NCBI GenBank assembly: GCA_001910725.1
Contig: MJGA01000016.1
Coordinates: 434,001 to 498,000 of the forward strand
Reading direction: 5' to 3'
Source of the DNA: Phanerodontia chrysosporium
Taxonomy: Eukaryota > Basidiomycota > Agaricomycetes > Polyporales > Phanerochaetaceae
Length of the DNA stretch: 64,000 nt
The notes below the pieces were generated by a model that had not been told where the DNA came from, made no database searches, and was given only the letters and a program-made list of their open reading frames with translations. This document shows, piece by piece, positions 1-64,000 of this stretch (positions are counted from its first letter, which is position 1; every line of letters begins with the position of its first letter). Made by a program: the position numbers and the translations under genes.

Positions 1-1992
1 CCAAGGATACATAGGAAGATGCTCACCCAGCCGAGTGTGATCAAGTGCCTTTCCTCCGTAAATTGAAGCACGAGCTCCTCCTCATCCATAGTGCACGTGT
101 CGCTAGTCGAATGTTGTTTCGGGATTAGAAGCGTCGTGACAATGTATTTGCTGCCCTTGTCCTTGCCAAGCAGTAGCCCGCACGTCTCCTTATTCTTCGC
201 GGTGTTAACACGCGCGATAGAGACGAAGCGCTGCAGGCATTCTCGAGGAAGTCGCACGGGCTTAAGCTCGTGCACATCGCCCTCGGTAGAGGCTCCGCGT
301 ACAATGCGGGAGGCGCTGGGAGCTGGCGGTGGTGGTGGTGGCACCGCAGGTGGAACAGGCACGCGAGCTGGAGAAGGACCACGATGAGTATCGTACAATC
401 GGCGGTGATCTGGGACTGGCATGCCCGGCGCGTACGGCGGAATGACAGCGTCCACGGGCGCCGAGCGGTTCGGGAGGAGGTTAGCATACAGTGCACCCCC
501 GGGTTTCGTTTCCAGTAATAAGGCGGCTGAGTCGGGTGGGGGAGCCGTGGAGGGATGGGAAAACATAGAGCGCAAGGACGGAACGTAGCCTTGTTTGAGT
601 TGATGCTGAGACATAAGGGTCGGATATGCTATCGGACCTGCGTCTTGGGGCGCAGGGGACGTTGTTGTCACGGGAGGCGGGTACAATATCCTGGCGAACA
701 GGACGAAATCGTCAGGCGACACGAGACAACATCCGAATGAAAAGTAGATACCCTGGATTCATTTGCTTGGGCTTGGTTGGGGTCTGATACGACTGCCGCG
801 AGTAATTCCACGATACACTCCTATCAATATCGTCCGGATACGGCGCCGCAGCTTCTGCTGACATCCTGGATGGCACGGCACCATACGTGTCAATATGGGA
901 TCGGTGTTGTGAAGAGCTTGGAGGGCGCGACGGATGGGGCGAAGCCGACTGGGGATCTCGACGGGTCGGAGTCTCCGGCTCTTGCGACCGCCTGTGGTAT
1001 ACGTCGGTGTCTATTCTTGTATCTCCTAAGCCATGAGAGGCGGCAGCATGTTGTCGTCGAGCCTCCCGAGCTGCCAGTTCCGTTTCTTGCTGGCGGCGAA
1101 GGATGCCTTCTTGTTCTTGTCGTCTTCGCTCTTCTACTCGTCTCCGCGCCCTATCCTCGTCATCCGAATGCGGTCTCCTCGCCTCATCCTCAGCTCGCAG
1201 CCTCGCCATCCGCTCTTGCTGTGCAGCTTCCCTGGCGTCTGCAGCGCGTTGCGCCTCAATAGAGTCCCGTTGACGAGCCTCTTTCGCTCGTCTAGCCCAT
1301 TCCGTCTCTTCATGTATCCTTCTCTGCTGTTCGTTGTTGCGACGCCAGTCGTCTTCAATGCGTGCAGCTTCCAGAGCCTGTCGCGTGCGCTCTTCCTCCT
1401 GCGCACGCAGAAGTTCTTCTTTCTTGCGCCGAGCTGCTTCTTGAGCGATTGCGTTCGAGTCTAGCTGCGATGGTGCATCATCGCCGGGGTGACTTGCTCT
1501 CCACTTCTCGTAACGTTCAACGAGGAATGGTTTGAGCTTGCTGAGGCTATCCAAAATGTCCTGCCCATTCTGTGTACGACGAGATCGATCAGCGTGCTGC
1601 ACATCGACCTTTCACCGAGACAAATACACGTGCTGTGCACCGGCTACAGCGCCCTAAATTAAACAAAGCGGAAGACTGACCATGGCAAGGTTCGCCCGCT
1701 GGTCGGCATTCAGCAGAGTATAGTACTCGCTGTGTGTCGGCAGCTTCTCGAGCACAATGGTGGCAGCTCTGGCAAATTCCATGAAAGCTGCCTCGTAATC
1801 CGTAGCGTCGACATAGCTGTTGCCAACCTTGCGTGCCTTCTCGGCTGTTCGAAGCCAGTGCTTCAGAGGTTGCTTCGGATCCCAGACATTGTGCTGCGCT
1901 ATAGCCGCTAGCTCGGCAATCGTTCTGGGGCGGTTCCCGTTGGCGTAATTGGATGCAGCATGGGGTGTCGTCGGGTGTGCGGAACTGCTCAT
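1..1992 (-). CDS. AMSH-like JAMM deubiquitinase (sst2 type), 3' part outside window
   Basis: Zinc metalloprotease of the AMSH/STAMBP family, which in known members cleaves K63-linked ubiquitin chains on endosomal cargo. The first exon (ATG at 1990-1992) encodes a USP8/AMSH-type N-terminal helical domain (WDPKQPLKHWLRTAEKARKV, then the YVDATDYEAAFMEFARAATI region). After an intron at about 1593-1680 comes a long Glu/Arg-rich coiled coil (about 1000-1590) and a Pro-rich linker carrying MSQHQLKQGYVPS. The JAMM domain starts near base 260, with the catalytic glutamate in NKETCGLLLG (about 180-195) and the segment TCTMDEE. The exon ends with LGW at 27, followed by a GTGAGC donor, so the expected zinc-binding HTHPTQ...D motif lies beyond base 1. 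An earlier in-frame ATG at 2089-2091 exists; 1992 is preferred because MSSS begins the conserved part. Confidence 0.88.
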
Positions 1993-2545
1993 AGTACAGT
2001 GTGTTGTCAAAGGACGTGATGGCTGTCTGCGGTCGGTCGTAATGGTAGCAGCACAAGGAGTGCTAGTCAGCTTAGCATACGCACTGCCCAATCAGGATAA
2101 CTGCGGCGGTGTTCGTTACGTCTGGCAGAACAATTTTTGGATGTCGCGCATGGAGTATATAAAAGTCCACCGAGAGCGGGGAATTCGACGAGCAGACTGC
2201 GATTTAAAAACGCTGGAGAGTCACTGAGATTTCAGGCAAAGGCGAGAGGAAAGAACATGGTTCACCGACTGCGACCAAAGCGCCACCACCACGCGTGTGA
2301 CTTGTTACGCACCAAATATGGGTGGATTTTGATCGCAACGGGAACAAATGTCCGTGGGAATGTTTTCGACGAAAGAATCTAGAGCTCACGGCGGTCGACT
2401 GCCTCCTCACTCAACGGCGTTGCTCCTGGGCAACTTCCCCCTCGCGGAACCCTGTACTATCCTCAACGCCGCGTACACGCTTGGACGCATTTCCCTCAAC
2501 CACACGCTCCTTTAACGAACTTGGCTGGACGCCAGCTCTTGCAAA

Positions 2546-4766
2546 ATGCACGATGGCAGCCCTGGTAGCAAGCGGAGTTTCCTCTATGTGGCAGCGGTGC
2601 TGCTAATCTTCATGCAAGCCGGGTTCTGGAGTGCCAGGAAGAAGACACAAGAGGTGTTCCCGGACAACTCTCTGGTGCCCAAACCTCCGAGCTTTCTCTC
2701 GTTAATCAAGGGGCAGTCCAAGACGGTCATCAACGAGCACCCTATCCCGAAGCTCATGGCTGAGGCCGAGCTGCAATTTCGCGAACGCCTCTCTAGGCAG
2801 AGCAAAACACTTCCACAGGCCGTGGCAGAATATAAGAAACGTTTCAAACGCGACCCACCGCGAGGCTTCGACGACTGGTGGAAGTTCGTGCAGGACAACG
2901 GTGTCCTCATGATTGACGAGTATAACGCCATTGCAGAGGATCTAGAACCCTTCTGGGACCTCTCTCCGGAAGAGTTTAGGCAGAGGGCATCCTTGGTACG
3001 CGTGTTGTTGGCCTAGAAGCACCATAGACTCAACGCTTTGCGTCCGATTCAGGCGGGGCATTTGCCTTCGATCGACTTGGTCAAGATTCGTAGCGGTGCA
3101 GGACAGGCTGTAAACATCAAAGAAGGATTCGATAACCCTGATGGTGTCAGTGCGCGTGCAAAGGGTTTCCTGCTCATGATCGAGAAGTTCCAAGACAAAG
3201 TGCGTAGTCACTGGTTTTCTGGGACTTGGTTCATTCTGACGCGTCTGCAGCTTCCTGACATGGACCTGCCGATCAATGCCATGGCTGAAGGGCGTATACT
3301 GGTACCTTGGGAATACCGGAAGTACCCTAATCTGACCGATGGTATGTCCCACATCCAGCGTCGGCATCGTATCTGTGCTCTAACTACCTCATAGGCGCAC
3401 TTGCCGAGCAGCTTAGTGGGAAATATTCTCCGGATTGGCGAGGCGAAGGCAACGTTTGGGAAGCCTTCCGCCGTACTTGCGAGCCTGGATCTCCTGCTCG
3501 CCATTTGTTCAGTTCTACCCGCGCCTCGTCCACCACCCAGGTCCGGCTGAGCCAGCTCGAATCAAATAGTGACGAAGTGACGTTTGCCCGAAATGTGCAA
3601 GGGAACTTCTCCTTCTGTCAGCACCCCTGGGCACATTACAGCCAAGGACACTTCTTTTCCGACTGGAGAACGATACCTGTCCTATTCCCGATCTTCTCTC
3701 CGGCGAAGGCTTCCGGATTTCTGGACATTCGAGTTCCTAGTCATTACTACCATGGCCAGACCCGCCGGTATACCTATGGATGGGATCCAGTGAATCTAGA
3801 GCTTCACAGCGTTGACCATATGGAGACGCCGTGGGAGATGAAGAGCGACAAAATCTTCTGGCGAGGCGCGTCCACTGGCGGCGGAAGCTCCCCACCGGGC
3901 TTTGCAGGGCAGTATCAGCGCCACAGGTACGCAATTACAGTCCGTTCTGCCTTCGTACCCTCGAACTCAAGCATGGCGGTCTAGGCTTGTTCGGATGGCA
4001 ACTGACCAGTCGACGACGAACCGCACTATCCTGTTTGCCGACCCTCCAGGTTCGAAGACGTACGTGTTTACGGATGTGCCGACGGCGGCGCTGAACAAAG
4101 AGGTCATGGATGTGGCCTTCGTCAAGCTCGTGGACACGTTTAACTTCCCTGGCGGCATCGATGCCTTACTCAGGGACTATCGCTTCGACGAGAGTGGTGT
4201 CAGCCTTGGTGACCACTGGAAATACAAATACCTCGTCGACGTCGATGGCATGGGGTACTCTGGCCGCTTTTTCTCCTTCCTGGAGTCGGACAGTGCTGTC
4301 CTGAAGGCAACTGTGTACCGTGAGTTCTTCGAGGAGTGGATCCAACCCTGGTGCGTGCTTCGGAGTACTCCGTTGGATCCAACACCCTTATTCTAGTGCT
4401 TACGCGCAGGTTGCATTACATCCCGCTCTCACCCACGTACCACGAGATCTACAACGTCCATGCTTTCTTCTCCGGTGGAACTGAGTCCACCCTGCGCGCC
4501 GCGAACTCAACGGCGTTGGAACTGCCCCCCACGCAGCGCAAGTCCGTGGATGGCGACAGGCGCCTTCGCCGGATTGCACGCGCTGGAAAGCAGTGGAAGC
4601 GGACCCTCGGGAGAAGAGTAGACATGGAAGGTAAAGTGCCGCAGTCTATCTCATGGAGCGCTGTGTCTGACGTGCATTGGTCATGACAGCATATGTTTAT
4701 AGGCTGTGCTTGGAGTACGCACGCCTGTGGTCCGATGATAGAGATTCTATGAACTTTACTCTGTGA
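2546..4766 (+). CDS. GT90 / CAP10-like glycosyltransferase
   Basis: Type II membrane glycosyltransferase of family GT90 (CAP10, xylosyltransferase-like), expected in the Golgi and acting on cell-wall or secreted glycans; donor and acceptor cannot be told from sequence. It begins MHDGSPGSKRSFLYVAAVLL, a short cytosolic tail and a single signal anchor. Next comes the basidiomycete GT90 stem signature (AEYKKRFKRDPPRGFDDWW). The catalytic region holds WRGASTGGGS near 3865-3890 and KYLVDVDGMGYSGRFFSFL near 4225-4280, the usual GT90 core motifs, then LHYIPLSPTYHEIYN. Short introns interrupt the frame, for example near 3000-3050 and 4631-4689. The last intron restores the family C-terminus (DMEAYVYRLCLEYARLW) and stops at TGA 4764-4766. 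All joins stay in frame, so the gene looks intact. Confidence 0.9.
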
Positions 4767-5651
4767 AACCTCTCAACTGGTATAATCTGTTAGTTGGACT
4801 CTGGGGCCTCCGAGCCGTCGCATGGATGTATCATATATTTACTAGTTGCTTTAATAACGCGTAGATCGCTCTGTTTGTGTATAAATGCCGGATTGGGCTG
4901 GGGAGAGCAGGATGATTCGCGCAAGTGCACACCTTCCTTCGGACGACCAGCGCCTCAAGCTTACTCCTGACTGCCATCTTCGCGGGCATGACTGCCGCTT
5001 TGCAGCTCGAGCATTTTATTCATTCTGACGAGCTCCGAGTACCCATCCAGGACCCTTGCTTAGAGAGCTTGTGACCGGTCCTATGGCTGATCACAGCGAG
5101 ATCTCAGAGCCGAGAGGCATTAAATCCACAACAACAACAGACTAATGTGTGGAGGCTACACGGGCCAAGCACACTCGCTATCTCCTGGCCGCTTCATGGT
5201 GGTATCGCCACGTTTCCCACTCATGGCTGATGGATCATTCACTCCCTGAATGGTGCGTCGTGTTCTGGCCTATTCCTGGACGCATTCATGACCTCTGGGG
5301 TAGTCACCCGTACAGAATGGTTCCCACCAGGACCGCTGTGCTATCGGGGACCCACAGTGGCTACAGTCCCCAAGGTTCACGACTAGTGCCGACGGCTTTG
5401 ACAGCGCCTACAAGCATGGACGACACGGCCCCGCCGGTGCTGCTCTCGCGCAGCGTTAATCCAGGACGAAGGCGGTTCTGATTGAGATCTCCGAGCCATG
5501 CTGCTCGTGCATGGTGAGAAGAATATCAAGTGCTCCATACCTGGTGTGCCTCCGCAGGTCCCGACTCTCGTCATAAGACCAGGGACCGCGCTCTGGATGC
5601 GGGTTGAATCCGCCCACTATCGGACCCCTCGCTTAGCGTATCCCTCCACCC
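4767..5651 (+). other. Intergenic, no gene seen
   Basis: This 885-base stretch lies between two genes on the same strand and must hold the GT90 3' end and the promoter of the next gene. The open frames in it (for example 5149-5481 and 5498-5851) resemble no family I know and lack gene-like codon structure. No tRNA-like or repeated structure was noticed. Confidence 0.5.
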
Positions 5652-7204
5652 ATGCCAACAGCCACGTCCATGCCGCTCTCGACAATGTCGGTCCTCTCCT
5701 CGCCCTCTGCCTCGTCGACCTCCAGCCGCAGCTCAGATGGCCTCCCGTTTCCGCGAAACATGTCCGACTTCGAGGTCGAGCATACACCAACGAAGGCAGC
5801 GTTCTCACCGGGCAAGCAGCGGAGACGAAGACAGTCATCCGACTACGATAGTGAGACCGCGTTCCGTGCCAGCGTGGCAATGCTCCTCGCTGCGAAAGCG
5901 CGTCCGTTCTCTGTCTGTGGTCGGATACCAGTCGACCCTACCGCTCTCATTCTGTTCTTCCGCTCAAAGGTGCGTACCAGCCTTCTGTATATGCCTCAAT
6001 TCCACTGACTATCGTACTTAGAGCGGTATCACACATTCATTGGACTTCCCCATCGATGTCGACTATGACTTGCCACCGTCACTAGACGTACTCATTGGGG
6101 CATGTCGACCACAGTCCGTTTCAGGCCTGGAGGACTTCTCTGAGCACGAGGCACTCTTCTATCCTCCTCACCTACCTCTCACGACAACCCTCGAGATTGC
6201 TAATCACCCTATCTTGGAAGCTATTCGCAACACATTGTTCCCCACATTACCGACGGGCCATTACCTCACGGCGATCCGGGACAAGCTCCAAATCTGGCTG
6301 AAAGGCAGCGGCATGAGGACGCCCTTGAAGCCCACAGACATGCGCGTTGCTACGATCCTCGTCACTCTCCCTGTCCGCTTCCGTGGCGGTGACCTCGTCG
6401 TTCGTAGCCCAGAGGGCGCGGAAGAGAGGTACCATGCGCGGGGCGGCAAGGTCGGCGACATTGAGTGGACGGCGTTCATGGCAGACTGTGACCATGAAAT
6501 CGAGCCTGTCATCAAGGGGTGTCGTCTTACTATCTCATATGCGGTCCACATCAAGTCATTCGGACCAGCTGCCATCCAGCCAGATCCTCTGATCACGCCC
6601 AGCGACCACTTCCTTGACCTGTTGTCTCCCGTCTTGAACCTGTCTCGTGGTCGCAAGCTTGCGTTCCATCTTACTAATGAATATGGTATTTGCCCAGGCG
6701 AGGCTTTAGCAGAGTCTCTGGTACCATATGTATGTGTCTCCACCATCTGATATTTTTCGATGTCTAACTCCTTGATTCTTGCAGCTGAAGGGCGGAGACT
6801 CTATTCTCTACCATGCACTCAAGCTCTATAAATTGGAGCCTGAGTTGCGCTGGAGTGCTGGGGGTTACGTCTGGCCCGTCGACCGCTGCGTCGACCTGAG
6901 TGCTGACCTTGAAGGCAGCCCCATGTCCCAGAGCGCTCGAATGCCGATAGTCGACGGGCTCAGACAGGTCAGCGCATCCCCTCCGCGGATGGTGGGGGTT
7001 ATGCCGGATGTCGGCGAGTCTACCGAGAGCCTGCGTGCCAAGGTCGAGCGAAGCGGTGCAATACGCATCTCGCAGGCCGGCATCGTTCTCCTGTCCGCAC
7101 CGACTTCTCCTGGTGGTGCGGCAAAGGAGCGGGTACCCATCGTGCAAAGCGGGGAGCTGGAAAAGCTCGTCATCAACGCACTGCTCGTTGTTTATGTTCC
7201 GTGA
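5652..7204 (+). CDS. Putative 2OG-Fe(II) oxygenase-like (jelly-roll) protein
   Basis: Three exons, 5652-5969, 6022-6729 and 6785-7204, join in phase to about 481 residues. A low-complexity Ser-rich N-terminus precedes a globular part. The block LPVRFRGGDLVVRSPEG... then IEWTAFMADCDHEIEPVIKG and CRLTISYAVHI has the arrangement seen in fungal prolyl-4-hydroxylase-like 2OG oxygenases: GG(D/E)L on one strand, W.AF..D, HE.. as distal iron ligand, and G.R.....Y. The upstream His of a classical HxD pair is not obvious, so catalytic activity is unproven. The C-terminal exon contains no motif I recognise. Substrate unknown; family assignment is by pattern only. Introns carry GTGCGT and GTATGT donors. 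Confidence 0.65.
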
Positions 7205-7601
7205 ACATCGTCTTCATTTTGGTCTGTTAACTTTATTAGCCGAGTTTCCAGTAGTGTAGCCATCGGACGTCCACGATCCTACTGTACTTTATATACCACC
7301 CGCACTGTAGCCCTCGTATCCACCATCTGCTAGCACATCCAATTTTATTCAGCGCATTTTCTCTCTTTTTTACTCGTGACGTCCGAACTTGGGCTGGGCG
7401 GAGTGCGGGCGAACCAATCAGAGCAATTCCGTTAGGTCCCTGTTCAATTGAAACTCCGCCTCAATGCGCGTCTAGGGCAGTTTGGTCAGCGTGAACGACG
7501 ACGACGACCCACGAAATATTCCCGGCCTCGAGGCCATCCTGCTTGACGTTGAGGTCGTCTACTAGCCGCTCAGCCCTATATACTACCACTGCCCTCTAAA
7601 T
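7205..7601 (+). other. Intergenic, promoter of complex I gene
   Basis: This 397-base gap between co-oriented genes contains the short 5' region of the complex I subunit gene. It has AT-rich and pyrimidine-rich patches (about 7320-7375) but no recognisable element or RNA gene. Confidence 0.4.
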
Positions 7602-10390
7602 ATGCTCCGGCTGGTTTCGTCCGCGTCCAGGCCTGCGTCAACGGGCATACTCGGAGTGGTCGCACCTGCTACTTCAGCCCGGCAAGGTGCGTAGGGCCCA
7701 TGGACAGGTGCGGAAGTGCGCGGCACTGACTCCTAGGTTGTGCAGGTCGCAGGACGTTCGCTTCTACGTCAAGCCGCAGTGCCGACATCACGCTCACTGT
7801 CGACGGGAAGGAAGTGACCGTGCCTCAAGGTTCGCAGAGGTCATCTCTCGTGTGGGGGTTGCGTGCTGAGGGCTTGCATATTGGAAAGGTTCTGCCTTGA
7901 TTCAAGCTTGCGAGGCTGCGGGTGCGACGATACCACGGTATGTGGACGCGACGTGACTGGGTTGAACCTGCGCTAAAGCGCGCTCCTCCTCCAGATTCTG
8001 CTACCATGATAGGTGCGCAAGGGCAGACTGCAACGAAGACGAGATGACTGAAGTTTGTTCTGTGTAGGCTCGCGATTGCAGGAAACTGCCGGTGCGTGCA
8101 AAGTATGACATACCGCGTCGCTGCAATTGGCTAACCTCGACTGTAGTATGTGCTTGGTTGAAGTCGAACGCTCGCCAAAGCCTGTCGCTTCATGGTACGC
8201 AGCCCCCAAGTTCGCAAGTTTTTAGCTCATTTCCACCGCAGTGCAATGCCCGCCATGCCTGGAGCGAAGGTCTTCACGAACACTCCATTAGTTCACGAAG
8301 CTCGGTGAGTTCTGCACCCATGCAACCAAGATAACCTACTCAAGCATCTCCAGTGAGGGTGTCATGGAGTTCTTGCTATCCAATCACCCATTGGACTGCC
8401 CCATTTGTGATCAGGGTGGCGAATGTGACCTCCAGGACCAGTCTATGCGTTATGGCACCGACCGCACACGCTTCCACGAGATCACCGGAAAACGTGCAGT
8501 TGAAGACAAGGACCTGGGACCTCTCGTCAAGACTTCCATGAACCGTTGCATTCAGTGCACTCGTTGCGTGCGGTTCGCGAATGAAGTCGCTGGTGTGGAG
8601 GAGTTGGGTACGACAGGACGGGGTAACGACATGCAAATCGGCATGTACGTGGAGAAGACGATGAACTCTGAGCTGTCTGGCAACATCGTCGACCTCTGCC
8701 CCGTAGGTGCCTTGACAAGCAAGCCGTACGCGTTCCACGCCCGTCCATGGGAGCTCAAGCACACCGACTCCGTAGATGTGATGGACGCTGTCGGCTCCAA
8801 CATTCGCGTCGACTCTCGCGGCGTCATCGTCATGCGCGTCCAGCCAAGGCCCAATGACGACGTCAACGAGGAGTGGATCAGCGACAAGACTCGCTACGCA
8901 TACGACGGCCTGAAGTTCCAGCGGTTGACTGTTCCTCTCGTCAAGCAGGGCGACAGGTTTGTGCACGCGACCTGGGAAGAGGCTCTGGCAGCCGTTGCTG
9001 AGGGTCTGGCGCGCTCAGGTGCCACAGGCGATGAGATTCAAGCCGTCGCGGGACACCTCGCGGATACCGAGACTCTCGTAGCTCTGAAAGACCTCGTCAA
9101 CCGGCTTGGCTCGGATAACCTTACTTTGGACCACCCTGGCGGTAATGCGGCCCCAGTCCACGCCGTCGATGTCCGGTCGAACTACCTCTTCAACTCGACG
9201 ATTCCTGGTGTCGAGCGCGCCGATGTTATCCTCTTGGTCGGTACTAACCCGAGACATGAGGCGGCTGTCCTCAACTCTCGCATTCGCAAGAGCTGGCTTC
9301 ACACTGGTCTCGAGGTCGGCTTGATCGGAGAGCGTGTCGACACTACCTACGGCTATGATTATCTCGGCAACGACGCGAAGGCTGTTGCTGACTTCGTCGC
9401 CGGCAAGGGAGAATTCGCCGAGAAGTTCAAGACCGCGAAGTACCCCTTGATTATCGTCGGCAGCTCCCTCACAGAGCACCCCGATGGCGCCGCCGTGTAC
9501 AACGCACTCGCGAAGTTCGTTGACCAAAACAAGGAGAAGCTTGTTACGCCAGAGTGGAACGGCTTCAGTGTCCTCCAACGCGTACGTCGACCACTTCAAT
9601 TGGTAGTATTCAGGTAGCTGATATCTTTCTAGGCTGCATCTCGCCCGGCTGCCTACGACATCGGCTTCGTCCCCTCGAAAAAGGCGTCATCTGTCAAGCC
9701 GAAGTTCGTCTACCTGCTGAACGCCGACGAGGTCGACCCCAAATCGATCCCGCGTGACGCCTTCGTTGTGTACCAGGGACACCATGGTGACCTTGGTGCC
9801 CAGCTTGCGGACGTCTGCCTGCCTGCCGCCGCTTACACCGAGAAGTCGACAACTTGGGTCAACACAGAAGGTCGGTCACAGCTCGGCCGTGCTGCTGTTC
9901 CACCACCAGGTGCCTCTCGCGAGGATTGGAAGATCGTTCGGTATGTCCCGTACGGCTCTTCCTCACTTATCCCTCGCTGACCCTCGCATATGTAGCGCGT
10001 TGTCGGAGGTTCTTGGTCACCCTCTGCCATATGATGATGTCCTCACTCTTCGCGACCGTATGTGGGAGATCTCACCTACTCTTCTGCGGTATGACACCAC
10101 CGAGCCGACGTCGAGGGAGGTCATGCTCGCGGGTCTCAAGGCCATCATCTCTGGCACTGCGAATGCAAAGGTCACAGGTACACCACTCAAGAAGCCAATA
10201 GAGAACTTCTACCAGACAGATCCTATCTCGAGAGCGTGAGTCGCGTGTCCCCGCCCTTTGTTGTGCTTGCGTGCTGATATGATTTATTATTAGATCTGTC
10301 ACGATGGCACAATGCACCCGTGCATTTGTCAAGGGTGAGAACTACGGCTTCAGCGACTTGTCAAGTAAACCGCAGGCCTCGTACGCGTAG
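7602..10390 (+). CDS. nuo78: NADH:ubiquinone oxidoreductase 75/78-kDa iron-sulfur subunit
   Basis: Largest subunit of the peripheral arm of mitochondrial complex I (NDUFS1 / nuo-78 / bacterial NuoG); it carries electrons from FMN through N1b, N4 and N5 clusters. Eleven exons join in phase: 7602-7686, 7746-7829, 7889-7937, 7995-8012, 8068-8091, 8147-8194, 8242-8304, 8354-9581, 9633-9940, 9996-10235 and 10294-10390. The protein starts with a presequence rich in Arg and Ser. It then shows the [2Fe-2S] ligands (FCYHD, GNCRMC, ASCAMPAMPG), [20 protein letters not shown], and the [4Fe-4S] ligands of [18 protein letters not shown], followed by the molybdopterin-oxidoreductase-like fold without cofactor ligands. 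It ends ...SSKPQASYA. Two exons are only 18 and 24 nt. No damage seen. Confidence 0.97.
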
Positions 10391-10513
10391 ACTTTTTTGG
10401 GACTTGCAATGCATCGTTGTTTTTATATCCTCTCGAAGAAATTTGCGGACGCTGATAAAACCTTCTTGAACGCAAAAAGTAGATACAGTATGGAAATGCG
10501 AAAGGAGATCCCT

Positions 10514-12277
10514 CTACACGCTGTAGCCCGTTAACCCGCTGAAGTTCACGATCTCCCCGGCAGAACCGCCAGAGACCGAGAGTTCTGACCAGTTCCAGGT
10601 GCCTGCGCGAGCGCCGCATCAGTGGACAGCCGGTTCCTCCCTGGTCATACTCACCTGTGCAAGCCCCCTTCCCGCAGTTAATGGCCACACGCTCTGCTCC
10701 GCTGTTTACAGTCAGAGTCGTCTTCGCGCCGGTAAAGTTGATGTCCTGTCGAAATCGCCCTCCGGTGAGACTACACTACTACAGGGGGGAGAAAGCCACT
10801 TACGGAGATGGTGACGCCCGTGCCAGGCGTGCCGAGGGTGTCGGGGTAGCTCTGCCCACTACGTGAGCCTCCCCGCCTCATAAACCTACGGTGCACCGCG
10901 GCTCACCTGGTCGATGAGGACGCCGAACTGGCGGAGGCCCGAGCCCGTGTTGCCGCTGTAGGTGACGTTCGTGACCGACGCGTCCGTCGCGTCCGCCTTC
11001 GTCTTGATGCGGAGCCCGTTGTCGCTGTTCGTGATCGTGTTCCCCTGGATGATGACGCCCGACACCGTCGCGTCGCTGCTGATCGAGCCCTGCGCGCTGC
11101 CGTCAGCCGTTGCGCGCGTGCAGAAATGGGGAGAGGGCGCACGATGGAGATGCCGTGCCCGCCCGAGCACGTGTTCCGCTGGAAGACGATGTTGCTGCCC
11201 TTGTTGATCGCGAGGCAGTCGTCCTGGTTCATGATTTTGCTGGTGGTGCTCTGGGTCAGCTCGTCGGCACCAGGAAGCGAGAACTGTGGCTCACCTGTCT
11301 TGGATGGTCAGGTCCGTCGTGCTCACGTCGAAACCGTCAGTATTGTGTCCCGCTGCCTTGCCACCGCTGTTCGCGTTTGGCTGGTCGCCAAGCGCTGCAA
11401 GAAAGAGCGGTTCAGTGGCATGGAATTTTGTCCTGTCGGGTGTACTCACAGTTGTCGACCGTGACTTGGGAGATGACGAGCGGCGCAGGGTTCGATATGC
11501 TGAACGCACGTTCGGGGGAGTTGAGAACTCTCACGTTCTGTGGCGGTCGTCAACATCTGCTAGGACAGAGGGCATGTGTCTGACGGACCGTGAATGTGCC
11601 TGAGATTTTGATCCTGGTCGCAATGGTGAGTTATTTTGTCCTATCTCCGTCTGCATTGGTAGTCTCCGACTCACTTCATCATAGGTGCGGGCTTGGTGAC
11701 TCCGCCGTTACCGCCTTGGCCATCCTGCATAAGCGTCAGCTTGAATACGAGGCTCTAGAACTCTGGAGCCTGCGTACCCAGTAGAAGGGGCCGTTCCCAT
11801 CGAAGGTGTGCCCATTTCCGTTGACTGAGATTGACTGAGCGATGAAGCTAACGGCAGCTGTGCAGCGTTGACTTACAGACAATGTTCTTTCCGCTGGATG
11901 AGGTCTCTTGAGTCCGAGGCCCTCAACATTTCGCAGGTGAGAATATCGTACCTGACTTGGAACAGTGGGCCATCCCACGTCTTGTTACCGAAAGTGATGT
12001 CACCCACTGTAAATTTAGGTATGGTCAAAATCGGTCTTCTCACAAATGAGACATTAATCTTACACATGTTGACAGTAGTATTGTCCTCGAGGGACAGGTT
12101 GAACGTTTCGCCGGCTGGCACAGTGAACGAGTTGATATTCACTGTGGTGCACTTTACCGCGGCGGACACGTCCGACATGGACGAGATAGTGCCTGTGCAC
12201 GATGAGGACGCTTGTGGGGCGGCGGCCGCAAACGAGAATGCGACAGAGAGGATGACGAAAGCGAGAGTCAGAGCCAT
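10514..12277 (-). CDS. Secreted endo-polygalacturonase, GH28
   Basis: Extracellular pectinase that hydrolyses alpha-1,4 bonds in homogalacturonan. The ATG at 12275-12277 opens a clear signal peptide ([20 protein letters not shown]) and then [19 protein letters not shown]. Hallmarks follow over several exons: [38 protein letters not shown] with the first catalytic Asp, NQDDCLAIN with the Asp pair, GGHGISI with the His, and NGLRIKTK with the substrate-binding RIK. The C-terminus reads [20 protein letters not shown] and stops at 10514-10516. All four GH28 catalytic motifs are present, so the enzyme should be active. Endo rather than exo action is inferred from size and motif spacing. A TATA-like GGATAAATAG sits about 60 nt upstream. 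Confidence 0.93.
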
Positions 12278-12332
12278 GGTGTACGGATGAGTGGAGTGGT
12301 GCAGGTGTCTGGTCCGCTCGGCCCAAGCTGCG

Positions 12333-12342
12333 CTATTTATCC
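12333..12342 (-). promoter_or_regulatory. TATA-like box of polygalacturonase gene
   Basis: On the minus strand the sequence GGATAAATAG lies about 60 nt before the GH28 start codon, a usual spacing for a fungal TATA box with a short leader. It was identified by position and sequence only. Confidence 0.5.
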
Positions 12343-13823
12343 CTCCAAGTGCGAGCACGTTGCTCTGCAGCCGTAGTGGAGAGGCCTTCGATCACGGCGA
12401 CGCGAAGCTCAGGTGCGAGCGCACGGACGGTTGGAGCATCGCGCCAGGAAGTGCGTCCGCAACCGGTTGGGACATCGTTGGCGAAACCTCGTAGGCTCTG
12501 AAATGAGGCCATTTGTCGAGCGAAGGCTAACGACGAACGGACGCGAGCGAGGCACCCAGCGCGCGTAACGTGGGGTGAGGCTGCGCTGCCTGCATTTGGG
12601 CGCACTCCATGTGACCGGAGGACACATGCCTGCTCTGATGACAGAACGGGGCTGACTACCGCAACCTTGACGTTGATCCGCAGGGCGCACAGAAGGCGGG
12701 GTGTGCACCATGGGCCCTTATGAGGCTACGTGCTTTGGGACGGGACATGGTGACCACGCACATGGACGTTTGTGCGCGTCGCGGCAGAAGATCAGCGAAC
12801 GGGTCCGGTGCTCGCGACGGCACCTGCCGTGGATGCGGCGGCCCGGTAGGATGCTCGGTCCAGCAGCGCCAGGTAGGTGCAAGAGCACTGCGACAGCTCG
12901 CACTTCGGATGCAACTAGAGATGAACGTGAGCGCAGCGGAGGGTCATGCTGTGGTCAAAGGCGACCCGCCATTGAGAACCATGGTCAGAAAGCTTGACTG
13001 TACCATCCCGTGCAATACAGCTCGCAGCCAACATCGGATGAAAGCGACTCTTGAGCGATAGCCCCAGAGCTGCCAAGAGGCTGCCGCTAAGTGCTATGCA
13101 TATGCCGCATTTCAAGGACACAGGAAGAGCGACGGCGGTGGCAAGTTGCGTCCAACCATGCACATGATCATTCGGAAGACTCCGACGCCACGACGACTGG
13201 CGAGCCGTTCCGCTCTTTCTCCGCGACCACCACCTCCGTCGGCCGAGCCTCGAGCTCAGCACACACAAGTCCAGTCGAATCGACGCCTGCTCTTTCATGC
13301 ATCTCTCGGTGTGCAGCACGTCACGTTCTTGCTGGCTGGGACTTAGCCTGCACCGCCTCGACATCCCAGCATAGCACACCTGGGAACGAGGTGTGTGAAA
13401 TCGACTCCCATACCCATCGAGTCAAACTTTCGGCGTGTTCTTCATCTCTCATACCCATGATTACAAGGTTTGAACACCGTTCAACCCGAAGGTAGCTTTC
13501 GCAATACCCCAATGCAGGCGATGGCTTACACGGACGTGAAACTCGCTCCCGCTGCACCATGGGTATATCACTGCAGTCAACATCCAGTACCCCCACAGGC
13601 CGGTACAATCAATGGTTCGTCCACAGCCTCATCCCTGCTGCACCGATGGCTGTACGCCTTCGCCCTTCCTGCGACTACATTTCGGGCACGATTTTCCCTC
13701 CAGTACTCGTCCGTTAAGTTCGAAACACGGGGCGCGATGTGGCCTACTCACAGTTGTGGCGTAGGTTCGATTCGCCCTGTCGATAACAACTGTTGGGGAA
13801 AAGCCCGCACCCTTGTGCTTGTG
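12343..13823. other. Intergenic, divergent promoter region
   Basis: About 1.5 kb between the divergently transcribed polygalacturonase and the first membrane-protein paralogue. Several open frames exist on both strands (for example 12915-13379 minus) but none resembles a known protein or keeps splice-consistent continuation. It probably holds regulatory DNA for both neighbours; no repeat or RNA gene was noticed. Confidence 0.45.
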
Positions 13824-13830
13824 TATATAG
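13824..13830 (+). promoter_or_regulatory. TATA box of membrane paralogue 1
   Basis: TATATAG lies 52 nt before the ATG at 13882. The same heptamer precedes paralogue 2 (16071-16077), which supports a shared promoter architecture. Confidence 0.6.
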
Positions 13831-13881
13831 CCCGTGCCGCAGAATGCGAGTCAGCAGGGGTCAACATCCTTTCCTCGAGAG

Positions 13882-15341
13882 ATGTCTCTGAACTCCACCG
13901 CCCTCGAGAGTGCCTTCTCGCTACTGTCCATCGAAACAGCGATCTTCTCGTCTCTCAGCGCGTTGTTCGGTGCGTCTTTGCGCAGCGTGCCCCCGGGGCA
14001 CCGAGAAGCTGACATCCTTCTAGGCGTGTATTTCGTCCTGTTCATACTTGCGGTATGGGCGACATATCGGCAGTCTAGCAAGGCGAACACTCGGCTGAGG
14101 ACCATAACACTGGTTCTGTAAGTGTGCGAGCACACGATGCAGCGTTTTACTCACTCACGCGCACACAAAGCTTCGTCGACCTTTGCGTCCACTACGCCAT
14201 GCGTGCCATCACCATTGCTCAAGACCGCTCTCCAGTCATGCCGGACGACGAACTCCTCGCGTGGTACATACCGATCGTCTTCGTGGCATGGTGAGCTGCA
14301 TCCTCGCGCCTGAACACAACAATAGACATGTTGACCATTCGTCTGCAAAGCCTCACCACCACTCTCGCGGTGCGTCTGCATCTGAGACTAGTTGTGGAAT
14401 CACTGCTGACGCAGCTCCAGGGGCTCATCTCTGACGGCTTGCTCGCATGGCGGCTCTACGTCATCTGGGGACGCTCGCGGTGGGCATTGTGGATCCCCAC
14501 CGTCGGCGTCGTCCTCACAGCGCGTGCGTGGCCACGCACCGTACGATACCATGTTCCTTTTCTGACAACGCGGATTAGTGGTGGGGTTCGTGAGCGGTTT
14601 CCAGAATCTCGACGCGTACCGCAGCGTCAGCTCGTACTGGAACCACTACCAGGAAGTCTCCTTCCAGGTCAACGCGGCATGGGGCTGGATCATGCTTGGT
14701 ACCAACACCATGATGACGATGTCTATTATTGGGAGGATCATGTGCATCCATCTGCTTCGTTGCTACCGTCGGCAAGCGAGTAACCTGCATTGGGCAGCCA
14801 TGTTACGAGGAAGGCAAAGGCCGAGGATGTCGCCAAGTCACGGATGGATCCGTACTCCAAGTTACTCGAGGCGATCATTGAGTCTGCGCTCGTAACGTGG
14901 TTTGGGCTCGTCTTCTACGGAATAGCAACGGTCGCGCCTCAGGGACACATCACGGTACGTTTGCACGTCCTGCTTCAGGTGTCAGCCGCTTCATCTTGAG
15001 ATGCAGACCAACCTGGACATTGGATTCGTCTTGATCTGCATCGTGCCGATCTTCTTCGTGAGTCGCAGGCTGTGTGCCATGCCTTGCAGGCGCTGAACAG
15101 ACGCACGCGACAGGGCATCTCGCAATGCCTGATCACCGTGCGGCTCGGTCTCGCGAGCGCCCCGACTTTCGAGCGCCCGTCAAGCAGGCACACGCAAACG
15201 ATTGGCGGCAGCGGAGGATCGAAGGGCATTGTCGTCAGTATCGAGCAGGCAGTTAGCAGCGACCACGGGTCCTCGGATCTGGAGAAGGCTGAGAGGCTGT
15301 CAGACAGCGAGAGCGAGAGGTCGTCGGTCTCTGAGGTGTAG
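13882..15341 (+). CDS. Seven-helix membrane protein, tandem paralogue 1 (function unknown)
   Basis: Member of a basidiomycete family of multi-spanning membrane proteins with no assigned function; I do not recognise a named domain with certainty. Exons include 13882-13969, 14024-14117 and one from 14171, then several more with conserved phases. Conserved blocks shared with the two downstream paralogues are ALFG|VYFVLF..AVWATYR, FVDLCVHYAMR, GLISDGLLAWRLYVIWGR, FQVNAAWGWIMLGTNT, ESALVTWFGLVFYGIATVAP and GHIT, then IVPIFF|GISQCLITVRLGL. About seven hydrophobic segments can be counted. The hydrophilic tail (about 15150-15341) is Ser/Glu-rich, as in a cytosolic regulatory tail. Stop TAG 15339-15341. 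The layout resembles a receptor-like protein, but no ligand, G-protein or transport motif supports a function. Confidence 0.75.
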
Positions 15342-16070
15342 GCCTCGGGTGTTAGGCGTACCACTCGACCAAGGGACGCTATGAGCGAAAGGAAGCATGT
15401 AGAGTATGTACATTTCTGCATCGGAGTTGGCCAGCCTTTATGACGACAATAGCTGTCAGGGGTCCGCATCAGCGCCACAAAGATTGGCGACCGGGGGTCC
15501 CCGGGCACCGACCTCGCCAACGCACGCTGAGACAGGTCCGCCTCTCAATGTTCTTCCACCACGGCACGAGGATCGAGATGCATGTGGCTGTGGGCCCGCA
15601 CTTGCCCAATCACGCCGACCGCGTTTGAAGCACTCCAGCTCCGTGATGGCCGCGCTCGCGAGGATCCGTCACCGCCCTGTCTCGCTGTGCACCGCGCGGG
15701 CAGCACGTCCGCCGGAGCTGCTGTGCGTCGTGCTCGCTGCTTGCGTACGGCGAGGCCCCAGAGGCCCCCGCGTCGCAAAGCAGCCCAAGCAGACGCAGCC
15801 TGCACTGAACCTGCGGGGACGCCCGCGAGCTTAGCGCATCGCAAGTGCAGTCTCGCACGCGTGTGGCGGTGCGGGCCGTCCGTCTGCACAGTGTGTCCAT
15901 GCCACCCTTCCCCTCGCTCGCTCCACCCGGCGCAGCGCCCCCGAGGAAGTCGGAGGGGCGTGGTGCAGGGGCCACGCCCACTAATGTGCAGGCAGACGCA
16001 GGCTTGTGCGCGCCGCACGGCCGCGTGCCCGTGCCGTCCGGAATGAGACCCCTCTTGCCCGCGCCGGGGG
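15342..16070 (+). other. Intergenic, between membrane paralogues 1 and 2
   Basis: About 730 bases between co-oriented paralogues. They hold the 3' end of the first and the promoter of the second. The sequence is GC-rich, so long open frames run on both strands (for example 15545-16303 minus), but none has conserved protein features. Nothing else was recognised. Confidence 0.45.
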
Positions 16071-16077
16071 TATATAG
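16071..16077 (+). promoter_or_regulatory. TATA box of membrane paralogue 2
   Basis: TATATAG lies 34 nt before the ATG at 16105 and 55 nt before the ATG at 16126. With a normal TATA-to-start-site spacing of about 30 nt, the second ATG would be the first one with a usable leader. Confidence 0.6.
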
Positions 16078-16104
16078 GGCCCCTGTCGCTGGCCGCCTGC
16101 GCGC

Positions 16105-17639
16105 ATGTCCGTCCAGTACTCGACGATGGCAGAGCCCACGCTTGAAGACGCGTTCCGGCTCCTCTCGATCGACGCCGTGCTGTTCTGTGCGCTGAACGCG
16201 CTCTTTGGTGCGTCGCGCTGCGTGCTTTCCGGCGGATGACGATGCTCAGGGCGCGTGCCAGGCATCTACTTTGTATTCTTCTGTTTCGCTGTGTGGTCGA
16301 CATACCGGTTCCCGAGCGCGGTGCAGACGCGGCAGCGGGCTGTCACTGTAGCGTTGTGCGTACCCTGCTCCTATCCGATGGGCAGAGACACCGACACTGC
16401 CTAGATTTGTCGTACTGTGCGTCCATTACTTCACGCGCAGTGCGGTCTTCGCTGGAGACCGCAAGTACGCTGTGCCGAAACAGCCCCTGGGAGGCCCTGT
16501 GCCGCTGCTATTCATATCAAGGTTAGCACCCTTGAAGCATGACCTGCCATTGCTCCTCACTGACGCCGCTCGTGATGAATAGCATGATGGCGACTACAGC
16601 GGTGCGTCGAGCCTCGCCCAACCTGATCTCAACAGGAGATTGAGCCTCCCTGTAGGGTTTGCTTGCCGACGGCATACTCGTCTGGCGTATGTACGTGGTC
16701 TATGGCCGTGTCCGCTGGGCAATGTACGTTCCTGCAGCTGCAGTCATCGCCACAGCACGTAAGGATGTCTCTGTGCACAAGAAGTGGCGTTTCAGTTATC
16801 TGATGGCCACAATGTCTAGTTGTGGGGTACGCCAGCAACTTCCTGGACCTTGTGGCCTACCAGAGCATGGACGCCTTTGAAGCGCACTACGAGAAGACGG
16901 TTTTTGAAGTCAACGCTGCCTGGGGATGGTCGATGTTCGCGGTCCACACCGTGCTTACTGGCTCGATTATCGCAAGAATCATGTAGGGTCCCGCGCAATC
17001 TCGCATGTATCCTCATGCTGACAGCGGTTGAGAGATATTCAACAAGGAAAGCGCGACACGAGAGCATAGTTAGACCACGAACAGGGCCGCACTCGGTGCT
17101 CCTCGAAGCTATCGTCGAGTCCGCACTCGTCAGTTGGGTCGGCCTGCTGTTGTACGGCATCACGGCCGTGGCACCCGAAGGCCACATCACGGTGCGTGCC
17201 TTGCGCTCCCGCTGCAACATCCGCTCACCATCGAGGCCCCTAGACCGATAAGAACATCGGCTTCGTGATGCAGGGCGTCGTCCCTCTATTCTTCGTGCGT
17301 CCGCATCCGCTGCCATGGCGCAGCACGCACGCAGGCTGACGCGGCACCCAGGGCACTGCGCAGAGCCTCGTCACGGTCCGGCTCGGCGTGCAGGCGCGCC
17401 CAGACTCGACGTGGGCGCGGCGCGTCGACGCAGAGCGGCGCGTCGGGCCGCCGCGGCATCTTCGTGCACGTGCAGCGCGCGACGCGCACAGACTCGCAGG
17501 CGGAGAGCTTCGCACACGACAAGCGCGACGTGCTGTGCGCGAGCGAGCACGCGTCGTCTGTTGCGCACGTCGTGTAGCGCTGTGCTCCATTGCCTCCCCG
17601 GGGCGGTTGACGAGGGGTCATGGGCGGCGAGCATTGTGA
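16105..17639 (+). CDS. Seven-helix membrane protein, tandem paralogue 2, frame lost in tail
   Basis: Second member of the tandem family. Conserved segments are all present: GIYFVFFCFAVWSTYR, FVVLCVHYFTR, GLLADGILVWRMYVVYGRVR, FEVNAAWGWSMFAVHT, ESALVSWVGLLLYGITAVAP and GTAQSLVTVRLGV. The start is either 16105 (MSVQYST...) or 16126 (MAEPTLEDAFRLLSI), the latter aligning better with the paralogues and the TATA box. The intron after ARI uses the acceptor ending at TTGAGAG just before ATATTC. The hydrophilic tail departs from the family: in the frame of the last helix it becomes Arg-rich and stops at 17637-17639. The +1 frame from about 17430 reads GRRGIFVHVQRATRTDSQ and stops at 17575-17577, matching paralogue 1 (SKGIVVSIEQAV). 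A one-base insertion or two-base loss between 17400 and 17455 would explain this; a true allele cannot be excluded. Confidence 0.68.
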
Positions 17640-18519
17640 TAGACTCTGATGATATGGACTTTCGTGTAGTTGTACGGCTGATGGAGCCTATTTATGGCGG
17701 ACTGTGATCGGACCCGGGGTGCAGCTGACGAGCAGGCACCGCGGTGTGTGATGACGGTGCAGATGGCCGCTTGTAAAATGCCTCATGGGACCGCACGTCG
17801 ACACCCGTGTGTGCGCTGTAATCGCGAACGGGGACAGATACGTAACGTACTCAGCCGGATGTTTGTGTCTCCTGTTTGTCAGTTGGAACCAGTGGTCCCA
17901 GTCTCGCGCGGGAGGCGGTGTTCGAAGTCCCATGGAAGGGCCTGTGCCCGGGGTCCGGGCGCGCCCCCGTGACTGCCGCACGACGCGCGCGCCTACGTAA
18001 GTCTCTGCGCACTCTTTGACCGCCAACGTCACGATATGACAAAAAAGCAGGTCGTCCCTGGCAAAGGCGCGCGTAACATGCCTCGTGCGTCCGGCCGTTT
18101 CATGCTCGCGCTGTCGGAGGAGCACCAGCCCCGGCTACGGGCGCCATCGGCTCCCGACACATCAGAGACAGCTCGCGCCCTCGCCAAGCGAGCTCCCGTG
18201 CGGCGGGTGTATGCTCCCTGTGTATACGCACGCACGCATCCACCAAGTGACTTTGCTGCAACAGGGGGCCTCCAACACTGTAGCGGGAGACGCGGGCACG
18301 GCTCCCTCGCGCCGCGCAAAAATGCAAACCTATGGCGCGCATCTTAGGTTCAAGCTCAAGAGGCTGCGAGGCTGTCCAAGGGACCCACTGGCGGCCCCCT
18401 GCCGAGCGCGCACATCAGTGTTTCAGTGTCCCGAGCCTGTGCGCCAGGGCCCAGCCGGCTCCCCCTGGGCTGCGTGGCCCCCGCGCTGATGGACGCGGCA
18501 CCCTCCCATCGATGCACCA
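17640..18519 (+). other. Intergenic, between membrane paralogues 2 and 3
   Basis: About 880 GC-rich bases with long spurious open frames on several frames. No conserved protein, RNA or repeat was recognised. It should contain the promoter of paralogue 3. Confidence 0.45.
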
Positions 18520-18525
18520 TATAAT
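18520..18525 (+). promoter_or_regulatory. TATA-like box of membrane paralogue 3
   Basis: TATAAT lies about 105 nt before the ATG of paralogue 3, far enough for a normal leader. It is less exact than the TATATAG heptamers of the other two copies. Confidence 0.45.
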
Positions 18526-18624
18526 GTTGCGCGCGCGCCGGGCCCGCGAGCGGCGTGCGGACATTACTTCTCGATCTTCTCTGTTCTGCTCCCACCACCC
18601 CTCCACGAGAGTGTGGCCCGCGCG

Positions 18625-20197
18625 ATGTCGGACCTCCAGGAGTCGTTCAACCTCCTCTCGATCACGTCTGTCGTGTTCGCGTCGCTGAACGCGCTGTGCG
18701 GTGAGTGCCTCCCCTCCTCGTCCTGCAGTTCGGAATGGCGCGATGGCTGATTGCCGGGCTGGCAGGCATATACTTTGTGCTGTTCACCTTCACGATATGG
18801 TCGACGTACCGCCAGGCCGACCGCGCGTACTCGCAGCTGCGCGTGGTGACGATTGTCCTGTGCGTCAATCTCCCAGCCCCGCCCCCGCCCCCGCCGAGAC
18901 CAAACATGCTAACGCCATTGCCTCCAGCTTCATCGTCATCTGCGTGCACTACAGCATGCGCTCCGTGGACTTCAGCCAGCGGCGCCTGCACTCGCACGAC
19001 CCCGCACAGGCATCGTGGGTGACGCCCGTGGACTTTGTCGCAAAGTGAGTGTTCGTATCCTGCAGGTCGCGGTGCGCAGTGGCTGACGCGGCACCGGCAG
19101 CACGACGACGACGCTCGCGGTGAGTGCTCCGCGGGGCACGGTGCGCTGTATCGCCGGCTGACAATAGCGCCGTCCGCAGGGCCTTATCTCCGACGGGCTG
19201 CTCGCGTGGCGCTTTTACGTCGTCTTCGACAGGGCGCGCTGGGCGCTGTACGGGCCCGCCATCGCGATCCTCGTGAACGCCAGTACGTACCCCCATGCCC
19301 TGCCGCCGCCCGCAACGTGCACACTGACGCGCCACTGCGCAGTGCTCGGCTTCGCCGGCGACCTGCTCTGCTTCTCGGTGTACCACAACGCGCAGATGTA
19401 CGTGCACCGCTACGCGACGGTGCAGGCGACGATCAACGCCGCGTGGGGCTGGACGATGTTCGTCACGAACACCGTGCTCACGAGCCTCATCATCTGGCGC
19501 ATCATGTGCGTGGCCCCCCCCCCCCCTCGCTCTCCTTCTGCCCACCCTGCCCCGGCTGACACGGCTGGTGGCGCCCGCATTTGCAGACACCAGAGCCGCC
19601 CGACGCGCGAGCAGAAGCGGTTAGGGCTCCGCGGCGCGCCGTACGCGACCGTCGTCGAGGCCATCGTCGAGTCCGCGCTCGTGACGTGGATCGGCCTCCT
19701 CCTGTACGGCATCTCGACCGTCGCGCCGACCGGGCACATCACGGTGCGTCGCCGCCGGCGCCCTTGCCGATGACGCACACATGCATTGCTGACGGGGACT
19801 CTCGCACAACAGACGGAGCTCGACGCCGGGTTCGTCTTCTCGTGCATCCTCCCGATCTTCTTCGTGCGTCACATTCCCTCTTTTCCAACTGCGTTTCTCC
19901 TCCCCTGGGGCTGACACACGCGTGACGCAACAGGCGATCTCGCAGTGCCTCATCACGACGCGGCTCGGGCTCGCGGCAGAGTCGGTGCGCAGCGCGCCGA
20001 CGACGGCGTCCGGCTCGAGCCGCACGACGCACCGCCGCCACTCCTCCTCGCTCGCCGCGCGCGAGATCGAGGTGCAGATGCACACGATCGTCGAGGTCGA
20101 GTCCGCGCGCACGCGCAGCACCGCGTTCGTCGACCAAAAGGAGGTCATCGACATCTGCGACGACGTGCGCCCGCCGGACGTGGCGGCGCAGGTATAA
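18625..20197 (+). CDS. Seven-helix membrane protein, tandem paralogue 3 (GC-rich copy)
   Basis: Third member of the tandem family. It starts MSDLQESFNLLSITSVVFAS, the same opening as its neighbours. Shared blocks: GIYFVLFTFTIWSTYR, FIVICVHYSMR, GLISDGLLAWRFYVVF, INAAWGWTMFVTNT, ESALVTWIGLLLYGISTVAP, GHIT and AISQCLITTRLGLAAE. Exon boundaries and phases match paralogues 1 and 2, for example the split codon after WRI (donor after AT, acceptor before ACACCAG) and the phase-0 junction after the last FF. The tail (about 19980-20197) is hydrophilic with a Ser/Thr-rich stretch and ends ...PPDVAAQV. Codon third positions are almost all G or C, more so than in paralogues 1 and 2. A run of ten C lies in an intron near 19513. 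Function unknown. Confidence 0.75.
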
Positions 20198-20539
20198 TTC
20201 CACGGGATGACGGCGACGCGTTTTGACGACCTTGTTCTGGTGACGACTAATTTATTGTGCTTGTGACGCTCATTTGCTGTATCTATATCATGTCAGGCTC
20301 CCTCGTGGGCATACTTAGCGACGGCTTTACGGACTTTGATTATGGTAGACTGTTTGATGACATTCGACAAGAAATGAGAGATGGAGACTACACAGAAGCG
20401 CTACGGTGAGGGCATCTCTCACATTATTCACTCACATTGAACCCTGGAACACAAAGCCAAGTAACATCGTGTATATATGTTCAAAGAGAAACCGTTTACA
20501 TAGACTAGTACTTGCGCTGGAGCGATATGGGATGTTTAA
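20198..20539 (+). other. Intergenic, flank of inverted-repeat element
   Basis: AT-richer 3' flank of the third membrane paralogue. It contains TATATCATG and GTATATATG stretches but no gene. TTAA at 20536-20539 directly abuts the left arm of the inverted-repeat element. Confidence 0.4.
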
Positions 20540-20659
20540 GACGCGTGCTAGTTTCCCCCGCGAGCGTCGAGGCTCGCAGGGTACTTATCCCGAGGACCAA
20601 GAAAGGGTCCGCGCCAGGACGGCTCCAAGTCTGCATGAGAGCCACCCTTCCCTCGGGGT

Positions 20660-21375
20660 AACGGCGCGCGAGGAGCTCGCTGCCGGGGCGGGAAGCTCGC
20701 CCAAGTCCGAGGAACTCAGACTTTGCCTACGAGAAACTCGTGGCGGGCACCTGAGGAACTCAGGTGTCAGGACGGGAAACTCGTCCTTCCTTGTCCGGGA
20801 AACTCAGACCAAGGTGCGCGAGGAACTCGCGACTTGTTTTGTGGCGGGAAACTCGCCTAGTCTGAGAAGCTCAGACCTCGCCTCGAGAAGCTCGCTGCGG
20901 GCACCGAGAAACTCGGGTGTCGGACGGGAAACTCGTCCTGATCCTCGTCTGAGAAACTCAGAACAAGGTGCGCGAGGAACTCGCGACTTTGAGGCGGGAA
21001 GCTCGCCTATCCTCGGCTGGGAAACCCTGCCAGAGGTGCGCGAGGAACTCGCGACTTTAGGTTTTGGGCGAGAAACTCGCCACGCGGATGTTGGGACGGG
21101 AAACTCATCCTTCCTTGTCCGAGGAACTCGGACCAAGGCGCGCGAGGAACTCGCGACTTTGAGGCAGGAAGCTCGCCTATCCTCGGCTGGGAAACCCTGC
21201 CAGAGGTGCGCAAGGAACTCGCGACTTTAGGTTTTGGGCGAGAAACTCGCCCTTCCTTGTCCGAGAAGCTCAGGCCAAGGCGCGCGAGGAACTCGCGACT
21301 TTGAGGCGGGAAACTCGCCTATCCTCGGCTGGGAAACCCGGCCAGAGGCGCGCGAGGAACTCGCGACTTTGGGGT
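20660..21375 (+). repeat. Left hairpin array, about 31 short palindromic units
   Basis: Tandem short palindromes spaced about 20-25 nt. The commonest unit is CGCGAGGAACTCGCG; others are GGCGGGAAACTCGCC, GGCGAGAAACTCGCC, CACCTGAGGAACTCAGGTG, GTCCGAGGAACTCGGAC and GTCTGAGAAGCTCAGAC. Each has a central GRG-RAR-CTC, that is a 6-8-bp stem around a purine trinucleotide (GAA, AAA, AAG or GAG), with flanking stem bases that vary between units but covary across the loop. I counted about 31 units by eye. Confidence 0.85.
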
Positions 21376-21444
21376 GGTGGTCGAGGTCGGCGACGACGAC
21401 GACGACTGCAACAACTCCTCGCTGTCACCGTCGTCGTTTGTTGC

Positions 21445-21489
21445 CTGTGAAATGTTCAGTATGGCGCTGCAGTGCTGAATAGTACTCAC
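21445..21489 (-). other. 45-nt intron-like segment, left arm
   Basis: On the minus strand this begins GTGAGTACTATTC and ends ACATTTCACAG, with a CATACTGAAC branch-point-like site. It is 45 nt long, exactly like its counterpart in the right arm, and lies about 110 nt after an outward-facing TATA box. Confidence 0.6.
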
Positions 21490-21590
21490 GAACTCTGTTG
21501 TAAGTGTTTGTTATATGAGGCTTGATTTGAATGTGCTGAGGGAGGCTGCGGGAGCTTGAGGCCTGAGACTCAACGGCAGGACCCCCACGG

Positions 21591-21598
21591 TATTTATA
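21591..21598 (-). promoter_or_regulatory. Outward-facing TATA box, left arm
   Basis: TATAAATA on the minus strand inside GGTATAAATACC, facing the left hairpin array. The right arm has the same box in mirror position (22499-22506). Confidence 0.6.
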
Positions 21599-21723
21599 CC
21601 TTTTGTTTGTTTGTCGCAGTCAACAACGACGCGTCCTTGTTTGCCAGTATTTGCCGACGCGTTGTTTGCTCGATAGCCACGAAGCAGCCGGCAGCATCGG
21701 ACACCGGATTCGATCCTCGGACT

Positions 21724-22372
21724 GCTCGGAGCTCGATCTACTACCTAGGGCGCAGAAGAGAACAGCCTCGGAGAGCGGCCGACAGACAATGAATCGGCGG
21801 CATTGGCTTCGCTCACGGCACCTGACTTCTCGCGAGTGAGCTCGACGTTTTTCTCTCGATATTCCTGGGGTGTACTATTGACTTTGAATACTGAGACCAG
21901 ATATTCAGCAGAGCCTAGTAAATTGGAGTGCACAAGAATATAGAGCGACATGAAGGACGTCGTCGTTGCGGCCGCTGCTGCAGGAGGAGCGAGTCGGAGT
22001 TTGATGCCACGCAAGCAAACTTGGACAACTGCCTATTTGGGACGTCAAAGCGAAGCGCTCGAAATGCCTGCAAGAAAATCAACCTGCTCTCTACCAGCCA
22101 TTCTTTCCATGCTTGTCATACAAGAGACAAGCCTGGCCCTTCATTGTATGTCCCTACTCTTTATATGGTTAACTAGACAGGCTAGTACTGGCTAGCTCGA
22201 ACTGTTCACTTACGGTCGAGTTGTAGGCATCTCTGGGCGCCGCCGCTCAGTGGCTTACGCCTGGCCGTTTTGGCTAGCTCGGTGAGCTTCGACGTCCCCG
22301 AAGCCGTGGCAGATGTCGGGTCACCTTCTCTGCGCCGATTGTGACCCAGGTGGCGTCTGATGCAGCCACTGC
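21724..22372. other. Non-repeated core of the inverted-repeat element
   Basis: About 650 bases between the two arms. Short open frames exist (21745-22014 minus; 22206-22490 minus) but none resembles a transposase, reverse transcriptase or any other known protein. Two short CTAG-rich patches occur near 22168-22200. Confidence 0.45.
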
Positions 22373-22498
22373 CAGTCCGAGGATCGAGTCCGGCATCCGA
22401 CACTGCCGGCTCCTTCGCAGGCGTCGTGCAAACAACGCGTCGACAAACATGGGCAAACACAGGCGCGTCCTTGTTGATTGCGACAAACAATGGAAAGG

Positions 22499-22506
22499 TA
22501 TAAATA
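22499..22506 (+). promoter_or_regulatory. Outward-facing TATA box, right arm
   Basis: TATAAATA in GGTATAAATACC on the plus strand. It is followed 102 nt later by a GTGAGT splice donor and then by the right hairpin array, so transcription would run outward. Confidence 0.6.
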
Positions 22507-22600
22507 CCCTATGAATCCTGCCATCGAGTCTCAGACCTCAAGCCCTCAAAGCCTCACAGCCTACCGAGTCTCTTACAACAGAGTCTTACAGCCAAGCCTG

Positions 22601-22645
22601 GTGAGTACTATTAAATGCTGCAGCACCATACTAAACATTTCACAG
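22601..22645 (+). other. 45-nt intron-like segment, right arm
   Basis: Begins GTGAGTACTATTAAATG and ends ACATTTCACAG, with TACTAAAC as branch-point-like site. Length and both splice sites equal those of the left-arm copy, although the internal bases differ at several positions. Confidence 0.6.
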
Positions 22646-22709
22646 CGACGGACAACGACGGTGACAGCGAGGAGTTGTTGCAGTCATCGTCGTCACCGAC
22701 ATCGACCAC

Positions 22710-23345
22710 CACCCCAAAGTCGCGAGTTCCTCGCGCACCTCTGGCCGGGTTTCCCAGCCGAGGATAGGCGAGTTTCCCGCCTTAAAGTCGCGAGCTCCTC
22801 GCGCACCTTGATCTGAGCTTCTCGGACAAGGCTAAGGACGAGTTTCCCGTCCTACAAGTCGCGAGTTCCTCGCGCGCCTCTGGCCGGGTTTCCTAGCCGA
22901 GGAAAGGCGAGCTTCCCGCCTCAAAGTCGCGAGCTCCTCGCGCGCCTTGGTCCGAGTTCGTCGGACAAGGAAGGACGAGTTTCCCGTCCCAACACCGTGT
23001 GGCGAGTTTCCCGCCCAGAACTAAAGTCGCGAGTTCCTCGCGCGCCTTGGTCTGAGCTTCTCGGACAAGGAAGGGCGAGTTTCTCGCCCAAAAACCTAAA
23101 GTCGCGAGTTCCTCGCGCACCTCTGGCCGAGTTTCTCGGCCGAGGACAGGCGAGTTTCCCGCCTCAAAGTCGCGAGTTCCTCGCGCACCTTGGTCTGAGT
23201 TTCCCGGACAAGGAAGGACGAGTTTCCCGTCCTGACACCTGAGTTCCTCGGGTGCCCGCCACGAGTTTCTCGTAGGCAAAGTCTGAGTTCCTCGGACTTG
23301 GGCGAGTTTCCCGCCCCGGCAGCGAGCTCCTCGCGCGCCGTTACC
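22710..23345 (-). repeat. Right hairpin array, about 27 short palindromic units
   Basis: Inverted counterpart of the left array. Units seen on the plus strand include GCGAGTTCCTCGC, GGCGAGTTTCCCGCC, GACGAGTTTCCCGTC, CCGAGTTTCTCGG and CTGAGTTCCTCGG. I counted about 27 by eye, fewer than in the left arm, so units have been gained or lost since the arms diverged, while the outermost units keep the same order. Confidence 0.85.
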
Positions 23346-23466
23346 CCGAGGGAAGGGCGGCTCTCATGCACACTTGGAGCCGTCCTGGCGCGGACCCTTT
23401 CTTGGTCCTCGGGATAAGTACCCTGCAAGCCTTGACGCTCGCGGGGGAAACTAGCACGCGCCTTAA

Positions 23467-24401
23467 ATCACTTTCCGTCTTCTTGGCCCCACCGTTGTTG
23501 CATAGATACCTTGTCTGCTGTACTGTAGCTACATAACATTGAACGCAATGCGACTGGGAACTATTTGGCAGGAGCGAAAGAAATGCTTCAGGTGAGCCGA
23601 AGACGGCGTAGGCATGCGAACAATGAAACCGAAGTACAGGCGCTGGGGTGAGCGCAATGCGCGATGTCTGAGGCGGAGTGCGCCACGAGGGCTTTGCGAG
23701 AAATGCCTCCGTCGACTGCGACTGACCCGGAACTGCACATGGAGCGGCGGCCGGAGTGTATCGCCTAACATCAGGCTTGAATCAAGCCAGTATTCATTGC
23801 AATCTTTGAATGCTCGCTATGGGGCTTGTGGAAAAGATGTAACAAAGAAGCTCTGTGTCGGGTCGCTGAGGGGAGCAAACAAAGCCAAACAAGCGCTAGC
23901 GCGTGCATCAGAGCGCGACGTCCACGGTGCTCGGGAGACGCCATGCTCTTCGATGCGCAGCGCTGTCCGAGAGCAAGCGTCGTCGACAGCGGACGGGGCA
24001 GCCTCGGGCGGTGCGTCGCTGGGGTTATGTAGCATCGCGCGCACGCTCGGCGAGGGTTTCCGGCCGTCTCTGCGAAGACGAGCCCGTTTGGGCAGCGTGC
24101 ATCGCAGAACACCCACTGTTCGGACGCGTAGTCAGCATGCACACCTAACACCGCGCTGGGGCTGCTCTTTCGACGTGCTCCTGCCTCAAACCGGACAGGA
24201 CGCTGCCATCTCGCAGGATGTCCGTGCACAGGCGCTGTCTCGCTCCCCCGCCCTTTATCTGCCCCCAGGTGCGTCTGCCCGACGGCCCCCACCACGTCCG
24301 CCTATTTCTCACCTACCACCACCTCCGTCGTCTCCAGACCCGGCCCCAGCCATGTCCATGCCTGGTGCGCTCCCCGCCGCGGACGACGCCCACGCCCCGC
24401 C
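23467..24401 (+). other. Intergenic, upstream of ABCG transporter
   Basis: About 935 bases between the inverted-repeat element and the ABC transporter start. A 327-codon open frame crosses it and overlaps the transporter exon in another frame; it has no conserved features. The last 250 bases are C-rich with pyrimidine tracts, as in a fungal promoter and leader. Confidence 0.45.
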
Positions 24402-27400
24402 ATGGACGCACACCCCGAAACCACCGCAGCCGCCGCTGCGTCATCGTCGACCTCGCTCCCCGACAACGAGGCACACGCGCAGCGCGACGGCCTGCCCTCG
24501 CTCCGCCAGCAGATGTCGACCGTGTCTGCCGGCTCGTCTTCGGCGTACCCAAATCGCACCGCCGTCGAGCTCGACCACTTCGACCCCGCGGGCATGAAGC
24601 AGCTCAAGCAGACCGCGAGCAGGCGCACCGCAGACGGCACCGCGGCTGCGTCGTCCTCGGACTTTACCCTCCACGGCCTCGAGATCGGTGATGGCCCGTT
24701 TGACTTCGAAAAGTTTCTGCGCGGCGTCATGAAGCAGTGAGTGCGAGCGGCTCTAGCGTGCAGCGCGAATTGATTATTTTTGTAGGATTGACAATGCACG
24801 AGCCATCAAGACCCGCGAGCTCGGCGTCCACTTCAAGGACCTCCGCGTCGTGGAGTCGGTGCATCTGTCTCGTATCAACCAACCGTAGGCTCGCTCTTCA
24901 ACTTTCGCGCCTACGCCGATGCCCTCAGGGAGGCACGCCATCCTGCCACCCGGGACCTGTTGTCAGGCTTCGACGGCGTCGTGCGCCCCGGAGAGATGCT
25001 TCGTGAGTCCCCGTCTTGTGTCCGGAAAACGCCCATGTGCTCACATCGTTGCCCCCAGTCGTGCTCGGCCGGCCAGGCGCGGGCTGCTCGACATTCCTCA
25101 AGACGCTCGCAAACCAGCGCGCGGGCTACCACGCTGTCGAAGGTACCGTCCACTACGATTCGCTGTCCCCCGAAGACATCGCCAAGCACTTCCGCGGCGA
25201 CGTGCAGTACTGCCCGGAAGAAGACATTCACTTTCCCACCCTCACCGTCGAGGAGACCCTCCGGTTCGCTGCAACCACGCGCACCCCGCAGACGCGCTTG
25301 GACGACACTTCACGCGAGGAGTTCGAGCGGCTCGTCATCGAGGTGCTAACAACGGTCTTCGGCCTCCGTCATGTCAAGGACACCAAGGTCGGCAATGAGT
25401 ATGTCCGCGGTGTCAGTGGTGGACAGAGGAAGCGCGTCTCCCTCAGTGAGGCCCTCGCCACAAGGAGTCTTCTCAACTGCTGGGACAATTCAACCCGTGG
25501 CCTCGAGTAAGTGCGCATACAATCATCTCTCTGCCCTCGACTCATGAGATACGAAGCGCATCGACCGCCCTCGAGTTTGTCCAGGCACTGCGCATCGCGA
25601 CGGACATCGCACATCAGACGACGATCGTCTCCATATACCAGGCCGGAGAGTCGCTGTATGAGCTCTTTGACAAAGTCTGCGTCATCAACGAGGGGAGGAT
25701 GGCATACTTTGGACCCGCGAACCAGGCTCGCCAGTACTTCATCGACCTCGGTTACGAGCCTGCCAACAGGCAGACTACGGCGGACTTCTTGGTCGCAGGT
25801 AACGTACCGTCCCCAAAATCATGAGTGATCAATAGGCTGATGCAAGCTATGCACAGTCACCGATCCCAACGGGCGCATCCCCCGTCCGGGCGTCACGAAC
25901 CAGCCGCGGACCGCGGCCGAGTTTGCGGAGGCGTTCAAGCGGTCAGCGATCTACCAGCTCAACAAGGAGGACATGGACAAGTACGAGGCCGAGTTTGTTG
26001 GCAACTCGGCGCGGAAGTCGAGCTACCGCGAGAGTGCATACCTCGAGCACGCGAAGCACACGCGCAAGGAGAGCGCGTACCTCGTCTCGGTGCCCATGCA
26101 GGCGCGCGCGCTCATGCGCAGGAGGATACAGATATGGAAGGGGGACAAGTTGACCGTTGGGTTGAATACTGCGTGAGTGTTGGTTATTGTGGAACCGGAG
26201 GCGGGTTGTTCAACTGTTTCGTTTCAAGCTCGTACGTCATCCAGGCTATCCTCATGGGCACGATCTTCTACGGCATGGACCCCTCTACCAAGGACTTCTT
26301 CTCGAGAGGAGGTGTACTGTTCTTGTAAGTCCAGCCCTCGCCATCTTCCCCCGGCATGTCTGATAAAACGACTTTGCTCTCCAGCGCAATCCTCTTCTCG
26401 GCCCTTGCGACCATGTCCGAGATCCCGGCACTGTTCTCACAGCGTCCCATCGTCCTGCGTCAGTTCAAGGCCGCGATGTACCACCCGTTCGTGGAGTCCA
26501 TGGCCTTGACCCTTGTCGACATCCCAATCACACTCGTGACCATCGTCCTGTTCTGCATCACGCTCTACTTCCTGTCTGATCTCCAGCGGTCGGCGGGGCA
26601 ATTCTTGTAAGCATTTGGTCATATGGAGTCCTCCATTGGCTAACTGAGCCCCCAGCACCTTTTTCCTCTTTGTGTTCACGATGACGCTCACCATGAAGGC
26701 GTGGTTCCGCGCCGTGACGTCGGCGGTCAAAGGCCCGGCTCCTGCACAAACTGTCGCGGGGTTGTCGATCATGGTGCTGACGCTGTATACGGGCTACACG
26801 ATCCCTCAGCCGAGCATGATCGGGGCGCTAAAGTGGATTTCGTACATCAATGTCAGTGTCTTTTCCTCTTGGTGGAGGATTGATTTTGATGACTTCCACA
26901 GCCGATGAAATACGGTTTCGAAGGCCTCATGGTCAATGAATTCCACACGCTTCACGGCCAATGTGCTTCGCTCATCCCAAGCGGCCCTGGATACGACGGC
27001 AAGGTGTCGATTGACAACCAGGTCTGTACCATCGTTGGCAGCCAGCCTGGGCAGCCGACGGTCGACGGGAACAGGTACATGGATTTGAGCTATGGGTATA
27101 CCTTTGGCCATCTCTGGAGGGTGAGTGGTAGGTGTGCATGTGCGATTGCAATGCCTTACAAGATGTGCAGGACTTCGGCATCATCTGTGCATTCGGAATC
27201 GCCTTTGTCATCGCCTTCTGGGTGCTCACCGAGCTGAACACGAGCAGCGCCGAGCAGCACGCCGTGACGTGGTTCAAGCGCGGCGCGAACATCGACGCCG
27301 TGCGCGAAGGCAACGACGAGGAGAAAGGCCCGGCGGCGCAGGGCCTGCCCGCGTCCAAGAGCGACGAGAGCGCCGGCGCAGACCCCGAGAAGGCGGCGAT

Positions 27401-29824
27401 GCGCGTGGACACGACGACAGGCGCGCCGCGCATGACGGACATCTTCTCGTGGCAACACCTCGAGTACACGGTCACGATGCCGGACGGCTCGGAGCGCAGG
27501 CTCCTCGACGATGTCTCGGGCTATGTCGCCCCCGGGAAGCTGACTGCGCTTATGGGCGAGTCGGGCGCGGGCAAGGTGCGTTCGGGTTTCGTTTGCCAGA
27601 GGTCGCCTGGAGCTGATTGAAGGATGGTAGACGACACTGCTGAACACGCTCGCAGAACGGCAGACCACGGGAGTCGTCCGAGGGGATCGGTTCGTCAATG
27701 GTCAGCCGCTCCCGAAGGACTTCCAGGCCCAGACGTGCGTTGCTGCGATCGCATGTTTCCGTGCTTCATCTGATGTCGAGTTTGTCGTGACGCAGCGGAT
27801 ATTGCCAGCAGCTCGATACGCACCTGTCGACCAGCACCGTGCGCGAGGCGCTCCTCTTCTCTGCGAAGATGCGCCAGCCGCCGAGCGTTCCGTTGAAGGA
27901 GAAGGAGGAATAGTAAGTGATTCTGGTGGACAAAACGTTGGGTATGGGCTGAAAGGTGCCGTCAGCGTTGAGAAGTGCCTCGAGATGTGCGGTTTGCAGG
28001 CATATGCGGACGCCATTGTTGGGACACTCAACATCGAGTTCAAGAAGCGGACGACTATCGCGGTGGAGCTCGTTGCGAAGGTATGTGTAGTCCCTTGACA
28101 GGAGCAAGTGTTCTGATCACTTGTTGCCTAGCCTCGTCTTCTGCTCTTCCTCGACGAGCCCACCTCGGGCCTCGACTCGCAGAGCGCCTGGGCGATTGTT
28201 GCGTTCCTGCGCGAGCTCGCGGACAAGGCGGGCCAGGCCATCCTGTGCACGATCCACCAGCCGTCTGGCGAGCTCTTCCAGGTCTTCGATCGGCTCCTGC
28301 TCCTGAAGAAGGGCGGCAAGATGGTGTACTTTGGCGATCTCGGGCACAACTCGAGCACGCTCATCGAGTACTTTGAGCGCAACGGCGGGCGGCACTGTGC
28401 CCCGGAGGAGAATCCGTGAGTGTGATTTTTGAGGGGATCGAGAATTTGGTGTTGATTGAGCGCACAGGGCGGAGTACATCCTGCAGGTTATTGGTGCAGG
28501 TGCTACCGCAACGATCGATCGCGACTGGAACGACGTCTGGAAGAACTCGCCCGAGGCGCACAGGCTCGAGGAGGATATCCGCAACATCCACGAAGAAGGC
28601 AGGAATCGACCGGCAGTTGAAACAGCCATCCGCTCCGAGTTTGCCACAAGCTGGCCGTACCAGGTCAAGACGCTTTTGCACCGCGACTGGCTTAATCACT
28701 GGCGCGACCCGACGTTTGTGATGGCCAAGATCTCGCTGAACATCATGGCGGGCCTTTTCATCGGCTTCACATTCTTCAAGAGCAAGAACTCGCTGCAGGG
28801 CACGCAGGACAAGCTCTTTGCGTGCTTCATGGCAACTGTCAACGCCGTGCCGCTCGCGCAACAGCTCCAGGTGCCGTTCATCGCCATGCGCGACGTGTAC
28901 GAGATCCGCGAGCGGCCGAGCAGGATGTACAGCTGGACCGCGCTGATCACGTCGCAGCTCCTGGCGGAGATCCCCTGGAACATCTTCAGCTCGTCAATCT
29001 TCTACCTGTGCTGGTACTGGACGGTGGGCTTCTCGAGCGAGGCGAGCCGCGCCGGATACGTGTACCTCGCGCTCGGCGTTGTGTTCCCGCTCTACTATGT
29101 TACCATCGGCCAGGCGATCGCGGCGATGGCGCCGACGGCGGAGATTGCGGCGCTGCTGTTCAGCTTCCTGTTCTCGTTTGTGCTCATCTTGTGAGTGCGC
29201 CCTCGAAGTCCATGTTTCGAGAGTTGTAGCTCACCTCGGACGATCTAGCAACGGTGTCGTCCAGCCGTTCGCGCGGCTCGGCTGGTGGCAGTGGATGTAC
29301 CGCCTGTCCCCGTTCACATACCTCATCGAGGGCACACTCGGAGCTGGTACGCTTTCACCTGTTGCGCATGTGACATGTCACTCATTCTCGATACAGCGAT
29401 CGGCCGCACGGAGATGCGCTGCGCAGCAAAGGAGTTCGTGCAGGTCATACCGCCGTCTGGGATGGACTGCTCGGCGTACCTCAACTCGTTCATCGGCTTT
29501 GCCGGTGGGTACCTGCAGGACTCGAGCGCGACGGACTCGTGCGGGTACTGCCCGTACAACAACGCGGACCAGTGGCTGCGGGCGAACTTCAACATTGAGT
29601 ACACGCACCGTTGGCGCAACATTGGCATCCTCTTTGCGTTTGTAGCCTTCAATGTGAGTATCGGTCGAAGAAAAGGGTGTTTAGCGAGCTGATGGCGGTT
29701 GTTGTAGGTTGCTGCGACCTATGTCTTCACGTATCTCTTCCGTATCCGCACAGGTGGTCTCCCCAAGCCGATCAAGAAGTATATCGAAGCCCGCCGTGCT
29801 CGTGCTCAGGGCAAAAAGCCCTAG
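24402..29824 (+). CDS. PDR-type ABCG multidrug transporter, one-base frameshift in exon 2
   Basis: Full-size plasma-membrane ABC exporter of the pleiotropic drug resistance group (NBD1-TMD1-NBD2-TMD2), about 1,480 residues in about 18 exons. NBD1 has Walker [13 protein letters not shown], signature [13 protein letters not shown] and [11 protein letters not shown]; Cys for Lys in Walker A and Asn for the Walker B Asp are normal in this family. NBD2 has GESGAGKTTLLN and [18 protein letters not shown], with a degenerate signature ([11 protein letters not shown]). Six helices per TMD and a Cys-containing loop ([12 protein letters not shown]...[14 protein letters not shown]) follow. The N-terminal frame ([13 protein letters not shown]) and the continuing frame ([17 protein letters not shown]) are offset by one base at 24853-24860; read literally, translation stops at 24886-24888. 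Every other exon join is clean, so base-calling error or a very recent null allele is likely. Confidence 0.9.
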
Positions 29825-30067
29825 ATACCCTATTTGCAAAATAATCCCTCGATGACAACCTTTCTTCGCTCTCTGGCTGCATGGCATGCGCTGACACCTT
29901 GGTAGTCACTTTGTTATGATAGTAGATACCCCTAACGGACTTAATACCGCTTTCGACGCTTTGTTCATGACCATGTTTTACGTGTGCTCTCGGTTGCGGC
30001 TTGCGTGGAGTATCTTATGAGATAGAGTGCTCTGTACGTACTTGCATACTCGAATGAAAACCTTTCC

Positions 30068-31531
30068 TCAATCGAACGGCACCGGCTTGATGTTCGGTCC
30101 TGCGAGATTGAGACCTTTCTGCTTTTCTGCCGCCGCCGCGCCGAACACGGACGGGACGGGGATGCCGCAGCAGTCGCCCCAGCCGACCTCGCGCTGGCCC
30201 GCGGCGCCGGTGTCGCCGTGCGCGTGTCCGTGGCCGCACGGGTCGTCGGCGTCGGCGTCGCTGCGCGGCGGCGGGAGGGGCCCGTCCCAGGGGAGAAGGG
30301 AGCCGAAGAGGAAGTGCTGGATGACGGGGAGCTTGCCGAGCACTTCGGCGCGGTACATCTTGAGCATGCCCTGGTTGACCTTGTCCCACGTCTTGACGGC
30401 GGAGATGTCGTCGAGCATGGGCGAGTGCCATCGGAGCGAGGCGGTCTTGACCTGTGTAGACCGGAATCATGGATGTCAGGGTGGGGGAGAAGAGGAGGGA
30501 CGAGGGACGAGGGCGCGCACCGAGTTGATGAATTGGATGCAGGCAAAGTACATGTAGTCTTTCGCGAACTCGTCCATGATCTCCTTGTCGTGTATTGATT
30601 TTGGGCGGAGGTGTCTGTGGCCTGAGCGCGAGGTCAGAGGGTTGTGCAGGGTGCTGCTGAGGCATTGCCATGCGCACGCACCCTTCAGCTGTGCGGATCC
30701 CCAGAGGAATGGCAGAAAGTGGTAGTCGTCGAGGCCCCATACGCCGTGCGAGCCTGCGGGCTCGAGCCAGTACGTCGACTGAAGCACACGCATGACCTGG
30801 ATGTATCTGCGACCGCGGGTCAGCGCAGCTCGAGTTCTTTGGGCGCAAGGCGCACCTCCAGAACACACGGATGACGAGGCGACGTGATCCTCTTTCGTGA
30901 CGACACCTAGTCGCTCCAGGCACAACCTGCGCTTTACCATGAATATTCTGAGCTCCTCCATCGACGCTCGGCGATAGCGACGCACATCCAGCACAGGAAG
31001 TTCAGCTCCATGCCGCTACCGTAGTCTATCCGCGTCCGGTTCCCCCACGACTCGCAGAAGTAGACAGAAATCTCGGGAATGGCTTCTGCTGGGAGGTTCG
31101 GTAGGGTCGTGTGCAGCTCAGGCGCAAGCTGCATACGGCCTTCAGATTGCGAGATCTGTCCAGACAGACTGGAGACACGCACCTCTTGCACTTTGTCATA
31201 GAATGTCCTGAACGCTGGGTTCCCAAAGCGCGACGCCTTGTTGTCGACAGGCGGTATGCCCCTCGCCGTCTCCTCAACCTTCTCGAGTACGCTCATGATC
31301 GCAGCAATGCCCTTGAGACGACCGTCCAGAGCCACGCTCAGTATAGTGAGCTGCAGGGTGGTGGTACTCACATACGGGAGACTGCGCACATTCGTCCGTA
31401 AGCTTCACGCCTACGACACGGTTATTGAGCTCCTCGATGAAGCCGATGATGTCCTGGTGGGTCTTGGACTGCTGGAAGTGTGCCAGCTGGTCTGGAGTCA
31501 AGATGACTTTGCGTGGTGGATGGAAAGACAT
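30068..31531 (-). CDS. Serine/threonine phosphatase 2A activator (PTPA, Rrd1/Ypa type)
   Basis: Peptidyl-prolyl isomerase-like chaperone that activates the PP2A catalytic subunit in cytosol and nucleus. It starts MSFHPPRKVILTPDQLAHFQ at 31531. Conserved stretches include VDNKASRFGNPAFRTFYDKV, ELHTTLPNLPAEAIPEISVY, SWGNRTRIDYGSGMELNFL, VLQSTYWLEPAGSHGVWGLDDYHFLPF (split here only for citation, one continuous block near 30700-30800), GSAQLKG, RPKSIHDKEIMDEFAKDYMY, and WDKVNQGMLKMYRAEVLGKL. The DDYHFLPFLWGSAQL region and GSGHEL-like loop form the ATP/peptide pocket in known PTPAs. The tail after WDGPLPPP is His/Asp/Gly-rich and basidiomycete-type, ending GPNIKPVPFD with TGA at 30068-30070. Several short introns; no defect seen. 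Confidence 0.94.
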
Positions 31532-31938
31532 GGTGTGTGTTCACAAGGAGGTTATGGTCGACTGTGAGCTGAGCGGTGACTGCTGCTGTCCCATATCACG
31601 GGCGTCAGCGCGATGACATTACATGAATCAAATGCGTCCTCAAGCAGAGCGATCTAAGCGCGTATTACATACACCGTGATAATTAACTGGCTTCGTCACG
31701 ACTAGGACCTTGAGTTCGGAGGTATTCTATTCATCACATGTACATGTGGACTAAACAATACACTGACAGTGAGCTACGGGTACAAAATCTGCGGTGTGCG
31801 AAAACAAGACGAAAGCAAAGACGAAGGTGATTTACTGGCTACTATACCACTAGGTCCCAATATGTGCAGAATAATACAAATAATTTGCAAAGAGTGTGTG
31901 AATGTGTCGCGCGTATGCAGTGTACAAATATAAAACAA
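31532..31938 (-). other. Intergenic, carries left copy of the ABCB-flanking repeat
   Basis: This gap holds the PTPA promoter (31532 to about 31700) and the left copy of an inverted repeat (31702-31815). No gene was found in it. Confidence 0.5.
31702..31815 (+). repeat. Left copy of inverted repeat flanking ABCB gene
   Basis: This segment matches, in reverse orientation, 36783-36890 on the other side of the ABCB gene. The core TCTATTCATCACATGTACAT and GGTACAAAATCTGC are shared; the left copy has about five extra bases after CAAT. It contains the perfect 14-bp palindrome CACATGTACATGTG at 31735-31748. Confidence 0.8.
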
Positions 31939-34900
31939 TTAGTCCATCCATTCGCCGCCGTGGGCGAGTTGAGAGAATACACCACGCTTCTCCACAAGCT
32001 CGTGGAACGTGCCTTGCTCAACGACCGCTCCCTCGTGGACGACGAGGATGCGGTCGCACATCTGCATGACTGGCAGTTTGTGCGTGATCATGAGTGTAGT
32101 GCGGCCGACCTTGGCACGGCGGATCGTCTCCAGGACGGCGAGCTGGTTCGCGGGGTCGAGCGCCGACGTGCACTCGTCGAGGATGAGGACCGTGCTCGGG
32201 CGCACGAGCGCGCGCGCGATCTGCAAGCGCTGCGCCTGCCCACCCGAGATCAGCGACGCGTTTTCGCCGACGACCGTCTCGTAGCCTTTCGGCAGCGAGA
32301 GAATGAAGTCATGAACGTTCGCGGCGCGTGCGGCTGCGTGAATTTGCTGCATGGAGACACCCTGCGTGCCGTACGCGATGTTCTCCGCGATGGTCGCGTC
32401 GAAGAGGTTAGGCTGCTGGCTGACAACGGCGACGTGGTCGCGAAGGTGGCGAACGTCGGTGTGGTGGATCGGGTGGTGGCCGATGCTGATCGAGCCCATG
32501 TTTGGTTCGTAGAGACGTTGAAGGAGAGAGGCGATAGTCGACTTGCCAGAGCCGGAGGAGCCAACGATAGCGACACATTCGCCGTCGGCAATGGAGAATG
32601 AGAGGTCTTTCAAGACAGGAACGTCCGAGCGTTCTGGGTAAGAGAAAGAGACATTGGAGAAGGAGACATCGCCAGCGACTGGAGGACGGAGTGAGCCTTC
32701 CGACTCGTCCGTCCGCTTCTGGAGCTTGAGGAGCGCGTTGAAGTCCTGCGTGGCCTGCACGGATTTTGCGATGCGCTGAGCTGTGGGGTTCGTTAGTGCG
32801 AGCGTCGACTGAGATAGTGCGAGAAACGTACTGAAAGACATCAGCTGAGAGCCGATGGTAACTGTGAAGACGACGAGGTTGAGGACCTGGACCATGCGCA
32901 GGTAGCCGTAGGTGCCATTGGCAACGAGGACGGCGCCGACATAGAAGAGGACAGCCTCGGAAAGGTAGATGAGGGCGCTTGCGACACCATGCGTACAGCC
33001 CTCGACGAAGGCCCCTCGCACACCAGTTGTAAGAGCATGGTCAGCGGACCTTTCGAACTTCTCCTGGAACACGTTCTCAAAGCCCATGGCACGAATGCCG
33101 CGCACATTCGAAATCGCCTGCAAGGTGATGCGTGAGCATTTGACCACAAATAAAACCAGGGTGTTACGCACGTCGTAGTAGCCCCTGGACACCTCTTCTC
33201 TTGCCCGCCGGTTGCGGTACTCGCACTTTGCGACAAGGTTCGTCTGGATCGCCATCGTGACGCCAAAAACGGGGGCGAGCGCGAAGCCGACGAGGGTGAG
33301 CTGCCAGCCCTGGACGAGGGCCCACACGAGGCCGACGCCGAGCATCGCAGACACGACGAGCGCCTGCGCGAAGACGGTCGCGATGAGCGAGCGTGAGTCA
33401 TCGCCGTCTTTGATGAGAATCTGCACGAGGCGCGCAGGGCCGTGCGCGCTGCGGTCGAACCACCGCTTGTCTTGCGCGAGCACGAGGCCGATGCATGTCT
33501 TGCGGAGCCGGTTAACCCAGTCCATGGCTGTGTACTCCATCACGAAGTACTTGAGCCCGATGAGCAGCCCGTCGCCCGCCGCGATCGCCAGCGAGAGCCC
33601 GCCGAAGACGTTCACCGCTGACACGTCCGTCGCGCCGATGGAGACCTCGTACTGCAGCCGCGAGAGCACGAAAGAGAAGACGGGCGTCATCGCGCCGCTC
33701 GCCATGCTGAGCAGCATCCCGAGGATGAGCAGCGGCTTGAGCGGGATGGTTGGCCAGACGTCACGCATCAAGGCGAAGAAAGACGGTTGGGCGGGGATAG
33801 GCTCTTCGGCACGTGTCTCGCTGTTCTCGACCTTGACCTCGGTCAACTCGATGAGCTTGCCCTGGTCCCACTTGATGCGCTCGCGCTTCTGGACCTGCGC
33901 CTTGGCGTTCAAGCTGGAGATGCTGCGCGACGGGTGAAGGACGCGGTGCTCCAATAGCTTCTTCTCGTCGTCCTCGCCATCCTCGATGACGGTGGCAGAG
34001 AGGAACGACGAGTGGGTGTAGGTGGGTGACGTCGGAGTGAACTGCAGACTATACCGGCGGCTCATCGTGCGTGCGAGGGGTGGCGAGGTGAGCGAAGGAA
34101 TGTCAATATGCAGGGACTTAGGGCGGCTCGAGGCGGGGGAGACAGGAGTGGCAGGCTCCTCGCTGAAAGACTCCTGAGGTACGAAGCGGCTAATGCGGTG
34201 AGAATTCCGGTTGGGAGCAGGGGCGACAGCTGCAGATGGAGCAGTGACCGATGTCTTTGTCAAATCGGCGACGACGTCGAACATCCAATTGCTCATCGTC
34301 AGGGGTCTGTAGATGCTTGAACGCTTCAAGTCTGTCGCGGTGACACCAGCAGCCTCGAGATCCTCTTCGATATCGGCATCCGCCTGCTCGAGAATAGCCT
34401 CGAGCTGGACCCCATCCTTGGCCAAGTCGTCGTCTGTGCGCTCCTGAAAACCGACCGCGAGCATGCGAGAGAACTCTTCGCCAGCAGTCTCCAAATCGCT
34501 ACGGAAGCCCTGTTCGACAACTTCACCGTTCTTCAGGACGTACACGAAGTCTTCCTCGGTGATTTGAGAGAGATCGTGTGTGATGACAATGGTGGTCTTG
34601 TTCTGGCGCCACTTCTTGATCGCCTCGAAGACCAGGACGCGGGACGTCGGGTCGAGTGCAGAGGTTGCTTCGTCTGAATCATCAATTTTAGTGCGATGCG
34701 ATCGGAGATCAGACGTAGAACACACCGAGGATAAGAACTGTAGGATTGCGGAGAAGGGCTCGCGCAATAGCAAGACGCTGCTTCTGACCGCCAGAGAGGT
34801 TGGCTCCGCCGTTACCGAGCTTAGTATCGTATCCATTCGGAAGGTCGCTAATGAACTGGTGCATGAGCGCCGCCCTGCACACGGCCTCGACCTCCGCGCG

Positions 34901-36597
34901 GGTGACGTCCTCGGGGCGGCGCTTGCTCGCGGGGCTCGCGAGGCCCATGGCGACGTTCTCGTGTACGGTCATGTCGAAGAGAATGCACGTCTGCGACACG
35001 CCTGCGACCTGCTCACGGGACCATGCGAGGTCGAGGTGCGCGAGGTCGTGCTCGTCGAGTTTAAGCATGCCCTGGCCCGCGTGCAGGTGGTACATGCGCA
35101 GGAGGAGCTGCCCGACGGTGGTCTTTCCCGAGCCGGATGCGCCAACGATGAACGTTAGTTCCTGCGCCGGAAGGAAGATGCTCACGTCCCGCAGCACCGG
35201 CACATCAGGCCGCGACGGGTACGCGAAGGTCACGTCGCACAGCTCGAGCCCGCCCTTGCACGTCGCCGGGATGATTTTGCGCAGCGTGCTCGTGTGCCGC
35301 GAGGGCTTGAGCGGGGTGTACAGAGTCGAGGCCGAGTGTCCAACCGTGGGGTCCGCGGTCGATTGCGCGAGCGTGACTAGCGAGGCCATGGCAAACTTGC
35401 CTTTGGCAATGACGATGAGTTGGGGGATGCACATTTGCAGGTTGCTTGTTGCGATAAGGCACGCCCAGAACACGGCCATGACGTCTCCAGGGCTGATCGT
35501 GCCAGAGCGGACGAGCTTTGCACCGAACCAGAAGCCCTGCACGAACATGGCCATCATCGCAAAGTGAGAGAGGGTTGCGGTGCAGCCCCAAACGGTGATG
35601 CATGCATTGGCGGATGACTGAAGCTTATCCAGGATCAGGGCCAAGTTCCGCTCCTCGTATGACTGCGCATTGAACGCTTTGACCGTAGCGATAGCTGCAA
35701 CCGCACGATCGACCAGGGTCGCTGCTGTTGCTGTTTGTGACCGTTCTGCGCCGAGGTGCGGTGCAACGAGGTTCTGGGATATTGTCTGAATGACGGTGAG
35801 AACCGGTACCGCGGAGAGGATGACAAGAGTCAAAGCCCATGAACGCGAGAAGCCAAGGGCAAGGCACACGACGGTTGTGGTGAGGTACTGGATAAACATT
35901 CCGCATGCGAGAGACGTCGCTGTCCGGACCTCGTCTGTCTCCCTGAGAGAAGTTGAGTACCAGCTCAGAGAAGAAGGCTCATGAACATACCTTGTGAACT
36001 TGGCCATGAGGCCGCCCGCACCAAGACTGTCGTCTGTGTCCTTGCCCGTCTGCGTGTCAAACCAGACGAGTTCTTTGCGCGTGACGGCGTTATACACGCG
36101 CTTACGAACCGCGAGGAGATTGCGCTCTCCGGTCCATATCCATAGACACGAAGTGATGCTGCTGAGTGCCAGCGCACCGAGTGCGAGACCGAGGAGTTCA
36201 AGGCGGTGACACCGATGTCGTGTCTGAGCGTGTTCTTGTCGTCTTGTGTAGGATTCGACAGAGGAAAGCGTGCGAATGCGTCAAAGACATTGCCGACGAC
36301 CAATGTCATGAACGGAGCAACAGCTCCCGAGGCCATAGCCGCTGCGATCGCGGGGCATACGAGGAAGTAGAGGTCATGTCGGGTGAGAAAGGAGAAGAGG
36401 AGTTTGAGCGACGGTGTAGGTGGTTTGGGCTGCGAGTGGAGGGTCTGGAGAGAGTCGTGGCGGAGAAGGGCAGCTTCGTGGTGGATGTCGCGGGTGTGTC
36501 GGGCGAGGTGTCGACGGTGTAGTCCGTCGAAGGACGGCCCATGGTGGGAGTTGGGGTCAGAGAGAGAGGTGCTTTGCCCTCGTCGAGGGCCCGCCAT
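31939..36597 (-). CDS. Ste6-like ABCB exporter, one-base frameshift near N-terminus
   Basis: Full-size ABCB transporter (TMD1-NBD1-TMD2-NBD2, about 1,490 residues) most like fungal a-factor exporters of the Ste6 type, which export farnesylated mating pheromone; that substrate is inferred. It starts MAGPRRGQSTSLSDPN at 36597. NBD1: Walker A GASGSGKTTVGQ, signature LSGGQKQRLAIARAL, Walker B LILDEATSALD with an intron inside the Asp codon (34684-34733). NBD2: GSSGSGKSTIASLLQ, SQQPNLFDATIAENI, LSGGQAQRLQIARALVR and LILDECTSALDP; the SGGQAQRLQ and DECTSALD variants are typical of Ste6-like proteins. Between DIGVTALN and LLGLALGALALSSIT the frame changes by one base at 36197-36202 (TTGAA where TTGGAA would restore it). 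Everything else is intact. The whole gene is enclosed by an inverted repeat. Confidence 0.88.
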
Positions 36598-37119
36598 GGT
36601 TTTGTCAAAGTCTAGGCGAGGGCAATTGTCACTCGCTTTTGTTACTGACACAATAACGACCTCCCTCACTTGCCTAATCCGGACAGCAACACAATAATGA
36701 TTAGGCGCCCAAGTCACGCGTGCGATCCACAGTAACGCGCGCTTAAGGCCGAGTTCCTCATTGCTCCGCCAGGCACCCATACACTTTGTCTTGCTTTCGC
36801 ACACTGCAGATTTTGTACCTGTAGCCCACTGTCATTGCTTAGTCCACATGTACATGTGATGAATAGAACCACTCCGGAATCAGACCTAGAAAAGTGCGTA
36901 AGGAGTTCATATACGACTGTCCAACCAGGCAGTGTCAGCGTGAGGATGTTCATGAGGGATATTACAGTCCTTGGTATTCTATGCGATAAGAAAGCACACA
37001 TGATATGCAGTAGTCCGTTAATGAAAATACGACAATGCGAGATTATAGCCAAGTCCAAACAAGTAGTGGGGTTCCATAGAGAAAAGAAAGTGGTCCGCTA
37101 TGACCCAAGCTAACATTCA
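36598..37119 (-). other. Intergenic, carries right copy of the ABCB-flanking repeat
   Basis: Between the chitin synthase stop and the ABCB start. It holds the right inverted-repeat copy (36783-36890) and about 185 bases that must serve as the ABCB promoter. No gene was seen. Confidence 0.5.
36783..36890 (-). repeat. Right copy of inverted repeat flanking ABCB gene
   Basis: Reverse complement of the left copy at 31702-31815, including the palindrome CACATGTACATGTG at 36845-36858. In the well-aligned core the substitutions I could see are all A/G transitions, plus one short insertion or deletion. Confidence 0.8.
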
Positions 37120-40100
37120 TCAACCTGCGCGCTCAAGGAGGACGCGGTCGATCGCAGCGTTGATGGCTGCTTTGCGACTCGACAAGTCCATGCCGAAGTG
37201 CTCCTCCAGCTGACGCCGGATTTCGCGCTTGGTCACAGTTGTTAAGTCGGCGTCCTGGAGGATGTGCTGAACGGCGCGGTCGATCTCGGCATCGGAAGGT
37301 GATCCTGGTGCAAGGTCGATGTCCTCCGGACTATGTGACGTCGGTATTTGAACGTCGAGATACGATGTGGCGGGTCGTGAGGGTACCGGCTGGTGCAACA
37401 TACCCGGCATGAGGCCCGTGGACATGGGAGTGTTGCGTCCAGACTGGTATCCGGGTGGTGGATACATCATACCGGCCTGAGATGGCGATGGCGAGTAGGC
37501 CCGTGACATCGCCGGCTCGTAATACGTCTCGCGACCGTACATCGAAGCGGTTTGCGATTCTGCGTAGCCGTCGTTCTGGAACTTGGTAGGCGGCACCCAC
37601 GAGCCAATGCTGTGGTTCGACTCCTTGTCCCACAACTCGTTTTCCTGTAATTCTATGTCAACGAATGCACGATATGCTGCAGCAAAAACCACGTACGTAA
37701 TCATTCCAAGACTTGAGAGGAATCGACCTCGGATCGAACTTGCCCTCGTCCTACATTGAACGTTAGTATTTCGCAGCGCTGCGAGTTGACGAAAAGCCGA
37801 CTTACGTGAACCACCATCTTCTTTCCAGATTCTCCCAAGACAATACGAGTCTGACCCCAGGAGAAGTCATCCATGCGCCAGAAGGAGTACAGCGGCAGGA
37901 AGAACGAGAACGCAGGGATGGCGATGATGTAGAACACCATCCAGCCAACCATGTCCCACTTGCGGCGCATGATGAACACGAGAGCCTGCAAACCATAGAC
38001 GGCAGCCAACATGATGATCGACCACGTCGGAATGGTCCTGTGTTCACCAGCAACGAGGTAGATCAGGTAGACGATCTGCAGCGAGACCATGAGAATTGCA
38101 AGAGACGTGAAAAACCCTAGTACTCACGTATGCAACAGTGACCGGCTGAATGAGCGTGGAAATCAGATCGATCATGACGACGAAGCGCATCGAGAAGCAG
38201 CAGAAACCGCAAAGTTGGTCCAGGAACACCAGTTCACCCAAGTTGTGGACCGTCGAGTTGATCCAACGCCGACGCTGAGAGAGCAGGACCTTCCAATCGT
38301 CGGGAGCGACGGTGTAGGCGTGAGCATCCCTGACGAACTGCGTCTTGAAGTTCGAGAAGTGCTTCAGGAGCAAGGTCGTCAGGTAACGATCTTCACCAAG
38401 GTGCAGCAGGTTCTTCATGTGCAGCGTATCCACACGGTTCTCCGAGTAGTCCTGTATGAGCTGATTCGAGATGAGCAGCGGCTTGTGCGTGTCGGGCGTC
38501 CTCAAGCGGTAAAGCGTGAAACAACCAGGAAGACAGGTGACGGAACCGAATAGAGACTCGAACGCCTTCGCCATGTGGTGAGAGATGAAGTACTCGTAAA
38601 CCTGCATCATGGTGATGATCGACTGCTTCGCGTTGGCCAGTTCGGTTTCACCACAGACACCGAGGAGCTTCTTATCGTGTATCATCCTGCAAAGCCCATT
38701 AATGAGTTGTCTTCCGCAGAGAAGTAGAGCACGTACGCAGAGACGAGGCGGTTCAGAGACAGAGGCGCAACCGTAGTATCGGCGTCGACCATGAACAAGT
38801 ACTCGTAGAAGGTCGGGTTCACACCGATGACGTTCTTGATCTGGTGGTAAATCTCCAACTCCAGCGGGTTCATGGGGCTGTTGAAGTGAACCTGAAGGTT
38901 TCGTGAGCGCTGGCCATCCAATCGTAAGATTGGGAAGCGTACCTTGTTCAAGAAGTGCATGAGCAACATCTGCGAGTCACGTTTACCACGGTTACCAGGT
39001 CTCGACTTCTCGCCAGGCCTGCCACACTTGACGACTACGATGTACGGCACGACGTGACCTTGAGTCTCGTATAGTCCGGAGAAGACCTTGCCCATGTTGT
39101 GTTGCTTCGCGCCCTCGCCGAGAGACAGGAACGACAAGGGCTCAGCGTCGACGTTGGGGTTAGCACCGAGGACGTCCAGGACAATGCGCGGCGTAGGCTG
39201 GTCGTTACCGGAACCGACGACCATACCGTCGCAAATGATGAACAGAAGCTTGCGCTTGTCGTCGTACTTGGTCTGGGCGAGCGAGTCGATCGTGCGGCGG
39301 AGCGATGCATGACCTTCGGTATAACAAGGGACCTGACAGATGACGAACTTGTCGTGGTCTTCCGGAGCACGAGCAGAGCCAAAGTTGATGGAGGCGATGA
39401 ACTTGAAGCCGATGACGCTGACCATCATGACCGACAGGGCAAGGAGGATGTACTGCGAGAATAGACACTGTGGAGAGTTACGGCTGTCGACCTTGCCGAT
39501 GAGGAAGAGGTTGCGCAGACACGTCCTCTGCCAGTTCAGAACGTTTTCCGGAAGGTTGAGGTTATCAATCTTCTTTGTGACGTCCTGACCTGCATTGTAC
39601 TGGAAGACGTCCAGGATGCTCTGGTGCATAAAGTGCGGGTCGATGCCAGATGGGGGCTGCTCGCCCTTCGGTGCAGCGACAGCCGGGCCGTTGACAACAT
39701 ACGAGGTGAGGTCGTAGATTAAGCCACGGTAGACAGCAACAATGCGCCTCTGGTTCGCCATGTTTTTCAGCCCCTTGGAGTCAATGCCGACGAAACCGAC
39801 GCGGTTATTCCAGCGCATCAGGGTCATACTCTCGAAGTACCAGTCAGGGCGAGGATCGGACGTCCAGGCGCGGAAGTCGTGGTACTGAGCGTTCGGGTCT
39901 GTGTTGTTGCTGGAGTCCAGGACGACATAGGGGCTGACCGAACCAGTAACACCATTGCAGAGAGCGCTGACCTGCACAGGGAATAGGTTGTCTGCAGCGA
40001 CACCACCATACTTGAGGATCGACTTCTCCGGAATGATGTTAGGTTGGTGCGTCGCAGCGATCTGCGTCAGATCGAAGACTTCGCCACGAATCGAGGTGTA

Positions 40101-43100
40101 GACGTTGTTCGGGCTGTTCTGGAACGAGTGCGATTGGAGTTCGCTCGTGCTGAAGACGTGTTCCGTGGGGCAGATAAGGGGACCAATGACCGCGATGACG
40201 AAGACAGCGCAGGCACACATGAACCAAATGAGCATGTTTAGTGCGAGCTTTTCACGCCATGCCTGCTGAATGTCGGGTCGCTTCATTCGACCGATGTGGA
40301 CGAGCACCGGAGTGGGGATCCACCAAGTAAGGATCCAGCAAAGCATGACCCATCGTCGCCGAGCAGAGCTCTCCTTGAGGATCTCCACGGTCTCTCCTTC
40401 CTGGATCTCGCCGGCAATCACTTCTTTGTCCGCCAGACCGCCCTTGTCCGCGTTCTGGAACATATTTCGAGACGGTGCGTACGACTCCGTGCCAAAGTTG
40501 GACTGTGACTCGTCGTCCCGATGACTTGTGAGAGCGCTGCGTACGTCGTACTCGTCCATAGACTTATGGTCCTCGTAGTCATCGTAGCCGTCACCACGGT
40601 GGAATGGAGATGCGTTCGAGACGAGTGGCAGTTGCTGACTTGACTGGCCGAAGGGATCGTTGTAGCCGCCCTCGTACGGACCTTCCTGACCAGGGGTGCT
40701 ATATGGGGCGTATGGGTCGCCGAGTCCCCGCGGGTCAAGACCAGCCTCAGCCTCAGCTTCACGGATCCTGTTGCGTTTCTGTTCCTCCGTATCCTTTGCT
40801 CGGAGGTCGTCCTCGAGCCGGTGGAAAGCAGCATGCGAAAGGAATACCTGTACAAATATCAGCCACGATTCATGACGACACTTCCATTAACCTTACCATG
40901 GTCATGCCGAGCACGATGTCCTTCTCCTCCAAGCCAAGCGCAGTGCGGGTCTGCTCGACCTGTTCCCTCGGCTCGCCCTCTTGGATCCCAACCTGATGGA
41001 GAGTGTCCCGGTAGCGTTCCACAAATTCTTGCGGCGTCATTGCCACCTCGAACACGTTCACGCAACGGCGCGCAACCTCCGCGAGACCAAGGCTGCGGAC
41101 CTGGCCTTTCACCGAGCGGCCCTCGAGTTGATTGGGCAGTTGCGAGTCATTCGGGTTGATGCAGAACACATACCACGCCTGCGCCTCCTCCAACGTCTCG
41201 AAAAGCATGTCGAGCGCCGCGCGGAATTGACCAGCGATGCAGGGCGCCCCTCCAGGGGCTTCCTCCTCCTCCCTCTCGTCGATATCGTTTTCTTTCAGGG
41301 TCGGCATCCGCTTGATCGTGTTCTTGCGGCGGGTCGAGGGCGCGCGCATGGGCTTCACCGGCTGCTGAGCAGCAATGATGGTCTCTTCGTTCTTCGGGTG
41401 GACCTGGGTCGCAACCGCCTTAGACGTGAAAAGACCACGGACGAAGGGGTTGATCGAGCCTGAGCCATCAGAAGCAGGTGTATCGGTAGTGCTAGTGCCA
41501 CGAAGAAGCTGAACGAAGTCAGGGCTAAGAGTGTCCTGGTTCTTCTCGAGGAAGCCCTCCGCAGAGTAGGTGACTGGTCCTGTGAAATGGTTGACAGTGA
41601 AGGTGGGGAAGCCAGACCTATCCGCAGATCCGACCTTGAACGACGAGTGATTGCCCCAACGTTTGGAAAAGGCCTCAACCATGGTGTGGTTGGTCTTCCT
41701 CGGCATCCGGCGCGCCTGGTCATCCATGATGTGAATGAGACCGCCAGGGCGGTGTTGCAGAAGGCGAATGCATTCCGAGTTGTCGAAGTACGGAACCTGA
41801 GGCACGAACCTCGCGATGCCCTCGGCGTTGTACTCGCTGACATGACTCTCGAAAAGTCGCTTTTGAATGAAGTTCTGCAGCCGCTCGTTGGCGAAGTTGA
41901 CGCAGAACTGATCGAGGCCATTCGGACGGCTGGTCAGGTTCTGGGGACCGGGGAAGTCCAGCAGAGCGATGAAGCTGGTGAAATCGTCCTTGTGGAGGCG
42001 CTGGTTGATGTGCTCGTTCAGCCAGGTGAAGAGGAGCGAGTAGAGCGTCACAGCAAGCTCGTCTCGGTTATCTGCCGCACCGTCGGGATCCAGGAAGACC
42101 GTGCAAAGCTCCTTCTTCATCAGCCTCGTCCGGTAGGTCAACGCGGTCTCCAAGGCCGCAGGCTGTACACCCAAGAACTCCGCAACAATCTCGAGTACGT
42201 CCATGTTCCGGACCACAGCCGCATCTTCATTACGGTGACGGTCGATAGTGAATTCGAGGTTGCCCAAGTGCAGGATAGCAGCGATCAGCTGACATGTCTG
42301 AGCGACGTGACGTTTGGAGAAGCCAACGTTCTTCAGAGCCATCTTTAGCTGATCGAAGCGTATAGCATCCTCGTCGCGGCCCTGGTTCTGCCGCCCCGGA
42401 ATTGCTCGCTGAGCGAGATACCGGTATGTTGCCTTCTCGTTCAAGTGCATGTGCTGCCGCTCCTCCGGTGATGCACCGGCCATAAGGTAATAAAAGATGT
42501 GGAAGTTGCGTTCGCCGGAGGGAACTGAGGCCACGCGGGCACGTTCCAGGTAATAATCGATGGTTTTGACACCACATAGGCGACCACGCTCCGTGAACTG
42601 CAGCTCGGTGTACTTGCCAAACCGTGACGCATTGGCGTTGAAGAGCGTGCGCGCGCTACCAAACGACTCCAGGACGAATTCGGCTGCAGGCAGCTGGTGT
42701 GCGAGCTTCGAGCCCTTCTTCCCGGGGTTGCTAACACTCAGATCCAGCAGAGTCTTGATAGCAAGGCGGCGGTTCTCCGACTTTCCACTGCCCGTCTCTC
42801 CGCTGAAACATCGATGAGCGAGAGAATGACATAAGGGGATGGAAACGTAGCAGACCTTAGGAGGATGCATTGATCCTGAGCTGTGCGACGCATGTGGTAG
42901 TAGGCATTGTTTGCGAGCTGAAAGATGTGTGGAGGGAGAGGAACTTTGGAGGGGGTCGTGTCGCGGTACTCCGCGGCGTACTTCTGGAGGACAGAATCTG
43001 AATTACTGGGAACATATTTGTGTGGGTTTACAGCAACAAGACCGGAAGTGCCAATGTTGGTGTAGATAGTGTCGGCCATGAAGCGTTCGCGAATACATGA

Positions 43101-43193
43101 TACGATGATGTCGTCCGAGACGGAGGGGAGGGTCGCGAGGTCGGTGACGGCTTCCAACCGCTGGTGCATGCCCAGCGTGGACTGCCGACTCAT
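37120..43193 (-). CDS. Chitin synthase with myosin motor-like domain (class V/VII group)
   Basis: Large plasma-membrane chitin synthase that polymerises UDP-GlcNAc at hyphal tips, fused to a myosin head that in known fungi aids delivery and retention. It starts [14 protein letters not shown] at 43193. The motor (about 43100-40900) has [15 protein letters not shown], Walker [22 protein letters not shown] and NFANERLQ. After a linker come two or three helices, a cytochrome b5-like segment ([20 protein letters not shown]) and the GT2 core: [49 protein letters not shown] and [13 protein letters not shown]. Further helices, [11 protein letters not shown] and a C-terminal DEK-C domain ([18 protein letters not shown]) end at 37120. 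All joins examined are in phase, including LVSA|MIHDKK at a GTACGT donor. No damage seen. Confidence 0.96.
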
Positions 43194-43617
43194 GTTGGGC
43201 AAAAGGGGCGACGTCGACGTCTAAGTGAAAGGAGAGGCAGGGGGAGAAAAGGGCGGTTGTCGCCGCCTTGAGGGACGGCGTGGATGTCTGGTGCAAACTG
43301 AAGCACGGCGAAGAAACAGCCTTCGGTCTCGATGCTGACTAAGCAAACGGTCCGAAATCCTGCTCCGAAACACCATAGAAAGAATTTCCTCCCGCAATTA
43401 CGCGACCTAAGACTTATCTAATGTGACTTATCAATCTATTTCCGACTTGTCGGCGGGCAACGCGACCACCCCTCTGTATGGTAGGCTCTCCCTTCGAGCA
43501 GCTTCTACCCAGCAGTCTTCACAGCCTCTTCTCCAGACGGCTAGCACGCGCGCGAGCACTGCTGTCTTCACTCAGCAGCACCGAGTAGTAGTGCATTCAC
43601 GGGGTTGCGATCTTGCG
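43194..43617. other. Intergenic, divergent promoter region
   Basis: 424 bases between the divergent chitin synthase and tubulin cofactor genes. It should hold both promoters. Nothing else was recognised. Confidence 0.5.
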
Positions 43618-44797
43618 ATGGCCGCCTCGAACAAGACACTAATTCAAGAGTTCTACACTTCGTTCCAAGTCGCGTCTTCCGGTCCGCCAACGTCCTCGTT
43701 TATCATACACCCGATTCTAAAGCAAGAGCGACTGTCAACCAGAGCTATCTACACGTCTGGATGCTTTAAAGGCTGAGGGGACTCCACCGCAGGATGCAAT
43801 CAACGCCTTAGCTCTGGATGTCGCGAAGCTGCGCAAGGATCTCACTGACGCGACTGTCTATCTACCCTCATACGATCAGCGGCAGTATGAACAGGTACGC
43901 CTGACGGCGGGGTTGATAGCCTATGCTCATTGTGCTTGCAGAGTCTCAAGTCTATAGAGCAGTCTCTGGATGATCTGCGGTCTGCCTCTGTTGGCAAGCC
44001 CAAGTTCTCCTTCAAACGCAAAGTCCAAAAACCAGCTGCACCAGCGAATGTTCCTGTTGTCACCGCCACTACCACTGCCGACACACAAGTCCCACAGACT
44101 TCGACAGCGTCGGACTCCATTGTAATCCAGGGGCAATCTCATCAGCACTTCTCATGGTTGTCTATCCCCTCCGTAACGATCCCTGCAACAGACCTCAGCG
44201 TGTCGAATCTAAACCACTGCATTGTCGACCTCCGTCAGAATTCTGTAACTGCGTCTCTCCAACACTGACAGCAGTCCATATGCGAGACGTCAAGGACTCG
44301 ATTATCATCCTGCCTGCTGTGCAAGGCAGTGCAATGATCCATGACATGAACAACTGCATTATCGTATTGGGATGTCACCAGGTACATGTGGATTCAGACG
44401 CGGTCTTGGCAAATGTGTGTTAATCTCATTACAGTTCCGTATGCACACATCTACACAAGTCGACATCTACTTGTTCATCGAATCAAACCCCATCATCGAG
44501 CATTGCACAAAGTTACGCTTTGCCTCATATCCCTCAGCCTTAAGTGGCGAGCGCATTCCATCGGTGAGGTCTTTAATCGCTAATTATGCTGTATACTAAT
44601 TATTGCCACGGAAGTCAAATGCAACGCACTTCTCTGTGCAAGACTTCTCACATATCCGAGCGACTCCTTCCCCTAACTGGTCGCTCCTCGACGAAGACCA
44701 TCGCCTGCGTCCAGAGGATTGGTCGCGCCTGACCGCAGCTGGGATAGAAAGTGTGGATCAGGTGTTGCAGGAGCTCTTGGCGCGACTGTCGCTGTAA
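43618..44797 (+). CDS. Tubulin-folding cofactor C (TBCC), apparent one-base frameshift
   Basis: GTPase-activating chaperone for the beta-tubulin in the cofactor complex that assembles alpha/beta tubulin heterodimers. It starts MAASNKTLIQEFYTSFQ at 43618; exon 1 ends at 43668 and exon 2 starts at 43727 with SDCQPELSTRLDALKAEG, then ALDVAKLRKDLTDATVYLPS, a helical N-terminal domain. The beta-helical C-CAP/TBCC domain follows: HCIVDLRQNS, HDMNNCIIVLGCHQ, FRMHTSTQVDIYLFIESNPI and FSVQDFSHIRATPSPNWS; QVD and CHQFR are the family hallmark. Between VDLRQNSVT and SPTLTAVHMRDVK the frame moves by one base (44240-44262), with a stop at 44266-44268 if read literally; a 27-nt intron would be too short. 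The last exon runs 44632-44797. Confidence 0.88.
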
Positions 44798-45115
44798 CTC
44801 TCCGCGTCCGCTGTACATACACATGTTCCTCGAGTAACCATACAGCGAACGCTGGCGTCGTCGTGCGCACCGCTTGCTAGATCTTCGATCAGGCTGTAAT
44901 TAAGCTGTGATGGCATCTAGCACGGATCTGAACCGCGTCTCGTCATTGAGTGGACGCGAACGCGACGTGGATTGCTGTGCCAGTTGAGACCAGAACCACC
45001 TCCTCGACGACGAGCTCCGGGCTCTCATTCCCGCCCTCATTTGCTACATATACCCGTTCCACCACCTCTGAGCTAGCATCCTTGTACGCTATCTTACGCT
45101 ATCCCAGTCAATATC
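44798..45115 (+). other. Intergenic, no feature seen
   Basis: About 318 bases between co-oriented genes, holding the cofactor C 3' end and the promoter of the small Cys-rich gene. Nothing recognised. Confidence 0.45.
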
Positions 45116-45529
45116 ATGGCCGACCCCTGCACCGACATTTGCTGTGGTCTTTGCTGTGAGCTTTTCTGACAATGCTGGCTCACTGTCACACACTGACTAG
45201 ACGTCAGGGATTTGCTGCACTCAGAGCATGCAACAATCCTGGTGTTTCTTCTGTGCGTCTCATGCTGTCCGTCAGCCCTCCGCCGACCTCATGAACTCCT
45301 TCCCTCAGGCAGATGTTGCATGCCACGCAGCATGCGCGACGACGAATTCGCAGAGAACGAGGCGATCCACGAGCGACAGCGAGAGACAATGAACTTTGCC
45401 GCTTGCGACCAGAACTCGCTCGCGGAGCTCAGGGAAGCCGGTGGTAACGGGGTGGTGGCCGCCCAGCCCAACGCGTCGCGCTCGATGGACCTCGCCGCGA
45501 GCCCACCCTCGACACAAAAAGCCCGTTGA
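45116..45529 (+). CDS. Small cysteine-rich protein, about 101 residues
   Basis: Three exons, 45116-45155, 45208-45252 and 45309-45529, join with phase-1 introns to 101 residues. The first 36 residues hold about ten cysteines in CC and CxxC arrangement (MADPCTDICCGLCWICCTQS, then SWCFFCRCCMP), followed by a charged stretch (RDDEFAENEAIHERQRE) and a polar Ser/Ala tail. Agaricomycetes encode many short proteins of this plan, with a Cys-cluster head that could be palmitoylated or bind metal and a DEF..-type charged segment; no function is known to me. There is no clear signal peptide. The model rests on splice signals (GTGAGC, GTGCGT donors) and frame continuity only. It could instead be a longer or differently spliced protein. 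Confidence 0.6.
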
Positions 45530-46121
45530 GGGGCTGGATGGCAAGCTTGGTAGCTGGACTTGGCGCATTCTCTTGTATGGTTCCCTCTCTCATAGGTTCG
45601 TCATGCCGCTCTGGTCAGCGGAGCAGCAGTTCAACACTCGCACCCTCGATACCACAGTATGTATCATATCTCCGAAATTTCCGTAATATCCGGGCCTATA
45701 AGGGACACATTGCTCGTATCTTTTCGTGTGCGACAGGTACCTTCACATGGCTGGTGTGTTGGTACAATTACCTATCCCGTATGTATCGCACGTTTGCAGG
45801 ATTTGCGGGTGTCGCATGACTCTTTGAAGACGGAGACACACCTCTCGGTGAGACATGGTAGTATTGTGAACTGTAGTCTACGGCGCTAAGGGCATGATGG
45901 ACATGATGGGCGGCGACCTTGGACGAGCTGCATGCGACTAGAGATCAATCTCTCCGCTTCGACTTTCTCCCCGCTTTGCTGTCCACGATAGTCTGCGGCC
46001 TGCTCTCAGGCAAGGGCCCGCCTAGCTCTTCCCAAGTGTCTCCCTGGTCGTCTTTGGAGAATCTGGATCCCAACTCGACAATCCACATCCTGCACGCTTA
46101 CCCCGCTCTTGACGAGACGGT
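45530..46121 (+). other. Intergenic, no clear gene
   Basis: Nearly 600 bases between co-oriented genes. Open frames such as 45526-45819 and 45919-46125 are short, lack conserved motifs and look like chance. It should hold the 3' end of the Cys-rich gene and the promoter of the CDF transporter. Confidence 0.45.
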
Positions 46122-48765
46122 ATGACAAGCCAAACCACCACTGGCGTGCACCGTCGCAAGTCGAGTCGCGATGAAGACGACAATGTACTGATCTTTCCTC
46201 TCGACGATCAGCCTGCGCCGTCAGTGTCGCTCGCCGCACCACCAAAGGGCACCAGGCCCGATGCCCGCACGGACGATTCTGACAGCGAGCACGATGCGGC
46301 AGGCTCGCGTCCTAACGGCATCAAGACGAGGGATATGGCGCAGACGAACGGGGGTGAACACGCGGGCTGGGGTGCCCGTACGCACTTCTCGAGTTCACGG
46401 AGTCGCGTTACGTCGGTGCCAGCGGTGTCCTCGCCGCTCAACGGTCAGTTCCCTGCCCAGCGTTCTCCGCCTCCCAATCCGCCCTCTGCAGGTCCGTATC
46501 GCACGACGTTTGCGCTCCCGCGACCGCCCTCGGCGAATGGCGCCTTCCCACATGGCCATATACCAAACGGCAATGGCAGACACCAGGCTCCAGCAATGCG
46601 TCAATCTTTATCACTTCCCGCTCATTCGTCGCACGCTCGCGCCCGCTCCGTCTCGGGGCCCTTCTCTCCATCGTCCCCATCCCCGCTTGCTACGTCGTTT
46701 TCTATCTCTCAGTCAGCATCATACCCGCAAGGCTCTGACGGACACGGACTGGCACACGTCCCGGGGCATCCAGGTCACTCGAGTTCTGACCCTGCATCTA
46801 GCTCGCCTCCAAAGAGGAACCCATTCAACTGGAGCAACGGTGTCTCTCCCTACCAGCACCCAACACGCAGTCACACACCCGCAGACATTCGCGCCTCCAC
46901 TCGCGGAATCTCTCAATATTCTTCCCTCAGCCTGGCTCGCTCCCATCGACAGCAATAGACGAGGATGGCGCAAACGAAGTGGACCTGAATGAGCCGTTCT
47001 CGGGCAACGATGGGGTGCTCATTCCACCGGTAACCTCGCCTGGTCCTGGGCAACATTCCTTCCGCCAAGGATTTACGTTTGGCGGGAAGCCGCCACCGGG
47101 AGCGTCGGCCAACGGGTTCCCGCCCCTTGGCCCGGCGCCACCGTCAGGACCTGCTCGCAGAGGACATCACCACAAACACTCGCTCTCACACAACTTTTTC
47201 TCCTTCCTGGAACCGGAGGCGCGGACCTGCACACCCAGCCCACACCAACGCCGGTCAGCCCATGGAACCCCATCTCGCCGTTCCCCATGGACAAGAGCAC
47301 GAGCGGCAGCTCCCTGGACAGCCTCTCACCGGTGGAGGGCACCAGCGGGATCGGCCTTGGCGTGCACACCTCCGAGAAGGCGCCCCTCGCTTCTCTGCAG
47401 CCAGAACCCGAAATTGACCCGCTCGCCGCCCTCGTTGCCGTCGCGCAGTTCGTGCTCGGCGCGACGCTGTGGGTCGTCGGCCAGCAGATCGGCTCGCTGT
47501 CGTGCACGGGTCTGGGCTACTGGGTCGTCTTCGACGCGTTCGGCGTCGGTCTCGCGCATGTCCTACCGGGGTACCTCGCCCGTCCTGGAAGCCGGGCAGG
47601 CATGCGAAGACCCTACGGGTGCGTTGGCCTGCACGTTGTTGCAGGCAGTCGCTGACGTCGTGAAACAGGAACGGGCGAATCGAGACGCTGATGACCTATG
47701 CGCAGTCTGTATATCTTCTCTTCGCGTCTGTGTATGTATGCAAGGAAACGGTGGAACACTTACTGCTGGCGTCCGGAGAGGGTCACCACCATCACCACGG
47801 TGACGAAATCGCTGCCATCCTCGGGTCAGTCCGTCCCTTTTTCTTGGACGCCACGCCCACTCATCGTTGCATCCATGTAGGATCGAGTTTCCGCCATTAT
47901 TGCTATCTATCGCCCTGCTCTCGCTAATCTGCACCGCTGTAATATTTAACAGCCAAGCAAAACTTGTCAGCGGTGCGTTTGGTTTGGTGCAGTTCGTGGA
48001 CATGCAAGCTGATCAAGGCTGGACAGCCACTGGAAACTACATCCCTCCTTTGTACAATCTACTACCGTTCCGGATACGGCTGAGCATAACTTCCAAGACT
48101 TCCTACCCTCCACTAATCGCGAACATGCTGTCCAATCCGTATACGCTCGCGCCCATTCTCTTCTGTTCATCCATTCTTGGCGCTTGCACTATTCTTCCAC
48201 CGTGAGTGTTATCTCAATACTCCTAGCCTAAAGCGCTGAGTGGCTGCTTTGAAGGCGTCAGCACGGCACCTTCGACTTGCTGCTGGCAGGGGTCGAGACT
48301 GTCGTGACCTTTGCCGTGGCCTACCCTGCAGCGGTAGCCCTCGGCGCCGTCCTCCTGCAGACCGCACCACCGCGCGGCTTGCCTGGCGGAAGGATGGAGG
48401 CATTCCTGCGGGCGATGCGGGAGGTGCGTAGTGTCGCGTCCTTGACCCCTATATCGTCTCACACATGCGCCACACAGATTGAGCGCCACCCAAACGTCCT
48501 CCACCTGCCTGCGCCACACTTCTGGCAGCTCACGCCACACTTCTCGCGGCCGTCGTACATCCCCTCGCTCGCGAAGTGGGACGGCCCCGCGCAGTCACTC
48601 GTCGTCACGCTCGAGCTGCACGTCCCGCGTGACCTGGCGGACGACGATCTCCTGCGGCTCACGGCGTGGGCGTCCGAGCGCTGCAAGACCGCGCTCCGCT
48701 ACGGCTCACGTGAAGGCGGCGGTGAGGGCGAGGCGGACGTCACGATTGGCGTCGTGCGCGGATGA
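46122..48765 (+). CDS. CDF-family metal transporter, Zrg17/Msc2-like, two one-base frameshifts
   Basis: Cation diffusion facilitator of the secretory pathway, most like fungal Zrg17-type zinc transporters. A long Ser/Pro-rich disordered N-terminus (MTSQTTTGVHRRKSSRDEDD...) precedes IDEDGANEVDLNEPFSGNDG and the membrane part: EIDPLAALVAVAQFVLGATL, GLGYWVVFDAFGVGLAHVLP, NGRIETLMTYAQSVYLLFAS, a His-rich loop GEGHHHHHGDE, NPYTLAPILFCSSI, and HGTFDLLLAGVETVVTFAVA. The soluble C-terminal domain (ERHPNVLHLPAPHFWQLTPH, LVVTLELHVP) ends at 48763-48765. Conserved frames are offset by one base near 46919-46930 (CCC run) and 47213-47218 (GG run); each is restored by one extra base. The first could alternatively be an intron ending TTCCCTCAG, but no good in-phase donor was found. 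Confidence 0.85.
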
Positions 48766-48999
48766 TTGCTGGGTTCGTTGAGATGGTCTACTGTCTTTAC
48801 TTTGTGTAATACTGTCCTTTCTGAGGAGCAGGTTTTACTTGGATTTCGCTCTGGCTTTTCCTGGTCATGTTATCCACTTTTGCGTTCATGACATTACATA
48901 CCTTAGTTGCGTTCACATCAATCATACCGGACGGGTAACATAGAATAATAGGAATGAATAGCAGGAACGCAGCGAGGGTGCGCGCGAACATGAGCAAGA

Positions 49000-50430
49000 T
49001 TACTTCTTGCTGGGCCCTTTGCCTTTGGCTTTGCCCTTCCCAAAGGACTTGCCCTCAAAGCCTGGCCGGGCCTTCTCTTTCGACTTGATGCCTTGGCCTT
49101 GTCCTTCCGCCGCTCGTTACGCATGGCGATGTTATCCGCACGTTTCTTCTGCTTCGCGGCCATCGATGCCGCAACTTGCTCCTTGCGCTCGTCCCTGCAA
49201 CACAGCTTAAGTGCTCAAAGGGCTGAGATGAACTGCAAACACGTACCAGGACTTCTTGCTCTTCTGCTTTTGCTTCTCCTTGCGCTTCGCGGCCTTCTTG
49301 AGCCGCGACTCGTCGTCGTGAACCTTGACACCTTCCATGCGTGCCTCAGCCTTCTCCCATTTCTCTTTCTCCTTGATCTCCTTGCGCTTCTCCTCGGGCA
49401 TTTTCTCCAGCTTCTCCTTGCGTGCTGCGAGCTGAGCAAGTGCCTGGGTGGGATTCGAAGCCGTCTTGAGGTGCGTGTGGGCTTTCTTGCTAGAAGAAGG
49501 CACGGCGTAGTTGACATTCGCGAAACCAGGAGGCGGTTGCTTCGAGCTCGACGCTGATGCTTGATCAGGGACGAGCAGCTGCGTCTGAATCACACATTAG
49601 CTTGATTAAGGATGAAGCCAGGACGTATATGCGTACCTTCGTCTGAGGACCCTTGACCCTCTGCTGGTCCTTGTCTTTGCCCTTCTTCGCCTTTGCCTCC
49701 TGCTCGCGCTTGATCTTCTCCCGCGTCTCTTTTCTCCTCCGCTCACGCATCTCAGCCCTCTGTCTCCTCCGCTCCTCTAACAGCTCGTCCCGACTTCCTG
49801 CCTCTCCATCCGGACGGTTCCCCCGTCGTAGCGCTGCCATCTTGGCGTGCAGCTTTTCGCGAAGCTCTGAGATGCCACCAGAAGCTGGCATTGGTACAAG
49901 AGGTACGTCGGGAACGGTGACAGCTTCGTCATCCGAGTCGCTGTCCACGTTCATGGATTGATCTAGGTGCATGTCATCCGAGTCGTCGTCCGATTCCATA
50001 GCAGCAGCCTTGCGTTTACCCTTGCGGCTGCTGGAGTCGGCTGCCCGCTCATTTTGGAGAGCGTTCTCCTGTTGTATCTCAACAAGAGTTTTGTTGTTGG
50101 CAGGATCAAGCTAATCACAGTTTAGTGACTGAATCAACGTCTATATAAAAGTAAAGCGCACCTTGTCCCGCTTCGCTTTCTTCGAAGCCTCTTTGATTGC
50201 CTGCTTGGGTGCCTTTTGCTTCTTGCTATTCTTCTGGAACTTGGATGCTATCTTCTCAACTCACTTGAGTAACGCATTCTGCACCTCGACCAGCACGTCC
50301 GAACACAAACCTGCTCTTCTGAGAGATCCTGCACCAGGTAGTACTTCGCAGGAATGAGGTTCAAGAGCGTTTCGAATGTTGAGTTGTGCGCTTCCAGTGA
50401 AGCATGCAGCACGCTAGTTGCTGTCGGCAT
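49000..50430 (-). CDS. SURF6/Rrp14-like ribosome biogenesis protein
   Basis: Nucleolar protein of the SURF6/Rrp14 family, needed for pre-rRNA processing of both subunits. It starts MPTATSVLHASLEAHNSTFE at 50430 with the family N-terminus (LLNLIPAKYYLVQDLSEEQ). Then come basic stretches (KQAIKEASKKAKRDK), an acidic Asp/Ser region, SELREKLHAKMAALRRGNRP (the SURF6 signature), a Lys/Glu/Arg-rich helix (ELLEERRRQRAEMRERRRKE), FANVNYAVP, and EKWEKAEARMEGVKVHDDES. The extreme C-terminus changes frame by one base at 49088-49094 (CC where CCC is expected on the plus strand); the restored frame reads IKSKEKARPGFEGKSFGKGK and stops at 49000-49002. Read literally, the frame would instead run on to 48918. 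Exons are separated by short introns. Confidence 0.9.
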
Positions 50431-50660
50431 CGTCGAGACTGCGTGTGGGAAAGAGAGACTGAGAAGTGATTAGTGTCGGTGCGCACTGCGCCAGGCTCGA
50501 AGAGAAAACAAAGGCGCCGTCAAGCGGCACCGTCGGTCGTGACCAGCGGCGTGACATTGGTCACATCTCATTACGGCGCGCAGGCGCGCGTCCGACACGC
50601 TGCCTCCGACGCTCATCACCCCGCCACCTCCAGTCTACCTCTTAGCCGCACGCAGACACC

Positions 50661-51292
50661 ATGGCCGACATGGAAATTGACACGCCCGCTGAGACTGAGC
50701 CCAAGGCTAAGGGAAAGGCTGCCGACGATAGCAAGGGTGGCAAGAAGCGATTCGAAGTCAAGAAGGTACGTACACTCATCGCCGCAGTCATCAGCCCGGG
50801 CTTACGACTTGTGTGACCTTCAGTGGAACGCTGTAGCTTTGTGGGCATGGGGTTTGTTGTCTACAGGTATCTTGTAGCGCGAACTCTAACACCCGTTGTA
50901 GACATCGTCGTCGACAACTGCGCTATCTGCAGGAACCACATCATGGATCTCTGTATGTGGCTTGCCCAGTCCGATGCGAAGTGCTCTCAGCTTAGTCTAT
51001 CATACAGGTATCGAGTGCCAGGCAAACCAGGTATCCGCGACGAACGACGAGTGCAACGCCGCCTGGGGTATCTGCAATGTGCGTCTCCATCACGAGACGT
51101 CTCGTTCCTCCATTTATACTGAACACGTAATTCTTTACAAAGCACGCATTCCACTTCCACTGCATCTCTAGATGGTTGAAGACTCGTAACGTCTGTCCTC
51201 TAGACAACCGCGAGTGGGAACTGCAGAAGTGCGTGCATCCGATCTACCACCGTCTCGCCAGACTTACATTGTAATCCAGGTACGGCCGGTAA
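50661..51292 (+). CDS. RBX1: RING-box protein RBX1/ROC1, cullin-RING ligase subunit
   Basis: Small RING-H2 protein that recruits E2 enzymes to cullin scaffolds in SCF and related ubiquitin ligases. It starts [20 protein letters not shown] at 50661. Exons 50661-50765 and 50824-50851, one from 50902 to 50952, and later ones encode [27 protein letters not shown] (split by an intron), [47 protein letters not shown] and [12 protein letters not shown]. All eight zinc ligands of the extended RBX1 RING are present. The last exon codes only the end of the Lys codon plus Tyr-Gly-Arg and stop (51283-51292, 10 nt), which restores the invariant YGR/YGH end. About 110 residues, the usual RBX1 length. The gene is intact. 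Confidence 0.96.
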
Positions 51293-51640
51293 ACCATCAG
51301 AAGCATTTTCCTCCATACGTTTTGTCTCCAATGCCATACATGTTGTACAGTAGCTTTCCCCAATCTGACCACGATAAACACGGATATTGTCAAACCTGTC
51401 ACTGGCCAGGTACCCATGACCAGAGATCGGGACATTAAAAGTGTGTGCAGAAATAATGTACAGTTGTGGGTTGCACCCCGAAAGCGAAATATCGACAGCA
51501 TGACACCTTTCACAGCAACGAACGAAATGAGAACTCCAACACTAATACATTACATCCCCGTTCGTTACAAATCGTTAAGCACTGTCTAACAGTCAGTGAG
51601 AGCGTAGGGTGGTGTGCAGCCCAACTCACCTCGAATCCAG
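51293..51640. other. Intergenic between convergent genes
   Basis: 348 bases between the 3' ends of RBX1 and the PH-like gene. It should hold both terminator and polyadenylation regions. Nothing else was recognised. Confidence 0.45.
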
Positions 51641-54308
51641 TTAATCGCTGTCCTCTGGATGCGCGAATTGCGGACTGTCAAAGCTGCTCAGACTCGCCGC
51701 ACTGAGAGGCGGAGGAGCCAGACTCCTCGGGGTGGGTGAAGGCGAGCCAGAGCCCGACGCCGCCACCTGCGCAAACGGCAAGGCAAGCTTAAGCTTGGCA
51801 GCCTTCGACGGTCTCTCTGCGTTCTCCGGGATCGCAACTGCGGCGGCACTAGGGCTGTCCCGGAGGCTGTCGGCAGTCGATGGACGCGGAGAGAGTGCTC
51901 CTTGCACGGTGAGAGAGCGTTTGCGCAGGGGCCTGGTCGGAGTCTCGAGGGTCTTGACTTTGCCCTTGCCCTTGTTCTTCTTGCTGGACCCCGAATCGTC
52001 TCCGGCGGTGACGGTGCTAGTGATCGTCGTCATAGTCATGGACATTGGGACGCGTTGCCCTGGGTGGCCTGGGCCCGTGCCCGTACTGTACCGCAAAGTC
52101 GACTCGTGAGATGTACGCGTCGGATACGCGACATCAGGCGTCAGCTGGGGAGGTGAAGGCACCACGAAACTCGGTTCCAATCCGTAGTAGTCCATATCGT
52201 CGAGTTCACCGGCGAGAGGTGAGCGGGGGCGGGATCGAGGAAGGTATGAAGATGGTGACTCCGGCCTCCTAGGACGTCGCAGACTATTGCTCTGAAGACT
52301 GCGCTTGAGAAGGGAGTCGGCAGAGGCATAGCTTGAAAGCGTGCGAGGCGGGACATTGAGCGACACCATGTTAGCTCTGACGGATGCGCCGATAGTGGCA
52401 GCAGCAGGAGAGCCAGGGAACTCATAGTCGTCCAAAACAATGCTAGTTGGAGGTACGAGCTCCACGGTCTTCTTTGGGCTCCCATTGTTACCCCACTGCC
52501 AGCCAGACTCCCACTGGACGCCAGACTCTGGGGACGGTTGTAGCGACGTCTGCGAGAGCTAGTGATATCTGCTCTCCAGCCTTCCCACTCGCGTTCGCTG
52601 CCGCTGTCTTCAGCGCTCTCCTGGTCGCTGTCGCTACCGAGCAGGCTATTCCACTTATCGTTTGGCTGACGACCCCGACGTTGTTCCAGTCTGGACTGCC
52701 GGTCCTCCTCTTCTGACGAATCCTCGTCATCTATTTCGGAATCAAACATAGCTAGTTCCATCGCGCGACCGACGTCTCCTAAACCAGCACGACGCGCCTT
52801 GCGGACCACCTGGATACGCCATTCGGGGTACTTGACGCCTGATGGTTTGGGTAGGTCTAGAGTCGAATCTCGGGCGGGAGACATAACGTCCGGTGAGCTC
52901 GCAGGAGAGTCTGCCGGAGATATGGATGCGAAGGAGATGGGAGAGTAGGAAAGACGTGGTGAGGGGTCCTTTGCTGATGCAGGAACAAAACTGGATGGCG
53001 CCGAATGGCTATCTCTATGTAGCACCCTCAAAATATTGTCAAACGCTTCATACTTCAGGACGATACTGTCTGTTATATATTCGAGGAACTCACCAACTTC
53101 GTCTCGCATTGCGAGGACAAACACTATTGTGTCGCCGTCCTCGGCCGCGGCGTCATCGTCCTCGGTGGTAGTGCTCATCACTTTGCGAGGCTCCTCACCC
53201 GCAGTGGCATCTCTTGAACCCCGCCGAAACCAGCCATACGTGTCCGTAGGACGTGACTCGTATCGAAATTTGACGCAGATAATACGCTTCTCTGAGATTC
53301 CTGGTCGCGAGGTGGTGAATGCATCGTGCGAATGCTTGCGGATATCCTTGATGTAATCCGCCCCGCGGATGGATACCATTGCTGACAGCGGGACAGATTC
53401 CAATGGGTTGAAATCCTGAGGCAAATATTCGCAGGAGCATTAAGTACGGGAGTAGAAGTACACACCTGGCGTTCCTTGCAGATGTGAAACCGTCCCTCGC
53501 GAACAACAATCCACCTTTCCTGCCATGTAAATATCTTCAGCCTTCGCTTCTTTGCCAACTTATCTCTCTCTTGGTCCACCGTCTCTGGGACTTTGGTGAG
53601 TCTATCCCCAATCCGAGCGCTGCTGCCGAAATCGTCTAAGAGCCGCAGAACCCAGGCGTTGACCTCGAAGTACGGCTTCACATAGTCTCCGACGCAGGCA
53701 CGTGGCAGCTTCACAAGGAACGGATATGGATGGAGCTCGAAGAGCTCATGCGGGTGTACAGGGTACCACTCCAACGTGTAATGGTCCTCGAGAATTTGGC
53801 CTGTTGAATACACCAAAAGGACGTAATATGCGGGATCCGAAGAGCTTGAGGCTGAGTTCGCCTTGGGGATGATGTCTTTGTTGGGTGTCGAGGCGGCAGG
53901 ATGTCTCGGGATGTACTTGTAATTGTCTGACAACAGCGGGTCGGACGGGTCCGTCAACGGATCGACGTCGTCTATGTACGCGTCATACGCGTCCCCCTCC
54001 TGGACTTGCTCTTCATCGCTGATTTCATCGCGCGTTGCAAAGGTGATAGGCGACATCCGTCGACGTCGATGGGTATATCGTGGGCGAGGTATGGGGGGTA
54101 TCGGTGTGAATAGCTCGGGGAGACATTTCGCGAGCAGCCAGGACTTGACATCGGATATCTTCCAGGATGTATGCAGGTGGGTGTTGAACCATTGGTCTGT
54201 CGGCACTGTCACGAGAGTCAAACATCGTTACCTCAACCTCTCCAGCACGCCAGACATACCAAATCTACATGCGATGGGAATGAAGTAGCCTTGACCAGGT
54301 TGTTCCAT
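51641..54308 (-). CDS. PH-like domain protein of unknown function, one-base frameshift
   Basis: A protein of roughly 840 residues with no name I can assign. Exon 1 (54260-54308) reads MEQPGQGYFIPIACRF and joins exon 2 at 54205 (VPTDQWFNTHLHTSWKISDV); the 54-nt intron has a GTATGT donor. The middle part has a structured block (YVLLVYSTGQILEDHYTLEW, LVKLPRACVGDYVKPYF) followed by a PH-like stretch: IFTWQERWIVVREGRFHICK, LESVPLSAMVSIRGADYI, ICVKFRYESRPTD and EFLEYITDSIVLKYEAFDNI. The C-terminal half is Ser/Pro-rich with acidic patches and SP phosphosite-like motifs, ending HPEDSD. A one-base shift at the CCCC run 52491-52494 separates SGSLAGSG from GSPKKTVELVPPTSIVLDDY. A lipid- or protein-binding scaffold is a guess; the PH call is by pattern only. 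Confidence 0.65.
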
Positions 54309-54756
54309 CGCAAGGCCGCCCACGATGACCGTGGCGGCACCGAGGTCTCAAATTGGTAACTGGTTCGGGCATGCCTTCGGCAGCCACAGAACAAAGATGC
54401 CATTTCAAGATTAAGCAAATATGTAAACAGGTCTACAAACGATGATGTACAGCTAAGCATGCTAGATCGTAAACGTAAGGAGAGCGCGTATGACAGGTGG
54501 TAAATATACATATATATATATATATCGTAAGGAGGAGCAGGTCGTGACTTATTCTGAAGGGGTACTAATGTCCGTGATACGAGCTACGTGGCGTGCGAGG
54601 ACCAAAGAGCCCTGGAGGTTCTTGTGGAATTGGTGGAGCAGCAACAACCGGGGTTGGTCGCTCTTGCGACGACACAGGCGAAGGCTGCATGCTTGCGCGG
54701 GCTACACAAGTGGATGTCAGTCAGCAAGTTCAGAGAACGGTTGGTAGTAGACTAGA
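54309..54756. other. Intergenic, contains a TA microsatellite
   Basis: 448 bases between the PH-like gene start and the apparent end of the next minus-strand gene. It contains a short TA repeat at 54511-54525. No gene was recognised. Confidence 0.45.
54511..54525. repeat. TA dinucleotide microsatellite
   Basis: An uninterrupted run of TA repeats, about seven copies, inside a wider AT-rich patch. Confidence 0.8.
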
Positions 54757-57700
54757 CTAACGTTGCCAGGTTGCCCACGAAGTTGTACCATAGCGAGGAT
54801 CTGCTCGCGGGTCCAAGTATGTGGGACCAGCCGGCATGGGGGGCGGCGCCGCAGCTGGAGCTGGAGCTTGGCTACTATCTCTGCCTCTCCTCTGCCTACG
54901 CTGACGGACCGGCCGCCAAGCCGAAGGCGCAGCCTGAGGTACATCTGGCTCCTGAGGTGGAGGTGGAGGAGCCTCTTGGGGTGCTTCGGGTGCCGGCACT
55001 GGCATGGATGTTGGCAGAGGCATGTTACGCCTGTGACATTCACCAGTCAGAAGTCGTTTCACTGTCTGAGCAAATGGCGACGCACCAGAAGATGCCTCCT
55101 TCATCGTATCTACGCCTGAACTCCAGCAGCGTCACGATCTCACTGGAAATTGATGAGGAGCATTCCAAACAAACATACGAATATGCTCTTACTGTTGGAG
55201 ACTGCTCTTCTTCAACGCAAGGTCATTGACTTCATTGAGCAGTTGTCGCACTTCTTTGGCAAGTGTTTTACTGAACTCGTCAAGGTACTAAAGAACTTAT
55301 CAGGTAAACGCAGCCCTGCAAATATTGGGTACTCACACCCGAGATGTTGTACGGCACCTGCTCTTGGGCAGTAGCCTTGACTGCATCGATGAGGTCATCA
55401 TGTTGCCTTCGTGTTTCGGCACGCCACCCTGAAAGACATTCAGTCTAGGTCCATGGTATATCGTTCAAAGGCCCACCTTCCGATAGTTCCCTTAAGAGCT
55501 CCCGCAGCTGGGCATTCTCGTCTCGAAGTTGGTCAACGATAGACTCAATGCCTAGCCCTGGAGGTCAGCGGTCAATCGCATATTAGGCTTCGAATCTACT
55601 CACTCGGCTTGCCTGCCTCAGCCTCCCGCTCTGCTTGTCGCTCTCTCAGATCATCTTCGAACATTCGCTGGAAGTTATTGAGCATTTGCTTCATCTCGTC
55701 CATCTGGGTGTTGCAACTTTCATGCCAGGCTTCCTTCTGAGTCCACCGTTCGTCGGACACCTCCCGTTTCCTGGCGCACTCGTCTCGAGTCTCAGAAACA
55801 ATGTTCGTCACGTCGGAGAGCTGCCTGGCCAAGCTATCGGCTCGATCTCTCGCCTCTTCTCGCTCAGTTTCTCTACGCGCCTCATCCTCGGTTATACGCA
55901 ACTGTCTTTCTTGCTCCAGATCGTTCTTGAGTTGATCGTTCTGGGCACGAAGGTTTGCGAGCTCCTCTTTCAGCGCGTTGTTCTGAGCTTCCACATCGGC
56001 GATACGGCGCTCACGCTCGGCGTCAAGTTCCTCGCGAATACGCGCAGCCTCAGTCCGGGCTTCATCGAGGTCAGCTCGCTCTGCGCGGATGGTGTCGAGC
56101 ATCTCCTGTAAGTAGCGCGAGGTAGCATCCGCCACTTGGGATTGGATGCTCTGGGCAATTGTGCGAGCGTCGACCTCAACATCCTCGAGATGGGAAGGCG
56201 GAAGCGGCGAGTGCGGAGGTAAAGGTGATTGTTCGTGAGGTACGGGAGGAGGAACCATTGGAATGTCATCATGGGACGGCTCATGCTCATAGACCGACTG
56301 TGCTGGCTCAGAAACCGGCATGCTTGTGGGGCGATCTTGAGGTGCCGGTGCCGATGGTAAGGAAGCCAGTCGCTCCTCGACACGGTCGCCGACATCGCGA
56401 AATATCTCCTCCCTGCGATTCATAGCCTCCTGGTCACGGCGAGCTTCATGATCGAGGAAGATGCGCTCCCGTTCGTCTTCGTTCGTGCGGAATATTCGGT
56501 CCCGGTTCTCCTCTTCCTCTTCGGCGAAGTGTAGTTGCTCCTCCATCCTATGCGCTAAGTCACTGAAGCGGTCGGCTCGCTCTCGCTCTCTATCAGCAGC
56601 GTCCAGGTCTCTGGGTCCCGAATACTCGGATGGAATGACCATGACGGGAGGGTGGGATGGAGAAGGCGGTTGCTCATGAGAAGGAGGGAAGGTCGTCGGC
56701 TCTGGCATTGGGATATGGGGTGTTTCCTGGACTGGCACCGGCAAAGGGGTCTGAGTATGCGATGGAGAAGCCGTGAACGTCGAAGGCACATCGGTGCGAT
56801 GCCTAGACTCGTGAAGTCTCCCCGTGAATTCCGGTGTCTCTTCAGTAGGTTGAACAGACGGAATATACGGGACAGGTCCATCTTCTGGACGAGATCGCCG
56901 GAGCTCGTCTCGCAAGGCAGTAGTGGAAGATACTGGTCTCCGAGGTGTGTGAGGATGAGCAGCTGGTGATTCCACTTCGTCAACAATCTCAAGGAGATCC
57001 AGAAAAGAGAGACGCCGTCCTACCACTTGGTTGACCCTGATCGCTGAATGCTCGCTCCAAGTCTTCGCTTGGCGGGCGAGTGCCTTCAGTGGGTACTGGA
57101 AATTTGTAGCTATGTTATAGCGCGCATGAAGTCCAGCCTGCGACGAACGTACCTCGGTGCGGAGTCGGCTGGTGTGTAGGATACTCCTGATGCGTAACTG
57201 TATCGTGTCAAGTCGAGCCAAGTGTCCCGTATTTCATCCACGCTCACCTTCACTTGGCCTTCTAGTGCGAGGGCGAGAGTCCACGCGTATTAGATGAGGT
57301 GCTGTCGGACTACCATGGTGAGTGGATTCTGGGTCCTCAATCGGAACGATAGTCGGAGCTCTTGGCGGCCGGTGAACGGTAACCCTCGATGGACTCCGTA
57401 TTGGTATAGGTCTGCCAGGGGGCGAGCGCGGTATATGGTGATGCTCGCCAACAAGTGATTCAGAGGATTGTTCAGCACTCCCTGGAATAACGTGCGGAAT
57501 CTCGCCTTGATGCGAAGGACTTCGGCGCTCCGTATGGGTGCCAATTCGAACGACCAGGGGCTCAGGCTCACTGGGATGTCCTATCAACGTAGGCGAACGA
57601 GACCCCGCATGCTGCTCCCCTTCTACATAGACAGGTGCGCCGGGTCTTCGAGAACTGTGAACATGTACAGGTGAACGGGCTAGTCGACGCCGATCATCGT

Positions 57701-60700
57701 AAGGGCTGCCTCGACCACTACCACGCCTCTCTGGGGTCGGAGTCCTGTGCGATCACAAGTTAGTGATGTAGGCCTTGGCGCTCAGCACGACGAACCTGTA
57801 TCTTCCAGAAGGCGTATGGTGCCCATGGCGAGGTCTCCTCGGTGTACCTCGATCCTCTTCACTGTATCTTGTCGGTGATCTATGAACGTGATGTCGCGGG
57901 GAAGAGCGGCGTCCTGGCTCTTCCCCATACGTATGTCCAGACGGTCTCGACGATGGTGTGCGAGCTATGTGGTGGGGTCTGTGAAGTCTGCGTCCCTCTC
58001 TGTCGGGGCTTGATCGGGGTCTGTCGGACACGAGAATTCGAGTAGGAGAGTCGCGCCTTCTATGCGAGGGCCCTGATATAACCACCCCACGTGGCGAACC
58101 ACTCCCGCTGCGTCGCTCGCTATGAATGACCGTCACCGGTTGCCTGCCAGAGCTTCGTGAACCAGTGTCTAGCACAGGAGGTGACGTCCTCCGTCCTGAG
58201 TGTCGGTCACGAGATTCTCGTGACGTGGGTCGTCGATGATAGTGATGAGGATCCTCTGGTGTTCCAGAACTGCGAGATCGCCCACGACGCGAACTGGGAG
58301 CGTACACTATTTGAGGAGGAGTTCTAGTTCTGGACCTGGACCCGGACGGTCGGCGGTGGGAGCTTTGCACATGCACAACCCGAGGCGATGTCCTTGCCCT
58401 CGAGCTCGAGGGATGGTGGTGAGAACTTGGGTCGAAAACAATAGGAGGAGTTCTCGGCCTTGACCTCGACCTTGACCTCGACCTCGTATGATCGGGAGCG
58501 GGAATGAGGACAGTTGGCGAATGCGTTGACGGATGTTGCTGACTGCTTCCAATGATGATAGGAGAGCGAGCTCTGTCAGTTCCCACTTGAATGACGGTGG
58601 GGGGGCTGTGAGAGTGTGGTCGTGGTCTATAGTACGAAGGCGAATGAGATCCACGCCGATCATGCTCAGAACGCCTAGGACTAGAGTGTGTTCGTTGCAC
58701 GATGACCCTTGTGGTAGGAGAGGTCCTCGAACTGCTACTTGAGCGAGTCCTTCTTGAGCGACGTCTTGATCGAGTCCTGGAGTGGCTGCTCGAACGCCCC
58801 CGACTAGGGCTTCTCTCAATAATCACCTGTGGCGCTGTACCACCTGGTGGAGGGACCGGGAGGCCTGTGGTCGGCTGGGTAGGGAAAGGCTGCTGGTAGT
58901 AATGCTGCGGCGGTACGCCAGGCTGGACTATGACAGGAGGAGTACGCCTCTCAGACCGAGGAACCTCGTGCGCGGTTTGACTTCTAGGTGAGGATCTGTG
59001 TGGCGATCTACGTGACCTGTGCGAACTACGAGACGGGGATCGAGAGCGGTCGGAACGGGGTAGCCGTTCTCCTGAGGGTATGTGTACATATGAAGAATGA
59101 CTTCTAGGCGAAGAGGAACGGCCCGATGATCGTTGAACGATCACGTTCACGGGAGGAGCCTGACCGGGCGGGAATGGTTCGCGCACGACTTCTGGTGCTT
59201 GTGGAAAACCAGGTGCTTGAGACGGTACACTGCCTGGAGGGTAGGGTTGAACGACAATCGGTCGGCCATCGGGTCCAATCGCAGGAGATGTCCCGGGCTG
59301 CTGTATGATAATAGTTCCTGTAGACTCTGGCTGCTGCGCCACGCCACTCGGACCGATGGCTATGGGAGGTTGCCCGCCTAGAGGGACGCCGCTGGGTGGA
59401 ACGCCGCCTGGATATTCACCAGCGGGCATGCCACCAGGTGGAACACCTGTAGGATATCCTCCTGGTGGGACACCGCTAGGGTAACCTCCCGGAGGTGGAA
59501 GCATGACCGGAGGAACTGGAGACGCAGGATGGATCTCGATCTCTGGTTCTGATCCACTATCATAGCTACTACCTCTGCCCGACGTTGGTAGACGGACAAG
59601 CGTAGGATCCGGCATCGGGTACCGTCCACCTGGAGGTGGAATATGTGTAGGAGGTGTCTCTTCCTCAATGTAGCTCTCTGGCCGCTCATAGTCATGTTCG
59701 TATCCGGGTCGTTGTTGATCTCGCGGCGGTCTCGGGCGTGGTCTGCCGTCGCTGAGATATGATAGATCGGAGGATCCGGTCTCAGTGGGAGACGGAGTGG
59801 GTCGAGTGGGAACAACGGGAGGCTCGTCCTGCACATAGCCAGTTTGCGGACGACGATGGCGACGAGTGGGTTGTTCGTCGTCGCTATAGTCCGGTACGAC
59901 AGGGACGCCAGGGTGCCGTTGGGAGGAGGCTGGCCGTTCGGGAATCACTGGGAATTGTGGACTTGGCGTAGGCATCGAAGGCGGGAACGGTGCCATCGCA
60001 GGCTGTCGATCCGGTACGAACCCCAGAGGAAACTCTTGTTGCGCGCCCGGTATTACCCCAGGAATGACGGGCTCTGGTTGAGGCATAGGCATAGGCACGA
60101 CAGGAGGCTGGATTCCAGGCTGGACTCCAGGCTGCACGCTGCCTGGTGGAAACACAATTGGGTGTGGCATCTGACTAGGCTGACCAGAGGGCGCAGTAGG
60201 CATGCCAGGCACTGGTGGTTGACCTTGGAGGCATGAGCAATCTCCGACGGATGAACAGTCGATAGAACCCTACCTTGTGCTTGAGAGTTCAGAAGCTGCT
60301 CCAGTAGAGCCCTGAGGTCATCCACGCGTGCGGCAACTGCACGAATCTCCGATTGGCGGTCTTGAACATCGCGCCCTAGCCAGTCATTCAGCGCCCTCAG
60401 GTACCTCATGATTTCCCGTTGTTGGTCGATCGATGCCGTCTGCGCTGCTCGTTGGTCCTGAACACCCACTTGTGAGGTTTAGAGGAATGAAAGGAGTGTG
60501 AATGCCTTACGCGCAGTAGTTCCACTATACCTTCGATACCACCAGGAGGCAACACGAATGCCTGAAGTACCATTAGATATTTATTAGACGAATAAAACCA
60601 TCAGGTCGTACAGGTGCGGTTGCTGGCTGGGTGTCTCCGGGCGGTGGCATTCCGGGCTGAGTAGGAAAGATTCCTGGCGGTGGCACACCTGTGGGCAGAG

Positions 60701-63700
60701 TTCCTGGCTATGAACAGAGTCATTATCTACAGACGTCGAGCTAATGAGAGAGCATACTGGTGGCACCGGCGGCACCGGTTGAGGGGCTTGATACCAACGC
60801 TCTCCTGGCGGGCGGGGTGGCTCCTGTCCCAATTCCGGCGGAGCTGAAGGTGCACGCTGCGCGAACGTTCCATCAGCAAATCACTAAAAACTGTCGAAGT
60901 ACACCTACCCCGTAACCGGGCGTGCCATCGCCTCCTCTCCTCTCCTGACGCCGCCGCTGCACTTCACGAAGCATGTCAATGTCGGGTCCAGTACTTTCGG
61001 CGCCGAGCATCGTTGCCGGAGTCCTCGCACCAAATCGATCATCTTGTGGTACACGAGTGTCCCTCAATTCTTGGTCCGGTGGCATAGGACCCATGCGCGG
61101 CTGGGAGGGGCCAGGAACTGGTCCCGGAGCGGGGGCGGGAGCATCGGCCTGACGTTGCCTGGGCGTGCGCGTCACCCGTGGGGCTCGCGGTGGTCTCTCG
61201 AAGATCACCGGCTCCGCAATGGGCACCGTACTAGGACAAGCTGGCAGCTCTACATCGAACGTCGGACTGGTGCTGCGAGGTCTAGTGAGCCGAGGGCCTG
61301 GACGATAGATGAGCGGGACCAGCGGCGGCGGAGGCTGCACAGGAGGAGGAACAGCTGGAGGCTCGCTTGCGGCAAGCTCAGCGAGACGTTCATCGAGTGT
61401 CGGGCCTGCACGATGTGGCGCTGGCATGTGCAGCGGAGGAAGATCCGCACGGCTGCTGTCGAGGAAGTCACGGAACACACGGAAGAGAGACGCTCCATCA
61501 CTGCTCTCATACTCAGATTCCTCCCTCGGCGGAGGCACCTCAGATGGAGGAGGGGCTGCTCGATCTGCACTGGGTGCTGCAGGTGCAGGTGCAGGTGCAG
61601 GTGCAGGAGTAGGAAAAGGAACAGGAACGGGAGCTGGTGGAGGTCGACTCAACAAATCCTGGAGAAGCTCTTCAATCCTTGCAAGACGGTTGTCGTAGTC
61701 AGGCACCATCGGTGGTGCGCGTTGCCGAACTTCGTCGAGCATACGATTGGCGGCATCCTGACCATCCCTCACGTGGTCGATTTCGTCCCTCAGTGCGTCC
61801 AAGAGCTGTCGGATGTCTGGCAGACCAAAGGGCCGTGCAGTGACGCTTGAGACTGCCGATCCGTCGGGTGACGCAGGATGAGGTATGGGCATCTGCAGTG
61901 GGCTCGGTGTCGCATCACGCTCGATGCTGACAGCACTACTCGGGTGCTCAGAGATGTCCGACTCGCTCGGTGACGACTCGGGCGACGATGGCTCGGAACT
62001 AGACCATGAGAGCGAGCGTTGCAGACCGGGATAGGACTCTGACTCCATGAGACTCCAATCGTCCGAGTGGTGGGACGATAGGAATGACGCTGAGTCCGCC
62101 AAAGTCTCTGGAGACGCGCCACGGCGGCGAGGCGGGCTGATGTAGATGGTCTTTGGCTCACTTGGCGTAGGCGTCTGGATCTTCGGTAGCTCGGGCATAG
62201 GGAGCGGATACTGTGGCTGCGGTGCGACGACAGTGATTGGCGGTGGAGGCAGCACTTCTGGCTCAATCGGGACGCTGCTTCGTCCTACGGAAACATCTTT
62301 CATGTGTGCAGGTGGCGGTGGCGCCTCGCGCTGTCGCAGCTCGTCAATGAGATTGTTGAGCAGGTCGCGAAGTTCCTGGATCTGTGCACGGTTCTCGGCA
62401 CTGTCTGATCCCCTCGCATTTTCAGCGTCCTGCAACATCTTCATGAGCTTGTCGATGTCATCTACATTTGCGTTTCGTGGCAGAATTGGGGTTCTGGCTC
62501 GGATGGGATCGTCTCAAGAGCCGAATGTATTGACGGCGTCATTCCTCTCGGCGTCGTGACACTCAGTCTCATAGACACAGACGGCGTCGGCGGAGTCTGT
62601 GGCGGTGGAAACGGGATTATCAGAGGCTAGATTGAAAATGTCAGCAATCACATACTACTTCTCATGGCGGCTAGTAACATAACTCACCGACTCGGAAGGC
62701 GTCGATGGCGATGGTGACGAAGGCGGCGAGGACGGCGGAGACTCCGTGTAAAGCGACCTTAGCTCAGTCCTCGTCGGCGATACATGTACAGCTCGCGGGG
62801 TAGGCGTCCGTGAGACCTCTCGTGGTGCTGGCGTGACTTGCCGCGGAGTCGGCGTCGGCGTCGGCTCTCTTGGCGTCGGCGTACGTGGGACATTCCGCTC
62901 GGAGCGGGGCGTTGTTGGCAATGGCGGAAGACTGGGCGACGATGGCGGCAGAGGCGGGAGACTTGGTGACGGCGGTGGCAGCGGTGGGAGGCTTGGCGAT
63001 GCAGGTGGCAGCGGCGGAAGGCTCGGTGACGGTGGCGGAATCGGACTCGGCTCAGAATACGACGACGAGTAATCGGACGACAGCTCTGATGACACCGGTG
63101 TCGGCGAGGGCACGCTTGGCGGCAGAGACGGCGTCGGCCTCGTTGGTGTCTCCGAGAGTGGTGATGCCGGAGACGGCGACGGCGGAGAGACAGACGAGAC
63201 CGTGATCGATATCGAGGGCGTGAGGCTCATCATTGAACTGGGAGAGCGCAACGAGATTGGTGGCGAAGATTGCGGTGTCGTTGTTGGTCGCATGAATGAC
63301 GTCTCGAAGGAGGTGTCCAGACCTTCATGAATGGCGATACTTGGCGCTGTGAGCGACGGCCGCAGGACGGACGAGTCGTAGGATCGGTCGGTCTCGGCAG
63401 CCCATAGAGACTCAGGAATCGACGGACTCGATATGCTCGGCTGCTCCACAGTGGACGCCACGGTCTCGGAGGAGCCACTGTCGCTTAGGCTTGTTGGGGT
63501 GACTGACGACTCCGTTGGACTTGACACGGTCGAAAGCGTGCTTGGAAGCGGAGGCAGCTGCAACGACTCAGGTGGCGACGGACCTGGAAACGAGACCGAG
63601 GAGATGTCGTCCACACTTGGCGTTTCCATCGTTGATGGTGACGGTACCCTCATACTCAGGGACGGCGGCGTGAGGTCCACATCGGAAAGCAAACTGGTAG

Positions 63701-64000
63701 TCGGAACCGACGGAGTATATGTCGACGGTGGCAACGGGATGTCCTTGGGCTCGATCTCGACATACGACAACTCACTCTCCTCAGTCTCCTCAGGAATGGA
63801 CGGCACCTCGGATGGACTCTTGCTGCTAAGGACGTCCGGCTCAATCACTGGCGTCGGCTCCAGATCCTCGATGGACACTTCCCTCTCGACTGGCTCGGGC
63901 GTCGGCACGGAGCTCGGAATGGGCGTTGGCGTCGGCGATGGCGTGACAATTGGAACGGGTTCAGCAGGCTTCGGGCAGTGACACTGCGCAGTCTCGTAAT
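54757..64000 (-). CDS. Very large disordered and coiled-coil protein, 5' part outside window
   Basis: Best read as one multi-exon gene entering from the right edge, since frames continue through consensus introns (exon ends at 62688, starts at 62626; ends at 60909, starts at 60856). In order: a Ser/Pro/Glu region with SLPPLPPxSP repeats; a coiled segment (VDDIDKLMKMLQDAENARG) and Pro-rich stretch; an RS/SR-rich region (57.8-59.2 kb: SRTRSRRRSRRTRSSSSSRT); then a long coiled coil near 55.6-56.6 kb (EELANLRAQNDQLKNDLEQE, ARKREVSDERWTQKEAWHES); then GIESIVDQLRDENAQLRELL, EQVPYNISGYLDEFSKTLAK and LLNEVNDLALKKSSLQHEIV. The coiled-coil end matches a large uncharacterised Agaricomycete family as I remember it. 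A one-base shift lies near 62509-62512. The 3' end is uncertain: TGA near 55.05 kb or the Pro-rich frame ending TTSWATWQR at 54757. Two adjacent genes remain possible. Confidence 0.6.
61578..61608 (-). repeat. GGTGCA hexanucleotide repeat (Pro-Ala repeat)
   Basis: About five tandem copies of GGTGCA on the plus strand, coding an alternating Ala-Pro run on the minus strand within the large disordered protein. Confidence 0.8.
62911..63042 (-). repeat. 30-nt tandem repeat coding SLPPLPPxSP
   Basis: Four to five imperfect 30-nt copies in frame with the coding strand. The fixed residues are S-L-P-P-L-P-P-x-S-P, with x being Ala, Pro or Ser. The spacing is constant, so unit number could vary by slippage or unequal exchange. 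Confidence 0.85.

Follow-up and report, generated by a model that had tools for sequence, protein, structure and literature searches.

Introduction

The HDV ribozyme contains a helix P1.1, and the catalytic C of HDV-type ribozymes lies in a C-N-R-A motif of J4/2. HDV-like ribozymes occur in retroelements, and retrozymes are non-coding genomic units that carry self-cleaving ribozymes. For fungi, 230 variants of the HDV ribozyme in 26 species are reported in PMC5640933. The section on these variants describes a cleavage site with a C-G pair, a P4 that contains a loop E, and a single additional nucleotide separating P2 from P3; it demonstrates cleavage for two of the variants as two-piece constructs, and mentions "widely variable gene associations" without giving a role there. 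According to PMC8216456, Basidiomycota were not screened in that study. In some fungal telomerase RNAs the 3' end is set by the spliceosome (Box et al. 2008, as cited in passages of PMC10035886 and PMC12506658).

Here we present a description of an inverted pair of sequences in a stretch of 64,000 nucleotides of Phanerodontia chrysosporium DNA (C54:434001-498000, hereafter the window; the genome comprises 39.0 Mb in 145 contigs). A chitin synthase encoded in the window reaches up to 70% identity with its best hits, and its named hits, which include Boletus, Moniliophthora, Marasmius, Postia and Grifola, point to a probable agaricomycete host. With a probability of about 0.7, judged from sequence, the pair represents two divergent spliced RNA genes, probably non-coding, whose hairpin-array transcripts would end in an HDV-like self-cleaving ribozyme. 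Directly computed were the repeats, the paired changes, the shared order of promoter, intron, array and module, the covarying nested-pseudoknot fold and the strand of that fold. The ribozyme class is already known; the coupling of an HDV-like ribozyme to a hairpin array or to a clustered RNA gene family was not found in searches of open-access literature, from which most subscription papers are missing; PMC5640933 came closest.

Organization of the locus

An inverted-repeat element had been placed at 20540-23462 in a preliminary description, and self-alignment bears it out: over 301 nt, the arms at 20535-20835 and 23167-23467 show 98% complementarity, and much of the remaining arm length is covered by other inverted pairs among the 25 matches listed. 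The ends at 20540 and 23462 coincide exactly with the last helix (P2 3' strand) of a 3' module of about 130 nt. Outward from the centre, each arm contains a promoter with a TATA box, an exon, a 45-nt intron-like stretch, a hairpin array and the 3' module. This module, which forms the ends of the element, had been missed at first reading.

The central spacer between the divergent promoters lies at 21700..22397, as delimited by alignment with coding potential judged from the list of open reading frames; that list contains no long open frame inside the inverted pair. On the forward strand, the right unit starts with a promoter block at 22398..22508, which was defined by identity across units and includes the TATA box GTATAAATACC at 22498-22508. 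It is followed by the predicted exon 1 (22509..22600), which sits between the TATA box and the intron, and by the 45-nt intron-like stretch at 22601..22645 (GTGAGT...CTAAAC...ACAG), recognized by its length and its identity across units. For the left unit, on the reverse strand, comparison of units gives a promoter block at 21589..21699 (TATA box at 21589-21599), a predicted exon 1 at 21490..21588 and a 45-nt intron-like stretch at 21445..21489.

The same order of promoter, TATA box, intron-like stretch, array and module was found in five units at three loci, which are referred to as class 1. Over six pairs of units, identity amounts to 81-95% in the promoter blocks and 39-85% in the 150 nt further upstream, to 39-80% in the arrays (whose lengths differ) and to 86-96% in the 3' module, dropping to only 32-55% in the 40 nt past the module tail. 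The promoter block ends in GTATAAATACC in five class 1 halves, in which exon 1 measures 68-99 nt with an identity of 37-99%, so that it is itself poorly conserved. The intron-like stretch is exactly 45 nt long in 5/5 units (78-100% identity), reads GTGAGTACT followed by a branch-like TAAAC or TGAAC and a final ACAG, and is separated from the array by a spacer. Among 19 promoters from four classes, the word RYAAACA occurs 30 times vs 1.4 expected from its density in the window, ACGCGT 17 times (vs 1.4 expected), GTTGA/TCAAC 21 times (vs 6.6) and CAGCCTC 12 times (vs 1.2); for all four words the promoters counted are related copies and not independent.

A search of the genome with one arm as the query yielded a second inverted pair (L017 4584-7016, C13:358585-361016) and one half copy (L015 3563-5041, also on C13), in which similarity starts from the inner boundary of the left promoter block. 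This half copy retains one unit together with the central spacer, which makes a divergent gene pair the best reading of the inverted form. The outer 90 bases or so recur alone at further places.

Structure of the 3' module

Sixteen copies of the module were aligned without the use of structure, and the alignment supports a three-way core, with 31 double-changed cells vs 10.2 in shuffled alignments (0/500 as high) and 1-5 in slid controls. A model derived from the 16 copies gave 38 matches in 22 sources, the weakest of which (L025:494, E 2) is spurious. The enlarged, model-fitted alignment contains 102 double-changed cells vs 34.3 when shuffled (slid controls 7-19), counted over 36 distinct rows with weak and cut ones included. 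In these covariation counts the G between P2 and P3 was treated as paired with the first P1' base. Wobble pairs on the transcript strand comprise 27 G.U vs 5 A.C in alignment A1 and 47 vs 7 in alignment A3, an excess that points to an RNA on the outward strand.

P1 is formed by the bases right after the P3 hairpin, which pair over 6-8 bp with a stretch 4-44 nt before P2. It was surveyed in 32 of the 38 model matches (four duplicates, one match with too little upstream sequence and the spurious L025:494 were dropped) and is fully paired in 31 of them, in 13 sequence versions; the exception, L016, looks decayed. The corresponding controls gave 3/32 for reversed, 3/32 for reverse-complemented and 15.8% for letter-shuffled sequences. 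Compared with L060, L059 lacks one base in each strand of P1. Constrained folds, calculated for 21 copies, place a hairpin P0 ahead of the core in many of them, with a sequence that varies; the P3 loop mostly has 7 nt. Nine whole modules folded without the pseudoknot gave z values of -0.7 to -3.4, the opposite strand folding better in 4/9.

In the right unit (forward strand), the P1 5' strand at 23345..23351 pairs fully with 23407-23413, and the predicted self-cleavage site lies immediately 5' of 23345 or at most 2 nt further on. The extra hairpin P0 in the P1/P2 connector was placed at 23354..23386 by constrained folding, and the ribozyme core, consisting of P2, P3, the P1 3' strand, loop E, P4, the P2 3' strand (which ends at 23462) and the tail, occupies 23382..23467; it matches model R1 with 100.8 bits (E 5e-22) and is itself an R1 training sequence. 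In the left unit (reverse strand), the survey of P1 pairing puts the P1 5' strand at 20651..20657, with the predicted cleavage at its upstream edge, constrained folding puts P0 at 20616..20648, and the R1 match defines a core with tail at 20535..20620, the last P2 base being 20540; this match reaches 102.6 bits and again concerns a training sequence of R1. A search of 20400-23600 with the full model gave strong scores only for the two end modules, the next ones (E 0.04) lying within the arrays.

As judged from its sequence, the module closely resembles self-cleaving fungal HDV-ribozyme variants in topology, C-G first pair and loop E. Like the variants in the section of PMC5640933 on them, it forms a nested pseudoknot in the order P1-P2-P3-P1'-P4-P2' (P2 and P4 by covariation, P1 in 31/32), has a C-G first pair (28/28 copies with a seven-bp P1, a count that assumes a 7-bp P1) and contains a loop-E-like AGUA/GAA in 34/38 rows, identified by sequence motif. 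A short P3 with a 7-nt loop, as in the fungal variants, is also found in most copies of the module. An additional base separating P2 from P3 is possibly common to both; if unpaired, it would be G in the module, vs mostly C in the fungal variants. This G, present in 32/32 copies, could instead pair with the first P1' base (G-C in 35/35 rows). The module differs in that P0 fills the connector between P1 and P2 in many copies, and in its placement at the 3' end of multi-copy RNA genes.

Rfam yielded no HDV match. The bases following the 7-bp P1 are AUA, and P1.1 is possible only if P1 is 2 bp shorter. A C-Y-A-A or C-Y-A-G site occupies what we take to be the position of the catalytic C-N-R-A of J4/2; it reads C-Y-A-A in 26/32 copies (C-C-A-A in the L023 5234-5318 unit) and C-Y-A-G in 4/32, with neither in 2/32. 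The C-Y-A-G copies are both window ribozymes (C-U-A-G in each), L017L and L025. C-U-A-G is possibly weakening in the two window ribozymes, and because of this sequence, and of a P1.1 that would need a shortened P1, their activity is less certain than their fold.

Hairpin arrays

The hairpin array of the right unit (22715..23340, forward strand) contains 26 cores and that of the left unit (20662..21371, reverse strand) 29, as determined from counts of palindromes and core patterns and from comparison of units. These counts agree with the about 30 mini-hairpins per arm that had been proposed, and rise to 30 (left) and 27 (right) when slightly longer stretches are included. The core pattern used comprises 9 nt (G-R-G-Y-B-B-B-Y-C in transcript sense) and is looser than an exact palindrome; exact palindromes that have a 3-nt centre and stems of 5 bp or more number 15 in the left and 11 in the right arm, vs means of 1.5 and 1.3 and maxima of 6 and 5 in 200 dinucleotide shuffles. 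The five arrays known in this genome contain 109 cores in total, with a core-to-core spacing mostly of 22-25 nt, about 23. Short palindromes with a 3-nt centre are present as had been reported; the account given of the centre needs correction, as these 3 nt sit in the middle of a 9-nt core that hardly varies (mostly GAG-YTY-CYC in transcript sense). The middle core pair is A.C in 31/109 units and G.U in 0/109, so that the unit can equally well be described as a 7-nt loop with a closing G-C pair.

Flanking the core, 184/265 pairs in 53 distinct units are Watson-Crick pairs, vs a mean of 106 and a maximum of 133 in 2000 shuffles; the earlier impression that the two sides of a stem change together is therefore upheld. 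Compared with 40 shuffles each, both window arrays also show better folding on either strand (z -7.2 to -8.2); the controls gave z values of -2.4 and -1.5 for the central spacer and +2.0 and +1.6 for the flank. For the four arrays folded out of five, z ranged from -7.2 to -8.3 for the transcript strand and from -5.3 to -8.2 for the opposite one, which had the lower folding energy. Wobble pairs at all five flank positions of the 53 distinct units comprise 24 G.U vs 13 A.C. Pairing in the array is maintained; whether at the RNA or the DNA level is less clear than for the module, because A.C stands at the middle core pair in 31/109 units, the ratio of G.U to A.C in the flanks is 24:13, and the opposite strand has the lower folding energy.

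The arms could accordingly be read as DNA-level protein-binding arrays, with dimer sites every 23 bp or so, inside or next to a ribozyme-ended gene. The nearly constant core of 9 bp, its regular spacing, the A.C core pairs and palindromes that fold on both strands would suit such sites, yet a DNA-binding protein should keep the stem bases, and it is the pairing that is kept; in addition, the first three flank pairs of all 109 units (which are related, not independent) show 28 G.U vs 8 A.C on the transcript strand. On balance we regard binding at the DNA level as unlikely. The longest outward open frames of the arrays, of about 140 codons, were considered as coding sequence and judged unlikely to be kept, since unit lengths such as 68, 71 and 100 nt are not multiples of three. 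A structured non-coding RNA array, one of three options in the preliminary description besides a protein-binding array and a foldback element, is best supported, because the promoter, the intron-like stretch and the covarying 3' module share the outward strand in both arms.

Proposed expression and processing

For the divergent RNA genes, the steps that we infer are transcription, splicing, cleavage, 3'-end formation and protein docking. From the central promoter region each gene would be transcribed outward, presumably by RNA polymerase II from the TATA box, and removal of the predicted 45-nt intron would leave an RNA consisting mostly of 26-29 mini-hairpins in a row; transcription and splicing of this kind are quite likely. 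An HDV-like ribozyme of the fungal variant type at the transcript end would then cut just upstream of its own P1 and give the hairpin-array RNA a defined, non-polyadenylated 3' end with a 2',3'-cyclic phosphate. Such self-cleavage is probable for the module family and less so for the two window copies. Speculatively, the likeliest use of the array may be to offer a row of docking sites to a protein that recognizes the constant loop, with stems that drift while pairing; this proposal could well prove wrong. A hairpin-array RNA would amount to a naturally occurring string of docking hairpins and would resemble engineered hairpin tags in its use.

Copies elsewhere in the genome

A 28-letter pattern with at most 3 mismatches was found at 29 places in the genome, the reversed pattern at 0. 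Together with eight copies on C55 and those at C13:301.7k and C80:615.3k, the module occurs at about 39 places, and the copies found lie on 6/145 contigs (C13, C44, C54, C55, C80 and C135). Several, among them C44:116.9k, C44:128.8k, C80:705.7k, 2188k and 2206k, are known as pattern matches only, and C44:200.7k matches P2-P3 only. The pattern GGCGCRGACCN{4,9}GGTC gave 10 matches outside the six contigs (on C1, C58, C67 and others) and 6 in the reversed control, and these were attributed to chance. A loose pattern gave 10 matches in viral contigs, by eye without the rest of the module; a tighter module pattern gave 0 in viral and 0 in bacterial and archaeal contigs.

Other bodies precede the module outside class 1. 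Class 2 (L018-L021, on C55) combines a TATAAGTA promoter with two tandem modules, of which the upstream one has E values of 4e-9 to 3e-7; in L019 the two P1 starts are 271 nt apart. Class 3 (L022, L023, L024 and L051) has bodies of about 0.4-1.1 kb, and class 4 (L046-L048, L059 and L060) contains ATGTCCACACCCCCC repeats as well as an intron-like stretch. The C135 copies are L067-L069 and L025, of which L067 and L025 lie downstream of short open frames. Folding of the class 2 bodies gave z values on the transcript vs the other strand of -3.2 vs +1.1 (L020) and -3.9 vs +0.5 (L018). Results were mixed for class 3 (L023R -2.6 vs -0.8; L022 -3.4 vs -4.1; L051 +0.3 vs 0.0) and class 4 (L046 -2.8 vs -2.4; L060 +1.5 vs +0.6).

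Among the about 39 module copies, many form the 3' end of a defined unit that has a promoter and introns, a placement that suggests a concrete job for fungal HDV-like ribozymes, namely making the 3' end of structured RNAs. Tentatively, and at somewhat less than even odds, the family may represent an unrecognised eukaryotic gene class: spliced non-coding RNAs, present in many copies and driven by promoters, in which one of several exchangeable structured bodies (among them a polymer of 26-29 hairpins) is joined to an HDV-like ribozyme that stands in for poly(A). Members with tandem ribozymes would possibly release small RNAs that can circularise.

The tandem modules of class 2, which would free a small RNA, could also suggest a non-autonomous retroelement or retrozyme-like unit whose ribozyme releases, and perhaps circularises, its RNA. 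Retrozymes are likewise non-coding genomic units with ribozymes of the self-cleaving type, as predicted here; they differ in the type of ribozyme, and the present units are promoter-bearing DNA copies with one ribozyme per class 1 unit. Paralogues are alike upstream of the TATA box, which indicates that they were copied as DNA, the copies are clustered, and the class 1 pair in the window has strong module scores at its two ends only (20400-23600). A retroelement origin is improbable.

Ends and neighbourhood of the copies

A foldback or MITE-like DNA transposon, with long inverted repeats carrying transposase-binding subterminal repeats, would account for the closely matching inverted arms with internal short repeats, for the presence of two inverted copies plus a half copy in this genome, and for the TTAA at both ends of the window copy. 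By eye, TTAA is the only flank common to both window ends and no duplication is seen at L017; the TTAA falls in the variable module tail, where other copies have CTTAA, CTAAA, CTGAA or CTGAC, and the element stops at the last helix of an RNA module that covaries. The arms themselves look like transcription units with conserved promoter and intron and no long open frame. None of ten proteins encoded near seven copies matched a transposase, and genes with Pfam matches to O-FucT, WD40, NACHT, GT8, GT2 and NAGLU adjoin other copies. Autonomous long copies were sought between ends 5 kb apart (L023) and 12 and 28 kb apart (C55), with host-type genes found beside the ends. With a half copy present and the copies found confined to 6/145 contigs, a foldback element, the third option of the preliminary description, is disfavoured and very unlikely.

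Equally unlikely is a placement of the 3' module in a terminal spliceosomal intron, with the spliceosome and not the ribozyme setting the 3' end: as in the telomerase RNAs of the passages cited above, some classes have a splice-donor-like word near the RNA 3' end (GTNNGT 2-10 nt before P1 in 15/15 listed copies of the class 2 terminal module, classes 3 and 4 and L033), and class 4 has CTGAC or CTCAC/TTGAC and then AG just past the module, but GTNNGT is missing from class 1 (5/5), the C135 copies (5/5), the class 2 upstream modules and several single copies, in L067 and L025 visual inspection suggests an exonic module, the nested pseudoknot is left unexplained, and the present case, in contrast to telomerase RNA, is a multi-copy family with a ribozyme-like fold.

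Around the RNA genes described here, BTB proteins were considered as neighbours of class 3 and set aside for want of Pfam support. By eye, neighbouring copies of the module seem to alternate in orientation.

Sequence context of the ribozyme-like modules

A splice-donor-like word, GTNNGT, lies 2-10 nt upstream of the predicted cleavage site of the HDV-like module in 15 of 15 copies at loci L018-L021 (class 2, on contig C55), L022, L023, L024 and L051 (class 3), L046-L048, L059 and L060 (class 4) and L033. Among the copies of class 1, the hairpin-array units, and those on contig C135, none carries this word before the predicted site. Short words recur in the promoters of module-bearing units: classes 1, 2 and 3 have RYAAACA upstream of the TATA, classes 1 and 4 have ACGCGT, and classes 2 and 3 have CAGCCTC. 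RYAAACA and ACGCGT are similar to forkhead and cell-cycle boxes.

Each class 2 unit carries two modules in tandem (e.g., L019, 4857-5128), and cleavage at both predicted sites would release an RNA of approximately 271 nt, the ends of which could be joined by a ligase to form a circle. A tRNA gene (L021, 5551-5637) is located approximately 0.5 kb beyond a class 2 module.

Open frames and neighboring genes

On C135, modules are preceded by short repeated open frames (LISLAEAQR.., EGFEM; L067, 438-910 and 2440-2860, and L025), and the one frame searched against Pfam had no match. These frames possibly represent a family of small proteins with 3' regions bearing a predicted ribozyme.

Inspection by eye of the central spacer of the window element revealed a short open frame at 21922-22176 (ESEFDATQANLD), with a similar stretch at the class 1 loci L017 and L015 whose frame appears to shift further on. 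Located 8-20 kb rightward of the element are an ABC transporter-like gene (31939-36280, recognized by eye) and a chitin synthase gene (38682-43002), identified by database matches, with a myosin-like part recognized by eye.
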